In this document: piece by piece, positions 1-64,000 of the stretch
Numbering within the stretch: position 1 is the first letter of the stretch
How the letters are laid out: every line of letters begins with the position of its first letter
Source of the DNA: Mesorhizobium terrae
GTDB taxonomy: Bacteria > Pseudomonadota > Alphaproteobacteria > Rhizobiales > Rhizobiaceae
Length of the DNA stretch: 64,000 bases
NCBI RefSeq assembly: GCF_008727715.1
Contig: NZ_CP044218.1
Coordinates: 4,881,501 to 4,945,500, forward strand
Direction of reading: 5' to 3'
The notes under the pieces: model-generated
Seen by the model: only the letters and a program-made list of their open reading frames with translations
What the model was told of the DNA's origin: nothing
Database searches by the model: none
Program-made: the position numbers and the translations under genes

Positions 1-219
1 GGTGTCGTTGCCAGCCTTGCCCAGCGAAATGATCGGCTCGGCGCCGAGCAGGTATTTCTTGCCGCCTTCGAAATTCGGCGCGACCAGGCCGGTGACGCCG
101 ACCTCCAGATACCAGTCGCCGTGAATCCAGTCGAAAAAGCCGTCCCCGGCGCGGGCGCCGGACGGGGCAGCAACGACAAGAGCAGCCAGTGCCGCCGGGA
201 GGAACCTTGCAGGACTCAT
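1..219 (-). CDS. MipA/OmpV family outer-membrane protein, N-terminal part (cut by window edge)
   Basis: Only the first 73 codons lie in the window; the gene continues past base 1. The start is the ATG at 219. The product opens with a signal peptide (MSPARFLPAALAALVVAAPS, then GARA), followed by a stretch with GDWYLEVG and LVAPNFEGGKKY. This resembles the first beta strands of MipA/OmpV family outer-membrane proteins, which scaffold murein enzymes or act as small porin-like barrels. The family call rests on N-terminal similarity by eye. It is transcribed away from the HdeD gene at 391. Confidence 0.6.
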   Translation of the reverse strand, partial: MSPARFLPAALAALVVAAPSGARAGDGFFDWIHGDWYLEVGVTGLVAPNFEGGKKYLLGAEPIISLGKAGNDT

Positions 220-390
220 TACAACACCATGCACAACTCACCGTTGCGTTGTCTATGACGGCCGTTTGGTAAAATTTGACTTAAATCCGCGATTTCCAAA
301 CAAATTCCGTTTCGGCGCCATCACTGGACGCCATATTGGCACGGCGTTATCGTCCGCCCTGTGACAGGCACAACCTTGGAGAGGATGGCC

Positions 391-969
391 ATGACCCTGC
401 CAACGGACGAATTGAAGAATGTAATCGGGCAAGCCCGTTCCAAATGGGGATGGTTCGTTGCCCTTGGCGTTTTGATGTTGATCCTGGGCGGCATCGCCTT
501 CGGCAATCTGTTCATCGCCACGGTCGTGTCGGTCTATTTCGTCGGATGGCTGATGCTGATCGCCGGCGCCATCGAGATCGTGCATGCCTTCGGCGTCAAG
601 ACCTGGGGACGGTTCTTCTACTGGCTGCTCAACGGCCTGCTTTATGCGGTGGCCGGCTTCTTCGCCTTCTACAATCCGCTGCTGGCCTCGGCGGTACTCA
701 CCCTGCTTTTGGCTATCGCGCTGGTGGCGTCGGGCCTGATCCGCACCACCGTCGGCTTCCAGCACCGCGCCGAAAAGGGTTCAGGCTGGATCATTGCCGC
801 CGGCATCATCACCGTGCTGGCGGGCCTGATCATCGCGCTGCGCTGGCCGGTCAACAGCCTGTGGGTGCTCGGCCTGTTCCTGGCGATCGACCTGATCTTC
901 CAGGGCTGGACCTACATCGCTTTCGGTCTGGGCTTGAGGGCCAGCGCGCCCGCGGACGCTAAAAAGTGA
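391..969 (+). CDS. HdeD family acid-resistance membrane protein (DUF308)
   Basis: An integral membrane protein of 192 residues with about six hydrophobic helices, matching the usual length and helix pattern of HdeD/DUF308 proteins. In E. coli HdeD contributes to acid resistance at high cell density; the role in rhizobia is not established. ATGs occur at 385 and 391. The GGAGAGG ribosome site at 378-384 abuts the first and lies 6 bases from the second, so 391 is preferred. The 3' end overlaps the convergent ribF gene by 11 bases (959-969), leaving no room for a separate terminator. Confidence 0.82.
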   Translation: MTLPTDELKNVIGQARSKWGWFVALGVLMLILGGIAFGNLFIATVVSVYFVGWLMLIAGAIEIVHAFGVKTWGRFFYWLLNGLLYAVAGFFAFYNPLLASAVLTLLLAIALVASGLIRTTVGFQHRAEKGSGWIIAAGIITVLAGLIIALRWPVNSLWVLGLFLAIDLIFQGWTYIAFGLGLRASAPADAKK

Positions 970-1942
970 TCTTCCCGTCGAGGGCGGAAAGTGGCCGCAC
1001 GCCGGCCAGCACCGCCCTCGCCTCCGCCTCGTCGCGCTTCATCTGGGCGACCAGCGGGTCAAGCCCCTCGAACTTCACCTCGCCGCGCAGATAGGCGAAG
1101 AACGATACCTCGCAGACCTCGCCGTAAAGGCTGTCGGAGAAGTCGAAGAGAAACGTCTCGAGCAGCGGCGCACCGTTGTCGTCCACCGTCGGGCGCCGCC
1201 CGAAACTGGCAACGCCATCGTGCAAGGTGCCGTCCTGGCGCCGGAAGCGGACGGCGTAAATGCCTTCCTTCAGCGTGGTTTGCGGCGAAAGCCTCATATT
1301 GGCGGTGGGGAAACCCAGCGTGCGGCCGAGCTGCTGGCCGCCGATGATCTCGCTTTCGACCGTGAAACGATAGCCCAACAGGCCTGCCGCTTCGGCCGGC
1401 TCGCCCTCGGTGAGCAGCGCCCTGATGCGGCTGGAGGAGACGACGTCCGTGCCCTCGTCGCAAAAAGCCTCGACCTGGGCGACGCCAAAACCGTGGCGCC
1501 TGCCAGCTTCCGCCAGATAGGCCGGGCCGCCCTGGCGGTCCTTGCCGAAATGGAAGTCGAAACCGGTGACCGCGCAGGAAATGCCGAGGTTCTTTTCCAG
1601 GATATCGGTGATGAAGGATTCCGCCGACCGCTCGGAAAATTCGCGGGTGAATTCCTGCTCGATAACGGCGTCGAAGCCGAAATAGGACAGGAGCCTCGCC
1701 TTCACCGGCGGCGGGGTGAGCACGAACAGCGGCACGTCCGGCCTGAAAACGGTGCGGGGATGCGGTTCGAAGGTCAGCACCAGCGCCGGGACGCCGCGCC
1801 GATGCGCCTCGTCCAATGCCCGCTGCAACACGGCCTGATGGCCGCGATGTACGCCGTCGAAATTGCCGATCGCCACCACGCCGCCGCGCAGACGGGACGG
1901 CAGCACCGTGTCGCCGGAAATGCGTTCGAACGGCTTGTCCAT
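959..1942 (-). CDS. ribF: Bifunctional riboflavin kinase / FAD synthetase
   Basis: Converts riboflavin to FMN and then FMN to FAD in the cytoplasm. The 327-residue length is normal for bacterial RibF. The N-terminal adenylyltransferase domain shows the nucleotide-binding motif GNFDGVHRGH (residues 26-35), a TFEPHP segment, and the SSSRIR loop near residue 170. The C-terminal flavokinase domain shows GRTLGFPTAN near residue 206 and the SFGRRPTVD and LETFLFDF strands. It follows the HAD hydrolase gene at 1952 by 9 bases on the same strand, so the two are probably cotranscribed. Confidence 0.95.
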   Translation of the reverse strand: MDKPFERISGDTVLPSRLRGGVVAIGNFDGVHRGHQAVLQRALDEAHRRGVPALVLTFEPHPRTVFRPDVPLFVLTPPPVKARLLSYFGFDAVIEQEFTREFSERSAESFITDILEKNLGISCAVTGFDFHFGKDRQGGPAYLAEAGRRHGFGVAQVEAFCDEGTDVVSSSRIRALLTEGEPAEAAGLLGYRFTVESEIIGGQQLGRTLGFPTANMRLSPQTTLKEGIYAVRFRRQDGTLHDGVASFGRRPTVDDNGAPLLETFLFDFSDSLYGEVCEVSFFAYLRGEVKFEGLDPLVAQMKRDEAEARAVLAGVRPLSALDGKITF

Positions 1943-1951
1943 GCCGCTCCC

Positions 1952-2812
1952 TTATTTCAGCCGCGGCATGACGGCAACGGGCCGGTAGCCGTGCTTTTCG
2001 AGGAAAGCCGCCAACCGCGCCGGATCGGGCCGCAACGGGTCGCCATAGTCGCGGGCATGAATGCCGCCGGAAATATAGAGCACGTCGAAGCCGTTGTCGG
2101 CGCCGCCCTTGACGTCGGTCATCATGCCGTCGCCGATGGCCAGCGCCTGGTTGCGCGTCAGGTCACGGCCGAGAGCCTCGCAAGCCGCCTTCATCGCCGC
2201 CGCATAGATCGGCGCATGCGGCTTGCCGGCGATCAGCGTGCGGCCGCCGAGCTGGGCGTAGTCGCGGGCAAGCGCGCCGGCGCACCAGATCAGCCTGTCG
2301 CCGCGCTCGACGATGATATCGGGATTGGCGCAGATGAACGGCAGGTTGCGCGCCCGCAGCCGCGCCAGCATCTCGGCATAGTCTTCCGGCGTTTCGGCCT
2401 CGTCGTCGAACAGGCCAGTGCAGACCACGGCCTGCGCCTCGAATTCCTCGACCAGTTCGACATCGAGCCCGTCATAGATGGTGACGTCGCGGTCCGGCCC
2501 GAGGTGGAATACCTTGCGCGGGCCTTCGGCGATCAGATCGCGCGTCACGTCGCCGGACGTCACCACGCGGTCGAACGCGTCGTCGGGCACGCCGATCACC
2601 CGCAACTGGGCGATCACGTCGGCGTTTCGACGCGGCGAATTGGTGATGAGCACCACCGCCAGCCCGGCCTTGCGAGCCTGCGCAAGGGCTGCGGCCGCAG
2701 CCGGAAAATGCGTCTCGCCATTGTGGACCACGCCCCAGACGTCGCACAAGAGCGTGTCATAGCGGCCGGAGACGGCAGTCAGCGTATCGATCGTTTCAAG
2801 CAGATCCGTCAT
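1952..2812 (-). CDS. TIGR01459-type HAD-superfamily hydrolase
   Basis: A 286-residue cytoplasmic haloacid-dehalogenase-like phosphatase. The first motif is in LLCDVWGVVHNGE near residue 22, where the nucleophilic Asp opens a D-x-W rather than D-x-D-x-T signature, as in NagD-like and TIGR01459 members. The second motif is LITNSPRR, the lysine motif is in GKPHAPIY, and the acidic motif is in AIGDGMMTDVKGG. The substrate is unknown; relatives act on phosphorylated sugars or nucleotides. It lies just upstream of ribF, a common alphaproteobacterial pairing that suggests, but does not prove, a link to flavin phosphates. Confidence 0.85.
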   Translation of the reverse strand: MTDLLETIDTLTAVSGRYDTLLCDVWGVVHNGETHFPAAAAALAQARKAGLAVVLITNSPRRNADVIAQLRVIGVPDDAFDRVVTSGDVTRDLIAEGPRKVFHLGPDRDVTIYDGLDVELVEEFEAQAVVCTGLFDDEAETPEDYAEMLARLRARNLPFICANPDIIVERGDRLIWCAGALARDYAQLGGRTLIAGKPHAPIYAAAMKAACEALGRDLTRNQALAIGDGMMTDVKGGADNGFDVLYISGGIHARDYGDPLRPDPARLAAFLEKHGYRPVAVMPRLK

Positions 2813-3042
2813 GGCATCCCAGAAAAACAGGCCGCGTTCGAGTGCTACCGGCCATGCCGGGACGGCCCCGGATTAGCCGAAGCCCGGGCGGCTGTCACCA
2901 GCTTTTGCCGTGACGGGCGATGGGCCAAAAGGCGAAGCCCGATCTGGCGCAATCAGCCGACGGGTCATGATCTTGCGGGTTGCGCGGCAAAGATGCAGTT
3001 TCGCGCCAGCGCGCTTGGATGCGCCACATCTGGGGGACTGCC

Positions 3043-3675
3043 GTGCCCGATACCGCCAATCACATCGCCTTCGCCCTGATCTGCCTCGGCATGGTGCTGA
3101 CGCCAGGCCCGAACATGATCTACCTGATCTCGCGCTCGCTCTCGCAAGGACCGAAAGCCGGGCTGATCTCGCTCGGCGGCGTTGCCGTCGGCTTCCTGTT
3201 CTATGTGCTGTGCGCGGCCTTCGGCATCACGGCGCTGCTGCTTGCCGTGCCCTATGCCTATGACGTGCTGCGGTTCGGCGGCGCGCTCTACCTGCTCTAC
3301 CTCGCCTGGCAGGCGCTGCGCCCCGGCGGGCGCTCGCCCTTCCAGGTGAAGGAGCTGCCGCGCGACCGGCCGCGCAAGCTGTTTATGATGGGGTTGATGA
3401 CCAATCTGCTCAATCCGAAGGTCGCAGTGCTCTATCTGTCGCTGCTGCCGCAGTTCATCGAGCCCGAAAAGGGCCACGTGCTGTCGCAGCTTCTGGTGCT
3501 GGGCGTAACGCAGATCACCATCAGCCTGAGCGTCAACGCCGTCATCGCGGTCACGGCGGGTTCCATAGCGGTGTTCCTGGCCGGGCGACCGCTATGGATG
3601 CTGATCCAGCGTTGGCTGATGGGAACCGTGCTGGCGGCGCTGGCCGTGCGGATGGCGACCGAAAGCCAGCGCTGA
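3043..3675 (+). CDS. LysE/RhtB family amino-acid exporter
   Basis: A 210-residue membrane protein with about six helices. It carries the LysE-family signature LTPGPN (residues 19-24) and a second conserved segment, TNLLNPKVAVLY, near residue 123. Family members export basic or neutral amino acids or homoserine lactones; the substrate cannot be read from sequence. The start is taken as the GTG at 3043, because the conserved N-terminus PDTANHIAFAL begins there and a GGGGGA ribosome site precedes it; the frame is open further upstream to 2980. It is transcribed divergently from the HAD/ribF pair. Confidence 0.85.
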   Translation: MPDTANHIAFALICLGMVLTPGPNMIYLISRSLSQGPKAGLISLGGVAVGFLFYVLCAAFGITALLLAVPYAYDVLRFGGALYLLYLAWQALRPGGRSPFQVKELPRDRPRKLFMMGLMTNLLNPKVAVLYLSLLPQFIEPEKGHVLSQLLVLGVTQITISLSVNAVIAVTAGSIAVFLAGRPLWMLIQRWLMGTVLAALAVRMATESQR

Positions 3676-3694
3676 TCAAGGTAACCCGACAGGC

Positions 3695-4513
3695 CTACAT
3701 CGGCCGCCGGTCGGCCTTGCCTTCCGGTACCACCACCTTGCGGTAGAGGTGCCAGGTGGCGTGGCCGAGGATCGGCATGACGATGGCAAGGCCGGCAAAC
3801 AGCGGGATCGAGCCGATCACCAGTAACACCGCCACGATCAGACCCCAGGCCAGCATCGGCACGGGGTTCATGGCGACGGCGCGCACCGAAGTCTCGATCG
3901 CCGACACCACGCCGACGTCACGATCAAGCAGCAGCGGGAAGGCGATGACGGTCGTTGCCAGCACGATCAGCGCAAAGACAAAACCGGTCAAATTGCCGAG
4001 GAGGATGAGCCGCCAGCCCTGGTTGGTGGTGAACAGGTCCCGAACGAAGGTTCCAAGCGCTGCCGGAGGCTGGTCGCCAAAGGACGATGCATAGATCGAT
4101 TGCGCCGTGAACAGCCACAAGAGGAAGAACGCCATCAGCATGATGCCGATGACGGCGATGGACGGCAGCGCCGGCGAATGGCGCACATCGAGCGCACGCT
4201 TCCAGGACGTGTCCATGCCGCGCTCGCGCCGCCGCGACATCTCGTAAAGACCAATGGCTGCAAAGGGGCCGACGAGTGCAAAACCGGTCATCAGCGGGTA
4301 GACCAGCTGGATGGCGTTGGAGCCCGACGTCCACTCCGTCAGGATCAGCCCGACGATCGGATAGATCAGCCCGAGGAAGACGTAGTGCGAAGGTTTCGCC
4401 CAAAAATCCTCGGCACCGCGCTTCAGGGCGTCGAACAGGTCTGAAATGGAAATCCGGCGCACCGTCGGCAACTCAAGTCCGTGCGCCCCTGCCATGACAT
4501 GAAAACCGGCCAT
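3695..4513 (-). CDS. DUF2189 domain integral membrane protein
   Basis: A 272-residue membrane protein with about six hydrophobic helices. The sequences following residue 15 (RRISISDLFDALKRGAEDFW) and the central AFFLLWLFTAQSIY segment fit DUF2189, an uncharacterised alphaproteobacterial family. The start is chosen at the ATG at 4513, because an AGGAGG site lies 6 bases upstream; the ATG at 4519 touches that site. It is convergent with the LysE gene, with 19 bases between the stops. The function is unknown. Confidence 0.72.
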   Translation of the reverse strand: MAGFHVMAGAHGLELPTVRRISISDLFDALKRGAEDFWAKPSHYVFLGLIYPIVGLILTEWTSGSNAIQLVYPLMTGFALVGPFAAIGLYEMSRRRERGMDTSWKRALDVRHSPALPSIAVIGIMLMAFFLLWLFTAQSIYASSFGDQPPAALGTFVRDLFTTNQGWRLILLGNLTGFVFALIVLATTVIAFPLLLDRDVGVVSAIETSVRAVAMNPVPMLAWGLIVAVLLVIGSIPLFAGLAIVMPILGHATWHLYRKVVVPEGKADRRPM

Positions 4514-4696
4514 TACCATCCTCCTGTCGGGTTGGAGAGCGGTCACCGCCGAGGGTCGAAACCCTTGATGGCCGCCCGTGGCTGCCACTGTCTGAACGTC
4601 TCACCATAACAGCTTCGTCCACGACTGTCGTCCGGGCGGCATCACAGTTTCTTGAGACGCCTGCCAAAAGCCATTTTCGCGGGTATGGAAGAGACG

Positions 4697-5218
4697 ATGA
4701 CACTTTCAGATTCGACCGCCCGATCGCCCACCCCGCTCCTCTCGATGGACCGGCGCGCCCTGCTGAGGTTTGGCGGCTTCGGCGCGCTCGCCTTGCTCGC
4801 CGGCTGCGGCACGATGCGCCCGACCGGCGAAAGTGGCGGCTCCTCGGCGGCGGCAAGCGGCATCGTTTCCGGCATCCGCTCGGGTGCCGGCCTGACGGCG
4901 CTCAGCCCCGACGCGCAGCTTGAACAGGCCGCGCTGCAGCAAGCGCGCTATATGGCCAGCGCGGGGCGAATGGAGCACACGACCGGCTGGGGCAAGGATT
5001 TCGCCGCGCGCGTCTCCGACAACGGCATCAAGGGCGCGGCCGCCGAAAACATCGCCCAAGGCCGCATGGACCTGACGCGCCTGTTCGACATGTGGATGAA
5101 CTCGCCGCCGCATCGCCGCAACATGCTCGATCCGCGTTTCACGCGCTTCGGCCTCGCCTATGTCGGCGATGCGTCACGGCCTGGTTGGCGGTATTGGGCG
5201 TTGGTTTTGGGGAAGTAG
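4697..5218 (+). CDS. CAP/SCP domain lipoprotein
   Basis: A secreted 173-residue protein. Residues 19-37 form an export signal with a twin arginine (DRRALL) and a lipobox ending LLAGC (Cys37), so it is probably a lipoprotein. The remainder is a CAP (SCP/PR-1) domain with the hallmark MWMNSPPHRRNML near residue 132 and the AAAENIAQG strand before it. Bacterial CAP proteins are poorly understood and may bind lipids or glycans. The start at 4697 follows a GGAAGAG site; the ATG at 4685 is an alternative. The stop codon is 2 bases before the heptamer array at 5221. Confidence 0.85.
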   Translation: MTLSDSTARSPTPLLSMDRRALLRFGGFGALALLAGCGTMRPTGESGGSSAAASGIVSGIRSGAGLTALSPDAQLEQAALQQARYMASAGRMEHTTGWGKDFAARVSDNGIKGAAAENIAQGRMDLTRLFDMWMNSPPHRRNMLDPRFTRFGLAYVGDASRPGWRYWALVLGK

Positions 5219-5220
5219 GG

Positions 5221-5304
5221 CAGTCGGCAGTCGGCAGTCGGCAGTCGGCAGTCGGCAGTCGGCAGTCGGCAGTCGGCAGTCGGCAGTCGGCAGTCGGCAG
5301 TCGG
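5221..5304 (+). repeat. Twelve perfect tandem copies of the heptamer CAGTCGG
   Basis: The 84 bases are exactly 12 copies of CAGTCGG with no variant. They start two bases after the CAP-protein stop codon. Perfect identity suggests recent expansion or slippage, so copy number probably varies between isolates. The same unit recurs in inverted orientation at 5356-5383 and as the terminal repeats of the element at 57201-57679. Confidence 0.97.
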
Positions 5305-5355
5305 AAAATAATGGCTGATTTCGACCATGCCTAGCCAATTTCTCACCAGTAAGTT

Positions 5356-5383
5356 CCGACTGCCGACTGCCGACTGCCGATTG
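5356..5383 (-). repeat. Inverted heptamer array (three CCGACTG plus CCGATTG)
   Basis: Four heptamers in the opposite orientation to the array at 5221-5304, with 51 bases of unrecognised sequence between the arrays. The outermost unit is the variant CCGATTG, read as CAATCGG on the other strand. That is also the outermost unit at both ends of the 57-kb element. The array ends two bases from the stop codon of the convergent MFS gene. The two arrays could pair into a long stem and may act as a bidirectional transcription barrier, though there is no T-run. Confidence 0.95.
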
Positions 5384-5385
5384 CC

Positions 5386-6921
5386 TCAATCCATATGCAC
5401 CGCCGGCGCGGCCGCGCCGCCTGCAGACTTCTTCGGCGATTTGAGCAGGAAGATGAGCGGAATGGCGCTGAGCGTCACCAGCATCATCAGTTTGAAGTCG
5501 GAGACGTAAGAAACCATCTGGGCCTGGATGTTGACGAGACCGTCCACCTGCGACAGCGCGGTGCGGTCGCCCATCGCCGCCGACGGGTTAGCGATCCATA
5601 GGTTCGGGTTGAACGGGTTGATGAAGGCCGACAGCTCCGAGTGGTTGATCTGCGTGTTCTGCGTCAGCATCACCGCAAAGGCCGAGATGCCGATGGAGGA
5701 ACCGATGTTGCGCACCAGCGTGAACAGCGCCGTCGCATCCGGCAGACCCGAGGGGTTTAGCGTCGAGAAGGCCATCGTTGAAATCGGCACGAAGACCAGC
5801 CCTAGTCCCAGACCCTGCACGATGCCGGACGACACGATCGGCCAGGCATCCATCTGCGGCGTGAAACCGGCCATCATGTTGAACGAATAGGCTGTGAGCA
5901 GCATGCCGACGAAGATCAGCTTCCTCGGATCGACGATGCGCATCAGGCGTCCGACCGCCAGCATCGAGATCATCGTGCCGACACCGCGCGGCGCCATCAC
6001 CATGCCCGTCGTCACCGTGGGATAGCCGAAGATCGCCGAGAGCATGGGCGGCATCAGCGCCATGCCGGCCAGGAGAATGACGCCGATGATGAAGATGAAC
6101 ACCAGCGCCGCCGCGAAATTGCGGTCGAGGAAGATCTTGGCGTCGATGAACGGGCGGTCGGCGGACATGGTGTGCACAACAAAGACCCAGATGCCGATGA
6201 CGGCGAGGCCGGTCTCGATCCAGATCTCGGTCGAGGAGAACCAGTCGGCATCGGCACCGCGGTCGAGCATCAATTGCAGCGCGCCGACGCCCAGCGACAG
6301 CATGGCGAAGCCGAAGAAGTCGAAGCCGCGGATGCGCTTGGGGATGCTGGGCAGGAAGGCGGCCATGCCGAGGAAGGCGACGATGCCGACCGGCAGGTTG
6401 ATCAGGAACACCCAGCGCCAGTTGTAGCTGTCGGTCAGCCAGCCGCCCAGCGTCGGCCCGACCACGGGCCCGACCATGATGCCGGCGCCCCAGATCGCCA
6501 TGGCCTGACCCCGGCGTTCCTTGGGATTGATGTCCATCAGGAAAAGCTGCGACAGCGGCACGATCGATGCGCCGAACACGCCCTGCATGAGGCGGAACAG
6601 CACCATCGTTTCCAGGCTCCAGGCGAGCCCGCACAAAAGCGAAAAGAAGACGAAGCCGACGACCGAGCCCAGGAACAGCTCCTTGCGGCCGAACTTGTCG
6701 GACAGCCAGCCGGTCATCGGCGTGACGATGGCGGCCGCGACGATGTAGGACGTCAGCACCCAGTTGATGGTGTCAGGCGACGCGCCGAGGTCGCCCGACA
6801 TCGACGGCAGCGCGACATTGGCAATGGTGGTGTCCAGCACCTGCATCACCGTCGCCGCCATGATCGCCACGGTGGCCAGCCCACGGTTCGGGACTTCGCG
6901 ATAACCTTGATCTGCACTCAT
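5386..6921 (-). CDS. DHA2 family multidrug efflux MFS permease (EmrB/QacA type)
   Basis: A 511-residue inner-membrane drug/proton antiporter with about 14 helices, the usual DHA2 size. It shows the LDTTIANVALP motif (residues 29-39), the loop motif GWLSDKFGRK (71-80), and the motif-C segment GAGIMVGPVVGPTLGGW with DSYNWRWVF after it. With the membrane-fusion protein at 7182-8360 it should form an EmrAB-like pump, possibly with a TolC-type outer channel encoded elsewhere. It lies downstream of the MarR and HlyD genes on the same strand, but a 260-base gap separates it from HlyD. That gap shows no clear promoter to my eye. Confidence 0.92.
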   Translation of the reverse strand: MSADQGYREVPNRGLATVAIMAATVMQVLDTTIANVALPSMSGDLGASPDTINWVLTSYIVAAAIVTPMTGWLSDKFGRKELFLGSVVGFVFFSLLCGLAWSLETMVLFRLMQGVFGASIVPLSQLFLMDINPKERRGQAMAIWGAGIMVGPVVGPTLGGWLTDSYNWRWVFLINLPVGIVAFLGMAAFLPSIPKRIRGFDFFGFAMLSLGVGALQLMLDRGADADWFSSTEIWIETGLAVIGIWVFVVHTMSADRPFIDAKIFLDRNFAAALVFIFIIGVILLAGMALMPPMLSAIFGYPTVTTGMVMAPRGVGTMISMLAVGRLMRIVDPRKLIFVGMLLTAYSFNMMAGFTPQMDAWPIVSSGIVQGLGLGLVFVPISTMAFSTLNPSGLPDATALFTLVRNIGSSIGISAFAVMLTQNTQINHSELSAFINPFNPNLWIANPSAAMGDRTALSQVDGLVNIQAQMVSYVSDFKLMMLVTLSAIPLIFLLKSPKKSAGGAAAPAVHMD

Positions 6922-7181
6922 GGCAATTTCGATCCAGTCCGGAGCGGTCGGCGCCTGAAGGGCTTTCCGGGCGGCAAGGCAACCTCGTCAGGGGATTGCC
7001 AGCCATTTTGGGGGTTTAACGGCCAGCGCCTGCTTTCGCGCGCCTGCCGCCCGGAAACTCTTGGTGGTGCCGGCGGTCGAGGGATCGGGACGCATAAGCG
7101 TCACCACAATCACACGCCGCGCCGGCCCGCCGGCAAACCGATCCTCCTCGTCAAACTGTGGTGCGGCTCGCTTAAGCCGCT

Positions 7182-8360
7182 TTACTTGGCCTCACCGGCG
7201 AAGGCGTGGCCAAACAGGCTGCCGAAACCGCGCGATGCGCCGGTGTCGACGGTGACGGAGGCACTCATGCCGGCACGCAGAGCCAGCTTGGCGTCGCTGT
7301 CGTCCAGTTGCAGGCGCACAGGGATGCGCTGCGTGACCTTGACCCAGTTGCCGGTGGCGTTCTGGGCCGGAAGCAGCGAGAACTGCGCGCCGGTGCCGGC
7401 GCCGATTGCCTGCACGGTGGCCTTGAAGGTCTTGTCCGGATAGGTGTCGAGCACGATGTCGGCCTTCTGGCCGGGCTTCAAGCGGGTGAGCTGGGTTTCC
7501 TTGAAGTTCGCGTCGACCCAGGTGTCGCCGGTCTCGACCAGCGCAAACAGCGGCGTGCCGACGCCCACATACTGGCCGACCTTGAAGGACGCAGCCTTGT
7601 AGACGACGCCGTCGTCAGGCGCGCGCACCGTCGCCTGGGTCAGGTCGAAAGCGGCCTTGTCGCGGGCGGCGAGTGCCGCCAACACGGTCGGGTGCTTGTC
7701 GGTGGCGATGTCGGGATTGCCGTCCAGCGCGGCCTTGGCACTGTCGATGCCCTGCTGGGCGACGGAAAGCTGCTGCTTGGCCTTGTCCAGATCGTTGCGG
7801 GTCTGGTCGAGCGTCGACTGCGGGTTGATGCCCTTCTTCACCAGATCGGCGGCGCGGTCATATTGCGACTGGGCGTAGTCGACCTCGCTGGAGGCGGACC
7901 TGGCCTGCGCCTGTGCCTGGTTGTAAGCGGCGCGCAGCTGCTCGACGCCGAGGCGTGCATTGGCAACCGCAGCATCAGCCTGGGCCAGCGCGATCCGGTA
8001 CGGCTCGGGATCGACGGCGAACAGCACGTCGCCCTTCCTGACGCCCATATTGTCGGCGACGTTCACCTGAACGATGCGGCCGGGAACATTGGCCGCGATC
8101 GACAGCGTCGCCTGCTGCAGATTGGCGTTTTCGGTCTCTTCGTAGCGACCGCCGGTCACCCAGTAGTAGCCGCCGGCGGCGACGAGCACGAGCGGCACCG
8201 ACACCATCAGGATGAAGCGCAGGCCGCGCGACTTCTTCTTCTGCGGCACGGGCGCCGGCTCGATCGGCGGCGCAGCGATCACCGGCTGCGCCGGCGGCGC
8301 GGGCTGCTCGATCTCGAGCTTGGTCACTTCACTCTCGTCGATCTTGGACACGGCGTTCAT
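7182..8360 (-). CDS. HlyD/EmrA family membrane-fusion (adaptor) protein
   Basis: A 392-residue periplasmic adaptor anchored by one N-terminal helix (about residues 47-68) after a proline-rich cytoplasmic leader. The biotinyl-lipoyl-like half-motifs (IAANVPGRIVQVNVADNMGV and later ATVRAPDDGVVYKA) flank a long helical hairpin (about residues 120-220) rich in Ala, Gln and Lys. It links the MFS pump encoded at 5386-6921 to an outer-membrane channel. Its ATG overlaps the stop of the MarR gene in an ATGA arrangement (8357-8360), so the repressor and adaptor are translationally coupled. Confidence 0.92.
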   Translation of the reverse strand: MNAVSKIDESEVTKLEIEQPAPPAQPVIAAPPIEPAPVPQKKKSRGLRFILMVSVPLVLVAAGGYYWVTGGRYEETENANLQQATLSIAANVPGRIVQVNVADNMGVRKGDVLFAVDPEPYRIALAQADAAVANARLGVEQLRAAYNQAQAQARSASSEVDYAQSQYDRAADLVKKGINPQSTLDQTRNDLDKAKQQLSVAQQGIDSAKAALDGNPDIATDKHPTVLAALAARDKAAFDLTQATVRAPDDGVVYKAASFKVGQYVGVGTPLFALVETGDTWVDANFKETQLTRLKPGQKADIVLDTYPDKTFKATVQAIGAGTGAQFSLLPAQNATGNWVKVTQRIPVRLQLDDSDAKLALRAGMSASVTVDTGASRGFGSLFGHAFAGEAK

Positions 8361-8857
8361 TGGTCTGCACTCTCTAACGTCTTGGCTTCAGTGCCATTGT
8401 CAGCGTCTTGGGAGGACGTGATGGTGGTGTTGAGGTTCTCGATGACCTTCTCGAGCCCCTGCATGATTGTCTGCTGATCGGCCTTCGATATTCCAGCGAA
8501 TGCCTCTTCGGTGACCGTGCCGACGAAACTCTTCACGTAGAGGAAGGCTTCGCGGCCCTGTTCGGTGAGGAACAGCGCGCGCACGCGGCGGTCATTGGCA
8601 TCGGCCCGGCGTTCGACCCAGCCGCCCTGCTCCATGCGGTCGAGCATGCGGGAAACGCTGATCGGCTCGATTTCCAGATATTCAGCGAGGCGGGCCTGCG
8701 TCGTGCCTTCTTCCTTGGCCACCCAGAACAGCAACCGCCATTGAGCGGCGGAAAGATGCGTGTTGATCGCCATCTGTTCCAAACGCTTGCGCAAAAGCCG
8801 GCCCACCGTGTGGACCAGGAAGCCGATCGTATGTTCCGTGTTCGAAGACATAAGCAT
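8357..8857 (-). CDS. MarR family transcriptional repressor of the efflux operon
   Basis: A 166-residue winged-helix regulator of normal MarR length. The DNA-binding region includes QARLAEYLEIEPISVSRMLDRME and the wing sequence DANDRRVRALFLTEQGRE. It heads the pump operon, so by analogy with MarR/EmrR it probably represses its own operon and is released by the pump's substrates. In-frame ATGs occur at 8857 and 8851; neither has a strong ribosome site. A 12-bp palindrome lies just upstream at 8867-8878. Confidence 0.92.
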   Translation of the reverse strand: MLMSSNTEHTIGFLVHTVGRLLRKRLEQMAINTHLSAAQWRLLFWVAKEEGTTQARLAEYLEIEPISVSRMLDRMEQGGWVERRADANDRRVRALFLTEQGREAFLYVKSFVGTVTEEAFAGISKADQQTIMQGLEKVIENLNTTITSSQDADNGTEAKTLESADQ

Positions 8858-8866
8858 GACATATAA

Positions 8867-8878
8867 TAAGCATGCTTA
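8867..8878. promoter_or_regulatory. Candidate MarR operator (palindrome TAAGCATGCTTA)
   Basis: A perfect 12-bp palindrome ten bases upstream of the earlier MarR ATG. Its left part, ATAAGCATG, occurs again at 8850-8858 over the start codons, so the site could bind two dimers. MarR proteins usually autoregulate through such palindromes. The assignment is inferred from position and symmetry. Confidence 0.5.
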
Positions 8879-8980
8879 CTATTCAAGCCGATCACGAAAA
8901 ACGTGAACTGGCAAATCTGCATGACAGCCATGCGCTGGCGCGGGAGCGTCCTGACAAGGGAACATGCGGTCGCAGCATGA

Positions 8981-9010
8981 GAAAAGGGCCGAACCTGGAG
9001 GTTCGACCCT
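8981..9010 (-). terminator. Rho-independent terminator, minus strand
   Basis: On the minus strand, arms AGGGTCGAACCT and AGGTTCGGCCCT (one mismatch) close a hairpin followed by TTTTC. It would terminate leftward transcription from the MarR-GNAT gene. It lies about 340 bases beyond that gene's stop, separated from it by the mosaic repeat at 9057-9267. Confidence 0.6.
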
Positions 9011-9056
9011 GACAACGAACTCCAGATGGATGGGCTTGGGCGCAGCCAGCTAAGGT

Positions 9057-9267
9057 CCGTCATTCCCGACCTCGTGAGGGAGTGAAGCGACCGGAGAGTG
9101 TCGGGAATCCATGCCAGAACATCTCAACTATAGAGCCTTCCACGATAGGAGGTCGAAGAGCGCGGTGTTCTTTCAGTAGCTGCACCGTTTTCACAGCATA
9201 TCGGTCACGGCATGGATTCCCGACACTCTCCGCTCCCTGCGGTCGCTGACGAGGTCGGGAATGACGG
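9057..9267. repeat. Palindromic intergenic mosaic element (RIME-like), two inverted copies
   Basis: Two 59-base arms (9057-9115 and 9209-9267) are inverted copies of each other. The outer 18 and inner 24 bases match perfectly, and a 17-base middle differs. Each arm is itself a hairpin closed by ATTCCCGAC and GTCGGGAAT. About 93 unrelated bases lie between. The size and the two-palindrome plan resemble rhizobial intergenic mosaic elements (RIME/BIME class). No coding sequence is inside. Confidence 0.75.
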
Positions 9268-9285
9268 ACGAGAGGCGTCTCGCCG

Positions 9286-9323
9286 TGCCCTCAGTGCCAA
9301 TAGGCATGCCCTCAGTGCCAATA
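9286..9323 (+). repeat. Direct repeat, 17 bp, two copies at 21-bp spacing
   Basis: TGCCCTCAGTGCCAATA is present at 9286-9302 and 9307-9323, separated by four bases. It lies just downstream of the MarR-GNAT stop codon. It looks like a simple tandem duplication. Confidence 0.9.
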
Positions 9324-9347
9324 AGCCGTGCGCCTGCCCTTACGCGC

Positions 9348-10283
9348 CTACAGCGTCAGCTCCCAGGTCTGCCCGACCAGATCCTTGCCGAAGGATGTGT
9401 GGCGTTCTTCCTTGACCAGCTTGAAGCCGGCGGCCTGATAGATGCGCCGCGCCGCGATGAGAATATCGTTGGTCCATAAGGTCAGCGTCTTGTAGCCGCG
9501 GGACCGGGCAAAGGCGATGCATTCGTCGGTCAACCGCTTGCCGATGCCGAGGCCGCGTGCCGACGGCTCGACGTAAAGAAGCCTGAGCTTCGCCACCTCG
9601 TCGGACTGATGCACCACGAAGACCGAGCCGACCACCTCGCCGTCGCGCTCCGCCACCCAGGAGCGTTCCGTCTTCGGATCGTAGGACTTCACGAAGGCGG
9701 CGAGGATTTCGGCGACAAGCGCCTCGTAGGTTTCGTCCCAGCCATATTCCTGCGCGTAGAGCATACCCTGCCGGCGCGTGATCCAGCCGAGGTCGCCGGT
9801 CTGCAGCGGCCGCAATATGTAGGGCACCTTCGGTTCGCCGCCGCCGCCCAGCACGCGCATGATCGTCGCCATCGCCGTCACCAGCGTCTGTCGCCGTTCC
9901 GGCGGCAGGCGCTCGAGCAAGGCGCCGATTTCCTTGTTCGAGGCGCTATCCAATTCGGCGAAGGCGCTCCTACCGGCCTCGGTCAGCGCGATGGCCGATT
10001 GCCGGGCGTCGTCGGCCTGCGCCTCGCGCAGCACCAGCCCGCGCTCCTCGAATTTCTTCAGCATGCGGCTGAGGTAGCCGGCGTCGAGACCAAGCTCGCG
10101 GCCGAGTTCGGCGGCTGTCTGGCCGTTTCGCTGCGCAAGATCGAACAGCACCCGCGCCTCGGTGAGCGAGAACGGGCTTTTCAGCAGCACTTCCTCCAGC
10201 AGGCCGATCTGGCGCGTGTAGAAGCGGTTGAAGGCCCGCATGCAGTCGATCTGGTCTTGGCTCGGGTTCGAAAGGGCAAGCAT
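9348..10283 (-). CDS. MarR-type HTH / GNAT N-acetyltransferase fusion protein
   Basis: A two-domain cytoplasmic protein of 311 residues from the start chosen here. Residues about 10-140 are a MarR-like winged helix with QTAAELGRELGLDAGYLSRML and the wing DDARQSAIALTEAGR. Residues about 150-311 are a GNAT domain with the acetyl-CoA loop EPSARGLGIGKRL. The gene is alone between the repeats and the PLP-enzyme operon. The acceptor substrate is unknown. The start at 10283 has a GAGG site 5 bases upstream; ATG 10307 or GTG 10310 would add 8 or 9 residues but lack a ribosome site. Confidence 0.88.
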   Translation of the reverse strand: MLALSNPSQDQIDCMRAFNRFYTRQIGLLEEVLLKSPFSLTEARVLFDLAQRNGQTAAELGRELGLDAGYLSRMLKKFEERGLVLREAQADDARQSAIALTEAGRSAFAELDSASNKEIGALLERLPPERRQTLVTAMATIMRVLGGGGEPKVPYILRPLQTGDLGWITRRQGMLYAQEYGWDETYEALVAEILAAFVKSYDPKTERSWVAERDGEVVGSVFVVHQSDEVAKLRLLYVEPSARGLGIGKRLTDECIAFARSRGYKTLTLWTNDILIAARRIYQAAGFKLVKEERHTSFGKDLVGQTWELTL

Positions 10284-10331
10284 GGCAACCTCGGTGGAGT
10301 CTAGCATCACAGGACGGCGCCAACGATATTG

Positions 10332-10372
10332 TTGACTCAGTCAAATATATGATTGTCGGAAACAACAATCAA
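10332..10372 (-). promoter_or_regulatory. Promoter and candidate operator of the MarR-GNAT gene
   Basis: On the minus strand, TTGATT (10367-10372) and TATATT (10344-10349) are spaced by exactly 17 bases and face the MarR-GNAT gene. Directly downstream of the -10 is the 13-bp palindrome TTGACTCAGTCAA (10332-10344). A second inverted pair, GATTGT/ACAATC, lies between -35 and -10 (10351-10370). The arrangement suits autorepression by the protein's own HTH domain. Confidence 0.6.
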
Positions 10373-10421
10373 GCGATGACGTTCGGCGTCGAGATCTATT
10401 GCAAAGGAGCGGGGATGTTCA

Positions 10422-11570
10422 TCAGCCCAACGGCAGCGCCGGCCAGTGCTCGATCACCCGCCCCTCGGAAAAGACTGCGATGGTTCCGAACTGCTGCAGC
10501 ACGAACTCGGACTGGGTTGGGCGCAGGTAGAAAAAATCGTCCGGCTGGATCGTCGCGCCGTCCGGCAGCGCCATGAACTGCTGGTTGGAGGAAAGGCCGA
10601 GCATGGCGTTTTCGGCAGCGCCCTCGGGAAACACCGGCTTTGCCATCCACTTGCCGCCATAGATGTAGCAACCGCGGCGCGGGAAGCGGCCAAGCGCCTG
10701 CAAGGCGCGGCCGACGAAGGCCGGGCCGGGCAATTCGGCGTCGACCACTTTCAGAACCGGTGTGGCGATGAAGGCGGCTGGCTGGAAGCCGGCAAGGCTA
10801 GGTGTGTCGAAATCGGTCGGCAGCATGAAGGCGGAGCCGACCGACACCTCGTTGGCCAGCGTGTCAGTGCGGTGCAGCAGCGCCGTCTTGGAGCCGCCGA
10901 TGTTGAGGATCTGCCTCTCGTTCGGCGCCAGACAGGCGACGAAGGCCTGGAACGCGGCGACCGATTTCGTTAGCGCCTGTTCGGGGCCGCCGAACAGGTT
11001 TGGAATATGCGGCGCGTGCGCCTCGTAACCCATGATGCCTTCGCAGTGGAGCAGGGGATGCGCGCGCAAGCGCTGCAACGCCCGCGACAGCGCCGCCGGC
11101 TCGGAAAAACCGCCGCGATGCAGGCCGATATCGACCTCGAAGGCGATGCGCAGGTCTGAGCCCAGCGCTTCCGCCATGGCCATGTATTGTTCAAGCCGTG
11201 CTTCGGTATCGACCAGCCAGCAGACGCGGCTCCAGTCATCGTCGCGAAGCGACAGCGCTTGCCGTGCCGCCTCCACCGGCATCGGCTTGCCGAGCAACAA
11301 ATCCGCCGTCGGGAAAGCCTTCAGCACCGCCTCGGTGATCGGCAGGTGAAAGGTCATGAAGCGCTCGGCGCCGAGGGCGCTGGCGATGCGTGACAGCAAT
11401 GGCAGGCAGGCCAGCGACTTGTCGACCAACCGCAGTGCAAGGCCCGGCGCCAGCCTCTGCCGGGTCAGAGCGATGTTGGCGTCCAGCCGGTCGCGGTCGA
11501 GCACCAGGCAGGGCTTGAAAAGCCCGGCCTCGCGCAATGCCGCTGTCATGCTCGAAAAATACGCTTCCAT
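10422..11570 (-). CDS. Fold-type III PLP enzyme, DSD1/D-threonine-aldolase-like (amino acid deaminase/aldolase)
   Basis: A 382-residue protein with an alanine-racemase-like TIM barrel and a C-terminal beta domain. The PLP lysine is probably Lys51 in LRLVDKSLACLPLL. Barrel strands IAFEVDIGLHRGG and LLHCEGIMGYEAH are recognisable. Relatives dehydrate D-serine or cleave D-threonine using a metal held by His-x-Cys/Asp near the C-terminus. Here that segment reads RPTQSEFVL, so the metal site appears absent and the reaction is uncertain. The start at 11570 overlaps the upstream oxidase stop by one base (TGATG). It is the last gene of a three-gene operon. Confidence 0.78.
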   Translation of the reverse strand: MEAYFSSMTAALREAGLFKPCLVLDRDRLDANIALTRQRLAPGLALRLVDKSLACLPLLSRIASALGAERFMTFHLPITEAVLKAFPTADLLLGKPMPVEAARQALSLRDDDWSRVCWLVDTEARLEQYMAMAEALGSDLRIAFEVDIGLHRGGFSEPAALSRALQRLRAHPLLHCEGIMGYEAHAPHIPNLFGGPEQALTKSVAAFQAFVACLAPNERQILNIGGSKTALLHRTDTLANEVSVGSAFMLPTDFDTPSLAGFQPAAFIATPVLKVVDAELPGPAFVGRALQALGRFPRRGCYIYGGKWMAKPVFPEGAAENAMLGLSSNQQFMALPDGATIQPDDFFYLRPTQSEFVLQQFGTIAVFSEGRVIEHWPALPLG

Positions 11571-12847
11571 CACGCTAGCCCGAACAGGCTCGCCAGATAG
11601 GGCGAGACGAAGCGGCCTTGCGGGTCGATGTCGCGGCGAACCTCCATCGCGTCCTTCCAACGCGGATAGAGCGCGGCGAAATCCCTCGCGGTCAGGCTGT
11701 GCATCTTGCCCCAATGCGGCCGCCCGCCATATTTGCGGAAGATCGGCTCGGCCGCGCGCATGAAGGGCAACGGGTTGCTGGCGGCATCGTGGTGGATGGC
11801 GATCGAGCAGGTCGGCCGCTTGTAGAAGGGGCTGAGCCAGAACTCGTCGGCGGCGACGGACCGCACCTCCATCGGAAAATAGACTTCCGGAAAGCGCTTT
11901 TCGGTCAGCTCGATGATCTCGGCCAGCGCCTTCGGCCCCTCCTCGAAGGGCAGATGATATTCCATCTCGTTGAAACGAGTGCGGCGGTCGCTGGCGTAGA
12001 CGTTCAGCCAATCCTGCACGTAGTCCTCGGCCGGCAGCCTGGCCATCACCGAGCGGATGATGAGGCCGCGCAGCCATGGCGCCCAGGCGAGCACCGTGCG
12101 CAGCTTGCGCAGTGTCGCCAGCCCCTCCTCATCCTCCTCCGGCGGCCTTGGGCTGACCGGTTTGTCGGACAGGTCGCTGGCGATGAACTGCGCATGGCCG
12201 GAGAACGGGACATAGTAGAATTCGGCCGAACGGTGCGCGCCCATCATCGGCTGGAACTGCGCCAACATATCCTTGATCGGCAGCACCCATTTGCGCCGGT
12301 GCAGGCGATAAGTGGCGACGTTCTTCAGCGTCACCTCGGTCAAGATGCCGAAGGCGCCCAAAGCCACACCGGTGGCGTGGATCAGGTCGCGATCCTTCGC
12401 CAGCGTCAGTTCGCGCACCGCGCCCTGCCCGTCGACGAACTGCATCGCTTCAAGCTGGGTGTGATAGGCACCGAGCGTGCGGCCCGAACCATGCGTGGCG
12501 GTGCCGAGCGCGCCGCCAATCGCCTGCCGGTCGATGTCGCCCATATTGGGCAGGCCCTGGCCGATCTCCTGCAACAGCTTCATCAACGGGCCAAGCCGGG
12601 TGCCGGCGCGGATGCGCGCCAGGCTGGCGGCGGGATCGTGCGAGACCAGCCCTTCGAACTTCTCCAGCGACAGCAAGGTGCCGTCGGTTGCGGCCAGCGG
12701 CGTGAAGGAATGCCCTGCCCCGACGACACGCAGCGGCCCGAGCGCCGTCTTCACCGCCTCGACGATGCCACCGAGATTGTCTGGGCTCAAAATCTGCTGC
12801 GGCGAGGCCGCGACAAAGCCCGACCAGTTCGTCCAACTGTTGGTCAT
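11570..12847 (-). CDS. D-arabinono-1,4-lactone oxidase family FAD protein
   Basis: A 425-residue oxidase of the vanillyl-alcohol-oxidase fold. The N-terminal FAD domain has VVGAGHSFTPL, with His46 as the likely covalent flavin attachment site. GALGTATHGSGRTLGAYHTQ follows, and the C-terminal ALO signature HWGKMH is present. Family members oxidise aldonolactones or alditols using oxygen. The frame is open far upstream (to 13741) but that part merely shadows the MFS gene; the homologous N-terminus begins at the ATG at 12847. It is 14 bases downstream of the MFS stop and overlaps the PLP-enzyme start. Confidence 0.88.
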   Translation of the reverse strand: MTNSWTNWSGFVAASPQQILSPDNLGGIVEAVKTALGPLRVVGAGHSFTPLAATDGTLLSLEKFEGLVSHDPAASLARIRAGTRLGPLMKLLQEIGQGLPNMGDIDRQAIGGALGTATHGSGRTLGAYHTQLEAMQFVDGQGAVRELTLAKDRDLIHATGVALGAFGILTEVTLKNVATYRLHRRKWVLPIKDMLAQFQPMMGAHRSAEFYYVPFSGHAQFIASDLSDKPVSPRPPEEDEEGLATLRKLRTVLAWAPWLRGLIIRSVMARLPAEDYVQDWLNVYASDRRTRFNEMEYHLPFEEGPKALAEIIELTEKRFPEVYFPMEVRSVAADEFWLSPFYKRPTCSIAIHHDAASNPLPFMRAAEPIFRKYGGRPHWGKMHSLTARDFAALYPRWKDAMEVRRDIDPQGRFVSPYLASLFGLA

Positions 12848-12861
12848 GATGGCCCCCGGTT

Positions 12862-14043
12862 TCAGGCGACGACGCGGCGGCGCGACAGGGCGACGAACAG
12901 GCCAAGCAGCGCCACCGAAGCGACGACGCTGGCGGCGGCGAATTGCGGCACGCCGCGGAAATCCCCTTCCCTGATCAGCAGCGAGGCGGCGACCGGCCCG
13001 AACGCCAGGCCGAACAATTGCGCTGCCGGCACCAGGAGCGCAGTCGTGCGTGTCTCGTCCGCGGTGATCGCCAGCCTGATCTGGTAGGGAACGACGAAGA
13101 GCAGGATGAAGCCCATCGCCAGAGCGGCGATCCAGAAAGTGGTGAGTGCCGGCCCGCCGGCCAGCACCAGGCAGGCGATCACGGCAACGATGCCGACACC
13201 GGTTATGGCGAGGCGATAGTCGATGCGCGCCTCGAACACGGTGGCCGTCATGGCGCCAAGGATCTGAGCGGCGAGGCTCGCCGAAACGATCAGTCCGACC
13301 GTGCGGCCGTCGATGCCATATTGCGCGCCGAGCGGCTCGAGAAACGCCCAGACCGAACCGAAGAACATGAAGTAACAGAAGATCGACAGCAGCGCGGTGA
13401 TCGCGCCGGGCGTCAGCACATTGGCAAAATGCTCTTCCTTGGGCAGGTCCGCATAGTCGTCCGCCACGTTGCGGGCGACGGCGAGCGAAAGCAGGCAAAC
13501 GACCGCCAGCGTGACGAAACCGCCGCCGGCGCCATAGGCGGGAATGACGACGAGTGCGAGCAGCAGCGCCAGAACGCATTGCGCCAGCGTCTGCAGCGAG
13601 ACGAAATAGCCGCCGATGCGCTCGGCGCGGCGCGATCGCGCGATCAATTCGGTTGCGACGGCGACAAGGCCACCCTCGGCGAAGCCGGCGACAGCGCGGG
13701 CGGCGATCAGCATGTTGGCGCCCGCCGCATAGGCGGTCCACAGATTGGCCAGCGCCAAAAGCAGCAGAAGGACCGCACTTTTCCAGCGCATGTTGCGCGC
13801 CGAAAGCGCCATTGCCACCGTGGCCGAGCCGAGGCCGATGGTGATCAGCTCGGCGGTGGCGACCAGCGCCAGTTCATCGCCGGTGACATGGCCTTGCGTG
13901 AAAAGAGCACCGAGCAGCACCGGCTGCAGGCCGAGGATGAGCAGGCCGACGGAACCGATCCAGAGCGCCGCGGCAAGCTGCCCGCGCGTTGGATTGCCGA
14001 CCAGCCAGTCCCCTTGCGAATGCGCGGAATTCTTCGAGTCCAC
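12862..14043 (-). CDS. MFS transporter of the lactone-oxidase operon
   Basis: A 393-residue permease with about 12 hydrophobic helices. It is MFS-like but lacks a clean loop A motif; the segment after helix 4 reads ARAVAGFAEGGLVAVATELIARSRRAERIGGY. The start is the GTG at 14043, preceded by a GGGAGG site. It is the first gene of an operon with the lactone oxidase and the PLP enzyme, so it probably moves a substrate or product of those enzymes. The divergent TetR gene lies 159 bases away. Confidence 0.8.
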   Translation of the reverse strand: MDSKNSAHSQGDWLVGNPTRGQLAAALWIGSVGLLILGLQPVLLGALFTQGHVTGDELALVATAELITIGLGSATVAMALSARNMRWKSAVLLLLLALANLWTAYAAGANMLIAARAVAGFAEGGLVAVATELIARSRRAERIGGYFVSLQTLAQCVLALLLALVVIPAYGAGGGFVTLAVVCLLSLAVARNVADDYADLPKEEHFANVLTPGAITALLSIFCYFMFFGSVWAFLEPLGAQYGIDGRTVGLIVSASLAAQILGAMTATVFEARIDYRLAITGVGIVAVIACLVLAGGPALTTFWIAALAMGFILLFVVPYQIRLAITADETRTTALLVPAAQLFGLAFGPVAASLLIREGDFRGVPQFAAASVVASVALLGLFVALSRRRVVA

Positions 14044-14114
14044 AGGCGCCTCCCAACGTCCGTTGCCTCATTCTGTCGTCGCGCATCGTGCTTTCAGGCG
14101 GATGCGTCAAAAGC

Positions 14115-14153
14115 TGATAATCAATCAGTATCTTGAAAACTGATACTTTATCA
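14115..14153. promoter_or_regulatory. Candidate TetR operator in the divergent intergenic region
   Basis: Nested inverted repeats TGATAA/TTATCA (14115-14120 and 14148-14153) and AGTATC/GATACT (14127-14132 and 14142-14147) lie between the MFS operon and the TetR gene. They are the only AT-rich symmetric sequence in the gap. The position fits a shared operator. Confidence 0.55.
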
Positions 14154-14202
14154 TCTTTGTTGTCAATGCGAATTCGCCAAGCAGGATGTGGACAGCCGGC
14201 AT

Positions 14203-14838
14203 ATGAAACAGGCCAAGCGTGCAGAGACCGGTTCTCAGCTCAGGCGACGCCCCAAGCAGGAGCGCAGCCGCGAGCGCATCGACGCGATCCTGGCGACCGC
14301 CATGCGGCTGATCGGCGAAAAGGGCATCGACGCCGTCACCATGAAAGAGGTCGGCGCGCTGGCCGGCGGGCCGATCGCCACGGTCTACCACTACTTCCCC
14401 AACAAGTCGGCGATCCTGGCCACGCTCTACGAGCGCTTCTCGGAGGTGACGCGGGCGCGGCAACAGGAGATCGTCGCCGGCATCGATGGGCTGGAGAGCA
14501 TGATCGCGGCTTCCGACCGCATGCTCGACGACTATTTCGAGCGCGTCGCCGGCGATCCCGCCATCCAGGACCTGCAGAACGCCATCCAGGCCGACAAGGC
14601 GCTGAAGAACCTCGACATCGCCGAGACGCATCACCAGGCCAGCGTTTTCTGCGATCAGATCATCCGGCTGTTGAAACCCGAACGGCAGGACGAGTTCCGG
14701 CGCATGGTGTTCCTGTTCTTCCAACTCGCCGGCGGTGTGGTGCGGCTGGCGCTGACGCAGGACAAGGCCGAGGGACAACGCATGCTCGACGACTACAAAT
14801 CGATCATCCACTGCCAGTTGCGCGGGTTTTTCGACTAG
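14203..14838 (+). CDS. TetR/AcrR family repressor, divergent from the MFS/oxidase operon
   Basis: A one-domain-plus-HTH regulator of about 211 residues. The helix-turn-helix reads VTMKEVGALAGGPIATVYHYFPNKSAILATLYERF. The C-terminal ligand domain has no recognised relatives. It is divergent from the operon 14043-10422 and probably represses it through the inverted repeats at 14115-14153. An in-frame GTG at 14188 would add five residues. Neither start has a good ribosome site, so the N-terminus is uncertain. Confidence 0.88.
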   Translation: MKQAKRAETGSQLRRRPKQERSRERIDAILATAMRLIGEKGIDAVTMKEVGALAGGPIATVYHYFPNKSAILATLYERFSEVTRARQQEIVAGIDGLESMIAASDRMLDDYFERVAGDPAIQDLQNAIQADKALKNLDIAETHHQASVFCDQIIRLLKPERQDEFRRMVFLFFQLAGGVVRLALTQDKAEGQRMLDDYKSIIHCQLRGFFD

Positions 14839-14903
14839 GTTCGGCTGGCGAAACACAGTTGCCTCCGCGCGACCGGCCACCGGTTTGCGTCTTCCTCCGA
14901 AAG

Positions 14904-16100
14904 CTATGCGTGCGCGGGCTGCACCGGACAAGCTGAACGGGTGCCAAGAAAAACCAGCGGGACCGCGATTGCATAGATGACGACCGCCGACAGCCAGATG
15001 GCCCCGGGCCAGGTCTTCTGGACCGCGAAATAGAGCGTGGAGAATGCCAGCGGGCTGATGACGGAGCCCAGGCTGACGGCCGAGGCCAGCACGCCTTGCA
15101 ATTGGCCCTGGCTCGCCGGGTCGACCTGCCGGGTGGCCAGTGCCTGAAACGCCGGCGCGCCGATGCCGCCGAGGGCGAAGACCGGCATGATGGCGAACAC
15201 GATCCAGCCCTGTCCCGCGAAGGCCATGGCAACAAGGGCGATGCACGTGCAGGCGATGCCGACGACGACGGCCCAGCGCTCGCCGAGCAGTCTGGTTGCC
15301 GGGCCGGGCAAGAATGCCTGCGCCAACGTCTGGCAGATACCGAATGCGCCCAGCGACAGGCCGATCCAGAGGCCGTTCCAGCCGAACGTATCGCTCCCCC
15401 ACAGCGCCCAGCAGGTGCCGTAGGCTTCTCCCGTCGCGCTCAGGATGAAAAACACCGCGACGATGGGCGCAAGCCCGGTCATCGCGAAGACGCCGCGTAG
15501 CGGCTTGAGCGGGTTGAGCGCGGCGAGATCGATCCTGGCACGGGTCGGCGTGCGCGACTCCGGCAGAACGAACAGTGCCAGCAGAAGATTGCAGGCGTTC
15601 AGCACGGCGGCGGCGATGAACGGCAGTCGCAGCCAATGGTCGCCAAGCAAACCGCCGAGAACCGGCCCGACGATGAAGCCGATGCCGAACATGGCGTTGA
15701 ACAGGCCGAAGCGGCGGGCTCGCTCGTCCTCCGGCGAAATATCGGTGATGTAGGCCATGGCCACGGAGACATTGGCGCTGGTCAGGCCGGCGATGGCGCG
15801 GCCCAAAAGCAACATCCAGAGATGCGGCGCGAAGGCCATGATGAGATAGTCTATTGCCGCACCGCCGAGCGACATGAGCAGCACGGGGCGCCGGCCCAGC
15901 GTGTCGCTCAGAGCGCCGAGCACCGGCGCGAAGATGAACTGCATGAGCGCATAGAGCGCGGTCATGATGCCGATATAGGGTGCGATGTCCTGGCTGTGCG
16001 TCACCTCCTCGAGAAGGCGCGGTAGAATGGGGAAGATGAGGCCTATGCCGATGGCGTCGAGGACGATCGCGGCAAAGATAACGGTAAGGGATCTGTTCAT
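14904..16100 (-). CDS. Tet-like (DHA1) MFS efflux transporter
   Basis: A 398-residue 12-helix antiporter resembling TetA-family pumps. It shows ILPRLLEEVTHSQDIAPYIG in the first loop, the loop motif GALSDTLGRRPVLL, and the motif-C segment GIGFIVGPVLGGLLGD. Tetracycline itself is not implied; chromosomal rhizobial members handle varied drugs. The start is the ATG at 16100, where the MNRSLTVIFAAIVLDAIGIG helix begins; the upstream extension to 16214 is basic and non-hydrophobic. It is divergent from the TetR gene at 16283. Confidence 0.88.
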   Translation of the reverse strand: MNRSLTVIFAAIVLDAIGIGLIFPILPRLLEEVTHSQDIAPYIGIMTALYALMQFIFAPVLGALSDTLGRRPVLLMSLGGAAIDYLIMAFAPHLWMLLLGRAIAGLTSANVSVAMAYITDISPEDERARRFGLFNAMFGIGFIVGPVLGGLLGDHWLRLPFIAAAVLNACNLLLALFVLPESRTPTRARIDLAALNPLKPLRGVFAMTGLAPIVAVFFILSATGEAYGTCWALWGSDTFGWNGLWIGLSLGAFGICQTLAQAFLPGPATRLLGERWAVVVGIACTCIALVAMAFAGQGWIVFAIMPVFALGGIGAPAFQALATRQVDPASQGQLQGVLASAVSLGSVISPLAFSTLYFAVQKTWPGAIWLSAVVIYAIAVPLVFLGTRSACPVQPAHA

Positions 16101-16226
16101 GACTGGTCTCAGGGGAGCGGACCGACGGGTCCCGCGTGCTGGAGGCTGTGAGGGTTTGGGATGACGGCCACGGGTCCGGCGGGCCAACCGCCGCAATAGC
16201 GACTTGCCAGCCAAGTCGGCGTTTCA

Positions 16227-16256
16227 TATACTGGATATAAATATGTACTCAGTATA
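16227..16256. promoter_or_regulatory. Candidate TetR operator (TATACTG-N16-CAGTATA)
   Basis: A perfect 7-bp inverted pair, TATACTG (16227-16233) and CAGTATA (16250-16256), lies in the AT-rich gap between the Tet-like pump and its divergent TetR gene. A single dimer or a pair of dimers could bind here and shut both promoters. Confidence 0.55.
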
Positions 16257-16282
16257 CTTTCAATTATGCCGACTGGAGTTTC

Positions 16283-16921
16283 ATGTCAACCCCAACCGAC
16301 CTTCGATCCCGCAAGCGCCTCGCCACGCGACGCGCCATCTCGCTCGTTGCCGACCGTCTCTTTTGGGAACGGGGCTTTGACAATGTGACAGTGGACGAGA
16401 TCGCGGCGGCGGCCGATGTCGGGCGGATGACTGTGTTCAACCACTTCCCGCGCAAGGAAGACATGTTCTTCGATCGCGACGAAGAGGGCCGCGAGACCGT
16501 CCGCGAAGCCTTGCGACAGCGCGATCCGGGTGTTTCGCCGATCGAGACGCTGCGCCGGCTCGCGCACCAGCTGATCGCCGACGGGGCTCCATATGTGGAG
16601 TTTTCCGCCAGGAGCCAGCGCTTCATAGAGACGGTCGAAGGCAGCGAAACCCTCAAGGCGCGGGCCAGGGCGATCCGCGACGAGCTCGAACATGTCGTGG
16701 CGGCGGCGCTGTCCGAATGTACCGGACAGGAGGCGACCGATGCCGGTGCCCGCCTGGCAGCCGCCCTGCTCCTGGCGACGTGGACCGTGGCTTTCCTCGA
16801 AGCCCACCGCACCTTTCGACTAAGGCAAGACACGGAGGAAGCGAAAGCCGCCTTCCTCACCGTTGTCGACAAGGGAGCCGCCGGCCTGAAGGCGGCGATG
16901 GCCGGCACGCCCTACGCCTGA
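16283..16921 (+). CDS. TetR/AcrR family repressor, divergent from the Tet-like pump
   Basis: A 212-residue regulator. The N-terminal HTH reads VTVDEIAAAADVGRMTVFNHFPRKEDMFF (about residues 37-65). A helical ligand domain follows, with no recognised effector. A GGAG site precedes the ATG at 16283. The 182-base gap to the pump start holds the inverted repeat at 16227-16256. The arrangement is the usual one for a drug-responsive repressor and its pump. Confidence 0.92.
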   Translation: MSTPTDLRSRKRLATRRAISLVADRLFWERGFDNVTVDEIAAAADVGRMTVFNHFPRKEDMFFDRDEEGRETVREALRQRDPGVSPIETLRRLAHQLIADGAPYVEFSARSQRFIETVEGSETLKARARAIRDELEHVVAAALSECTGQEATDAGARLAAALLLATWTVAFLEAHRTFRLRQDTEEAKAAFLTVVDKGAAGLKAAMAGTPYA

Positions 16922-17022
16922 GCAATCATTCGCGGCGGCGGCCGGATGCAGGAGATTATCGATCCAACGCCGGCCTCGGCAGCGAAACGCGGATTTCGTG
17001 CGGCCAGATGCCGCGCCGCTTC

Positions 17023-17051
17023 TTGACTCTCCCCTGGGGCAGGATTATTTC
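17023..17051 (+). promoter_or_regulatory. groES promoter
   Basis: TTGACT (17023-17028) and TATTTC (17046-17051) are separated by 17 bases and end about ten bases before the CIRCE element. A transcript would therefore begin at the operator edge, as in other HrcA-controlled groE operons. A heat-shock sigma factor may also read the CTTGACT box; that is inferred. Confidence 0.6.
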
Positions 17052-17060
17052 AGCGCCACG

Positions 17061-17087
17061 TTAGCACTCACTCAAGGCGAGTGCTAA
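17061..17087. promoter_or_regulatory. CIRCE operator for the HrcA repressor
   Basis: TTAGCACTC, a 9-base spacer and GAGTGCTAA match the CIRCE consensus at every position. HrcA binds this element and dissociates on heat stress, de-repressing groESL. hrcA is not in the window. Confidence 0.98.
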
Positions 17088-17150
17088 CCGAAGGTCCGGC
17101 TAGACCGGACGGAGGAAATTCTTTCTCACCTTTCGCACCGAGGAAATCAA

Positions 17151-17447
17151 ATGGCAAAGTCGAAGTTCCGCCCGCTTCATGACCGCGTGGTCGTTCGCCG
17201 GGTTGAATCCGAAGAAAAGACGGCTGGCGGGATCATCATCCCCGACACCGCCAAGGAAAAGCCGCAGGAAGGCGAAGTCATCGCCGTCGGCTCCGGCGCC
17301 CGCGACGAGGCTGGCAAGCTGGTCCCGCTGGATGTCAAGTCTGGCGACCGCGTCCTGTTCGGTAAGTGGTCGGGCACCGAAGTGAAGCTCAATGGCGAAG
17401 ACCTTCTGATCATGAAGGAATCCGACATCATGGGCATCATCGGCTGA
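17151..17447 (+). CDS. groES: Co-chaperonin GroES
   Basis: A 98-residue co-chaperonin that forms the heptameric lid of GroEL in the cytoplasm. It shows [28 protein letters not shown], including the mobile loop ([11 protein letters not shown], about residues 24-34), and the C-terminal [22 protein letters not shown] site precedes the ATG. It is the first gene of the CIRCE-controlled operon, 60 bases ahead of groEL. Confidence 0.98.
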
Positions 17448-17504
17448 TCGGCCGGCTCATCCGCACCATCCAATCTTGATTTCGGGCGCAACGCCCAGGA
17501 GTAA

Positions 17505-19167
<1,663 letters not shown>

Positions 19168-19194
19168 ATAAAGCTCGCCCATGAGCTTATGATG

Positions 19195-19218
19195 CTCAAG
19201 CCCGCAAGCGGGCTTGAG
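19195..19218. other. Strong hairpin between the two groEL-tail copies
   Basis: CTCAAGCCCGC and GCGGGCTTGAG form a perfect 11-bp stem around a two-base AA centre. There is no T-run, so it is more likely an mRNA 3'-end stabiliser or a remnant of an inserted palindromic repeat than a terminator. Confidence 0.7.
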
Positions 19219-19219
19219 T

Positions 19220-19244
19220 GGCGGCATGGACTTCTAAGAAGTCC
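19220..19244 (+). repeat. 25-bp direct repeat, copy 2 (duplicated groEL tail)
   Basis: Identical over 25 bases to 19143-19167, including the out-of-place stop codon and its palindrome. The 52 bases between the copies contain the hairpin at 19195-19218. It could be a long target duplication or an unequal-recombination product. Confidence 0.95.
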
Positions 19245-19270
19245 GGCCAACCGGCTGAACTGTTTGGGAA

Positions 19271-19298
19271 AAGGGCGGCAGCGATGCCGCCCTTTTTT
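19271..19298 (+). terminator. Rho-independent terminator of groESL
   Basis: A 10-bp stem AAGGGCGGCA/TGCCGCCCTT with a GCGA loop, followed by TTTT. It ends the groESL transcript about 110 bases after the stop codon. Confidence 0.92.
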
Positions 19299-19441
19299 CG
19301 TATTCTGCGGCTGAGAGGCTTAGGATGCCTTGGCGAACGGGCCAGGTTGAAAAAATTGACTCTGGCGCGGCGGTGAGGCCTGCCGTTGGATAGATTTTTA
19401 ACGAAATCCCTCTACGGCTTCACATCTCAGGCAACGTATGG

Positions 19442-19474
19442 GAAAGGGCGGCAGAAATGCCGCCCTTTCTTCAT
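19442..19474 (+). terminator. Second terminator-like hairpin, near-copy of the groESL terminator
   Basis: Stem GAAAGGGCGGCA/TGCCGCCCTTTC (12 bp) with a GAAA loop, followed by TTCATTT. Stem and flanks resemble the terminator at 19271. It lies about 33 bases upstream of the APH-family start codon, so it could back up termination or attenuate that gene. Confidence 0.65.
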
Positions 19475-19506
19475 TTCCAAAGCGCGGCAGGCGCCCGGGA
19501 AAATGC

Positions 19507-20415
19507 ATGTCGAACAAAGCTGAAATCACGGTCGAGATCGACACGGCGCTGGTGCGGCGGCTGATCGACACGCAGTTTCCGCAGTGGGCGCATCTGCCGA
19601 TCCGCAAGGTCGAACCCGGTGGCTGGGACAACCGCACCTTCCTGCTCGGAGAGGCGATGAGCGCCAGGCTGCCGAGTGCGGCGGGTTATGCCGCGCAGGT
19701 CACCAACGAACAGCACTGGCTGCCGAGACTAGCGCCGCAACTGCCCCTGCCGATCCCGGTGCCGTTGGCCGAAGGCAGGCCTGGCGAAGGTTATCCCTGG
19801 CACTGGTCCATCTATGGCTGGTTGGAGGGCGAGACCGCGACGGACGGGCGCATCGGCGATCCCGCCGAATTCGCGGTCGACCTGGCCGGTTTCCTCGGCG
19901 CTCTGCACCGCGCCGATGCCACCGGCGGCCCGCCTGCCGGGCCGCAGAACTTTTTCCGAGGCGGTGCGCTCGCCGTCTATGACGACCAGACCCGCGAGGC
20001 AATTCGCCTGCTCGACGGCAGGATCGACACAAAAACCGCGCGCGCCGTGTGGGACGAAGCGCTGTCGACGCAATGGCAGCACCCGCCCGTCTGGGTGCAT
20101 GGCGACATCGCCTGGGGCAATTTGCTGGTCAAGGACGGCAAGCTCGCGGCCGTTATCGACTTCGGCAGTTCGACTGTCGGCGATCCGGCCTGCGACCTGG
20201 CGATCGCCTGGTCGCAATTTGACCGCGACAGCAGGCGTGCCTTCCGCACCGCCCTGCCCCTCGACGCCGGCACCTGGGCACGCGGTCGCGCCTGGGCGCT
20301 GTGGAAGGCGATGATCACCGTTTCAGGCCAGATCGCGCGCAGCGCCGAGGAGATCGCGATCTCGGCACGCATCATCGAAACCGTTCTCGACGATTACCGA
20401 CGCGAGGCCTGTTGA
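19507..20415 (+). CDS. Aminoglycoside-phosphotransferase (APH) family kinase-like protein
   Basis: A 302-residue cytoplasmic protein with the APH/choline-kinase fold. The catalytic loop VHGDIAWGNLLV has Asp200 and Asn205, and the metal motif DFGSSTVGDP begins at Asp218. The N-terminal lobe has GGWDNRTFLLG in place of a canonical glycine loop. Many such chromosomal proteins phosphorylate small alcohols or sugars rather than antibiotics; the substrate here is unknown. The start at 19507 has a purine-rich GGGAAAA before it. The frame is open to 19438, but that part covers the hairpin at 19442-19474. Confidence 0.85.
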   Translation: MSNKAEITVEIDTALVRRLIDTQFPQWAHLPIRKVEPGGWDNRTFLLGEAMSARLPSAAGYAAQVTNEQHWLPRLAPQLPLPIPVPLAEGRPGEGYPWHWSIYGWLEGETATDGRIGDPAEFAVDLAGFLGALHRADATGGPPAGPQNFFRGGALAVYDDQTREAIRLLDGRIDTKTARAVWDEALSTQWQHPPVWVHGDIAWGNLLVKDGKLAAVIDFGSSTVGDPACDLAIAWSQFDRDSRRAFRTALPLDAGTWARGRAWALWKAMITVSGQIARSAEEIAISARIIETVLDDYRREAC

Positions 20416-20450
20416 AGCGCGAAAATCGCACGTGGAAGCGCTGATGGCGA

Positions 20451-21809
20451 TCAGCCGGGGAACGTCACCACCGCGGCGAGACCGGGATTGCGTTCCTGCA
20501 TGGAAACGGACGCACCGTGCAGATCGGCGATAGCCTTGACCAGACTGAGCCCGACCCCGGTCCCCGGGGTCGAGCGGCTTTTGTCCAAGCGGTAGAGACG
20601 CTGGAACACCTTGTCATGCTCATGCGGCGGGATGCCGGGGCCATCGTCGACGACCGTCGCCGCGAGCTTTCCGCCGGCCTGGCCGGACAGCGAAACCTCG
20701 ATGCGGGTGCCGGGCGGCGTGTGCCGAATGGCGTTTTCGACCAGATTGGCGAAAAGCTGCGTCAACAGCTCCCTGTCGCCGGTGACCCAGCCCGTGCTGT
20801 CGGTGCCCGTCAAAACGAGCATCTTGCCGTCATCCTCCGCCACATCGGCGTAAATCTCGGCGATCGAGGCGACGATCTCGGCAAGATCCAGCCGCACGAA
20901 ACGCGCCTTGCGCGCTCCTGCCTCGATCTGCGCGATGCGCAGCAGCGCGTCGAAGGTCTCGTTGATCTGGCTGCTTTCGGCCCTCGCCTCGGCCAGATCG
21001 GCCGAAACGTCCTCACGTAACCCCGCCTTCTCCGCTGCACCGTCCAGGATCATGTGCAGACGGTTGAGCGGCGTCTTCAAATCATGGGCGATGTCGCTGC
21101 TCACCTGCTTCATGCCTTCGACCAACGAGGAAAGCTGATCGAGTGCCGCGTTGATGCGATTGGAAACCGCGTCGATGTCGTCGTCGCGGCCAAGCTGCGG
21201 AATACGCGCCTCGAGCTTGCCCTGCGAAACGGCCACCATGGTCTCGCCGATCACGTCCAGCCGCCGCTGGACGCGCGATGCCAGGAAGGCGCCACCGGCA
21301 ACCGCCAGACCGGCGACGATGACGGCTGCCCAGGCGAAACTTGCCAGCAGCAGGTGTTCCAGTTCCTCGGTCTCGGAATAGCTTTGGGCGACCGTCAGAT
21401 TGGTGGAACCGACCCTGGCGGAATAGGCGCGGTAGGGTGCCGTGTCGGGAAAGCCCGGCGTGCCCTCCGGCACGGTGGAGAAACCAGTCGGCAGGTCGAC
21501 CGCCGAAAGATTGCCGGCGAGACTCTCACCCTGCGCGCCGGTCAGCGAGATCAGCTGGTCGTTGCCTGAATTGCGGCCGGCATGGGCATTCACCGCCGTG
21601 ATCAGGTCCTCGACATCGCTTTCCCCATAGGTCGCGGCAATGGTCGAATAGGTCTGCCTGACGGCTTCGTCGAGGCGCCTATTCAGGTTCGCGCTCATCG
21701 TCTGGTAGACGATGCCGCCCGACAGCAAAAAGGCAAGAATGACGAGCCCCGCGAAAGACAGCGCCAGCCTGAACGGCGTCGAGCGCAGCAGGTTTTCAAC
21801 GCGGCGCAT
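20451..21809 (-). CDS. HAMP-domain sensor histidine kinase
   Basis: A 452-residue membrane kinase. Helix 1 spans about residues 15-37 and helix 2 about residues 155-177, enclosing a periplasmic sensor of roughly 115 residues. A HAMP linker follows, then the H-box SSDIAHDLKTPLNR with phospho-acceptor His242. The ATPase motifs are NLVENAIRHTPPG (N-box), DDGPGIPP (G1) and GTGVGLSLVKAI (G2). The ATG at 21809 lies inside the response-regulator gene, overlapping it by 14 bases, so the pair is translationally coupled. The signal is unknown. Confidence 0.95.
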   Translation of the reverse strand: MRRVENLLRSTPFRLALSFAGLVILAFLLSGGIVYQTMSANLNRRLDEAVRQTYSTIAATYGESDVEDLITAVNAHAGRNSGNDQLISLTGAQGESLAGNLSAVDLPTGFSTVPEGTPGFPDTAPYRAYSARVGSTNLTVAQSYSETEELEHLLLASFAWAAVIVAGLAVAGGAFLASRVQRRLDVIGETMVAVSQGKLEARIPQLGRDDDIDAVSNRINAALDQLSSLVEGMKQVSSDIAHDLKTPLNRLHMILDGAAEKAGLREDVSADLAEARAESSQINETFDALLRIAQIEAGARKARFVRLDLAEIVASIAEIYADVAEDDGKMLVLTGTDSTGWVTGDRELLTQLFANLVENAIRHTPPGTRIEVSLSGQAGGKLAATVVDDGPGIPPHEHDKVFQRLYRLDKSRSTPGTGVGLSLVKAIADLHGASVSMQERNPGLAAVVTFPG

Positions 21810-22473
21810 AAAGGCTGTAGCCGGTGTTGCGCACGGTATGCAGCAGCGGGACCGCAAACGGCCTATCGATCTTGGCGCGCAGGCGGCTGACATGGGTCTC
21901 GACCACGCTGGTCTTGGGATCGAAGTGGAAATCCCAGACGCGCTCCAGAAGCATGGTACGGGTGATCACCCTTCCCTCGCTGCGCATCAGCACTTCCAGC
22001 AGGCGGAATTCGCGCGGCTGTAATTCGATCGACTGGCCCTGTCGCACCACCTGACGCTTGATCAGGTCCATCTCCAGGTCGGCCACCTTGAGCAGGGTTT
22101 TCTGTTCCTGCACTGGTGGACGACGCCCCAGCGCGTTCAGCCGCGCCATCAGTTCGGAAAAGGCAAACGGCTTGACCAGATAGTCGTCCGCGCCGGCTTC
22201 CAGGCCTTCGACACGGTCGTCGACACCGCCGACGGAGGTGAGGAAGATGACCGGCGTCATCACGCCGGCGACACGCAGCGATTTCACCACGGAGAGCCCG
22301 TCGAGGCCGGGTGTCATACGGTCGACAACGAAGACGTCATAGGCTTCGCGCGTGGCCTGGAACAGCGCGTCGCGCCCATCGGCAAGCTGGTCGCAGACAT
22401 GGCCGGCCTCGGTCAACCCCTTGACCACGAAAGCCGCCGTCTTCTTATCGTCCTCCAGGACCAGGATGCGCAT
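21796..22473 (-). CDS. OmpR/PhoB family response regulator
   Basis: A 225-residue regulator. The receiver domain has the acidic pair LEDD at residues 6-9, phospho-acceptor Asp51 in VVDRMTPGLDG, and Lys in YLVKPFAF. The C-terminal winged helix ends with KTSVVETHVSRLRAKID. The phospho-site context DRMTPG departs from the more usual D-x-M-L/M-P-G. The ATG at 22473 is taken as the start; TTG 22482 is possible. It is paired with the kinase at 20451-21809. The COG4705 membrane protein and a small periplasmic protein lie directly upstream on the same strand and are likely targets or partners. Confidence 0.95.
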   Translation of the reverse strand: MRILVLEDDKKTAAFVVKGLTEAGHVCDQLADGRDALFQATREAYDVFVVDRMTPGLDGLSVVKSLRVAGVMTPVIFLTSVGGVDDRVEGLEAGADDYLVKPFAFSELMARLNALGRRPPVQEQKTLLKVADLEMDLIKRQVVRQGQSIELQPREFRLLEVLMRSEGRVITRTMLLERVWDFHFDPKTSVVETHVSRLRAKIDRPFAVPLLHTVRNTGYSLYAPR

Positions 22474-22585
22474 CAAGTCCAATCCGGTTCGAGTTCACCA
22501 GCCTGCGGCGCCGGCCCTCGTTGCGCTTCGCGCGATTGCGGTGCCGTGGCCGGCTACCACATTATTCTAGAGCAAGACATGGCAA

Positions 22586-22614
22586 AGCAAGGGCACCGAG
22601 AAGGCGCCCTTGCT
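22586..22614 (-). terminator. Terminator-like hairpin after the COG4705 gene
   Basis: AGCAAGGGC and GCCCTTGCT form a perfect 9-bp stem, with a short TTTG tract on the minus-strand side. It lies 16 bases beyond the stop at 22630. It separates that gene from the two-component operon. Confidence 0.6.
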
Positions 22615-22629
22615 GTCCTATGCCGGATA

Positions 22630-23430
22630 CTAGTCGGCTTCGGTCGCCGCCAGCGCGTCATCGCCCCTCTTCATCAGCGTCATGTAGACGACGATGGCGA
22701 CGATCGCGGCCAGGAACAGGAAGCTGGTCACGGTGGTGCCGAAACCCAGCCCGCCATAGTCGGTGGGCTGCGACAGCAGATCACCGAAGGAGGCGCCGAG
22801 CGGCCGCGTGAAGATGTAGGCCAGCCAGAATGCCAGGATGCCGTTCAGCTTCAGCTTGTAATAGGCGAAGGCCACCGCCGCGATGACGGCACCGAACAGC
22901 AAGCCCGTGGTCAGATAGCCGAGCTGGAAGCTCTCGGCGACCAGATCGCCGGCCGAGGTGCCGAGCGCGAAGGTGAACAGGATCGCCAGCCAGTAGAAGA
23001 TCTCGCGCCTGGTGGTGAAGATGGTGTGGATCGACAAGGTACGCTCGCTGGCCTGCCAGACGGCGAAGGTGGCGGCCAGCAAGACGCTGAACAGGATGGT
23101 CGTGGTTTCCAGCCGGACACCGAAATTGTCGACCAGATTGTCGGAGACCAGCGTGCCGACCACGCTGATCATGACGACGGCCAGCCAATAGGCCCAAGGC
23201 ACGTAGCGCTTCTGCGCGAACTGCAGGAACAGGGCCACGGCCAGCACCGCGGTCATGATGGCCGAGGTGGCGCTGAGCCCAAGCCCGAGATTGATGGCCA
23301 GATAATCGGCCGCCGTTTCTCCCATCGTCACCGCCATCAGCTTGATCAGCCAGAACTCGACGGTGACGTCCGGAACCCGATTGACTTGTTGCGAATTGGT
23401 CCTGTCCTGCAGTGCAAGCATGGCCTGCAT
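22630..23430 (-). CDS. COG4705 (DUF347-repeat) membrane protein
   Basis: A 266-residue membrane protein with about eight helices built from four repeats. Each repeat carries a conserved acidic motif: TMGETAADYLA, LVSDNLVDNFGV, GTSAGDLVAESF and ASFGDLLSQP. The charged residues inside helices suggest a transport channel or metal path, but no function is established for the family. It lies between the two-component system and the small secreted protein at 23473-23730, all on one strand. A start at 23421 is also possible. Confidence 0.75.
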   Translation of the reverse strand: MQAMLALQDRTNSQQVNRVPDVTVEFWLIKLMAVTMGETAADYLAINLGLGLSATSAIMTAVLAVALFLQFAQKRYVPWAYWLAVVMISVVGTLVSDNLVDNFGVRLETTTILFSVLLAATFAVWQASERTLSIHTIFTTRREIFYWLAILFTFALGTSAGDLVAESFQLGYLTTGLLFGAVIAAVAFAYYKLKLNGILAFWLAYIFTRPLGASFGDLLSQPTDYGGLGFGTTVTSFLFLAAIVAIVVYMTLMKRGDDALAATEAD

Positions 23431-23472
23431 CCTTGTGCCTGAGCCTGTGGGGATATTCGCCGCCGCTGGCGG

Positions 23473-23730
23473 CTACTTGCCGAGCAGCTTCATCGCCTGA
23501 CCGAAGAAGTCGTTGGCGCGCTTGTCATCGTCGGCCTTACAGCGTTCGATGCCCTTGGTCTCCAGCTCGTCCAGCTTCGGCTTCACATCGGCCTTGACCT
23601 TGGTTGCAGCTTCGGCGGCGCGCAGCGCCTTCAGGCTGTCCTCGCATGGCGTTTCGGCGGCGCGAGCGGCGAACTGGGCGCTGGCGACCGCTGCCGCGCC
23701 AAGCGCGGCGATCAAGACGAGCTTCTTCAT
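23473..23730 (-). CDS. Small secreted protein of unknown function
   Basis: An 85-residue product. It has a clear signal peptide (MKKLVLIAALGAAAVASAQF, cleavage near residue 25) and a mature part of about 60 residues, predicted helical, rich in Lys, Ala and Glu. Two cysteines (in ETPCED and ERCKAD) could form a disulfide. I do not recognise the family. It is encoded 42 bases upstream of the COG4705 gene and is probably cotranscribed with it. The start at 23730 places the signal peptide correctly; the frame is open further upstream. Confidence 0.65.
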   Translation of the reverse strand: MKKLVLIAALGAAAVASAQFAARAAETPCEDSLKALRAAEAATKVKADVKPKLDELETKGIERCKADDDKRANDFFGQAMKLLGK

Positions 23731-23899
23731 CAGGTAGACCCCGTTTCTGAGGCCGGCGAAGGCCGGCCTGGCCATCTGCGGCAAGGCGTTCATTCGCCCA
23801 CCGTCGCGGGATCAGTAGCAACGGCAACTCACCGCCACCTGTCCGTCATCATACGGATCGGTAAGGTTTGCGGGGATGGCAAGCCGGCTGAGGAAAAGA

Positions 23900-24658
23900 T
23901 CAGCGTTCCTGGTCGGTCGGCCGGATCAGGATCTCGTTGACGTTGACGCGCGGGTGCTGTGTCACCGCATAGAGCACGGCGGCGGCGATATCCTCCGACT
24001 GCATCGGCTCCATCGCCGCCCGGCGCTGTTCGAGACCAGCCTTCATGCCGGGATTGGTGATGTGGTCGCCGAGCTCGGTTTCGACCATGCCGGGCTCGAT
24101 CACCGTCACCCTGATCCTGTCGGCATAGACTTCGCGCCGCAGCGCCTCGGAAAAACCGACGACGCCGAATTTGGTTGCCGCATAACCGGCGGAACCCGGA
24201 TTTGCGACCCGGCCCGCGACCGAGGAGACGTTGACGATATGGCCCTTGCTGGCCTTGAGATGCGGCAGCGCTGCCCGCGTCAGTTCCATCAGCGCCACCA
24301 GATTGACCTCGACCATCTGCCGCCAGTCTTCCGAGCGCGCTTCGGCAACCGGCGACAAAAGCATCACGCCTGCATTGTTGACGAGAATGTCCAGCCGCTT
24401 GCCGCGTGCCAGCACCTCGTTGATCAGGCCCAGCGAACCGTCCGGCCGGGCGACGTCGGCCTCGATGACAAACACCTTGCCGCCGGCTTTTTCGATGCGC
24501 GCCGCCAATGCCTGCAGCCTGTCGGCGCGGCGGGCGACGACAGCCACTTCCGCGCCGGCCTCGGCCAATGCATAGGCTGTCGCCTCGCCGATGCCGGATG
24601 ACGCCCCGGTGACGAGTGCCACCTTGCCGGCGAGAGGACGGGAAACGGAAGTCGTCAT
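23900..24658 (-). CDS. SDR family NAD(P)-dependent oxidoreductase
   Basis: A 252-residue classical short-chain dehydrogenase. It has TGASSGIG (residues 17-24) for the cofactor, NNAG (94-97), and the catalytic Ser145/146, Tyr159 and Lys163 (YAATK). The basic pair ARR after strand 2 suggests a preference for NADP. The substrate is unknown; similar proteins are annotated as YdfG/clavaldehyde-type dehydrogenases. The start at 24658 follows a GGAGAACACGAC leader. It is monocistronic as far as visible. Confidence 0.92.
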   Translation of the reverse strand: MTTSVSRPLAGKVALVTGASSGIGEATAYALAEAGAEVAVVARRADRLQALAARIEKAGGKVFVIEADVARPDGSLGLINEVLARGKRLDILVNNAGVMLLSPVAEARSEDWRQMVEVNLVALMELTRAALPHLKASKGHIVNVSSVAGRVANPGSAGYAATKFGVVGFSEALRREVYADRIRVTVIEPGMVETELGDHITNPGMKAGLEQRRAAMEPMQSEDIAAAVLYAVTQHPRVNVNEILIRPTDQER

Positions 24659-24734
24659 GTCGTGTTCTCCTGAAACTCGCCTGCCCAACCCAAACGCAAT
24701 GTAAGGCCCGGCCGCTGTCCTGACAGGTCCGCGC

Positions 24735-25862
24735 TCAGCTTTTCCAGTCGCGCGCCAGCGCGTTGGTGAAGACGACTTCGCCATTGTCACCTGAAGCCTC
24801 GCCCAACACCACGTCCATGGCGTCGTCCATCACCCGCACCAGCGCGAAACCGCCCATGAAGGCGGCCTTCGGCTTGATGATATCGAGCCCGTCGCGATGA
24901 TAGATCATCGGCGTCTCGTGCTGATGGCCGTGGAAGACGCCGACGACGTTGTAGCCCTTGAGCACGGCAAGCAGCGCCTGCCGCTCGGTGTCGCTCCACC
25001 AGTGCGGCGCGCCGGCGCCTTCGTCGTCGAAGATGGATCTGGCCGGGTCCCAGCGTTCCAGCGAGAAGCTGTCCCAGCCATAGTGCTGGAACAGGACCAC
25101 TGGCCGGCCGTCGGCAGCATTGGCGGCAAGGTTTTGTTTCAGCCATTCCAGGCTGCCGTCGGCGCCAAAGGCGGCATCGCCGGCGAAACGGTGCGTCTGG
25201 ACGAGATGCAGCCCACCCCAATCCCACGAATAGCAGTCGGAATCGACGTCGTAGTCATTCGCCGGAACAAGCGGTTTGAAGAAGACGCCGGCGCGATGGT
25301 TGAGTTCGACGTAGTCGCGCATCTCGCGCCGGTACCAGTCGGCATGGGGCGGCGGACCGCTCTGGTCGAGATCGTGATTGCCGAGGCCGACATAGACGGG
25401 AAAATGCACCCGGTCCGGCCCGAGCCCCTGCTGGTAGCGCTGGCTGAACTGGAGAAGCTGCGTGCCTTCGCTGGGCGATGTCGTCTGGCCGCCACCATCG
25501 TCGGTGATGTCGCCGCCGGCGACGATGCCGAGCGGCGCGCCGACCGGTTTGCCGGCCGAGCGCAGGCCGGTGGCGGCACCATTGATCTCGGCTGGCCAGA
25601 CCTTGTCGGTTATGCCGTTCAGCGCGGTGACGTGACGCAACAATGCCATGTCGGTCTTGCCCTCCGCCTGGCAATTCGGGCTGAGGCCCGAGGCCATGCG
25701 GCAGGCATGGATATCGGCAATGAACAGGAAGGTGGCATCGACGGGCGGCGCCTTGGCGGCCTGGGCGAAAGCAGGTCGAGGCAGGGTCGCGCCGGCGGCA
25801 GCCATTGCCATGCCGGAGAGCAGGCGACGGCGGGAAAGTTTGGAAGTGAAAATCTTGGTCAT
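24735..25862 (-). CDS. Exported metallophosphoesterase with Tat signal
   Basis: A 375-residue calcineurin-like phosphoesterase. The N-terminus SRRRLLSGMAMAAAGATLP is a twin-arginine signal, with cleavage likely after AFA (residue 33), so it acts in the periplasm. Metal ligands are visible in DIH (50-52), GGDIT (116-120), GNHD (161-164), FQHYGWD and GHQHE. The substrate may be a phosphodiester or phosphomonoester. It is cotranscribed with the TetR gene just upstream (6-base gap), an unusual pairing. Confidence 0.9.
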   Translation of the reverse strand: MTKIFTSKLSRRRLLSGMAMAAAGATLPRPAFAQAAKAPPVDATFLFIADIHACRMASGLSPNCQAEGKTDMALLRHVTALNGITDKVWPAEINGAATGLRSAGKPVGAPLGIVAGGDITDDGGGQTTSPSEGTQLLQFSQRYQQGLGPDRVHFPVYVGLGNHDLDQSGPPPHADWYRREMRDYVELNHRAGVFFKPLVPANDYDVDSDCYSWDWGGLHLVQTHRFAGDAAFGADGSLEWLKQNLAANAADGRPVVLFQHYGWDSFSLERWDPARSIFDDEGAGAPHWWSDTERQALLAVLKGYNVVGVFHGHQHETPMIYHRDGLDIIKPKAAFMGGFALVRVMDDAMDVVLGEASGDNGEVVFTNALARDWKS

Positions 25863-25868
25863 GCCGGC

Positions 25869-26483
25869 TTACTTCTGCATACCACCGCCGGCCTCGTCCA
25901 GTTCCTTGGCGCAGAGCCGCAACAGGCTGGAATCCTGCGCCGTTTTGGCCATGGACATGGCGCCGGAGTAAAGCGCCACCGCAGCCGCCGCGAAACGCTC
26001 CGGGTCTGTCCCACTCTCCAAGCCCGCCCGCTGATCGGCGCGAACCTTGTCGGCGATCGCCTTGCGCCAGTCGTCAAACACCGTTGCCAGCGCGGCGCGG
26101 AAATCCGGATCGGCCAATGACAATTCGTGGGCGAGATTGTTCAGCGGGCAACCGCGCACGAAACCCTGGCGTTCCAGCTCATCCGCGATTGCCACGAAGA
26201 CCTGCTGCACACCCGAGCGCGCGGAGACGGCGGAACCGACCGGCTCGATCCAGGTGACCCGCACGGCCGCGGCGACACGCTCCTCGATCACCGCCAGCGC
26301 AAGCGCCTTCTTGGTCGGGAAATGATGGTGCAGCGCACCGCCGGTCACGCCTGCCGCTGCCATCACGTCGCCAAGGCTGGTGGCGTGGAAACCGCGCGCC
26401 TGGAAGGATTCCTCGGCCATGTCGAGCATGCGCCGGCGCATGCCTTCCGGGTCATTGGTGCGTTTCTGGCGGGCTGTCGGCAT
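25869..26483 (-). CDS. TetR/AcrR family repressor (YxaF/LmrA-like)
   Basis: A 204-residue regulator with the HTH ATSLGDVMAAAGVTGGALHHHFPTKKALALAVIEERV. The C-terminal domain keeps the RGCPLNNLAHELS segment seen in YxaF/LmrA-type members, which often sense quinones or flavonoids. The start is taken at the ATG at 26483; the frame is open upstream to 26849, but that part overlaps the operator and the NIPSNAP gene. It is divergent from the NIPSNAP gene, with a well-formed operator between them (26589-26635). Confidence 0.9.
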   Translation of the reverse strand: MPTARQKRTNDPEGMRRRMLDMAEESFQARGFHATSLGDVMAAAGVTGGALHHHFPTKKALALAVIEERVAAAVRVTWIEPVGSAVSARSGVQQVFVAIADELERQGFVRGCPLNNLAHELSLADPDFRAALATVFDDWRKAIADKVRADQRAGLESGTDPERFAAAAVALYSGAMSMAKTAQDSSLLRLCAKELDEAGGGMQK

Positions 26484-26582
26484 CGTCGGCGTTGCTTTCG
26501 AGAATCGGTCGAGGCCCAGGGACGCATTGGCGGCCATCTCAGGCCGAATGTCAGCAGGCATCCTCGCGAGGAAACTACCATG

Positions 26583-26635
26583 TTGACAAAACAGGGCAAC
26601 CGGTTTGTTTATCAAACAGGGCAACCGCCCTGTTT
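26583..26635 (+). promoter_or_regulatory. Promoter and TetR operator of the NIPSNAP gene
   Basis: TTGACA (26583-26588) and TTTATC-like -10 bases (about 26607-26612) face the NIPSNAP gene. The 14-mer AAACAGGGCAACCG occurs at 26589-26602, in the spacer, and again at 26614-26627. The second copy is part of the palindrome AAACAGGG-N6-CCCTGTTT (26614-26635). Repressor bound here would cover the promoter. Confidence 0.72.
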
Positions 26636-26655
26636 TGCAATTCCGGAGGAATATC

Positions 26656-27432
26656 GTGAACACCAGCCATTCAGCGACCAGCGCCGTACCGGCCGACCTT
26701 CTGCCTGTCATCGAGTTGCGGCAGTACACGCTGGTGCCCGGCCAGCGCGAAACGCTGATCGATATTTTCGACGGCAATTTCGTCGAGCCGCAGGACGCGG
26801 CCGGCATGACCGTCATCGGCCAGTTCCGTGATCTCGACCGTCCGGACATGTTCGTGTGGCTGCGCGGTTTCGCGTCGATGGACAGGCGCAGACAGGCGCT
26901 GGCCGCTTTCTATGACGGCCCGGTGTGGGCGGCGCACCGCGATGCCGCCAATGCGACAATGATCGATTCCGACAATGTGCTGCTGCTGCGGCCGGCCTGG
27001 CCGGGCGCCGGTTTCGCCCCGGCCTTCTGCGAACGAGCAGCGTTGTATCCGCTTGAGACTTCGTTGAAATCGAACAGAAACAACGAGATATCCCCGCTCG
27101 TTGCGGCGACGATTCATTATTTGAACCCTGAAAGCGTAGCCGCGTTCGTTGCGCGCTTCAGGAATGAGGCCGCATCCCTCCTCGCGGAACAGGGTGCAAC
27201 GCCCCTCGCCGCTTTTGTCATCGAGCCGGCCGAGAACAGTTTCCCGCGCCTGCCGGTGCGCATCGGCGAAACCGTCTTCGTGCATCTCAGCCGCTTCGAG
27301 AGCATCGACGCCCACGCGCGCGCAGCAGCCGCGCCGTCATGGCGGGATTTCCTTGGCTCTGTTCAACCATACGAAACGAAGCCGGCAGAGCATTTGCGGC
27401 TGACGCCTACGTCTCGGTCGCTTCTGCGCTGA
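26656..27432 (+). CDS. NIPSNAP family protein
   Basis: A 258-residue cytoplasmic protein with two ferredoxin-like NIPSNAP modules. The first is the clearest, with [21 protein letters not shown] and [18 protein letters not shown]. The family's biochemical role is unclear; it belongs to the dimeric alpha-beta barrel superfamily, which includes monooxygenases. The start is the GTG at 26656, five bases after a GGAGGA site. It is under direct control of the divergent TetR regulator. The fumC gene lies 143 bases downstream on the same strand. Confidence 0.85.
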
Positions 27433-27575
27433 CGCATGCGGCGGGCGCCCGGAATAGGGCTTCGACGCCCCTTGCGGCTTCAACCGATTTGGTTTGCCGC
27501 ACCGCGCATTCTTCGCTTGAAGCCCATTGTGCAACGCGATACGCCCTTGCCATCTCAGCAAACCGGAGAGAAGCA

Positions 27576-28973
27576 GTGAGCGCGCAGAAGACCAGAACCG
27601 AAACCGATACGTTCGGCCCGATCGAGGTTGCCGCCGATCGCTATTGGGGTGCGCAGGCGCAGCGTTCGCTGGGCAATTTCAAGATCGGCTGGGAAAAGCA
27701 GCCGCTTTCGGTGGTGCGGGCGCTCGGCATCGTCAAGCGCGCGGCGGCGGAAACCAATATGGCGCTCGGCCGCCTCGACCCGGCGCTCGGCAAGGTCATC
27801 GTCGAGGCCGCCCAGGAAGTCATCGACGGCAAGCTGAACGAACATTTCCCGCTGGTGGTGTGGCAGACCGGTTCGGGCACGCAATCCAATATGAACGCCA
27901 ACGAAGTGATCTCCAACCGGGCGATCGAAATGCTCGGCGGTGTCATGGGCTCCAAGAAGCCGGTGCATCCGAACGACCACGTCAATATGAGCCAGTCTTC
28001 GAACGACACCTATCCGACGGCCATGCACATCGCCTGCGCCGAGCGCATCGTGCACGACCTTTTGCCGGCACTGAAGCATCTCCATGCCGCGCTCGATGCC
28101 AAGGCGAAGGCCTTCGACCACATCGTCAAGATCGGCCGCACCCACACGCAGGATGCAACGCCGCTGACGCTCGGCCAGGAATTCGGCGGTTATGCCGCGC
28201 AGGTCGCCTCCTCGATCAAGCGCATCGAACTGACGCTGCCGGGCCTGCAGGAACTGGCGCAGGGCGGCACCGCCGTCGGCACCGGGCTGAACGCGCCGAT
28301 TGGCTTCGCCGAAAAGGTCGCCGAGAACATCGCCAGGATCACCGGCATCGCCTTCACCTCGGCGCCGAACAAATTCGAGGCGCTGGCCGCGCATGATTCC
28401 ATGGTGTTCTCGCACGGCGCCATCAACGCCGCCGCCGCCGCCCTGTTCAAGATCGCCAACGACATCCGCTTCCTCGGCTCCGGCCCGCGCTCGGGCCTCG
28501 GTGAACTGTCGCTGCCGGAAAACGAGCCGGGCTCCTCGATCATGCCAGGCAAGGTCAATCCGACGCAGTGCGAGGCGCTGACCCAGGTTTGCGTGCAGGT
28601 GTTCGGCAACAATGCCGCGCTGACCTTCGCCGGCAGTCAGGGCCATTTCGAGCTCAACGTCTACAACCCGCTGATGGCCTATAACTTCCTGCAATCGGTG
28701 CAGTTGCTGTCGGATGCGGCTATCTCCTTCACCGACAATTGCGTGGTCGGCATCGAAGCCCGCGAGGACAACATCAAGGACGCGCTGAATCGCTCACTGA
28801 TGCTGGTGACGGCGCTGGCGCCGACGATCGGCTACGACAACGCCGCCAAGATCGCCAAGACCGCGCACAAGAACGGCACCACGCTGCGCCAGGAAGCCGT
28901 CGGCGGCGGCTATGTCAGCGACGCCGATTTCGACCGCCTGGTGAAGCCGGAGGACATGACGCATCCCGGATGA
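27576..28973 (+). CDS. fumC: Class II fumarate hydratase
   Basis: A 465-residue tetrameric, iron-independent fumarase of the citric acid cycle, hydrating fumarate to L-malate. It shows [14 protein letters not shown] (98-111), the catalytic [10 protein letters not shown] with His190, and the superfamily signature [11 protein letters not shown] (319-329) with the base Ser320. The GTG at 27576 is preceded by a GGAGAG site and starts the conserved N-terminus; the frame is open upstream to 27339. Length and motifs are fully typical. Confidence 0.97.
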
Positions 28974-29095
28974 TGGGCGGTGTAGCGCATCTGTGAACGA
29001 TGTGTTGCCGGTCAGCCCTCTTCAGTGAACGCTGAAGTTTCGCTATCTTTCCATCATCGCGTTCCTGACGAACGCTTGCCATGGAGGGTAGTACC

Positions 29096-29515
29096 TTGTC
29101 CGTCAACACTTCCGCCGCTTCCGGCGTAGCCTCGAATGCTTCCGGCGTCATCCTCGTCGGCCGCATTCTCCTGTCCATCCTGTTCATCCTCGCCGGCTTC
29201 GGCAAGCTGACCGCCATTGCCGGCACCGCCGGCTTCTTCGGCAGCCTCGGCCTGCCGGCACCGACGGTCACCGCTGTTATCGTCGGTCTCATCGAGCTGC
29301 TCGGCGGCCTGTCGATCCTGGTCGGCTTCAAGACCCGCATCGCCGCGATCGTGCTGGCGCTGTTCACGCTGGGCGCCACCGCTGTCGCCCATCTCGACTT
29401 CTCGCAGGCGCTCAACCCGCTGATGCTGCAGAAGAACCTCGCGATCACCGGCGGCTTCCTGCTGCTCGCCATCCTCGGCGCCGGCGCCTACTCGATCGAC
29501 GGTCGTCGCGGCTGA
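29096..29515 (+). CDS. DoxX family membrane protein (copy 1)
   Basis: A 139-residue four-helix membrane protein of the DoxX family. It shows GRILLSILFILAGFGKLT, the IELLGGLSILVGF helix, and a C-terminal SIDGRRG. Members have been linked to thiosulfate:quinone reduction or redox stress, but most are uncharacterised. A TTG start at 29096 is favoured, because a GGAGGGT site lies six bases upstream; that site falls inside the alternative reading from the ATG at 29081. A strong terminator follows. Confidence 0.85.
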   Translation: MSVNTSAASGVASNASGVILVGRILLSILFILAGFGKLTAIAGTAGFFGSLGLPAPTVTAVIVGLIELLGGLSILVGFKTRIAAIVLALFTLGATAVAHLDFSQALNPLMLQKNLAITGGFLLLAILGAGAYSIDGRRG

Positions 29516-29546
29516 ACCAAACGGTCCTCCCAGACCTGACGAGACG

Positions 29547-29577
29547 AAGGGCGCGGATGATTTCCGCGCCCTTTTTC
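29547..29577 (+). terminator. Rho-independent terminator after DoxX copy 1
   Basis: AAGGGCGCGGA and TCCGCGCCCTT form a perfect 11-bp stem with a five-base loop, followed by TTTC. It separates the two DoxX genes into distinct transcripts. Confidence 0.92.
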
Positions 29578-29663
29578 GTTGTCGCTTTATCCATGCCTTC
29601 GCAGCCGATGCTACATTCGGACCATGGCCGGCATCGGGAAGGCCGCACCGAAGGGAGGACGAA

Positions 29664-30065
29664 ATGCCCAGCGCTATTCCGCTTTTGTTATCCAGGCTGC
29701 TTCTGGCCGCCCTCTTCGTTCCCGCCGGACTGCAGACGCTCACCAACATCCCGGGTTCGACCGGCTATTTCGCCGGGCTTGGCCTGCCGATGCCGGCGCT
29801 CGCCGCTTGGGGTGTCGGCCTGTTCGAACTGATTGGCGGGCTCGCCATCCTTCTCGGCCTGCAAACGCGGTTTGCTGCGGCGCTGTTTTCGGTGTTCTGC
29901 ATCGTTGCCGGTTTTCTCGGCCACTACGGCCATGGCGACGGCGACCCGACGCTCACCTTCCTGCACACGCAGATGCTGATGAAGGATATCGCCATTGCCG
30001 GCGGCTTCCTCGCCCTGGCGGCGGTCGGTGCCGGTGCATTCTCGATTGACGGCAGGCGCGGCTGA
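29664..30065 (+). CDS. DoxX family membrane protein (copy 2)
   Basis: A 133-residue four-helix membrane protein homologous to the gene at 29096. It has matching LFVPAGLQTLTNI, FELIGGLAILLGLQTRFAA and the same C-terminal SIDGRRG. It differs in a His-rich loop (GHYGHGDGDPT) between helices 3 and 4. A GGGAGGACGAA leader marks the start. It is a tandem paralogue rather than a recent duplicate, since the nucleotide sequences have diverged. It is convergent with ppx, with seven bases between the stops. Confidence 0.87.
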   Translation: MPSAIPLLLSRLLLAALFVPAGLQTLTNIPGSTGYFAGLGLPMPALAAWGVGLFELIGGLAILLGLQTRFAAALFSVFCIVAGFLGHYGHGDGDPTLTFLHTQMLMKDIAIAGGFLALAAVGAGAFSIDGRRG

Positions 30066-30072
30066 AGCAGCG

Positions 30073-31608
30073 CTACTTGGCCACCACGCTGGGGCCGCCC
30101 TCGACGGCGAGGATAAGGCGGCGGTTGGTGATCTTGGCGAGTTGGGCGAGACGCCCGGCCGGGCGTTCGCCGTAAAGGTCGGCAAGATCGGCCGGGATGA
30201 TCAGCGCCAAGGCACCGTTGCCACGACTTTCCCAACACAACCGGGGCATGACGCCCGGCATCGAAGCGGTGAGCAGATAGACCACCCGCATCATCGCCGC
30301 CAGGATGCGCGCCCGCTCCAGATAGCGCGGCGTCGCCAGCGCCTTGATCTCAGGCGCGATGTTTTCGTTGAAGACACCTTCATGGCGATAGGCATTGGCC
30401 AGCGCCAGGAAGGCGCGGCCGGGGTGGTCGACGCCGATGAAGGAGGCATGCGCGATGATGTTGAGCGATTGCCGCCCGCGATATTCGGGATGCGCACGCC
30501 AGCCGATATCGGCAAGCAGGCAGGCCGCGCGCCGGTAGCGTGCCTCGTCCGCCGTCTCGTCAATGCCAAAGGTCTCGAAGGCCTTGCAGGTCCAGTCGAC
30601 CAGTTCATGCGCGTGGGTGACCGAACGCGAGCGCAGCTTGGCCAGTTCCTCGGCCGCCGAAATCAACGGGTCGGCCTTGCGCTCGGTCTCGTCGAGCAGC
30701 GAATAGAGATAGCCTTCGCGCACGCCGATCGCTGAAACGATAATCTTCGACGGCTGCATGTCGGTGAGGATTTCCTGCAGCACGACGGCGCCATAGGGCA
30801 GCAGCGAACGGCGGTTCTTCGACACGCCCTCGATGCCCTTGACCTTCTCGACATCGCCCCGGGCGACCTGCTTGAGGAAGGCGATGGCGCTGTCGATCTC
30901 GATCTCGTAGTGATGCATCACGCCGAGCGGATAGTTGTTCATCTCCATGTGGAGGCGCGCCAGATTTCGCCAGGTGCCGCCAACGGCGTAGAAAGCCCTG
31001 CCCTGTCCGCCCTTCAGAAGCTTCGCCTTGGCCAGTTCGATCTTGGCGATGCGGGCCGCCTGGGCGAGCGAATTCCTGGCCATGTCCTGGAGGCGCAGGC
31101 CGCCGAGCGGCAGCGTGATGCCCTCGCCGATCACCTCGCCATCGATGTCGACCAGTTCCAGGCTGCCGCCGCCAAGGTCGCCAGCGATGCCGTTGGCGGG
31201 ATGGAAGCCGGAAATGACGCCGAGCGCCGAATAATAGGCCTCCTGGCGGCCACTCAGCACATGGACCTCGGTGCCCAGCACCTGTTCGGCGCGGTGGATG
31301 AAGTCCGGCCCGTTGACGGCCTCGCGCGCGGCGGCTGTTGCCAGCACATACATGCGCTCGGCGCCGGCCTGCTCTGACAGCGCGCGGAAGCGGCGGAATT
31401 CCTCCATCGAGCGGGTGACCGCCTCCGGGTCCAGCTTGCCGGTAGAGACGATGCCGCGACCGAGGCCGGCCAGCATCTTCTCGTTGAACAGCACGGTCGG
31501 CGAGCGCGCCAGCCCCTCATAGACGACGAGGCGGATCGAGTTGGAACCGATATCGATGATCGACAGCGGGCGGCGGTCCTGCAGCCGTCCCTGGGACACG
31601 GCCATCAT
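30073..31608 (-). CDS. ppx: Exopolyphosphatase (Ppx/GppA family)
   Basis: A 511-residue enzyme that removes phosphate from polyphosphate chains and may hydrolyse pppGpp. The ASKHA-fold ATPase motifs are visible: DIGSNSIRLVVYEG (about 20-33) and GDLGGGSLELVDIDGE (about 142-157). The C-terminal HD-like domain (THAHELVDWTC onward) matches the long Ppx form. The start overlaps the ppk stop (TGATG at 31606-31610), so the opposing enzymes of polyphosphate metabolism are translationally coupled. Confidence 0.95.
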   Translation of the reverse strand: MMAVSQGRLQDRRPLSIIDIGSNSIRLVVYEGLARSPTVLFNEKMLAGLGRGIVSTGKLDPEAVTRSMEEFRRFRALSEQAGAERMYVLATAAAREAVNGPDFIHRAEQVLGTEVHVLSGRQEAYYSALGVISGFHPANGIAGDLGGGSLELVDIDGEVIGEGITLPLGGLRLQDMARNSLAQAARIAKIELAKAKLLKGGQGRAFYAVGGTWRNLARLHMEMNNYPLGVMHHYEIEIDSAIAFLKQVARGDVEKVKGIEGVSKNRRSLLPYGAVVLQEILTDMQPSKIIVSAIGVREGYLYSLLDETERKADPLISAAEELAKLRSRSVTHAHELVDWTCKAFETFGIDETADEARYRRAACLLADIGWRAHPEYRGRQSLNIIAHASFIGVDHPGRAFLALANAYRHEGVFNENIAPEIKALATPRYLERARILAAMMRVVYLLTASMPGVMPRLCWESRGNGALALIIPADLADLYGERPAGRLAQLAKITNRRLILAVEGGPSVVAK

Positions 31609-33803
31609 CAGCCGGCCATGTCCTTCTTGCGGCGCTTGAACTGCGCGATTCGCTTGGGCGCGTGCGATTTCAAGGCATCACCGCGTCCCGACAGGCTCGG
31701 ATTCGTCATGAAATATTCCTGCGCGTTGAACGGTTCCTCGCCCTCGTCGGGCACGACGCGCCGCGAGGTACCATCGGCCAATACTTCGAAACTTTGCTGG
31801 TTGTCCATGATGTTGCCCAGCATGATCTGGCCGAGGATCTGTTCATGCACAGTTGGATTGGTGATCGGCACCATGCATTCGACGCGCCGGTCGAGATTGC
31901 GCGGCATCAGGTCAGCGGAGGAAATGTAGACGATGGCGTCGTCGGACGGTAGCCCGTGGCCGTTGCCGAAGCAGTAGATGCGGCTGTGTTCGAGGAAGCG
32001 GCCGATGATCGATTTGACACGGATGTTCTCCGAAAGCCCCGGCACCTGTGGCCGCAGGCAGCAGATGCCGCGCACGACCAGGTCGATCTCGACGCCAGCA
32101 CGGCTGGCATCGTAGAGCGCGTCGATGATGGTCGGATCGACCAATGCGTTCATCTTCATCCAGATGCGCGCCGGGTGGCCGTTGCGGGCATGTTCGATCT
32201 CCTCGCCGATATGGCCGAGGATGCGGCTGCGCAGCGTGTAGGGCGACAAGGCAAGGCGCATTTCGCCAGTCGGCTCGGCATAACCGGTGATGAAATTGAA
32301 GATCTGCGCCACGTCGCGCGCGATGCCTGGATCGGTGGTGAAGAAGGACAGGTCCGTATAGATGCGCGCGGTGATCGGGTGATAGTTGCCGGTGCCGAGA
32401 TGCACATAGTTGCGCAACCGCCCGTCCTCGCGCCGCACCACCAGCGACATCTTGGCGTGTGTCTTCAGTTCCAGGAAGCCGAACACCACCTGCACGCCGG
32501 CGCGCTCAAGGTCGCGCGCCCAGCGGATGTTGGCCTCCTCGTCGAAACGCGCCTTCAATTCGACCAGCGCGGTGACAGACTTGCCGGCCTCGGCGGCATC
32601 GACCAGGGCTCGCACGATCGGGCTGTCGTTGGAGGTGCGGTAAAGCGTCTGCTTGATCGCCACCACTTCCGGGTCGGCCGTCGCCTGGCGCAGGAACTGC
32701 ACGACCACGTCGAAGGATTCGTAAGGGTGATGGACGACGATGTCCTTCTCGCGGATCGCCGCGAAGCAATCGCCGCCATGCTCGCGAATGCGCTCGGGAA
32801 AACGCGGATTGTAGGGCACGAATTTCAGATCGTCGCGCGCCACAGAGACGATTTCTGAAATCTGGCTGAGCGCCAGCGGGCCGGTCAGCACGCTGATGCG
32901 GCCGGACGAGACGCCGAGTTCGCCGGCGACGAAATCGCGCAATTCCTCGGGCATGGAATTGTCGAATTCGATGCGGATGACGGAGCCCCGGCGCCGGCGC
33001 TTCAGCGCTGTCTCGAACAGGCGCACCAGATCCTCGGACTCTTCCTCGACCTCGATATCGCTATCGCGGATGATGCGGAAGGTGCCCGATCCCTTGACCT
33101 CGTAGCCCGGGAAAAGCTTGCCGATATAGAGGCCGACCACCTGCTCCAGCGAAATGAAGCGGACATGGCCCTTGCGGTCCGGCAGGCGAACATAACGCCG
33201 CAGCGCCTGCGGCAGACGCAAAAGCGCGCTCATCGCCTCGCCGTTCTTGCGGTGCCTGAGCTGCAGCGCGATGGAGAAGCCGAGATTGGGAATGAACGGG
33301 AACGGGTGCGCCGGGTCGATCGACAGCGGCGTCAGCACCGGAAACACCTGCTCCTGGAAATGGTCTTCCAGCCAGATCCGCTCGTCCTTGGTCAGCGCGT
33401 CGCCGGCGATCGTCTCGATGCCCTGCTTGTTGAGCAGCTCCATCAGCGCCGAAAGGCTCTTCTGCTGGTCTTCCTGCAACCGCTCCACTTCGCGCAGCAA
33501 TTGCTCCAGCTGCTGCTCGGGCGTGCGTCCGTCTGGGCTTTTCAGCACGATGCCCTCGCGCACTTGGCCGGCGAGGCCGGCGACGCGCACCATGAAGAAC
33601 TCGTCGAGGTTGGCGGCCGAGATCGACAGGAAGCGGACCCGCTCCAGCAGCGGGTGATGCGGATTGAACGATTCTTCCAGAACGCGGCGGTTGAACTGCA
33701 GCCAGGAGAACTCCCGGTTGACGAAGCGGTCGGGATTGCCACCCTCGACGCTTACCGTCTCGACGTTGATGAAGTCGGCCTGGACCGGCTTGAGTTCGTT
33801 CAT
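31608..33803 (-). CDS. ppk: Polyphosphate kinase 1
   Basis: A 731-residue enzyme making inorganic polyphosphate from ATP. Domains in order are an N-terminal helical domain ([20 protein letters not shown] near residue 27), a head domain, and two phospholipase-D-like catalytic domains. The autophosphorylated His lies in [16 protein letters not shown], followed by [11 protein letters not shown]. The second catalytic His is in [14 protein letters not shown]. It is the first gene of the ppk-ppx operon. The leader at 33804-33900 shows no convincing Pho box. Confidence 0.97.
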
Positions 33804-33948
33804 GTCTCTTGTTCTCTCCCGAGGCGCGCGCCGCTTAACCGGCTCAATTTAGCGTGTGCCATCCTTTTGCGACAGTTTCATTTCATCGAACTTGCAAAGA
33901 GCACGGATATGCTTCAAACGCATGTCGTACGCGCTGAAGGAGACGAAA

Positions 33949-34194
33949 ATGGCCGGCGGTTCCATCCCCCACTTCCAGAACGACGCGGGGCACGCGGCAA
34001 TCGAGATCGGCGTGCGGGAATTCATGTGCGTCGGCGCCAACCCGCCCTTCGACCATCCGCACGTTTTCCTCGACCTCGGCAGCGACGACGAGAAGGTCTG
34101 CCCCTACTGCTCGACGCTCTATCGCTATTCGGCCAAGCTGAAGGCAACCGAAACCGTTCCGGCCGGCTGCCTCTATATCGACCGCGCCGCCTGA
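33949..34194 (+). CDS. Zinc-finger domain protein (CHCC type, NDUFS6-like)
   Basis: An 81-residue protein carrying the CHCC zinc-finger signature. Cys, His and paired Cys ligands are seen in FMCVGANPPFDHPHVFLDLG and KVCPYCSTLYRY. In mitochondria the homologue NDUFS6 is a complex I subunit; alphaproteobacterial versions are thought to serve complex I in the same way. The start at 33949 follows AAGGAGACG. It stands alone, transcribed divergently from ppk. Confidence 0.85.
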   Translation: MAGGSIPHFQNDAGHAAIEIGVREFMCVGANPPFDHPHVFLDLGSDDEKVCPYCSTLYRYSAKLKATETVPAGCLYIDRAA

Positions 34195-34216
34195 GGCGGC
34201 TTCCAGCCCGAGCCCG

Positions 34217-35425
34217 ATGATGGAGGCACGCCGCCGCATCGTGATCGCCGGCGGCGGCATTGCCGGGCTGACGGCCGCTCTGGCTTTCGCGCAGCGCGGT
34301 TTCGCGGTCGACATATTCGAACAGGCCGAACGCATCGAGGCGGTCGGCGCCGGCCTCCAGCTCTCCCCCAATGCCACCCGCATCCTGGTCAGGCTCGGCG
34401 TGCTCGAGCGCCTGCTGCCGTCGGCGGTGCGGCCAGAGGCTGTGGTGCTCAGGGATGCCGCCGCGTTGAAGGAACTGGCGCGCGTGCCGCTTGGCTCCTC
34501 CGCCGAACAACGCTGGCAGGCGCCTTACCTGACCGCCCATCGCGCCGACCTGCAAGACGCGCTAGTCGCCCAAGCCGGCGCTACCGCCGGCATCCGGCTG
34601 GTGACCGGCGCGCGCATCACCTCGGTCGAGACCGGCAATGATGGCGTGACCGCGCGGATCGAGCGCGATGGCAAAACGGACACGGCGCAGGCAGACCTCG
34701 CGGTCGGTGCCGACGGCGTCTGGTCGGCGATGCGCCGGCGCGACGGCCTTGCCGGCAACAGCCGCTTCACCGGTGAGCTTGCCTGGCGCACCACCGTGAA
34801 GGTGGAGAGCGCGGCCGGCCGGTTGTTTGCGACACTCAGCACCGACGGCTGCGTCAACGCCTTCCTCAATCCGCATTTCCATCTGATCGCCTATCCGGTC
34901 AGCGCCGGTGCGGCGATCAATCTCGTCGCCTTCACCAAAGGCGAGAGGATAGCCGAAGGCTGGTCGGGTCGAGGCGATCCGTCGATCCTGGCGAAAGCGA
35001 TGAACGGCGCGGCGCCCGGCTTGAGGCAACTCATCGACGCCGCCGGGCCGTGGCTCGCCTGGCCGCTCCATGCGGTCGACCAGCGCGCCGCCTGGACCGA
35101 CCCGGCCGGGATCGCGCTGATCGGCGACGCCGCGCATGCGATGACGCCCTTCGCCGCGCAAGGCGCCGGCATGGCGATCGAGGACGCAGCGACGCTGGCC
35201 GCGAGCGTTGCCGAAACGCCAGGTGCGATGGGCGAGGCGCTGGCCCGCTGGGAACTGCAGCGCAAGCCGCGCGTCGCCAAGGTGACCCGGCGCGGCGCGC
35301 TCAACCATATGGCCTGGAACGCGGCGGGGCCGGTCGCGCTGGCGCGCAATATGGTGCTCAAATTGCGCTCGGGCGAGCGCCTGGCCGCCGATCTCGACTG
35401 GCTCTATGGCTGGCAGGCGCCGTAA
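34217..35425 (+). CDS. FAD-dependent monooxygenase (salicylate-hydroxylase-like)
   Basis: A 402-residue group A flavoprotein monooxygenase. The Rossmann motif IAGGGIAGLTAALAFAQRG begins near residue 10. The second FAD motif, GIALIGDAAHAMTPFAAQGAG, lies near residue 296 and includes the conserved GD. Relatives hydroxylate aromatic acids such as salicylate or 6-hydroxynicotinate. There are no aromatic-degradation neighbours, so the substrate is unknown. The start at 34217 has only a weak ribosome site and lies 22 bases after the zinc-protein stop. Confidence 0.88.
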   Translation: MMEARRRIVIAGGGIAGLTAALAFAQRGFAVDIFEQAERIEAVGAGLQLSPNATRILVRLGVLERLLPSAVRPEAVVLRDAAALKELARVPLGSSAEQRWQAPYLTAHRADLQDALVAQAGATAGIRLVTGARITSVETGNDGVTARIERDGKTDTAQADLAVGADGVWSAMRRRDGLAGNSRFTGELAWRTTVKVESAAGRLFATLSTDGCVNAFLNPHFHLIAYPVSAGAAINLVAFTKGERIAEGWSGRGDPSILAKAMNGAAPGLRQLIDAAGPWLAWPLHAVDQRAAWTDPAGIALIGDAAHAMTPFAAQGAGMAIEDAATLAASVAETPGAMGEALARWELQRKPRVAKVTRRGALNHMAWNAAGPVALARNMVLKLRSGERLAADLDWLYGWQAP

Positions 35426-35452
35426 GTCAGGTATCCACACGCGGAAACTGCC

Positions 35453-36148
35453 CTATGGGCGTGCTGTCCGGGCCTGATCGTGGTTGTAGAGCTGCATCGA
35501 GAGACCAAGCGACCATGGCAGCGGGTTCCACCAGCCGGTCCTGAGACCGGCGATGCGCAACGCTTTGGCGGTCCAGGTGTTGCAGCCGACAAGCGCGTTG
35601 AAGGCGCCATTGGCTTCATAAAACCCATCCGTGGCCGCATAGCCAGCACCCGGAATGAAAACCGGGCCACCCTGTCCGCGCGCGAAACTCGCCTCGATGA
35701 AATCGAGCAGAGCGGAAAAACGCGGCTCGGAGATATCGTAGCCGGCGACGGCCGGATGCGGTTCGGGAATGGTGCCGGCGACGTCGACATGCATGACCGA
35801 GGCATCCATGGTCAGAGCTTTCAGGACCGGCGCTGGTTTCAGCTGCGACCAGGTTGGCGTTTCCAGATAAAAGGCACGACCGCCCCAGCCGAAGACCAGA
35901 TAGCGGACGCCCTCGCCGCCTATCGGAATGCCGTCCCCGGACAAGAACCGAAACCGCTCCAGCAGCGCGGCATCGACCGGGATGGCGATGTCGGTGTGGA
36001 TCGGATTTGAGAGGACATAAATGCGGCGCGTCGCCTGGCCACCGCCGTCGTCGGTACGCCAAAGCGGGCGCGGGAGCAGCGTGCCGAGCGCGGCTGCAAC
36101 GGCAACCAGCGCCAGAAGCCGGACGATCCAGCGAACAGCCGTTCTCAC
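35453..36148 (-). CDS. TIGR02117 (DUF2459) family protein
   Basis: A 231-residue protein with one N-terminal membrane helix or signal anchor (VRTAVRWIVRLLALVAVAAALG). A DUF2459 domain follows, with YVLSNPIHTDIAIPVD, VFGWGGRAFYLETPTW and the C-terminal GCNTWTAKALRIAGL, in which a Cys-Asn-Thr motif is conserved. The family is chromosomal and uncharacterised; in other rhizobia it is linked to urease- or PHA-associated regions, without proof. The GTG at 36148 is taken as the start. It lies downstream of the aapP terminator. Confidence 0.8.
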   Translation of the reverse strand: MRTAVRWIVRLLALVAVAAALGTLLPRPLWRTDDGGGQATRRIYVLSNPIHTDIAIPVDAALLERFRFLSGDGIPIGGEGVRYLVFGWGGRAFYLETPTWSQLKPAPVLKALTMDASVMHVDVAGTIPEPHPAVAGYDISEPRFSALLDFIEASFARGQGGPVFIPGAGYAATDGFYEANGAFNALVGCNTWTAKALRIAGLRTGWWNPLPWSLGLSMQLYNHDQARTARP

Positions 36149-36206
36149 CGTTGCACCTTCATCATGATCCTGTCCGACATGACGGCTCGGCCGACCGGCG
36201 GCCAAC

Positions 36207-36236
36207 AAAAAGGCCCCGCCGGCAAGCGGCGGGGCC
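36207..36236 (-). terminator. Rho-independent terminator of the aapJQMP operon
   Basis: On the minus strand, a 10-bp GC-rich stem (arms GGCCCCGCC and GGCGGGGCC plus one pair) is followed by TTTTT. It begins 24 bases after the aapP stop codon. Confidence 0.93.
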
Positions 36237-36259
36237 CGATCTGAAAAGCACCAAGGCGA

Positions 36260-37063
36260 TCAGTGCAGGATCTGGCTGAGGAAGAGCTTGGTGCGCTCGT
36301 GGCGCGGGTGGTCGAAGAACTCGACCGGCGTGTTCTGTTCGACGATCTGGCCCTGGTCCATGAAGATCACACGGTTCGCGACCTTGCGCGCAAAACCCAT
36401 CTCGTGGGTCACGCACAGCATCGTCATGCCTTCCTCGGCAAGACCGACCATCGTCTCCAGCACTTCCTTGATCATTTCGGGATCGAGCGCCGAGGTCGGC
36501 TCGTCGAACAGCATGATGCGCGGGTTCATGCACAGCGAGCGCGCGATCGCCACACGCTGCTGCTGGCCGCCCGACAGCTGGCCCGGATATTTGTGCGCCT
36601 GCTCCGGGATCTTGACGCGCTTCAAGAAATGCATGGCGGTCTCTTCCGCCTGCTTCTTCGGGATCTTGCGCACCCAGATCGGCGCCAGCGTGCAGTTCTC
36701 CAAAATCGTCAGATGCGGGAACAGGTTGAAGTGCTGGAACACCATGCCGACCTCGCGGCGCACCTCGTCGATCTTCTTCAGATCGTTGGTCAGCTCCTTG
36801 CCGTCGACGATGATCTTGCCCTTCTGGTGTTCCTCCAGCCGGTTGATGCAGCGGATCATGGTCGACTTGCCCGAGCCCGACGGACCGCAGATGACGATGC
36901 GCTCGCCGCGCATCACCTTTAGATTGATGTCCTTCAGCACATGGAACTCGCCATACCATTTGTGCATGCCGACGATCTCGATGGCGACATCGGTGTCGGA
37001 GATATGCATCTTGTTGGTGTTGACCTTCAGCTCTTCCGCGCTGACTGTATTTTCTGTGGCCAT
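36260..37063 (-). CDS. aapP: General L-amino acid ABC transporter, ATP-binding subunit
   Basis: A 267-residue ATPase of the polar amino-acid family. Walker A is GPSGSGKST (60-68), the Q-loop is [12 protein letters not shown], the signature is LSGGQQQR and Walker B is [14 protein letters not shown]. The ATG at 37063 starts the conserved N-terminus. It is the last gene of aapJQMP, and the strong terminator at 36207-36236 follows. In Rhizobium the Aap system takes up a wide range of L-amino acids and matters for nutrition of bacteroids in nodules. Confidence 0.95.
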
Positions 37064-37109
37064 AAGCCGAGTTCCCCTTGATTGATTCCTGACGGTGACC
37101 GGCAGGCGG

Positions 37110-38267
37110 TCAGCGTTTGTAACCGGTATCGAGCCGGCGTTCCATGAAGATAGAATAGCGGGACATGCCAAAGCAGAACAGCCAGAATACCGCCGCCGCG
37201 AAAATTAGGCCGGAAGCCGGCGTCTGCGGCGTGGCCCAGTTGGCGTCGGAGAAGTTCTGGCGCACGACGCCGAGCAGGTCGAACATCGAGATGATGTAGA
37301 CCAGGCTGGTGTCCTTGAACATGCCGATGAAGGTGTTGACGATGCCGGGAATGACCAGCTTCAGCGCCTGCGGCAGGACGATGAAGTACATCTTCTGCCA
37401 GTAGCGCAGCCCGAGCGAATCGGCGCCCTCGTATTGTCCCTTGGGGATGGCCTGGAGGCCACCGCGCACCACTTCCGCCATATAGGCGGCGGCAAACAGC
37501 GACACGCCGATCAAGGCTCTCAGGAACTTGTCGAAGGTGACGCCCGCCGGCAGGAACAGGGGCAGCATAACGCTGGCCATGAACAGCACGGTGATGAGCG
37601 GCACGCCGCGGATCGTCTCGATGAAGATCACGCACAGCATCTTGACCACCGGCATCTTCGAGCGCCGCCCGAGCGCCAGAAGAATGCCGATCGGCAGCGA
37701 AACGGCGATGCCGACGAAAGACAGCGTCAGCGTGACCAGCAGACCGCCCCACAGCGGCGTCTCGACATGCGGCAGGCCGAACATGTTGCCGACCAGAAGG
37801 ACGAAGGCGACGATCGGCAGCACGAAGAAGAGCAGAACCGCGTTCAGGCCCTTGCGTGGCACGCGCGGGATCAGCAGCGGCACCAAAAGCGCCACGAACA
37901 GAACGGCGGCAAGGATGGGACGCCAGCGCTCCTCGAACGGATAGCGGCCGAACATGAACTGGCCGAATTTGGCGTTGACGAACGCCCAGCAGGCGCCGGA
38001 CCAGCCGTCCGGCTGCACGCCGCCTTGCGCGACCGTGGCGCAGGCCGTGCGGTCGGCGCCGGACCAGACCGCGTGGATGAAGGCCCAATTGATGAGCGGC
38101 GGCAGGATCATGGCGACCAGAAAAAGGCCGATCACGGTCAGGATCGAATCGCCGACCGAGGCGAACAGGTTCTTGCGCACCCAGGCGCCGAGACCATATT
38201 CGCCGGCCGGCGCCGGCATTGGCTGCGCCATCTCGGTGCGAACCCAGGAAAGATCGCTCTGTGCCAT
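37110..38267 (-). CDS. aapM: General L-amino acid ABC transporter, permease subunit
   Basis: A 385-residue inner-membrane permease, longer than typical polar amino-acid permeases because of an N-terminal extension with an extra helix and a cysteine-containing periplasmic loop ([19 protein letters not shown]). The EAA-type loop in [23 protein letters not shown] contacts the ATPase. It pairs with AapQ (gap of four bases) to form the heterodimeric channel. The extension is characteristic of the Aap family. Confidence 0.95.
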
Positions 38268-38271
38268 GGGC

Positions 38272-39459
38272 CTACCTCTCCACCAGCGCCATCTTGGCGT
38301 TGACCCAGTTCATCACCGCGGAGGTGATCAGGCTGAGGCCGAGATAGACCGCCATCATGATGAGCACGCATTCGACCGCCTGGCCGGTCTGGTTGAGCAC
38401 CGTGCCGGTCGTTGCCGTCAGGTCCGGATAACCGATGGCGATGGCCAGCGACGAATTCTTGGTCAGGTTGAGGTACTGGCTGGTCAGCGGCGGGATGACG
38501 ATGCGCATGGCCTGTGGAACGACGACCAGCCGCAGGATCGGCCCCGACCGCAATCCCAGCGCGCCGGCCGCTTCCGTCTGGCCGCGGCTGACACCCTTGA
38601 TGCCGGCGCGCACGATCTCGGCGATGAAGGCCGCCGTATAGAAGGACAGCGCCAGATAGAGCGACAGGAACTCCGGCTTCACCTGGAAGCCACCCGTCAG
38701 GTTGAAGGTCGACTTCTTCGGCATGTCGAACGACAGCGGGAAACCGCTGGCGACAAAGGCGAGCAAGGGCAGGCCGACAATCAGCGCAACGGATGTCCAG
38801 AACACCGGGAACTGCTGGCCGGTCACCATCTGGCGCTGGCGGGCGCGGTGCGCCACGAACCAGGACATGGCGATGCCCAGCACCAAGGCGAGCAGGATCA
38901 GCCACGAGCCCTCGCCCCATACGGCGCGCGGGAAATAGAAGCCGCGACTGTTGAGGAACGATCCGAACGGCAATCCGATGCTGTCGCGCGGCAGCGGCAG
39001 TACCGACAAGACGCCGAAATACCAGAAGAAGATGACCAGCAGCGGCGGGATGTTGCGGAACAGCTCGACATAGACCGTGCAGATCTTGGCGATCAGCCAG
39101 TTTTTCGAGAGCCGGCCAATGCCGACGATGAAACCGATGAGGGTCGCGGTGACGATGCCGGCCGCGGCGACGATGGCCGTGTTGATCAGGCCAACGATGA
39201 TGGCGCGGCCATAGGTCGAATCCGACGTATAGGCGATGGCACTGTCGGAAATGTCGAAACCGGCGCGCCCGTTGAGAAAGGCGAAGCCCGACGCAATGCG
39301 CAGACGCTGGAGATTGTCGATCATGTTGCCGACGATCCACCAGACCCCAAGTATCAGCGCCAGGGCGACGACGACCTGGACGAAGATGGCGCGAACCTTC
39401 GGGTCATTGATCAAGGAGCCCCGGCTGGGCGCCTCGCTAAGGACTTCCTGCGATGCCAT
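38272..39459 (-). CDS. aapQ: General L-amino acid ABC transporter, permease subunit
   Basis: A 395-residue permease with about eight helices and the EAA-type loop [22 protein letters not shown]. As in other Aap systems, a long periplasmic insertion separates the first helices. It partners AapM. The gene begins 63 bases after aapJ, and a perfect hairpin (39483-39509) lies in that gap, probably reducing expression of the membrane genes relative to the binding protein. Confidence 0.95.
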
Positions 39460-39482
39460 TGGATCATCCTCTGGGTGAATTA

Positions 39483-39509
39483 CCGGAAGGTGGACGAGCC
39501 ACCTTCCGG
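39483..39509 (-). other. Intercistronic hairpin between aapJ and aapQ
   Basis: CCGGAAGGTGG and CCACCTTCCGG form a perfect 11-bp stem with a five-base loop, without a T-run. In many binding-protein operons such a structure protects the upstream mRNA and limits downstream expression. Confidence 0.75.
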
Positions 39510-39522
39510 ACGGGATTCACGA

Positions 39523-40554
39523 TCAGCGGATCGGCGGTGCGTATTGCAGGCCACCCTTGGTCCACAGCGCATTCAGGCCGCGCGCGATCTTGAGCGGGCT
39601 GCCGGCGCCGACATTGCGGTCGAACATTTCGCCGTAATTGCCGACAGCCTTGACGATGTTGACGACCCAGTCGTTGGTCACGCCAAGGTCGGTACCCAGC
39701 TTGGTGTCGGCTTCCTGGCCGAGCACGCGCTTGATTTCCGGACCGCCCGAGGCCTTCATCTCCTCGACATTGGCCTGGGTGATGCCGAGTTCCTCGGCCT
39801 GCAACATGGCGAAATAGGTCCACTTGACGATGTGGTACCACTGGTCGTCGCCCTGGCGAACGGCCGGGCCGAGCGGCTCCTTGGAGATGATCTCCGGCAG
39901 CACGACGTGGTCGGCCGGCGACGACAGCGTCAGGCGAATGCCGTAGAGGCCGGACTGGTCGGTCGTGTAAGCGTCGCAGCGGCCGGCATCATAGGCGGCG
40001 TTGACCTCTTCGAGCTTCTCGAAGACGACCGGGTTGTACTCCATCTTGTTCGCCTTGAAGTAGTCGGCGAGGTTGAGCTCCGTGGTGGTGCCGGACTGCA
40101 CGCACACCGCGGCGCCCGACAGCTGCAGCGCGGAATTGACGCCCGGCAGCTTCTTGGCGTTCACCATGAAGCCCTGGCCGTCATAATAGGTGGCGCCGAC
40201 GAAATTCAGGCCGAGCGCGGTGTCGCGGTTGATCGTCCATGTGGTGTTGCGCGACAGGAGGTCGATTTCGCCCGACTGCAGCGCGGTGAAACGCTCCTTG
40301 GCCGACAGCGGCGTGAACTTGACCTTGGTGCCGTCACCGAAGACAGCGGCCGCCACGGCGCGGCAGAAATCGGCATCGAGCCCCTTCCATTCGCCCTTGT
40401 CGTCCGGCGCCGAGAAACCGGCCAGGCCGGTCGAGACGCCGCATTGCAGAAAGCCCTTCGCCTTGACGGCTTCCAGCGTGGTGGCAGCAGAAGCCGCGGA
40501 AGCCATCAGACCGACGGTCGCTGCTGCCAGAATGCCGATTGCAATATGTTTCAT
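39523..40554 (-). CDS. aapJ: General L-amino acid ABC transporter, periplasmic binding protein
   Basis: A 343-residue periplasmic protein with a signal peptide (MKHIAIGILAAATVGLMASA, cleavage after ASA). The binding fold shows GVSTGLAGFSAPDDKGEWKG, the LSRNTTWTINRD segment and VCVQSGTTTELNLADYF. It is the first gene of the aap operon. The ATG at 40554 follows a purine-rich leader. Its substrate range in relatives covers acidic, basic and aliphatic L-amino acids. Confidence 0.95.
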   Translation of the reverse strand: MKHIAIGILAAATVGLMASAASAATTLEAVKAKGFLQCGVSTGLAGFSAPDDKGEWKGLDADFCRAVAAAVFGDGTKVKFTPLSAKERFTALQSGEIDLLSRNTTWTINRDTALGLNFVGATYYDGQGFMVNAKKLPGVNSALQLSGAAVCVQSGTTTELNLADYFKANKMEYNPVVFEKLEEVNAAYDAGRCDAYTTDQSGLYGIRLTLSSPADHVVLPEIISKEPLGPAVRQGDDQWYHIVKWTYFAMLQAEELGITQANVEEMKASGGPEIKRVLGQEADTKLGTDLGVTNDWVVNIVKAVGNYGEMFDRNVGAGSPLKIARGLNALWTKGGLQYAPPIR

Positions 40555-40955
40555 GACCCACAGACCCTTTTCTGTTGATCGGGCGCATTCCCCGATTGTT
40601 TGTGCGAACACAGCCGGCCGTTCCAGCCCACTTCAGGAACGCGGCTTCAAAAGCCGGCGCACGAGCTGCTCCCGTTCACGAAAGGCATCGAAGGCGATAA
40701 TTCCCGTGAGGTCAAGGAAAATGACCGAAAGGTGGCGGTCGGCAAGCAAATAAGATCGGGCGTCCGGCACAGATGCTGTCGCACCGCCGAACAGTTCGGC
40801 AGCTTGATGAAATTCCGGGTCGAAAACTGTGCAAAATCATAGCAAAGACCTGACCGTGCTTGGTCCATCCGAAGCGTGAAACTGGCGGTGTCCAGGCAGT
40901 TGCGCAGCCGTCGCTGGCGAACTATCCCTTCGGGACTTCAACTGGCGGCAGGATC
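40555..40955. other. 401-base divergent intergenic region between aapJ and metC
   Basis: No gene is supported. Near aapJ, ATCGGG and CCCGAT (40578-40596) form a small hairpin in the leader. Both genes must be driven from here, but I could not assign a convincing -35/-10 pair. Open frames of about 80 codons cross the region on both strands and show no family resemblance. Confidence 0.6.
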
Positions 40956-42122
40956 ATGACGAAGAAGAACGACAAGTGGGGCATCAACACGCGGCTTGCC
41001 CATAGCGGCAACAACCCGCGCGACTTCTTCGGTTTCGTGAACCCGCCCGTGGTGCACGGCTCGACCGTGCTCTACCCGGACGCCGGCACCATGGCGGCGC
41101 GCGGCCAGAAATACACCTATGGCACGCGTGGCACGCCGACGACGGACGCACTGGAAGCCGCCATCGACGAACTCGAGGGATCGGCCGGCACCATCCTGGT
41201 GCCGTCGGGCCTCGCCGCGGTGACCGTGCCGCTGCTGGCTTTCGCCTCGGCGGGCGACCATGTGCTGATCGTCGACAGCGTCTATCACCCGACCCGCCAT
41301 TTCGCCGATAATATGCTGAAGCGACTGGGCATCGATGTCGAATATTACGCCCCGCATGTCGGCGCCGGCATCAAGGCGCTGCTGCGCCCCAACACCAAGA
41401 TCGTCTTCACCGAATCGCCGGCCTCGAACACGTTCGAGATGCAGGACATTCCCGCCATCGCCAAGGTGGCGCGCGCCGCCGGCGCCGTCGTGATGATGGA
41501 CAACACCTGGGCGACCCCGCTCTACTTCAAGCCGCTCGACCACGGCGTCGACATCTCGATCCATGCCGCCACCAAATATCCGGCCGGCCATTCCGACGTG
41601 CTGTTGGGTACGGTTTCCGCCAACGAGGCCTGCTGGCCGCGCTTGCGCGAAGCATTCGACGCGCTGGGCTGCTGCGCCGCGCCAGACGATGTCTATCAGG
41701 TGCTGCGCGGCCTGCGTACGATGGGCGTGCGGCTGGAACATCACAGCAAGAGCGCGCTCGATATCGCACGATGGCTGGAAGGTCAGCCCGGCGTTGCGCG
41801 CGTGCTGCACCCGGCGCTACCCAGCCACCCTGACCATGCGCTGTGGAAGCGGGATTTTTCCGGTTCGAGCGGTGTCTTCTCGATCGTGCTGGCCGGCGGC
41901 GGCCAGAAACAGGCGCATGCCTTCCTCGACGCGCTGAAGATTTTCGGCCTTGGCTATTCCTGGGGCGGCTTCGAGAGCCTGGCGGTTCCGGTCTTCCTTG
42001 GCGACCGCACCGTTTCCACCCGCTATGAAGGCCCGCTGATCCGCCTGCAGATCGGCCTCGAGGATGTCGCCGACATCAAGGCGGACCTGACCGCCGGGCT
42101 TGCGGCAGCGGCGTCGGCTTGA
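40956..42122 (+). CDS. metC: Cystathionine beta-lyase
   Basis: A 388-residue PLP enzyme of the Cys/Met gamma family. The PLP lysine is Lys207 in HAATKYPAGHSDVLLG. The substrate-phosphate region YGTRGTPTTDALE (55-67) and the C-terminal RLQIGLEDVADIKADL are present. It would cleave cystathionine to homocysteine for methionine synthesis, though other sulfur substrates are possible. The ATG at 40956 follows GGCAGGATC. It is divergent from the aap operon. Confidence 0.9.
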   Translation: MTKKNDKWGINTRLAHSGNNPRDFFGFVNPPVVHGSTVLYPDAGTMAARGQKYTYGTRGTPTTDALEAAIDELEGSAGTILVPSGLAAVTVPLLAFASAGDHVLIVDSVYHPTRHFADNMLKRLGIDVEYYAPHVGAGIKALLRPNTKIVFTESPASNTFEMQDIPAIAKVARAAGAVVMMDNTWATPLYFKPLDHGVDISIHAATKYPAGHSDVLLGTVSANEACWPRLREAFDALGCCAAPDDVYQVLRGLRTMGVRLEHHSKSALDIARWLEGQPGVARVLHPALPSHPDHALWKRDFSGSSGVFSIVLAGGGQKQAHAFLDALKIFGLGYSWGGFESLAVPVFLGDRTVSTRYEGPLIRLQIGLEDVADIKADLTAGLAAAASA

Positions 42123-42168
42123 GGGCCAGAGCGGAGGCAAGCGGCGGCGTCGGCCTCGGTCGCGCCGC

Positions 42169-42552
42169 CTAGCGGGAAAAACTGCCGGCATTCCTGAGGG
42201 CGGCGACCAGCAGGCTGGTATGCCCCAGAATGTCGACGGAAGCTTGCGTCTGCAGCGGCAGATAGCTCCAGGTCTCCAGCGGCTCGATGAAACTGGCCAA
42301 TGTGCCGTTGACCCGGCAGGTCTCCAGCGACTGGCCGTTCTTGGTCAGCGCCAGGATGCCGACCTCGCCGGTCGGGTAGCGAATGCCGGCCAGCCGCTGA
42401 AAGCGATAGTCGCCCTCGACCCGGACATCGAAGACGATCTGGCCCGCGGTGCGGCGGGCGACGTCGACGACTTTCTCCGAAAATCCGGACGGCAGCGCAC
42501 TGGCGGTGCGCACCGCCATATCGAACAGGACCGTATCCAACTCCGCCGCCAT
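42169..42552 (-). CDS. Hypothetical protein, DUF-like, rhizobial
   Basis: A 127-residue soluble protein with no signal peptide, no membrane segment and no motif I recognise. Alternating hydrophobic strands (QIVFDVRVEGDYRFQRLAGI and EVGILALTKNGQ) suggest a small beta-rich fold. The codon pattern and GC bias look coding, and the frame is uninterrupted. It is convergent with metC (46 bases between stops). A C-terminal segment with Leu and Ala (HTSLLVAALRNAG) follows. The function is unknown. Confidence 0.6.
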   Translation of the reverse strand: MAAELDTVLFDMAVRTASALPSGFSEKVVDVARRTAGQIVFDVRVEGDYRFQRLAGIRYPTGEVGILALTKNGQSLETCRVNGTLASFIEPLETWSYLPLQTQASVDILGHTSLLVAALRNAGSFSR

Positions 42553-42657
42553 GTCTCATCTGTGAAGAGCGTTTGAAAACAGGCAATTGGGCCAAGCATG
42601 TTATGCACAGCCTGCGCGCCGCCTAATTTAGTTCGTCGACAATGGCGGGTTTGTGAC

Positions 42658-42675
42658 CCGGCTTCGCGGAGCCGG
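42658..42675. other. Hairpin downstream of tRNA-Lys
   Basis: CCGGCT and AGCCGG form a 6-bp stem around a six-base loop, about 50 bases after the tRNA 3' end. There is no T-run, so a terminator role is doubtful. Confidence 0.35.
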
Positions 42676-42724
42676 ATCAGGGACGACGGTATCTGCCGGA
42701 ATCACATCTTGCAGACGGTCAGGA

Positions 42725-42799
42725 TGGTGAGCCGGGAGGGGATCGAACCCTCGACCACATGATTAAAAGTCACGTGCTCTACCGCTGAGCTACCGGCCC
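42725..42799 (-). tRNA. tRNA-Lys (anticodon UUU)
   Basis: Read on the minus strand it starts GGGCCGGTAGCTCAGCGGTA. It has a seven-pair acceptor stem (GGGCCGG/CCGGCTC, one G-U), a GCTC/GAGC D stem, the anticodon loop CTTTTAA with TTT, a GAGGG/CCCTC T stem with TTCGATC, discriminator A and an encoded CCA end. All cloverleaf elements are intact. Confidence 0.97.
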
Positions 42800-43134
42800 A
42801 TCCTGACGTGGCCATGGCGCCGGACAGTGCCCGGCACAGGCGAAGGCGTTTCCGACAAGTCGGCCCGCCCCGAAAGTGGGCGGAACATAGGGAGAGTGCC
42901 CCAGCCGGTCAACCGGAAAAAACGCCTTTTGAAAGCATAGTCTTCGGCCATGGAATCGATGGCGCCGCGATGGGATGACACCGGCGACCGAGGCTGCCTT
43001 CACGCGACGTAACGGAAGGCCGGATCCCACCGAAAACCTTCGATCACATTTTCGCAACCGACACGGCCGCCGGAACAATGGCAAGCGTCCATTCGTTTGT
43101 TTGTAGAGGGGTCTGTCCTTCGAAGGAGACGACC
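42800..43134. other. 335-base intergenic region between tRNA-Lys and the BA14K gene
   Basis: No gene is supported. The right end holds the EcfG-type promoter at 43072-43097. The left part should contain the tRNA promoter, but I could not assign its boxes. The remaining sequence shows no repeat. Confidence 0.6.
43072..43097 (+). promoter_or_regulatory. EcfG (general stress sigma factor) type promoter of the BA14K gene
   Basis: GGAAC (43072-43076), a 17-base spacer and CGTT (43094-43097) match the alphaproteobacterial EcfG/RpoE2 consensus GGAAC-N16-17-CGTT. The ATG is 38 bases further on. This would place the gene under the PhyR-EcfG general stress response. Confidence 0.75.
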
Positions 43135-43680
43135 ATGAACAAGCTCATTTCGGGCGCTCTGGCAACCGCCCTCGCCGCGGCATTCGCAGTGCCGACGGCT
43201 GCCATCGCCCAACCGATCTACGTTCCGATCAAGCAAGCCACCGACGCCAAGGTGCAGGACATTGCTTTCCGGCAATGGCCGCATGGCGGCGGTCACTGGC
43301 ACGGTGGCGGTGGCCACTTTGCGCGCTGGGGCGGCGGCGGTCATTGGCATGGCGGCGGCGGCCACTTCGTGCGCTGGGGCGGCGGTCACTGGCATGGCGG
43401 CCATCATTGGGGCGGCCATCATGGCGGCTGGGTTCCGTTCGGGGCCTTTGCGGCCGGCGCCCTGCTCGGCGGCGCGTTCGCTGACGATTATTATGCGCCC
43501 AACTACGACTACTACGGACCACCCATGTACCGGTACTACGCACCGCCAGCCTATCGCGTCTATCGCAGCGCCGATGCGCACACGCAGTGGTGTTATGCCC
43601 ACTACCGGTCGTATCGCGCCTGGGACAACACGTTCCAGCCGAACTACGGTCCGCGCCGGCAATGCTACGGCCCCTACTGA
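43135..43680 (+). CDS. BA14K family secreted protein with His/Gly/Trp-rich repeats
   Basis: A 181-residue exported protein. The signal peptide is [20 protein letters not shown] plus TAAIA, with cleavage near residue 25. Residues about 49-95 are repeats such as [12 protein letters not shown] and RWGGGGHW, which could bind metals. A short hydrophobic segment ([15 protein letters not shown]) follows, then the C-terminal BA14K domain with [16 protein letters not shown] and two cysteines. Brucella BA14K is an immunoreactive protein with lectin-like activity. A GAAGGAG site precedes the ATG, and an EcfG-type promoter lies upstream. Confidence 0.87.
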
Positions 43681-43729
43681 GGCGTGAAAGCGGCAGAACC
43701 TAGTGCCATAAAGACGGCCGTCCGGCGCG

Positions 43730-45220
<1,491 letters not shown>

Positions 45221-45305
45221 GATGCCTCCCTCGGCTGCGATATGAAGAAGGGAGCCGGTGCAAACCGCCTCCCCTCGATTTCACAGACAGAACGCCGGAA
45301 CGTTC

Positions 45306-47030
45306 TTACTTCTGCCAGCTCTTCACCAGTTCGTCATAGTTGATGGTGATCGGCTTGTCCTTCTCGGGCTCGATCTTGAGCTGAGGTGCGATGTTGCCGC
45401 TGGCGACGGCTTCCTTGTTCCAATATTCGAGATCGTGCTCCTCGGCGAGCTTCGGACCGATCTCGCCCTGCACGCCTGCCTTCTCGAGGCGGCCAAGCAC
45501 CTTTTCCTGTTCGGCGCAGAGCGAATCCATCGCCTCCTGAGCCGTCTTGGCGCCGGACGATGCATCGCCGACATTCTGCCACCAGAGCTGTGCGAGCTTC
45601 GGATAGTCCGGCACGTTGGTGCCGGTCGGCGACCACTGTACGCGGGCGGGCGAGCGGTAGAACTCGATCAGGCCGCCGAGCTTCGGCGCACGGTCGGTGA
45701 AGCTCTTGTGGTGGATCGTGCTCTCGCGGATGAAGGTCAGTCCGACATGGCTCTTCTTGACGTCGATCGTCTTCGACGTGACGAACTGCGCGTAGAGCCA
45801 GGCGGCCTTGGCGCGGTCGTCCGGCGTCGACTTCATCAGCGTCCAGGAACCGACATCCTGGTAGCCGAGCTTCATGCCGTCCTTCCAGTAGACGCCATGC
45901 GGGCTCGGCGCCATGCGCCACTTCGGCGTGCCGTCGGCATTCATCACCGGCAGTCCGTCCTTGACCATGTCGGCGGTGAAGGCGGTGTACCAGAACATCT
46001 GCTGCGCCACGCCGCCCTGCGCCGGAACCGGACCGGATTCGGAGAAGGTCATGCCCTGCGCCTCGGCCGGTGCATAGGCCTTCAGCCAGTCGAGATATTT
46101 CTGGATGGCATAGACCGAAGCCGGACCATTGGTGTCGCCGCCGCGCGCCACGCAGGAACCGACCGGGCGATCGCCGACATCGACCCTGATGCCCCATTCG
46201 TCGACCGGCTTGCCGTTCGGAATGCCCTTGTCGCCATTGCCGGCCATCGACAGCCAGGCGTCGGTGAAGCGCCAGCCCAGCGACGGGTCCTTCTTGCCGT
46301 AGTCCATGTGGCCGAAGACCTTCTTGCCTTCGATCTCGCGCCCGGTGAAGAAGGCGGCGATGTCCTCATAGGCCGACCAGTTGACCGGAACGCCGAGGTC
46401 ATAGCCGTATTTGGCCTTGAATTCGGTCTTGTTCTTCTCGTCGTTGAACCAGTCGTAGCGGAACCAGTAGAGGTTCGCGAACTGCTGGTCGGGAAGCTGG
46501 TAAAGCTTCTTGTCGGGCGCCGAGGTGAACGAGGTGCCGATGAAGTCGGCCAGATCGAGGTTCGGATTGGTGACGTCCTTGCCTTCGTTGGCCATCCAGT
46601 CGCTGAGGTTGCGCACCTGCTTGTAGCGCCAGTGCGTGCCGATCAGGTCGGAATCGTTGACCCAGCCGTCGTAAAGGTTCTGCCCGGTTTGCATCTGGGT
46701 CTGGATCTTCTCGACCACGTCACCTTCCTGGATGGTGTCGTGCGTCAGCTTGATGCCGGTGATGGCGGTGAAAGCGGGTGCCAGCACCTGCGATTCGTAG
46801 CTGTGCGTGGTGATGGTTTCCGACACGACCTTGATTTCCATGCCGGCGAACGGCTTGGCGGCGTCGATGAACCACTGCATTTCCTTTTCCTGGTCGGCGC
46901 GAGAGAGCGTCGAAACATCGCCGATCTCCTTGTCCAGGAACGCCTTGGCCTCGTCCATGCCCGCAAAGGCCTGGTTCACGCAGAAGAGAAGTGCAAGCGC
47001 ACTCGTCGATGCTAATATTTGCCGTCGCAT
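45306..47030 (-). CDS. glpV: Glycerol ABC transporter, periplasmic binding protein
   Basis: A 574-residue binding protein, large for the family. The signal peptide MRRQILASTSALALLFCVNQ plus AFA is cut near residue 23. The mature protein has the extracellular solute-binding fold, with the lobe segments YLDWLKAYAPAEAQG and AKAAWLYAQFVTSK. In Rhizobium leguminosarum the homologous glpSTPQUV system is required for growth on glycerol. The ATG at 47030 has an ideal GGAGG site. A hairpin (47067-47096) precedes it. Confidence 0.9.
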   Translation of the reverse strand: MRRQILASTSALALLFCVNQAFAGMDEAKAFLDKEIGDVSTLSRADQEKEMQWFIDAAKPFAGMEIKVVSETITTHSYESQVLAPAFTAITGIKLTHDTIQEGDVVEKIQTQMQTGQNLYDGWVNDSDLIGTHWRYKQVRNLSDWMANEGKDVTNPNLDLADFIGTSFTSAPDKKLYQLPDQQFANLYWFRYDWFNDEKNKTEFKAKYGYDLGVPVNWSAYEDIAAFFTGREIEGKKVFGHMDYGKKDPSLGWRFTDAWLSMAGNGDKGIPNGKPVDEWGIRVDVGDRPVGSCVARGGDTNGPASVYAIQKYLDWLKAYAPAEAQGMTFSESGPVPAQGGVAQQMFWYTAFTADMVKDGLPVMNADGTPKWRMAPSPHGVYWKDGMKLGYQDVGSWTLMKSTPDDRAKAAWLYAQFVTSKTIDVKKSHVGLTFIRESTIHHKSFTDRAPKLGGLIEFYRSPARVQWSPTGTNVPDYPKLAQLWWQNVGDASSGAKTAQEAMDSLCAEQEKVLGRLEKAGVQGEIGPKLAEEHDLEYWNKEAVASGNIAPQLKIEPEKDKPITINYDELVKSWQK

Positions 47031-47066
47031 TTCGTTTCCTCCAGTTGCAAGGTTACAGGTGCGATT

Positions 47067-47096
47067 TGGAGCGGTCGCCGGCACGCGGCCGCTCCA
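47067..47096 (-). other. Intercistronic hairpin between glpU and glpV
   Basis: TGGAGCGG and CCGCTCCA form an 8-bp stem around a 14-base loop within the 79-base gap. No T-run follows on the transcribed side. It may shield or boost the mRNA of the binding-protein gene. Confidence 0.5.
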
Positions 47097-47109
47097 GCCT
47101 TTTCTCCCT

Positions 47110-47397
47110 CTATGCGTAGCGGAACACCGCGATGGCGTAGACCACGGAGAGAGCGAGAGCCCACCACAGGCTGGGTCCGACAAGACCCAGCCAAGCGAGA
47201 TGGATGAAGGCGCTGCCGAGCAGCGAAATGAAGAGGCGGTCGCCGCGCGTCGTCTCGAAGCGCAGCACGCCGACACGCGGGTTTCCACCCGGCGAGACAT
47301 ATTCCCACGCCGCCATGCCGAAGAGCAGAAGCGCGATGGTGGCGAAGAAGGTGGCGGTCTGCCAGGTCCATGCCATCCATGAAAAATCGATGTTCAT
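47110..47397 (-). CDS. glpU: DUF2160 small membrane protein of the glycerol transporter
   Basis: A 95-residue membrane protein with about three helices (WMAWTWQTATFFATIALLLF, LGSAFIHLAWLGLVG and LWWALALSVVYAIAVF). It matches DUF2160, a family found only inside glycerol ABC operons, where it is named GlpU. Its role in transport is not defined; it may be an accessory membrane subunit. It follows glpQ with one base between stop and start. Confidence 0.9.
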   Translation of the reverse strand: MNIDFSWMAWTWQTATFFATIALLLFGMAAWEYVSPGGNPRVGVLRFETTRGDRLFISLLGSAFIHLAWLGLVGPSLWWALALSVVYAIAVFRYA

Positions 47398-47398
47398 G

Positions 47399-48316
47399 TC
47401 ACACCCTCCCCAGCGCGAAACCCTTGGCGATGTAGTTGCGCACGAACCAGATCACGACGGCGCCCGGGATCAGCGTCAGCACGCCGGCCGCCGCCAGCAG
47501 GCCCCAGTCCATGCCGGCGGCCGAAACCGTGCGCGTCATGACGGCAGCGATCGGCTTGGCGTCGGTGGTGGTCAGGGTGCGGGCGATCAGCAGTTCCACC
47601 CAAGAGAACATGAAGCAGAAGAAGGCGGCGACGCCGATGCCCGAGGCGATCAGCGGCATGAATATCTTGAAGAAGAAGCGCGGGAACGAATAGCCGTCGA
47701 TATAGGCCGTCTCGTCGATCTCCTTCGGCACGCCCGACATGAAACCTTCGAGTATCCACACCGCCAGCGGAACGTTGAACAGGCAGTGGGCGAGCGCTAC
47801 GGCGATGTGCGTGTCGATGAGACCGAAGGCCGAATAGAGCTGGAAGAAGGGCAGCGCGAACACCGCCGGCGGCGCCATGCGGTTGGTGAGCAGCCAGAAG
47901 AACAGATGCTTGTCGCCGAGGAAGCGGTAGCGCGAGAAGGCATAAGCAGCCGGCAAGGCGACCGCGATGGAAATCACCATGTTCATAACGACATAGGTGA
48001 TGGAGTTGATGTAGCCGCGATACCAGGACGGATCGGTGAAGATGATGGCGTAGTTCCTGAGCGTCGGCTCGTGCGGATAGAGCGTCAGCCCGGAGATGAT
48101 CTCCGTGTTGGTCTTGAAGCTCATATTGACGAGCCAGTAGATCGGCAGGAGCAGGAAGACGATGTAGAGGGTGGGCACCATCCACCAGAAGCGCGATTCC
48201 TCGCCGCGCTTGCGCATGCGCCGCGCCAGATCCTCCTGCGACAGGCCGCTGGCCAGCGCGCCGGCGGCAACAGCTGCATCCAGCGGGCCAGACAAACGTT
48301 CGTTGGCGCCCGTCAT
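47399..48316 (-). CDS. glpQ: Glycerol ABC transporter, permease subunit
   Basis: A 305-residue permease of the carbohydrate type with six helices. The EAA loop for the ATPase is in FMSGVPKEIDETAYIDGYSFPRFF. The N-terminus has a cytoplasmic extension (LARRMRKRGEESRF) before helix 1. It pairs with GlpP. The start at 48316 is one base after the glpP stop. Confidence 0.92.
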   Translation of the reverse strand: MTGANERLSGPLDAAVAAGALASGLSQEDLARRMRKRGEESRFWWMVPTLYIVFLLLPIYWLVNMSFKTNTEIISGLTLYPHEPTLRNYAIIFTDPSWYRGYINSITYVVMNMVISIAVALPAAYAFSRYRFLGDKHLFFWLLTNRMAPPAVFALPFFQLYSAFGLIDTHIAVALAHCLFNVPLAVWILEGFMSGVPKEIDETAYIDGYSFPRFFFKIFMPLIASGIGVAAFFCFMFSWVELLIARTLTTTDAKPIAAVMTRTVSAAGMDWGLLAAAGVLTLIPGAVVIWFVRNYIAKGFALGRV

Positions 48317-48317
48317 G

Positions 48318-49184
48318 TCAGCGCTCCGCGTCGTAGTTGGTCATGACGGTGTAGAACACCCATGACAGCAGCAGGATGATGAGGAAGTAGACCAGCGACA
48401 TCGCCGCCGCCGGCCCGAGGTCGAACTGGCCGAGCGCCATCTTGACGAGGTCGATGGAGAGGAAGGTGGTGGAATTGCCGGGGCCGCCGCCGGTGACCAC
48501 GAAGGGCTCGGTGTAGATCATGAAACTGTCCATGAATCGCAACAGCACGGCGATCAGGAGCACGCGCTGCATCTTCGGCAGCTGGATGTAGCGGAACACT
48601 GCCCAGCGCGAGGCGCCGTCGATCTTGGCTGCCTGGTAGAAGGCGTCCGGGATGGAGACGAGGCCGGCGTAGCACAGGAGAACGACGAGGCTCGTCCAAT
48701 GCCAGATATCCATGATGATGACGGTGACCCAGGCATCGAACGGATCCTGGACGTAGTTGTAGTCGATGCCGATCTGGTTGAGGTAATAGCCGAACAGGCC
48801 GATGTCGTTGCGGCCGAACACCTGCCAGATCGTGCCAACGACGTTCCACGGAATGAGCAGCGGCAACGCCATCAACACCAGGCAGACCGGCACGCCCCAG
48901 CCCTTTTTCGGCATGTTGAGCGCGATCAGGATGCCGAGCGGCACCTCGATGGCAAGGATGATGCCCGAAAAGACCAGATTGCGGCCCATCGACTGCCAGA
49001 AGCGCGACGAGGTGAGCAACTCCTGGAACCACTCCGTGCCGGCCCAGAAGAACTGGTTGTTGCCGAACGTGTCCTGGACCGAATAGTTGACGACGGTCAT
49101 CAGCGGGATCACCGCAGAGAACGCCACCAGCACCAGCACCGGCAGGACGAGGAACCAGGCCTTGTTGTTCCAGGTTTTTTCCAC
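48318..49184 (-). CDS. glpP: Glycerol ABC transporter, permease subunit
   Basis: A 288-residue carbohydrate-type permease, six helices, with the EAA loop in AGLVSIPDAFYQAAKIDGASRWAVFRY. The start is a GTG at 49184, two bases after the glpT stop, with GGGGGCC as the ribosome site. It forms the membrane channel with GlpQ, powered by GlpS and GlpT. Confidence 0.92.
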   Translation of the reverse strand: MEKTWNNKAWFLVLPVLVLVAFSAVIPLMTVVNYSVQDTFGNNQFFWAGTEWFQELLTSSRFWQSMGRNLVFSGIILAIEVPLGILIALNMPKKGWGVPVCLVLMALPLLIPWNVVGTIWQVFGRNDIGLFGYYLNQIGIDYNYVQDPFDAWVTVIIMDIWHWTSLVVLLCYAGLVSIPDAFYQAAKIDGASRWAVFRYIQLPKMQRVLLIAVLLRFMDSFMIYTEPFVVTGGGPGNSTTFLSIDLVKMALGQFDLGPAAAMSLVYFLIILLLSWVFYTVMTNYDAER

Positions 49185-49186
49185 GG

Positions 49187-50254
49187 TCAGGCCCCCATCT
49201 CGACGCGCCAGGAATTGGCGTAGACATTGATGCCGGCAGGGTCGAAGCGCAGTTTCGGCTCGGCAGGGATTTCCTCGTCCTCGCCGATAATGGCCGCGAT
49301 CTCGTGGCCCTCGAGCCTAGCGCGCACCACCTTGTGGCGGCCGACATCCTCGACCTTGGTAATCGAGACGGCGATGCCGACGCGGCCGAGCCGCACATGT
49401 TCGGGCCGGATGCCGAGTTCCATCGTGCCGCCCGTCTTCTCGGGTGCACCCGGCAGCACCACGGCCAGCGAACCGAATTTGGCCGTCTTGCCGTCGATCT
49501 CCACCGGCAGCACGTTCATGCCGGGCGAGCCGATGAAATAGCCAACGAAGGTATGGCTGGGGCGTTCGAACAACTCCGCCGGCGTGCCGATCTGGACGAT
49601 GCCGCCGTCATACATGACGACGACCTGGTCAGCGAAGGTCAGTGCCTCGGTCTGGTCGTGGGTGACGTAGACCATGGTGTAGCCGAAGCGGCGATGGAGT
49701 TGCTTGAGCTGCGAGCGCAGGACCCACTTCATGTGCGGGTCGATGACGGTCAGCGGCTCGTCGAACAGGATTGCGTTGACATCGGAGCGCACCAGGCCGC
49801 GACCGAGCGAAATCTTCTGCTTCTGGTCGGCGGTCAGCCCCCTCGCCTTGCGCTTGGCCCAGTCGGCGAGGCCGATCATGTCGAGCGTCTCGCGGACCTT
49901 GCGGTCGACATCGGCTTCCGGCACGGCGCGGTTGCGCAGCGGGAAGGCCAGATTGTCGTAGACGGTCATGGTGTCGTAGATGACCGGGAATTGGAACACC
50001 TGGGCGATGTTGCGCTCCTGCGTCGACAGGTGGGTGACATCGCGGCCGTTGAACAAAAGCTCGCCATGCGAAGGGTGCAGCAGGCCGGAGATGATGTTGA
50101 GCAGCGTGGTCTTGCCGCAGCCGGACGGTCCGAGCAGCGCGTAGGCACCGCCATCCTGGAAGGTGTGGTGCACCTCCTTCAGCGCGAAATCGCTCTCTTT
50201 CTGCGGGTTTGGCAGATAGGAGTGGCGAATGTGGTTGAGGTCGATGCGTGCCAT
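49187..50254 (-). CDS. glpT: Glycerol ABC transporter, ATP-binding subunit
   Basis: A 355-residue ATPase of the MalK/UgpC type. Walker A is GPSGCGKTT, and Walker B is AILFDEPLTVIDPHMK. The signature region is degenerate: where LSGGQ is expected, the sequence reads LTADQKQKISLGRG. The C-terminal beta domain (about residues 240-355) is a regulatory TOBE-like module. It has a partner ATPase, GlpS, and the altered signature suggests that only one of the two composite ATP sites is fully active. Confidence 0.92.
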   Translation of the reverse strand: MARIDLNHIRHSYLPNPQKESDFALKEVHHTFQDGGAYALLGPSGCGKTTLLNIISGLLHPSHGELLFNGRDVTHLSTQERNIAQVFQFPVIYDTMTVYDNLAFPLRNRAVPEADVDRKVRETLDMIGLADWAKRKARGLTADQKQKISLGRGLVRSDVNAILFDEPLTVIDPHMKWVLRSQLKQLHRRFGYTMVYVTHDQTEALTFADQVVVMYDGGIVQIGTPAELFERPSHTFVGYFIGSPGMNVLPVEIDGKTAKFGSLAVVLPGAPEKTGGTMELGIRPEHVRLGRVGIAVSITKVEDVGRHKVVRARLEGHEIAAIIGEDEEIPAEPKLRFDPAGINVYANSWRVEMGA

Positions 50255-50263
50255 ATCGCGCTC

Positions 50264-51343
50264 CTATGCCGCCAGCCGGCGCGCGCCGACCGAGCGGCCT
50301 GAAGCGTCGAACACCATGATGTGGCGCGGATCGATGAACACCTCGACCTCCTCGTCGGGCTTGAGGTCGAGAATGCCGTGGCTCAGCATCACCCAGCGCA
50401 CGTCGGCGAAATCGAGATGGACGAAACTTTCCGAGCCGGTGATTTCGGTGATCGACACCTTGGCGCGCACCGGCACGGCCTGCTCGTTCGGCCGCTGCAG
50501 CGACAGATGGTGCGGCTGGAAGCCGATCGTGTAACTGGCATCGGCGATGCCCGCGAGATCGGCCGGAACGGGAATGCCGACGCCGCCGTCGAGCAGGAAC
50601 TTCGCGCCCGCCTTGCGCAGCACGATGGCGTTGAGCGGCGGATCGGCGAAGGTGCGCGCAGTGATCAGGTCGTCCGGCTTGCGGAAGACATCGATGGTCG
50701 GCCCGAACTGGGTGACCCTGCCCTCGGACAAGGTGGCAGTGTTGCCGCCAAGCAGCAACGCCTCATGTGGCTCGGTCGTCGCATAGACGAAGATGGTGCC
50801 GGCCTCGGCGAATATCTTCGGCAGTTCGGCGCGCAGTTCCTCGCGCAGCTTGTAATCCAGATTGGCGAGCGGCTCGTCGAGCAGGACCAGCCTGGCATTC
50901 TTGACGATGGCGCGCGCCAAGGCGGTGCGCTGCTGTTGGCCACCGGACAGGTTGAGCGGCGTGCGTTGCAGGTAGGGCGTGAGCTTCAAAAGGTCGGCGG
51001 CCTGCCGCACCTCGCGATCGATGGTGGCACGATCGACGCCGGCGACGCGCAGCGGCGAGGCGATGTTCTCATAGACGGTCATCGCCGGATAGTTGATGAA
51101 CTGCTGGTAGACCATGGCGACGTTGCGCTTCTGCACCGGCATGCCGGTGACGTCAGCGCCGTCGAACCAGATCGAACCGGAGGTCGGCCGGTCGAGCCCG
51201 GCCATCAGCCGCATCAGGCTGGTCTTGCCCGACAGCGTCGGCCCCAGAAGCACGTTCAGCGAGCCGTGCTGCAGCGTCAACGACACGTCGTTGATGTGCG
51301 ACAGGCCGCCAACGACCTTCGCGACGTTCCTAAGTTCCAGCAT
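50264..51343 (-). CDS. glpS: Glycerol ABC transporter, ATP-binding subunit
   Basis: A 359-residue ATPase of the MalK type. The P-loop is GPTLSGKTSLMRLMAG, in which Leu-Ser replace the usual Gly, and the signature is intact as [15 protein letters not shown]. Walker B is LVLLDEPLANLDYKLR. With GlpT it makes a heterodimer. The start at 51343 lies 25 bases after the glpD stop. It belongs to the glpD-led operon. Confidence 0.92.
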   Translation of the reverse strand: MLELRNVAKVVGGLSHINDVSLTLQHGSLNVLLGPTLSGKTSLMRLMAGLDRPTSGSIWFDGADVTGMPVQKRNVAMVYQQFINYPAMTVYENIASPLRVAGVDRATIDREVRQAADLLKLTPYLQRTPLNLSGGQQQRTALARAIVKNARLVLLDEPLANLDYKLREELRAELPKIFAEAGTIFVYATTEPHEALLLGGNTATLSEGRVTQFGPTIDVFRKPDDLITARTFADPPLNAIVLRKAGAKFLLDGGVGIPVPADLAGIADASYTIGFQPHHLSLQRPNEQAVPVRAKVSITEITGSESFVHLDFADVRWVMLSHGILDLKPDEEVEVFIDPRHIMVFDASGRSVGARRLAA

Positions 51344-51368
51344 CCGGTTCCTCCCCCCTCTGCTGCGC

Positions 51369-52898
51369 TTATTCGGCCGCGGCTATGTGCGGCCCGCAGA
51401 TGCGGCGCAGGAATGCCTCCAGTTCCGCGGTCTGTTTACGGTCGAAATGCAGGCCTCGCTTGGTCCTGCGCCAAAGGATGTCCTGCGCGGTCTCAGCCCA
51501 CTCGTGCTCGACCAGATAGCGAACCTCGGCCTCGTACAGATCGCCGCCGAAATCCTGGCCGAGATCGGCGATGGACCTGGCTGGGCCGAGCAAGGCATGC
51601 GCCCGCGTGCCGTAGAGGCGCACAAGGCGCCGCGCCAGGCGCGGATCGAGGAAGGCGTAGGCCTGTTTCAGTCTGGTCACCTCGGCCTCGTAGCCGGTGG
51701 CCGGGAAATCGCCGCCGGGAAGCGGGGCACTAACCGTCCAGGAAGGGCCGCGCTTGCCAAGGAACTCCTCGATCTTCTCGATCATGGATTCAGCCAGCCG
51801 GCGGTAGGTGGTGATCTTGCCGCCAAAGGCGTTGACGAGCGGCGCGAGCCCTGCACCGCCCTCGGCCTTCAGCACATAGTCGCGCGTCGCTTCCTGGGCC
51901 TTGGAGGCGCCGTCGTCATAGAGCGGGCGCACGGCGGAATAGGTCCAGACGATGTCGTCGCGCAGCACCGGCTGGGCAAAATATTCGCTTGCCGCATCGC
52001 AAAGATAGTCGATCTCGCCGTCGCTGATCTTCACATCGTGGGGATCGCCGGTAAAGTCGCGATCCGTGGTGCCGATCAGCGTGAATTCGTCCTCGTAGGG
52101 GATGGCGAAGATGATGCGGCCATCCTTGTTCTGGAAGAAATAGGCGCGCGGATCGTCGAACTTCTTGCGCACGACGATATGGCTGCCCTGCACGAGACGT
52201 ACATTGTGGACATCGTTCTTGCCGACGGTTTCGGACAGGACATGGTCAACCCACGGGCCGGCCGCATTGACGAGCAGCCTCGCTTGCACGGTTTCGATGG
52301 CGCGGCTGCGCAAATCCTCGATGGTGATCGTCCATATATCGTTGTCGCGCCGCGCGGCCACCACCCGGGTGCGCGTGCGGATAACGGCGCCACGGTCGGC
52401 GGCATCGCGGGCGTTGAGCACGACGAGACGGGCATCGTTGACCCAGCCGTCTGAATATTCGAACGCCTTGGAGAAGATCGGCTTCAACGGCTTGCCGGCG
52501 ACGTCGCGCTTCATGTCGAGCGTACGGGTTGCCGGCAGCGCCTTGCGGCCGCCGATATGATCGTAGAGGAACAGGCCGAGGCGCAACATCCAGGCCGGGC
52601 GCGGGCCGCCGGCGAAATAAGGCAGCACGAAGCGCATCGGCCAGATGATGTGGGGCGCGTTGCGCCACAGCACCTCGCGCTCCATCAGCGCCTCGCGGAC
52701 AAGCCGAAACTCGTAGAATTCGAGGTAGCGCAGGCCGCCATGGATCAGCTTGGTCGAGCCGGAGGACGTGCCGCTGGCCAGATCGTTCATTTCGGCCAGG
52801 AACACGGAATAACCGCGACCGACCGCGTCACGCGCGATGCCGCAGCCATTGATGCCGCCGCCAATGACGAAAATGTCGTGGACCGGAGCTGCGTCCAA
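51369..52898 (-). CDS. glpD: Aerobic glycerol-3-phosphate dehydrogenase
   Basis: A 509-residue FAD enzyme that oxidises glycerol 3-phosphate to dihydroxyacetone phosphate and passes electrons to quinone at the inner membrane. The FAD motif DIFVIGGGINGCGIARDAVG starts near residue 7, and the SGTSSGSTKLIHGGLRYLE signature follows. The start is a TTG at 52898 with a GGAGGG site 5 bases upstream. It heads the uptake operon, behind the promoter at 52957-52986. The C-terminal DUF of about 120 residues is normal. Confidence 0.96.
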   Translation of the reverse strand: MDAAPVHDIFVIGGGINGCGIARDAVGRGYSVFLAEMNDLASGTSSGSTKLIHGGLRYLEFYEFRLVREALMEREVLWRNAPHIIWPMRFVLPYFAGGPRPAWMLRLGLFLYDHIGGRKALPATRTLDMKRDVAGKPLKPIFSKAFEYSDGWVNDARLVVLNARDAADRGAVIRTRTRVVAARRDNDIWTITIEDLRSRAIETVQARLLVNAAGPWVDHVLSETVGKNDVHNVRLVQGSHIVVRKKFDDPRAYFFQNKDGRIIFAIPYEDEFTLIGTTDRDFTGDPHDVKISDGEIDYLCDAASEYFAQPVLRDDIVWTYSAVRPLYDDGASKAQEATRDYVLKAEGGAGLAPLVNAFGGKITTYRRLAESMIEKIEEFLGKRGPSWTVSAPLPGGDFPATGYEAEVTRLKQAYAFLDPRLARRLVRLYGTRAHALLGPARSIADLGQDFGGDLYEAEVRYLVEHEWAETAQDILWRRTKRGLHFDRKQTAELEAFLRRICGPHIAAAE

Positions 52899-52956
52899 AA
52901 TGCCCTCCCGCCTTTTCGCGTTGCAGCATGCAGAGCCACATTCCGAAAGCAGATTA

Positions 52957-52986
52957 GGATTATTTCGAAAACAGAACGAATGTCAA
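52957..52986 (-). promoter_or_regulatory. glpD promoter with TTCG-rich GlpR operator
   Basis: On the minus strand, TTGACA (52981-52986) and TAATCC (52957-52962) are 18 bases apart. The spacer and upstream bases contain repeated TTCGTT/TTTTCG motifs (TTTCGTTTGACATTCGTT), matching the direct repeats bound by DeoR-type GlpR. It would drive glpD and the transporter genes. Confidence 0.7.
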
Positions 52987-53027
52987 ACGAAATTCACGGA
53001 CTTGTTACCGCCCACAACCTCCGCACG

Positions 53028-53795
53028 TCAGGGGCGCGATGTTTCGATGAGCTGCACCTCGGATTCCTCGCAGATCCTGCGGATAGAAGGAATATCGCAG
53101 CGGTCCGTAATGAAGGTGTTGACCTGCGAGAGATGACCGATGCGCACGGGTGCCGTGCGTTCGAATTTGGTGCGATCCGAAACCAGGATGACGTGGCGCG
53201 TGTTGGCGATGATGGCCTGCGCCACTTTCACTTCGCGAAAATCGAAATCGAGCAGCGCGCCATCATGGTCGATGGCCGAGGCACCGATCACCGCGTAGTC
53301 GACCTTGAACTGCTTGATGAAATCGACCGCCGCTTCGCCGACGATACCGCCGTCCGATCCGCGCACGACGCCGCCGGCAATCACCACCTCTATCGAAGGA
53401 TAGACGCGCATCCTGTTGGCAACATTGATGTTATTGGTGATCACCATCAAACCGGTGTGATCCAGAAGCGCCTTGCTGACGGATTCCGTCGTGGTGCCGA
53501 TATTGATGAAGAGGGAGGCGTTGTCGGGGATGAGGCGGGCGGCGGCGCGGCCGATCGCTTCCTTCTCGTCAGCGGCGATCTTGCGCCGCGCCTCATACTC
53601 CATGTTTTCGATGCCGGATGGAAACAGCGCGCCGCCGTGGATGCGCGTCAGCAGCCGCTGATCGCACAAGTCGTTGAGATCCTTGCGGATGGTCTGCGGC
53701 GTCACTTCGAAATGCGCGGCGAGGTCGTCGACCAGCACGCGCCCCGCCTCCTTCGCCATCTGGATGATCTCGGCGTGACGCGGCGACAGATACAT
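53028..53795 (-). CDS. glpR: DeoR family glycerol regulon repressor
   Basis: A 255-residue repressor. The HTH is LVDDLAAHFEVTPQTIRKDLNDL, and the C-terminal sugar-phosphate domain has INIGTTTESVSKAL, NINVANRM and GASAIDHDGALLDFD. It should release DNA on binding glycerol 3-phosphate. The ATG at 53795 begins the conserved YLSPRHAEIIQMA segment. It lies upstream of glpD on the same strand, separated by 129 bases with a separate promoter. Confidence 0.94.
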   Translation of the reverse strand: MYLSPRHAEIIQMAKEAGRVLVDDLAAHFEVTPQTIRKDLNDLCDQRLLTRIHGGALFPSGIENMEYEARRKIAADEKEAIGRAAARLIPDNASLFINIGTTTESVSKALLDHTGLMVITNNINVANRMRVYPSIEVVIAGGVVRGSDGGIVGEAAVDFIKQFKVDYAVIGASAIDHDGALLDFDFREVKVAQAIIANTRHVILVSDRTKFERTAPVRIGHLSQVNTFITDRCDIPSIRRICEESEVQLIETSRP

Positions 53796-53810
53796 GGCGG
53801 CCCTTCCCAT

Positions 53811-53843
53811 TTTCGTTTTTCTTACCCATAGCCGAAAACGAAA
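53811..53843. promoter_or_regulatory. Candidate GlpR autoregulatory operator
   Basis: TTTCGTTTT (53811-53819) and AAAACGAAA (53835-53843) are perfect inverted repeats 15 bases apart, immediately upstream of the glpR start. They share the TTTCG core seen in the glpD promoter region, so GlpR probably represses its own gene here. Confidence 0.62.
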
Positions 53844-53922
53844 GCACGGGAAAGCCGCCAGCATGCAACAGGAAAGCGGCGCCGGAGGCGCCACTGCATT
53901 TCGCCGGCTATCGATGTCCGCG

Positions 53923-55335
53923 CTAAGCCAGGCGGCGGGCCGTCTGCACGATCGCGTCGAATGCCGCCTCGACGTCTTCCCTGGTGGCGTCGAACTGACC
54001 GACCTGGAAGCGGATCGCCACGCGGTCCTCGACGCGCGTCTGGGTCAAGTAGATGAAACCATCGTCGTTGATGGCGTTGACCAGCCTCAGATTGTGCTCG
54101 TCGGCATCGACGCCCTGCGGCGCGCGATGGCGGAAGGAAAACAGCGACAGCATCGGCTCGGTGACGATCTCGAAGTCCGGCTCGTTGCGCAGGCGCTCGG
54201 CAAGGGCAACACTCCAGGCAACGTGGTTGCGGATCATCGTGCGCAGCCCTTCGAGCCCGTGCGCGCGCATCAGGAACCACAATTTGAGCGCCCGGAACCG
54301 CCGGCCCAGCGTCACCGTCCATTCGGAGTAGTTGATGATGCCGTCATGGCCGTGCGTCTTCAGATATTCCGGCTTGATCGCCAGGGTCCGCACATGGCTC
54401 TCGGGATCGCGCACGAACTGGATCGAGCAGTCGAAACTGGCGCCCAGCCATTTGTGCGGGTTGAAGACGATGGAATCGGCCTTTTCGATCCCGGCCCAGA
54501 AGTGCCGGTACTCCGGGCAAATCATCGCCGAACCGGCCCAGGCCGCGTCGACATGCAGGTAAAGGCCGTGACGGCGCGCGATGTCGGCGACGGCGGCGAT
54601 GTCGTCGGTGCCACCGGTGCTGGTGCCGCCGACGCAGGCGATGATACCGGCCGGCTGCATGCCCGCTTCCTTGTCGGCGCGGATGGCGGCTTCGAGCGCG
54701 GCCATGTCCATGCTGCGCAACGCGCCTGCCGTCGGGATGCGCACGAGGTTCTCGTCGCCGATGCCGGCCACCCAGATGGCACGGTCGATGGAGGTGTGGA
54801 CCTGGTTCGAGCAGTAGACGCGCAGCCGCTTCTGGCCGGACAGGCCCTTGCTGTTGCCTTCCCAGCCGAGCGCGCGCTCGCGCATAGTCAGCACCGCCGC
54901 CAAGGTCGCCGAGGACGCCGAATCCTGGATCACGCCCGAAAAACCTTCCGGCAGGCCGAGCGCCTGGCGCAGCCAGTCGATCATCTTGGTTTCGAGTTCA
55001 GTGGCGGCCGGAGAGGTCTGCCACAGCATGCATTGGGCGGCGACCGCAGTGACCAGATATTCGGCGATCACCGACACGCGCGCGGCATTGGCGGGGAAAT
55101 AGGCAAAGAACCGCGGATGCTGCCAATGGGTCATGCCGGGCATGATCTTGGCCTCGAAATCGGCGAAGATCGCCTCCATCGGCTCCGCCTGTTCGGGCGG
55201 CGATGCCTCGACGCTGTGCTGGATGGAGCCCGGCGTCACCCGCGGGCGCACCGGCCGGTCGCGCACGGTGTCCCGGTAGTCGGCGCCCCAGTCCGCCGCG
55301 CGCCGCGACCAATCGCGAAACTCATTGCTGTCCAT
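53923..55335 (-). CDS. Group II PLP-dependent amino acid decarboxylase (aromatic-type)
   Basis: A 470-residue enzyme of the aromatic-amino-acid/tyrosine/glutamate decarboxylase family. The PLP lysine is Lys295 in VFNPHKWLGA. The segment LHVDAAWAGSA (about 260-270) packs on the cofactor ring, and HTSIDRAIW and GGTSTGGTDD are also present. The substrate may be DOPA, tryptophan, tyrosine or phenylalanine; sequence alone does not decide. The ATG at 55335 follows a GGGAAGAG site. It is followed by no partner gene on the same strand within 120 bases. Confidence 0.92.
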   Translation of the reverse strand: MDSNEFRDWSRRAADWGADYRDTVRDRPVRPRVTPGSIQHSVEASPPEQAEPMEAIFADFEAKIMPGMTHWQHPRFFAYFPANAARVSVIAEYLVTAVAAQCMLWQTSPAATELETKMIDWLRQALGLPEGFSGVIQDSASSATLAAVLTMRERALGWEGNSKGLSGQKRLRVYCSNQVHTSIDRAIWVAGIGDENLVRIPTAGALRSMDMAALEAAIRADKEAGMQPAGIIACVGGTSTGGTDDIAAVADIARRHGLYLHVDAAWAGSAMICPEYRHFWAGIEKADSIVFNPHKWLGASFDCSIQFVRDPESHVRTLAIKPEYLKTHGHDGIINYSEWTVTLGRRFRALKLWFLMRAHGLEGLRTMIRNHVAWSVALAERLRNEPDFEIVTEPMLSLFSFRHRAPQGVDADEHNLRLVNAINDDGFIYLTQTRVEDRVAIRFQVGQFDATREDVEAAFDAIVQTARRLA

Positions 55336-55359
55336 CACGCCTCTTCCCTCGGCAATCGT

Positions 55360-55405
55360 TTAATTAATTAACATGTGTATTATATTGCAGAACCGCAAAA
55401 GGCAA
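55360..55405 (-). promoter_or_regulatory. Promoter of the PLP decarboxylase with TTAATTAATTAA palindrome
   Basis: On the minus strand, TTGCCT (55400-55405) and TAATAC (55377-55382) are 17 bases apart. The 12-bp palindrome TTAATTAATTAA (55360-55371) lies just downstream of the -10 and is a likely operator for an unknown regulator. This is one of the few AT-rich islands in the window. Confidence 0.6.
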
Positions 55406-55437
55406 GCCTCGCAGGCTACCCTTCGCACCGCGCGATC

Positions 55438-56235
55438 CTATTGTTGTGTCACGGTAATGGAAACGGCGAGCTGTTCCTGCCCCTGCCCCACACGAATTCC
55501 GGAGACCGGCATGGCATCGCGATAGTCGCGGCCGGTCGCCACCCGCACGTAGCGCTCATCCGGGGAAATGCCGTTGGCGGCGTCGAACGACACCCAGCCC
55601 AGGCCCGCGACATGCGCCTCCGCCCAGGCGTGGCTCGCGGCCTGCTCGGAGACGCCGTCCATCATCAGATAGCCACTGACATAACGCGCCGGCAGCCCCA
55701 GCAGCCTGGACGCCGCGATGAAGACGTGGCTGTGGTCCTGGCAGACGCCGGTGCCCAAGCTCAGCGCCTCCTCGGCAACCGTTTCGGCGCTGGTGGAGCC
55801 CGGCCGGTAGTCGATCCTGTCACGCACCGTTTCCATCAATCTGTGCAGCCGCTCGATCTCGGTTCCCTCGCCGAGCGTCCGGATCAGCGCGCGGATGCCC
55901 TCGCCCGGCGCCGTCAGCGGCGTTTCGCGCAGGAACAGCCAGAGCGGCGCGAAACCATAATGCTTGCCGTAGACACCGGCCTTGTCGAGCGTCTCGACCT
56001 CGCCGCTGGCCTCGATCGCGATCATCTGCGGCGCGCCTTCGACGCTGACCAGCCGCGTATCGTTGGCGAACTGGTCGCTGAAATGGACTTCTTCCCTGGC
56101 GCCCTCGATCCGCAGCGCCCATGAACGCACCGTCTGGGTCGGGCCGGAGCTTGGCACCAGCCTTATGCGCTGCAGCGCATAGCTGACCGGCGCGTCGTAA
56201 CTGTATTCGGTCCGGTGCGTGATCCTGAGGCGCAT
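55438..56235 (-). CDS. Transglutaminase-like protein (ATP-grasp/alpha-E cluster)
   Basis: A 265-residue protein. The N-terminal beta region (MRLRITHRTEYSYDAPV) is typical of bacterial transglutaminase-like proteins. The catalytic triad is Cys165 (GTGVCQDHSH), His202 (SHAWAEAHV) and Asp218 (WVSFDAANG). Members are predicted cysteine peptidases or amide-forming enzymes. It follows the alpha-E gene by 7 bases and completes the operon with the circularly permuted ATP-grasp. The trio is common in proteobacteria and is thought to modify peptides. Confidence 0.92.
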   Translation of the reverse strand: MRLRITHRTEYSYDAPVSYALQRIRLVPSSGPTQTVRSWALRIEGAREEVHFSDQFANDTRLVSVEGAPQMIAIEASGEVETLDKAGVYGKHYGFAPLWLFLRETPLTAPGEGIRALIRTLGEGTEIERLHRLMETVRDRIDYRPGSTSAETVAEEALSLGTGVCQDHSHVFIAASRLLGLPARYVSGYLMMDGVSEQAASHAWAEAHVAGLGWVSFDAANGISPDERYVRVATGRDYRDAMPVSGIRVGQGQEQLAVSITVTQQ

Positions 56236-56242
56236 GGTGATC

Positions 56243-57184
56243 CTAGTAGAACCGGTAGTCCTCGGCGATCTCGTCGCCGAGCCGCGTGTTCTCGGCGATG
56301 AAATTGCCGAGGAATTCGTGCAAGCCGGCGTCGAAGACGTCCTTGATCGAGCCGACTTTCAGCATTGCGTGGATACGCTCGGCGGTGGTGTGACAGGCAT
56401 GGCGCGCGCCATAGTCGCTGCCAAGGAAATTCAGATGTTCGAGGATGAAGCGGTAGCAGAACGTCAGCGAGCGCGGCATGCGCGCATTGACGATCAGATA
56501 GTCGGCGATGTTCGTCGGTTTGTATTCGGCCTCATACACCCAGCGGTAGGAGCGGTGCGCCGACACCGAGCGCAGGATCGATTCCCACTGGTAGTTGTCG
56601 AGCGTCGAACCGACCCAGGAAATCGACGGCAGAAGCACGTAATACTTCACGTCGAGGATGCGCGCCGTGTTGTCGGCGCGTTCGAGATAGGTGCCGAGCT
56701 GCGAGAAATCGAAGATCTCGTTGCGCAGCATGGTGCCGTAGAAGGCGCCGCGGATCAGCGCCGTCTCGCGTTTGACGGCGTCGAGCACGGTCGGCAGTTC
56801 GCGCTGGTCGATCGGCTTGGCCAGAATGCGCTTCAGGGCCATCCAGGCCTCGTTGGTGCTTTCCCACGTCTCGCGTGTCAGCGCCGTGCGCACCATGCGG
56901 GCGTTGTTGCGCGCGGTTTCGATGGACGACATCACGCTGGACGGGTTCGACGTGTCGCGCAGCAGGAAATCTGCGACATTGGCAGCGGTGAACTCGGAAT
57001 ATTTCTGCGCGAAGGCGACATCGGAACCGGCACTGATGACAACGGAGTGCCATTCCTCGGAAGCATCCTGCGTACGTGTCAGCGCCATGCGCAGACCGGC
57101 ATCGACCAGGCGCGCCATGTTCTCAGCCCGCTCGATATAGCGGTTCATCCAGTAAAGGCCGTTGGCGGTGCGTCCGAGAAGCAT
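56243..57184 (-). CDS. Alpha-E domain protein
   Basis: A 313-residue protein made almost entirely of alpha-E helices. It begins MLLGRTANGLYWMNRYIERAENMAR, with charged pairs shared by the family. The role is unknown; it is always encoded beside circularly permuted ATP-grasp and transglutaminase genes and may form a scaffold with them. The ribosome site GGGAGG is 8 bases upstream. The inserted four-helix element ends 16 bases upstream of its start. Confidence 0.92.
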   Translation of the reverse strand: MLLGRTANGLYWMNRYIERAENMARLVDAGLRMALTRTQDASEEWHSVVISAGSDVAFAQKYSEFTAANVADFLLRDTSNPSSVMSSIETARNNARMVRTALTRETWESTNEAWMALKRILAKPIDQRELPTVLDAVKRETALIRGAFYGTMLRNEIFDFSQLGTYLERADNTARILDVKYYVLLPSISWVGSTLDNYQWESILRSVSAHRSYRWVYEAEYKPTNIADYLIVNARMPRSLTFCYRFILEHLNFLGSDYGARHACHTTAERIHAMLKVGSIKDVFDAGLHEFLGNFIAENTRLGDEIAEDYRFY

Positions 57185-57200
57185 TAGCTGGGCCTCCCGG

Positions 57201-57224
57201 CGGCAATCGGCAGTCGGCAGTCGG
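57201..57224 (+). repeat. Left terminal inverted repeat of the four-helix element
   Basis: Twenty-four bases made of CGG, CAATCGG and two CAGTCGG units, perfectly complementary in reverse to 57656-57679. A degenerate unit, CAGATCGG, continues inward. Confidence 0.97.
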
Positions 57225-57254
57225 CAGATCGGAAGGGTATGCGTATCAGCGCCA

Positions 57255-57695
57255 TCAGCTTGCCCGTTGGAGACTGCGTATCAAGGCCCGAAGCATCCGA
57301 CCGATATCGTTTGCCTGAGCCAAAAAGCGTCGTTGTGCTTCCGCCTCGAGAAAGCCAACGCGGGTAGAAATTATGATGTGCGTCTCGAATTCCTTCAGCG
57401 AACCTTGAGCGATGCGAAGGAACTGGACGTAAGAACCGGTATTTTCCCGACCATATCCTTCCGCGATATTGGCCGCCACGGAAGTGGCTGCTCGTCTCAA
57501 CTGAGATGTAAGTCCATACAATTCAGATTGCGGAAAAGCTCTGGTCTGTTCGTAACAGTCGACAGCCAATTCAATAGCCAGGTTCCACACTCTTAGATCG
57601 CGATATGAGCCGATCTTGCTGTTTTCAGAACCGAGCGGCGGCTCGTGATCTGAGACCGACTGCCGACTGCCGATTGCCGACCAGCCGCTAGTCAT
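57255..57695 (-). CDS. Four-helix-bundle protein (S23 / 23S rRNA intervening-sequence protein family)
   Basis: A frame of 146 codons whose residues from about 27 onward match the S23/IVP family. Visible motifs are YRDLRVWNLAIELAVDCYEQ, QLRRAATSVAANIAEGYGR and LRIAQGSLKEFETHI, predicted to form four helices. The only ATG (57693-57695) overlaps the ATP-grasp stop codon, so residues 6-13 are encoded by the terminal repeat. No other plausible start precedes the conserved part. Relatives occur in rRNA intervening sequences and as accessory proteins of diversity-generating retroelements. Here it is neither. Partner and function are unknown. Confidence 0.85.
   Translation of the reverse strand: MTSGWSAIGSRQSVSDHEPPLGSENSKIGSYRDLRVWNLAIELAVDCYEQTRAFPQSELYGLTSQLRRAATSVAANIAEGYGRENTGSYVQFLRIAQGSLKEFETHIIISTRVGFLEAEAQRRFLAQANDIGRMLRALIRSLQRAS
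57656..57679 (-). repeat. Right terminal inverted repeat of the four-helix element
   Basis: Two CCGACTG units, CCGATTG and CCG: the exact reverse complement of 57201-57224. It is translated as part of the N-terminus of the four-helix gene. Confidence 0.97.
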
Positions 57696-59124
57696 CCAAC
57701 ACCCACGTATCCTTCGTCCCGCCGCCCTGAGACGAATTCACCACGAGCGAGCCTTCCTTCAGCGCGACACGGGTCAGGCCGCCGGGCACCAGCTGGATGC
57801 GGTCGGAGACGAGCACATAGGGCCTGAGGTCGACGTGCCTCGGCGCCAGACCCTTTTCGGTCATGATCGGGCACGTCGAGAGCGCAAGGGTCGGCTGGGC
57901 GATATAGTTCGACGGCTTGGCGGCGAGTTTCTTGCCGAACTCCTCGCATTCCTTTCTGGTCGCGGCCGGACCGACCAGCATGCCGTAGCCGCCCGACCCG
58001 TGAACCTCCTTGATGACCAGCTCGGACAGATGCTCCAGCACATATTTCAGGCTGTCCGGCTCCGAGCAGCGCCAGGTCGGGATGTTGCCGAGGATCGGCT
58101 TGCGGCCGGTGTAGAATTCGACGATTTCCGGCATGTAGGAATAGATCGCCTTGTCGTCGGAAATGCCGGTGCCCGGCGCATTGGCGATGGTGATGTTGCC
58201 GGCGCGGTAGACGTCCATGATGCCTGGCACGCCGAGCGCTGAATCGGGCTTGAAGGTCAGCGGGTCCAGATAGGCATCGTCGACGCGGCGGTAGAGCACG
58301 TCGATCTGCTTGTAGCCTTCGGTCGTGCGCATCGCGACATGGCCGTCGACGACGCGCAGGTCCGAACCCTCCACCAGTTGCACGCCCATCTGGTCGGCAA
58401 GAAAGGCGTGTTCGTAATAGGCGGAGTTGTAGATGCCCGGGGTCAGCACCGCGATGGTCGGCGTGCCGTCGACGCCCTTCGGCCTGACCGCCGCCAGCGA
58501 TTGCCGGAGCAGCGCCGGATAGTTCTCCACCGGCCGCACCTTGATCTGCTGGAACAACTCCGGAAAGAGCTGCATCATCGTCTCGCGGTTCTCCAGCATG
58601 TAGGAGACGCCCGACGGCGTGCGCGCATTGTCCTCCAGAACGTAGAACTCGTTCTCACTGATGCGGACGATGTCGACCCCGATGATGTGGGTGTAGACGC
58701 CTGCCGGCGGACGAACCCCGATCATCTCGGGCAGGAAGGCCTCGTTGTCGGCGATCAGCTGCCGGGGCACGCGTCCGGCGCGCAGGATTTCCTGGCGATG
58801 ATAGATGTCATCCAGAAACGCGTTCAACGCCTGCACGCGCTGCTCGATGCCGAGCGCCAGCCGGCGCCATTCCTGGCCGGCAATGATGCGGGGCACGATG
58901 TCAAAGGGGATGAGGCGCTCGGAGGCCTCCTGCTCGCCGTAAACGGCGAAGGTGATGCCGGTTTTCCGGAAGACGCGCTCCGCATCCTCCATCTTCTGGG
59001 CCAGTCTGGCCGGGTCTTGTTCTTTTAGCCAACGATCATAAGCCGAGTATGGTCTTCTCAGCCCGGTAGTTTCCGGAAGCATCTCGTCGAAAGCTGCCAA
59101 TCGCGTACTCCCCTCTGAAGCCAT
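57688..59124 (-). CDS. Circularly permuted ATP-grasp type 2 protein
   Basis: A 478-residue member of the circularly permuted ATP-grasp (type 2) family. It has an N-terminal MLPETTGLRRPYSAYDRWL, the IGVRPPAGVYTHIIGVDIVR segment, and C-terminal HGSGGYGMLVGP (nucleotide loop) and DLRPYVLVSDRI. Members are predicted to ligate amino acids or peptides. It is the first gene of the operon with alpha-E and transglutaminase genes; the four-helix element now lies between it and them. Its stop codon overlaps the ATG of the four-helix gene. Confidence 0.93.
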   Translation of the reverse strand: MASEGSTRLAAFDEMLPETTGLRRPYSAYDRWLKEQDPARLAQKMEDAERVFRKTGITFAVYGEQEASERLIPFDIVPRIIAGQEWRRLALGIEQRVQALNAFLDDIYHRQEILRAGRVPRQLIADNEAFLPEMIGVRPPAGVYTHIIGVDIVRISENEFYVLEDNARTPSGVSYMLENRETMMQLFPELFQQIKVRPVENYPALLRQSLAAVRPKGVDGTPTIAVLTPGIYNSAYYEHAFLADQMGVQLVEGSDLRVVDGHVAMRTTEGYKQIDVLYRRVDDAYLDPLTFKPDSALGVPGIMDVYRAGNITIANAPGTGISDDKAIYSYMPEIVEFYTGRKPILGNIPTWRCSEPDSLKYVLEHLSELVIKEVHGSGGYGMLVGPAATRKECEEFGKKLAAKPSNYIAQPTLALSTCPIMTEKGLAPRHVDLRPYVLVSDRIQLVPGGLTRVALKEGSLVVNSSQGGGTKDTWVLDD

Positions 59125-59274
59125 TTGAACTGGCGTCGGGGAAGAAAATCAAGCGCAATCGGTGATTTGCATCAGGCCTAGCCAACAATGTCGGCTGGTT
59201 GCACAATGGCAAGGCGGCAAAGCACTGTTATGGGCAGCCGCATGCCGAAAAAACGGTCACCCGGAAGGCGAGCG

Positions 59275-59511
59275 TCAGAACGCCCGGAAGGTGACGGTCG
59301 TGAACGTATCCTTGATGCCGGGAATGACCTGCACCTTCTCGTTGACGAAATGGCCGACATCCTGATCGTCATCGATGTAGAACTTCGCCATCAGGTCGTA
59401 GTGACCGGCGGTCGAATAGATTTCGGAAGCGATCTCGGCGTCGGCCAGCGCGCTTGCCACGTCATAGGCCTTGCCGAGCTCGCATTTGAACTGAACGAAA
59501 AAAGTCTTCAC
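59275..59511 (-). CDS. Stand-alone Lrp/AsnC ligand-binding (RAM) domain protein
   Basis: A 78-residue protein matching only the C-terminal effector domain of Lrp/AsnC regulators, without a DNA-binding part. It shows MKTFFVQFKCELGKAYDVA, ASEIYSTAGHYDLMAKFYID and HFVNEKVQVIPGIKDTFT. Such proteins form oligomers that bind amino acids and may tune another regulator or enzyme. The start is a GTG at 59511 after GGCGGAG. The gene stands alone on the minus strand. Confidence 0.85.
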   Translation of the reverse strand: MKTFFVQFKCELGKAYDVASALADAEIASEIYSTAGHYDLMAKFYIDDDQDVGHFVNEKVQVIPGIKDTFTTVTFRAF

Positions 59512-59562
59512 GGCTCCGCCTCGCTGGTGCCCTTGCTGATGCGGTCGTTCTGGCAGACTGGC

Positions 59563-59583
59563 GGCGGCGTTTCAAGCGCCGCC
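59563..59583 (-). terminator. Hairpin downstream of the DsbA-like gene
   Basis: GGCGGCG and CGCCGCC form a 7-bp stem with a seven-base loop, ten bases after the DsbA-like stop codon. There is no strong T-run, so termination is uncertain. Confidence 0.35.
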
Positions 59584-59593
59584 TTGGGTAGGG

Positions 59594-60208
59594 TCAGGAC
59601 CTGGCTTGACGAACCGCCGTCCTGAGTTCGTCCAGCGACAGACCGTGACGGAACAGGCGGCCGCCCACCACCAGTGCCGGTGTGCCACGCAGCTTGAAGG
59701 CACTGGCCTGGCTCTCGTTGCGGACAAGCAGCGCGTCGATCCCGGCACCGCGCTCGGCCAGATTTGCACGCGTCCTGGCAAGGTCGATGCCGGCATCGGC
59801 CAGGATCGTATCCGTGCGGCGCTCCGACAGCCGGCCCTCGGCCGTCATCAGGGCATCCACCGCCTGCCCATAGTGGCCGCTATCGCTGGTGGCGAGCGCC
59901 ATTTTGGCCGCGTAGCGCGACGCGTCTCCAAAGATCGGCCAGTCCTTCATGACCAGACGGATGCCTGCGTCTTCCGCGAGCAGTTTCTTGAGCTCGATGA
60001 AGGCCAGTTTGCAGACCGGGCATTGAAAATCGACATATTCGGCGATGGTGACGTCGCCTTGCGGGTTGCCAAGCGCGGGAATGGCCGGATCGGCAGCCAC
60101 TTCATCCATGGTCGGCATGGCTGCCGCATTGGCCAGCAGGCAAGGCAGCGCCAGAGCGGCGACCGCACCGGTCAAAAACAAACGACGGTCGATTGGCTGA
60201 CACAACAT
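59594..60208 (-). CDS. DsbA-like thioredoxin-fold protein
   Basis: A 204-residue exported protein with an N-terminal signal (MLCQPIDRRLFLTGAVAALALP) that has a single twin-arginine-like RR. The active site is CPVC (Cys63 and Cys66) in the EYVDFQCPVCKLAF context, with the cis-Pro in RGTPALVVGG near residue 180. It probably catalyses disulfide formation or isomerisation in the periplasm. Variation from the classical CPHC of DsbA suggests a different redox potential. The start at 60208 matches the signal peptide. Confidence 0.88.
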   Translation of the reverse strand: MLCQPIDRRLFLTGAVAALALPCLLANAAAMPTMDEVAADPAIPALGNPQGDVTIAEYVDFQCPVCKLAFIELKKLLAEDAGIRLVMKDWPIFGDASRYAAKMALATSDSGHYGQAVDALMTAEGRLSERRTDTILADAGIDLARTRANLAERGAGIDALLVRNESQASAFKLRGTPALVVGGRLFRHGLSLDELRTAVRQARS

Positions 60209-60386
60209 CGTCCACTCCGAGATCCGCGCGAATCCTCCCGCCGAAAGCATGTCTGGCGCGCCTTAACCACGGCTTAAAGGCGGAAGGGCCGACAGTGGCG
60301 CCGAGATTGACACATCTTCCTTTGACGGCTTCAAAATCGGCATAGTCATGAGAGCCGCCGTCAGAGCGGTTTTGGGGAGGATTTTC

Positions 60387-61604
60387 ATGCGGACATTCTG
60401 GCGTTGGGCATTGCGCGTCGTTGTGCTCACTGTCGTCGTTGCGCTCGTCGGTGGCTTCGTCTTCCGCCAGAAGATCAAGGAACTGCATGCGGTCTATATC
60501 TATGCGAACCTGTTCAAGCCGGATGTGATCGACGAGAATTTCCGCTCGTTCTACAAGACCTATCCTTCCGTCCGCATCGAGCGTGGCGCCGAGGTGAGCG
60601 ACCTTCCAAAAGCCGAACGGCCGCTTCCGGAAACATATGTGTCGGGCGGCGAGACCCGTACGATCGCCGACTGGATCGAACAATCCCAGACCACCGGCCT
60701 GCTGGTCATCAAGGACGGCGTGATCGTCCATGAGGAATACCGGCGCGGCAACAGCGCACAAACGCAATCGATCGCCATGTCGGTTTCGAAGTCGACCATC
60801 TCGTTCCTGATTGGCAACGCGGTTGCCGACGGTCTCATCAAGCTGGACGACCCGGTGGAGAAATACGCGCCGCTGCTGGCCGAGGGCGGCTACAAGGGCG
60901 TCAAGGTCAAGAACGTGCTGCAGATGGCGTCCGGCGTTGGATTCAACGAGGATTATGGCGACCTCAACTCCGACGTCGTGCGCTACATCATCCAGATCCT
61001 GACCGGCTCGGTGGACGATTTCACCGCCCATCTGAAGAACGAGCGCCCGCAAGGTACGGTCAACCGCTATGTCTCGGCCGATACGCAGGTGCTGGGCATG
61101 GTGCTGGAGGGTGCCACCGGAAAGCCCCTGCCCGACTATTTCAAGGAGCGGCTGTGGTCGCGTCTCGGTCCCGAGGCCGATGCCTACTGGCTGGTCGATC
61201 AGAAGAAAGAAACGATCGCCGCCGGCGGGCTCAATGCGGTGCTGCGCGACTATGCCCGCTTCGGGCTGCTTTATCTGAACGAGGGGCGCAACTGGAAGGG
61301 CGAGCAGATCGTGCCGGCAGTGTGGGTGCATGCCTCGGTGACACCCGACGCGCCCTATCTGATGCCGGGCCGCGAAGACGCAGCCGCCGGCGTGCCGTTC
61401 GGCTATGGCTACCAATGGTGGATACCCGGCAAGCCGCAGGGCGACTTCTCGGCCATCGGCATCTATGGCCAGTTCATCTACGTCAACCCGGCGCGCAAGG
61501 TCGTCATCGCCAAAACCTCGGCCTATGTCGACTACAACAACAGCGGCAACGCCATGGAGTACGCGACGATCGATGCCTTCCAGGCGATCGCCAACGCGCT
61601 GTAA
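60387..61604 (+). CDS. Serine hydrolase (class C beta-lactamase / DD-peptidase fold)
   Basis: A 405-residue protein with an N-terminal membrane anchor (WALRVVVLTVVVALVGGFVF) and a periplasmic beta-lactamase fold. The catalytic motif is Ser132-Val-Ser-Lys135 in IAMSVSKSTISFL. The second motif is Tyr-x-Ser in NRYVSADTQVLG, and the C-terminal part contains the GYQWWIPG and AIGIYGQFIYVNP strands. It may be an esterase, a peptidase or a beta-lactam-degrading enzyme; antibiotic resistance is not implied. The ATG at 60387 follows GGGGAGG. Confidence 0.85.
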   Translation: MRTFWRWALRVVVLTVVVALVGGFVFRQKIKELHAVYIYANLFKPDVIDENFRSFYKTYPSVRIERGAEVSDLPKAERPLPETYVSGGETRTIADWIEQSQTTGLLVIKDGVIVHEEYRRGNSAQTQSIAMSVSKSTISFLIGNAVADGLIKLDDPVEKYAPLLAEGGYKGVKVKNVLQMASGVGFNEDYGDLNSDVVRYIIQILTGSVDDFTAHLKNERPQGTVNRYVSADTQVLGMVLEGATGKPLPDYFKERLWSRLGPEADAYWLVDQKKETIAAGGLNAVLRDYARFGLLYLNEGRNWKGEQIVPAVWVHASVTPDAPYLMPGREDAAAGVPFGYGYQWWIPGKPQGDFSAIGIYGQFIYVNPARKVVIAKTSAYVDYNNSGNAMEYATIDAFQAIANAL

Positions 61605-61663
61605 TACTTTTGATCCGATGCCTGAGCTTTCCGAAGATCGATCCAGACCCGCAGGATCAAGCG

Positions 61664-62794
61664 CTACAGAGCCGGTAGATCGCCCCTCGCCCAGCCTTCC
61701 GAGATCGCCGCCGTTCGGGTCTCAAACTGGCCGGCCTCGATCGCATTGCGAATGTCCTGCATCAGCTTCTGATAGTAGGACAGGTTGTTCCAGGTCAGCA
61801 GCATGGCACCGAGCGCTTCCTGCGAGCGCACAAGGTGGTGCAGATAGGCGCGGGAATAGTCGCGCGCGGCCGGGCAGTCGCTCTCTTCGTCCAACGGGCG
61901 TGGATCGTCGGCGTGGCGGGCGTTGCGCAGGTTGATCTTGCCGCGCCGTGTATAGGCAAGCCCGTGGCGCCCCGCCCTTGTCGGCATCACGCAATCGAAC
62001 ATGTCGATGCCGCGCGCCACCGACTTCACGATGTCGTCGGGCGTGCCGACGCCCATCAGGTAGCGCGGCTTTTCCGCCGGCAGTTCCGGACAGGTGATGT
62101 CGAGCATCTCCAGCATCACAGCCTGCGGCTCGCCGACCGCGAGACCGCCGACTGCGTAGCCTTTGAGCCCCATGGCGGACAGCGCCTGCGCGGAACGCAC
62201 GCGCAGCTTTTCATTGTCGCCGCCTTGCACGATGCCGAACATCGCCTTGCCGGGCTGGTCGCCAAAAGCCGTCTTGCAGCGCTCGGCCCAGCGCAGCGAC
62301 AGCTCCATCGCCCGCTCGATTTCGTTCTCGTCCGCCGGCAGCGCGGTGCATTCGTCGAGCTGCATCTGGATGTCGGAATCGAGCAGGCCCTGGATTTCGA
62401 TCGAGCGCTCCGGCGACATTTCATAGGGCGAACCGTCGATATGCGAGCGGAAGGTGACGCCCTGCTCGGTCAGCTTCCTGAGCTTCGACAGCGACATCAC
62501 CTGGAAACCGCCGGAATCGGTCAGGATCGGATGCGGCCAGCGGGCGAATTCGTGCAGGCCGCCCAATCGCGCGACACGCTCGGCGCCCGGGCGCAGCATC
62601 AGGTGATAGGTGTTGCCCAGGATGATGTCGGCGCCGACGCCGCGCACCTGGTCCATATACATGGCCTTGACGGTGCCGCCCGTGCCGACCGGCATGAAGG
62701 CCGGCGTGCGGATCTTGCCGCGCGGCATGGAGATTTCGCCGCGCCGCGCCTTGCCGTCGGTGGCGAGTACAGAAAAGGAAAAGCTCTCGGTCAT
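61664..62794 (-). CDS. tgt: Queuine tRNA-ribosyltransferase (zinc site altered)
   Basis: A 376-residue enzyme exchanging guanine-34 for preQ1 in tRNAs with GUN anticodons. The catalytic residues are Asp93 ([11 protein letters not shown]) and Asp264 ([13 protein letters not shown]). The usual zinc ligands (Cys302, Cys304, Cys307 and His333 in E. coli numbering) correspond here to Ser305, Cys307, Ala310 and Asn336 in [19 protein letters not shown] and [10 protein letters not shown]. Thus three of four are lost. It is followed on the same strand by nothing related; queA lies 560 bases away beyond a gene on the other strand. Confidence 0.95.
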
Positions 62795-62899
62795 GCGCTG
62801 CCTTTAGCCGCCGCCGCGCTGCATGACAATCGCCGGACCTACCTTGTTCGATCAAGGCGGCCCTTCTACCCTGTATGACGGCAAACCGGGGTCGACCCG

Positions 62900-63304
62900 A
62901 TGACGACGATCGAAGGTGCATGCCATTGCGGCGCGGTCCGCTGGCGCTTCAACGGAACACCGGAAGGCGCGACGGCGTGCAACTGCACGGTCTGCCGCCG
63001 CCACGGAACCCTGTGGATCTATGGTCATGAGGGCGAGGAGATCGAGGTGTCGGGCGAGGCGCACGCCTATGCGCGCCACGGCAGCGAAAGCCACCTCACC
63101 TTCAACTTCTGCCCGAAATGCGGCTGCGTGGCCTGGTGGCGCGGCACGCGGCTGAACAAGGAAGGCCGCCGGCGCATGGCCGTGAACGTACGGCTGGCCG
63201 AGCCGGAGGTCGTCGCCGCCCTGCCCATCGACCATTTCGACGGGCTGGACACTTTTACCGACTTGCCGCGCGATGGCCGCTGCGTGGCGGACTACTGGTT
63301 CTGA
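62900..63304 (+). CDS. GFA (glutathione-dependent formaldehyde-activating) family protein
   Basis: A 134-residue zinc protein of the GFA/CENP-V family. The structural zinc ligands are Cys8-His-Cys10 and Cys71-Pro-Lys-Cys74-Gly-Cys76. The second site is Cys27-Asn-Cys29-Thr-Val-Cys32 in ATACNCTVCRRHG. Members bind glutathione adducts, but most are uncharacterised. The gene lies between tgt and queA on the opposite strand. The start follows a weak ribosome site. Confidence 0.9.
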   Translation: MTTIEGACHCGAVRWRFNGTPEGATACNCTVCRRHGTLWIYGHEGEEIEVSGEAHAYARHGSESHLTFNFCPKCGCVAWWRGTRLNKEGRRRMAVNVRLAEPEVVAALPIDHFDGLDTFTDLPRDGRCVADYWF

Positions 63305-63355
63305 ATACCAGCGAAGTCGCTATTCGCCTAATTCCCTGTCATGCACCGGCGCGCC

Positions 63356-64000
63356 TCACGCCCTGAACAGCAGACTGCCGTCGCCGTAGGAATAGAAACG
63401 ATAGCCGCTCTTAATGGCATGGCCATAGGCCAAGCGCATGGTTTCCAATCCGGCAAAGGCCGACACCAGCATGAACAGCGTCGAGCGCGGCAGGTGGAAA
63501 TTGGTCATCAGCGCATCGGCGGTGCGGAAGCGATAGCCGGGCGTGATGAAGATGTCGGTCGCGCCTGACCAGGCGGCGAGCGTGCCGTCCGGGCGCGCGG
63601 CACTCTCCAGAAGCCTGAGCGAGGTGGTGCCGACGCAAACGATGCGGTTGCCGCGCGCCTTGGCGGCATTCAGCGCATCGGCGGTCTCCTGTGACACATA
63701 ACCGGTCTCGGCATGCATTTTGTGGTCGGCCGTATCGTCGGCTTTGACCGGCAGAAAGGTGCCGGCGCCGACATGCAGCGTCACGAACCGCCGCTCAATG
63801 CCTTTGGCATCGAGTGCGGCAAACAGGTCCGGCGTGAAATGCAGGCCGGCGGTGGGGGCCGCCACGGCCCCCTCTTCCCGCGCATAGATCGTCTGGTAGT
63901 CGGAAAGATCGCGCGCGTCGTCGTCGCGCTTGGAGGCGATATAGGGCGGCAGCGGAATGTGGCCGACGGCATGCAGCGCTTCATCGAGGAATGCACCCGA
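63356..64000 (-). CDS. queA: S-adenosylmethionine:tRNA ribosyltransferase-isomerase, C-terminal part (cut by window edge)
   Basis: The visible 214 codons (about the last 60% of QueA) run from [20 protein letters not shown] to the stop at 63356. Conserved segments are [30 protein letters not shown] [26 protein letters not shown] and [23 protein letters not shown]. It adds the cyclopentene-diol precursor to preQ1-modified tRNA. It shares the queuosine pathway with tgt. Confidence 0.95.

Follow-up and report, generated by a model that had tools for sequence, protein, structure and literature searches.

A half-kilobase S23 gene unit with inverted heptamer arrays at its ends: a probable widespread mobile element of a kind not described before

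A unit of about half a kilobase, consisting of one S23 gene ended by tandem heptamers, seems to represent a mobile element that is widespread and has so far escaped description. It is seen here in a 64,000-nucleotide stretch of the Mesorhizobium terrae genome (hereafter the window, in whose numbering all coordinates are given), and it was compared with S23 loci from the same genus, family and phylum, as well as from many other phyla. In our preferred reading, to which we assign a probability of roughly 0.6, the array, the S23 gene and the inverted array constitute a minimal mobile unit in which no transposase is recognisable and whose S23 protein would read its own array.

The unit in the window is about 480 bp long and lies on the minus strand between two genes of a host operon, both recognised by profile matches as originally predicted: upstream, a circularly permuted ATP-grasp gene (57688..59124, minus strand; PF14403/PF04174) and, downstream, an Alpha-E gene (56243..57184, minus strand; PF04168). 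All three genes are co-directional. The two arms (57201-57224 and 57656-57679), with 24 nt each, are 100% complementary and have 431 nt between them; both are made of CAGTCGG/CAATCGG heptamers and belong to period-7 arrays, one on the 3' side of the S23 gene (57201..57228, reading CGGCAATCGGCAGTCGGCAGTCGGCAGA on the plus strand) and its inverted copy on the 5' side (57656..57680). A period-7 scan of the window gave four arrays, all of CAGTCGG, namely these two and those at 5218-5306 and 5354-5385. The gene product (57255..57695, minus strand, 146 aa) matches PF05635 (S23 or 23S_rRNA_IVP) with E=1.4e-35 and 122.2 bits (the cut-off being 33.8), no other gene of the 6.02-Mb genome matches this profile, and its nearest solved structure is 2GSC, from Xanthomonas (E=3.1e-22). 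The claim of perfect 24-bp inverted repeats of 7-bp units around a single S23 gene is therefore confirmed. PF05635 is also the sole profile match of the unit's protein, and the unit holds no recognisable transposase. In the predicted fold, the unit's RNA closes into a single hairpin with S23 within it (z=-5.98, with 0/100 shuffles as low).

The original prediction placed the S23 gene between the repeats, which holds for the domain and fails for the reading frame: the single in-frame ATG/GTG/TTG before the domain is the ATG at 57693-57695, upstream of the array. Since this ATG overlaps the ATP-grasp stop (ATGACTAG), the array is translated as an N-terminal extension, as happens also in L059 and L113. 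Among 143 S23 elements examined, a start codon (ATG/GTG/TTG) lies between array and domain in 101, solely inside the array in 12 and solely upstream in 3, and no in-frame ATG/GTG/TTG precedes the domain in 27 (e.g. L063, L236, L262, L251, L060 and L245).

The PF05635 family is very common, with 7,980 matches in one search, and it is present in 47/151 genomes of the family sample, 62/398 of the phylum sample and 82/99 of the genus; it was not found in 14 control genomes. A first set of 103 S23 loci, covering part of the matches in the family and phylum samples together with 7 cyanobacterial plasmid places, showed flanks of period 7 in 59/103 cases, against 2/103 for control segments 700-1200 bp away, and of period 8 in 13/103, against 0 controls, with at most 1 locus at lags 4-6 and 9-12. 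When the genus loci were included (206 rows, with 3 duplicates), the best period was 7 in 115 rows and 8 in 50, one row had period 6 and 40 had none, and thus arrays of 7 or 8 bp flank S23 in 165/206 rows from the family, the phylum and cyanobacterial plasmids, 41/206 being below threshold. For a set of 80 loci drawn from many phyla, archaeal MAGs among them, the counts were 37 with period 7 (control 8/68), 8 with period 8 (control 1/68), 1 with period 9 and 34 with no array at threshold, that is, 45/80 positive and 35/80 not. Heptamer or octamer arrays are thus found by the search of S23 flanks in other genomes that had been proposed. Where arrays stand on both sides they are inverted in 154/161 cases (119/122 among the 203 loci given, and 35/39 among 78 of the 80 diverse ones) and direct in 7/161; L334, L343, L367 and L391 have both arrays in direct orientation. 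The upstream unit, read on the coding strand, has more G than C in 159/165 cases, with the opposite in 1 and 5 ties.

Several variants of this arrangement were seen. A divergent S23 class occupies one site (site 4, 10 loci: L279, L283 and L317-L324) in many genomes of the genus, with inverted period-8 arrays of the GAATTGAA/GAACTGAG type, 8/10 of them above threshold. A separate S23 clade has 8-bp units (CAGTAGGG, GTAGGGGA; L038, L042, L056, L188, L286, L289 and L307) and mostly lies behind one gene ending in ...FMEVISPWEREYLLLNV, a place where the M. terrae genome has a gene-less CAGTCGG hairpin (L093). Very long arrays, often with one arm far longer than the other, occur at L110, L130, L133, L156, L277 and L400, and this lopsided length suggests active expansion.

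The site occupied by the unit could be followed across the genus, as the end of the ATP-grasp gene was located in 95/99 genomes (94 junctions measurable). These 95 junctions comprise 23 with S23 (in L221 it is cut by a contig end, and in G155 the gene is decayed), 14 that are empty, 11 S23-deleted relics, 45 gene-less array elements and 2 odd cases. An empty form of the ATP-grasp/Alpha-E junction, which had been anticipated, was thus found in 14/94 measurable junctions, with a length of 21 bp and not the expected 24 bp. None of the three observations that the original prediction listed against itself was made (the gene kept at this exact site by all related strains, S23 genes elsewhere lacking heptamers, no empty junction), and with S23 in 23/95 junctions the gene is not fixed at the site in relatives. 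The 45 gene-less elements, sorted by length and blast grouping and then read by eye, are of several kinds. All ten 'delB' junctions (10/10) and L072 align over at least 25 non-periodic bases to an S23 locus, and only 4/45 gene-less elements do so, weakly; an origin of the gene-less junction elements by internal deletion of S23 units therefore holds for 11/58 (the ten 'delB' junctions and L072) and not for the 45. On the ATP-grasp tree the junction state needs 45 changes, against a shuffled mean of 49.8 (3/200 shuffles as low). The junction site turns over fast, whether by gain and loss, by allele exchange or by both, and recombination of alleles could be another cause of the scattered states. 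The flanks of filled and empty junctions are too diverged to define a target duplication.

Flank homology groups the 203 S23 loci into 38 sites, the four largest of which hold 49, 41, 34 and 22 loci (146/203), and the sites with 49 and 34 loci each hold several different S23/heptamer types. With only 38 sites, and 146/203 loci in four of them, movement is rare or channelled. Related elements that occupy different sites were aligned in nine pairs, hand-picked from the most similar ones; in 7/9 (L114/L307, L114/L275, L033/L112, L048/L230, L050/L218, L125/L245 and L148/L261, which cover three pairs of sites only) the main match has 71-81% identity and both starts and ends at most 17 bp from the outer array edges, and in L177/L178 and L137/L140 the match does not end cleanly there. 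Four more pairs, including one with the window's own unit, are from the same site and align throughout. Judged from these alignments, the arrays are the ends of the moving unit for relatives of the window unit, where terminal inverted repeats delimit the DNA that seems to have moved, the aligned relatives of the window unit itself being all from its own site.

The array unit is concordant with the S23 protein. A FastTree built from 188 S23 proteins requires 57 changes of the unit over 12 groups, against a shuffled mean of 129.2 (0/200 as low), in a tree that has few columns and many weak forks and where shared flank descent alone would also cluster the unit labels. Given this concordance, it is most likely that an S23 protein recognises its own clade's array. 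The idea of a small helical protein acting on its own repeats gains indirect support in this way, to the extent that the unit follows the S23 clade and that gene-less arrays of the same unit exist in the genome. Moreover, S23 is kept by purifying selection, the dN/dS medians of 8 groups being 0.037-0.106 (for pairs of dS 0.1-1.2). The placement is also regular: S23 has a co-directional upstream neighbour in 147/148 callable loci (158 examined) and at 20/21 callable sites (28 examined), and a co-directional downstream neighbour in 134/153 callable loci, and in the diverse set (75 of 80 examined) the figures are 53/62 callable upstream and 56/62 callable downstream. Neighbour directions were called in a GC3-aware manner, since open frames alone are noise in GC-rich DNA.

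The heptamers of the unit occur also without the gene. With at most 1 mismatch, TCGGCARTCGGCARTCGG has 55+34 overlapping matches (89) in the 6.02-Mb genome, against 0+0 for the reversed pattern, and so the repeat is not due to chance; the repeat counts in the genome and the genus rule out both chance and sequencing artefact as the source of the arrays. The matches form 18 places, namely the S23 unit and 17 gene-less ones, and the S23 place alone holds a gene between its arms. The gene-less places mostly consist of a G-rich array, a short middle and an inverted array (L096 has one array only), and nearly all 17 read as two-armed, so that the genome holds many extragenic inverted hairpin doublets of the kind that characterises REPIN-type elements. 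In 14/17 of them an array edge is 0-13 bp away from a stop codon of the host (frames called by GC3). The one in the window (5219..5385) fills exactly the stop-to-stop gap between two convergent open frames (4652-5218, plus strand; 5386-6921, minus strand). In relatives this gap is occupied by a GAGTAGT hairpin (L408), by a mixed hairpin with a common right arm (L409), by octamer-reading arrays (L410, L411) or by sequence without arrays, in a comparison of 30 viewed loci of which part were resolved.

Across the genus, the CAGTCGG unit is present in 4/99 genomes (62 matches in the genome studied here, 28 in G155, 18 in G203 and 8 in G245). G155 has a decayed S23 of the CAGTCGG type at the ATP-grasp/Alpha-E junction; an S23 gene was not found in G245 despite its 8 array matches. 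CAGTAGG arrays occur in 72/99 genomes and 0 times in the M. terrae genome. The 21 genomes with a CAGTAGG-flanked S23 have a median of 12 CAGTAGG matches (their own flanks removed), against 4 in the 78 others, a difference that is significant and weak (Mann-Whitney p=0.0012, uncorrected for kinship). Exceptions are G207 (82 matches) and G240 (79), which have no CAGTAGG-flanked S23 among the fetched loci, and 17/78 genomes without such an S23, as judged from the fetched S23 loci only, still have at least 15 matches. Most likely, the gene-less array hairpins arose from the process that would move the S23 units, either as its non-autonomous products or as its relics.

Dispersed heptamers have already been published from other bacteria. 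GGGAATC in Xanthomonas (often in convergent pairs, 70 and 75 cases) and GGGGATT in Nostoc (few of them paired) were read as G-quadruplex SSRs, generally unassociated with mobile elements, and the text of that paper has 0 occurrences of S23, four helix and 23S rRNA (PMC4692102). The TAACTGA heptamer of Beggiatoaceae forms 169 direct repeat sets and one indirect set; its author considered that a repeat-binding protein might itself be a mobile element, and S23 has 0 occurrences in that text (PMC4679880). In the open-licence PMC literature we recognised no paper tying PF05635 genes to dispersed heptamer arrays, the Coxiella IVS repeats aside.

The S23 gene of Xanthomonas vasicola (L326) lies between apparent accB and accC genes (read from their translated ends). 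Its GGGAATC-type units begin 5 bp after the stop codon of the upstream gene and abut the start of the downstream one, in an array that is degenerate and below the period threshold. The same apparent accB-accC site carries S23 in L326, L327, L328 and L330, from Xanthomonadales-type genomes, with differing heptamers; the Luteimonas S23 at this site has a different unit, GTGATTS. Among 10 named genomes, GGGAATCGGGAATCGGG gave 64 matches in X. vasicola, 68 in Luteimonas (despite the GTGATTS unit of its S23), 17 in a Rhodanobacter MAG and 0 in 7 others, including a second Rhodanobacter, in which most arrays are of GGGATTC. The GTGATTS pattern gave 78 matches in Luteimonas, 1 in one other genome and 0 in 8, and GTGGWTA, the unit of the Thiohalocapsa S23, gave 15 in Thiohalocapsa, 4 in one other and 0 in 8. 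The reversed controls of these two patterns (GTGATTS, 8 matches in Thiohalocapsa and 1 in another genome; GTGGWTA, 11 in Luteimonas and 2 in another) are unclean, probably because the reversed patterns resemble the units of other genomes. Additionally, TCAGTTA/TCAGTTG units stand before the S23 gene of a Phycisphaerae MAG (L365), and TCAGTTA is the complement of TAACTGA.

Several known systems share features with the unit. REPIN/RAYT systems have many gene-less extragenic inverted-repeat hairpins, a gene tied to the same repeats and co-evolved repeat-protein pairs (PMC3116915, PMC8266576). They differ in that their protein is an HUH tyrosine transposase, whereas here it is a four-helix-bundle S23 protein, and in that their ends are single palindromes, whereas the ends here consist of tandem 7- or 8-mers and the units lie by stop codons within operons. 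PF05635 only was found in the unit, with no Y1 HUH tyrosine transposase gene; the unit works like a REPIN/RAYT pair, yet lacks the protein that defines that family. The 23S rRNA intervening sequences (IVSs) of the Coxiella type, that of Coxiella being reported to have 2-3 tandem GACAGAT heptamers before the S23 ORF and terminal inverted repeats forming a 28-bp stem (PMC4990558), share with the unit the S23 ORF, the complementary termini and the heptamers, so that the distinctness from rRNA intervening sequences first claimed for the unit finds no support. These sequences sit in rRNA, whereas the unit lies between protein genes and outside 23S rRNA. An Rfam scan of 100 other S23 loci (20 + 80) gave no rRNA family and one tRNA, beside L363, which discards an rRNA setting for S23 units in that sample. 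The published Xanthomonas and Nostoc heptamers share the tandem 7-bp arrays, GGGAATC also flanking the X. vasicola S23, and the Beggiatoaceae ones share the intergenic position, differing in being mostly direct where ours are inverted (PMC4692102 and PMC4679880). As regards diversity-generating retroelements (DGRs), their Avd protein is a relative of PF05635, and the two neighbours of the window unit are the ATP-grasp and Alpha-E genes, with no reverse transcriptase gene and TR/VR beside it. Having fallen outside both REPIN/RAYT and rRNA IVSs, the array-S23-array arrangement appears to be a new element type.

Based on these observations, we propose a mechanism in which a unit would consist of a G- or purine-rich tandem array of 7-bp (or 8-bp) repeats, the S23 gene and an inverted, pyrimidine-rich array, with the S23 protein as its sole product. 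Units lie a short way behind stop codons, in most cases between co-directional genes and oriented with the upstream gene, a placement through which the S23 gene may ride on host operon transcription. The RNA hairpin, with S23 as its loop, would hold the upstream stop near the downstream start. To our knowledge, no nuclease activity or motif is known in S23/Avd proteins. For this reason, and because Avd, which resembles PF05635 proteins (2GSC) in sequence and structure, stands beside the reverse transcriptase and is essential for DGR retrohoming (PMC10053308), the most conjectural step is that S23 would recruit a host or trans-acting enzyme (a polymerase, a reverse transcriptase or a repair path) for cutting and copying, recruitment of a polymerase or reverse transcriptase being the first idea given the need for Avd in retrohoming.

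We put forward a broader conjecture at somewhat less than even odds, namely that S23 defines a class of recombinase-less mobile elements, in which the protein would read the array of its clade and drive, via a host enzyme, the seeding, growth and dispersal of arrays behind stop codons. The cyanobacterial STRRs, which are heptamers, would then be traces of this class, together with Xanthomonas GGGAATC, Beggiatoaceae TAACTGA, gene-less hairpins like those of Mesorhizobium, and the 23S IVSs. In particular, given the tandem heptamers before the S23 ORF and the terminal stem in Coxiella, IVSs look by analogy like family members residing in rRNA.

Several observations count against the mobile reading: abundant arrays (CAGTAGG, CAGTCGG in G245, GGGAATC in Luteimonas) with no cognate S23 found; alignment to an S23 locus, and a weak one, in only 4/45 gene-less elements; the coverage of three site pairs by the alignments; the small number of sites; the 7/161 direct arrays; the sub-threshold arrays in 41/206 and 35/80 loci; the undefined target duplication; and the published heptamers of Nostoc and Beggiatoaceae, mostly not inverted pairs (PMC4692102, PMC4679880).

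Part of this evidence feeds the strongest rival, which we nevertheless regard as unlikely: gene-less hairpins would be old and primary, and S23 a passenger that docks by homologous recombination, using the arrays as short homologies. The homology of moved units does stop at the arrays, gene-less elements exceed S23 at the junction (45 vs 23), arrays are plentiful in some genomes where no cognate S23 was found, and related sites carry different units, with one arm grown in place (L408 vs L409). Such docking hardly explains why the unit tracks the S23 clade across host genera, why units almost always face the same way relative to the upstream gene or why S23 is under purifying selection. Furthermore, many arms have merely ~15-40 bp, which is short for RecA-dependent exchange. 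Less probable still is a mainly non-mobile origin, with arrays as 3'-end or operon-internal RNA hairpins produced by repeat slippage and S23 as an RNA-binding mRNA regulator. The stop-codon placement, the hairpin between convergent genes, the stable RNA fold, the conservation at few sites and the low dN/dS would all fit; the occurrence of a single clade's units at unrelated sites (their homology being confined to the unit), the different S23 clades sharing a site and the empty beside filled sites in close species speak for movement.

If movement is accepted, it could be due to an unrelated, hypothetical transposase acting in trans on MITE-like units with S23 as cargo or regulator, as the MITE-like behaviour of gene-less forms and the lack of any known nuclease motif in S23 might suggest; we consider this improbable, given that S23 is the sole gene between arms in the 18 CAGTCGG places and that the unit follows S23 phylogeny. 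Finally, an rRNA-type intervening sequence displaced into the operon would account for the S23 ORF, the terminal stem and the heptamers reported from the Coxiella IVS (PMC4990558), and is the least credible of all beside the 100 other S23 loci with no rRNA family; with a protein-gene setting as the rule in the sample, the IVS is better seen as the special case.

Under the preferred reading of a minimal mobile unit read by its own S23 protein, the unit offers both a candidate protein and a structure of the element behind dispersed heptamers that were reported without a spreading mechanism, and it may account for the scattered 7-letter repeats that have been puzzling for decades. It also gives a role to a very common family known mainly as the '23S rRNA intervening sequence protein'. 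Should S23 move these units while itself lacking a nuclease, this would be a new principle of mobility.
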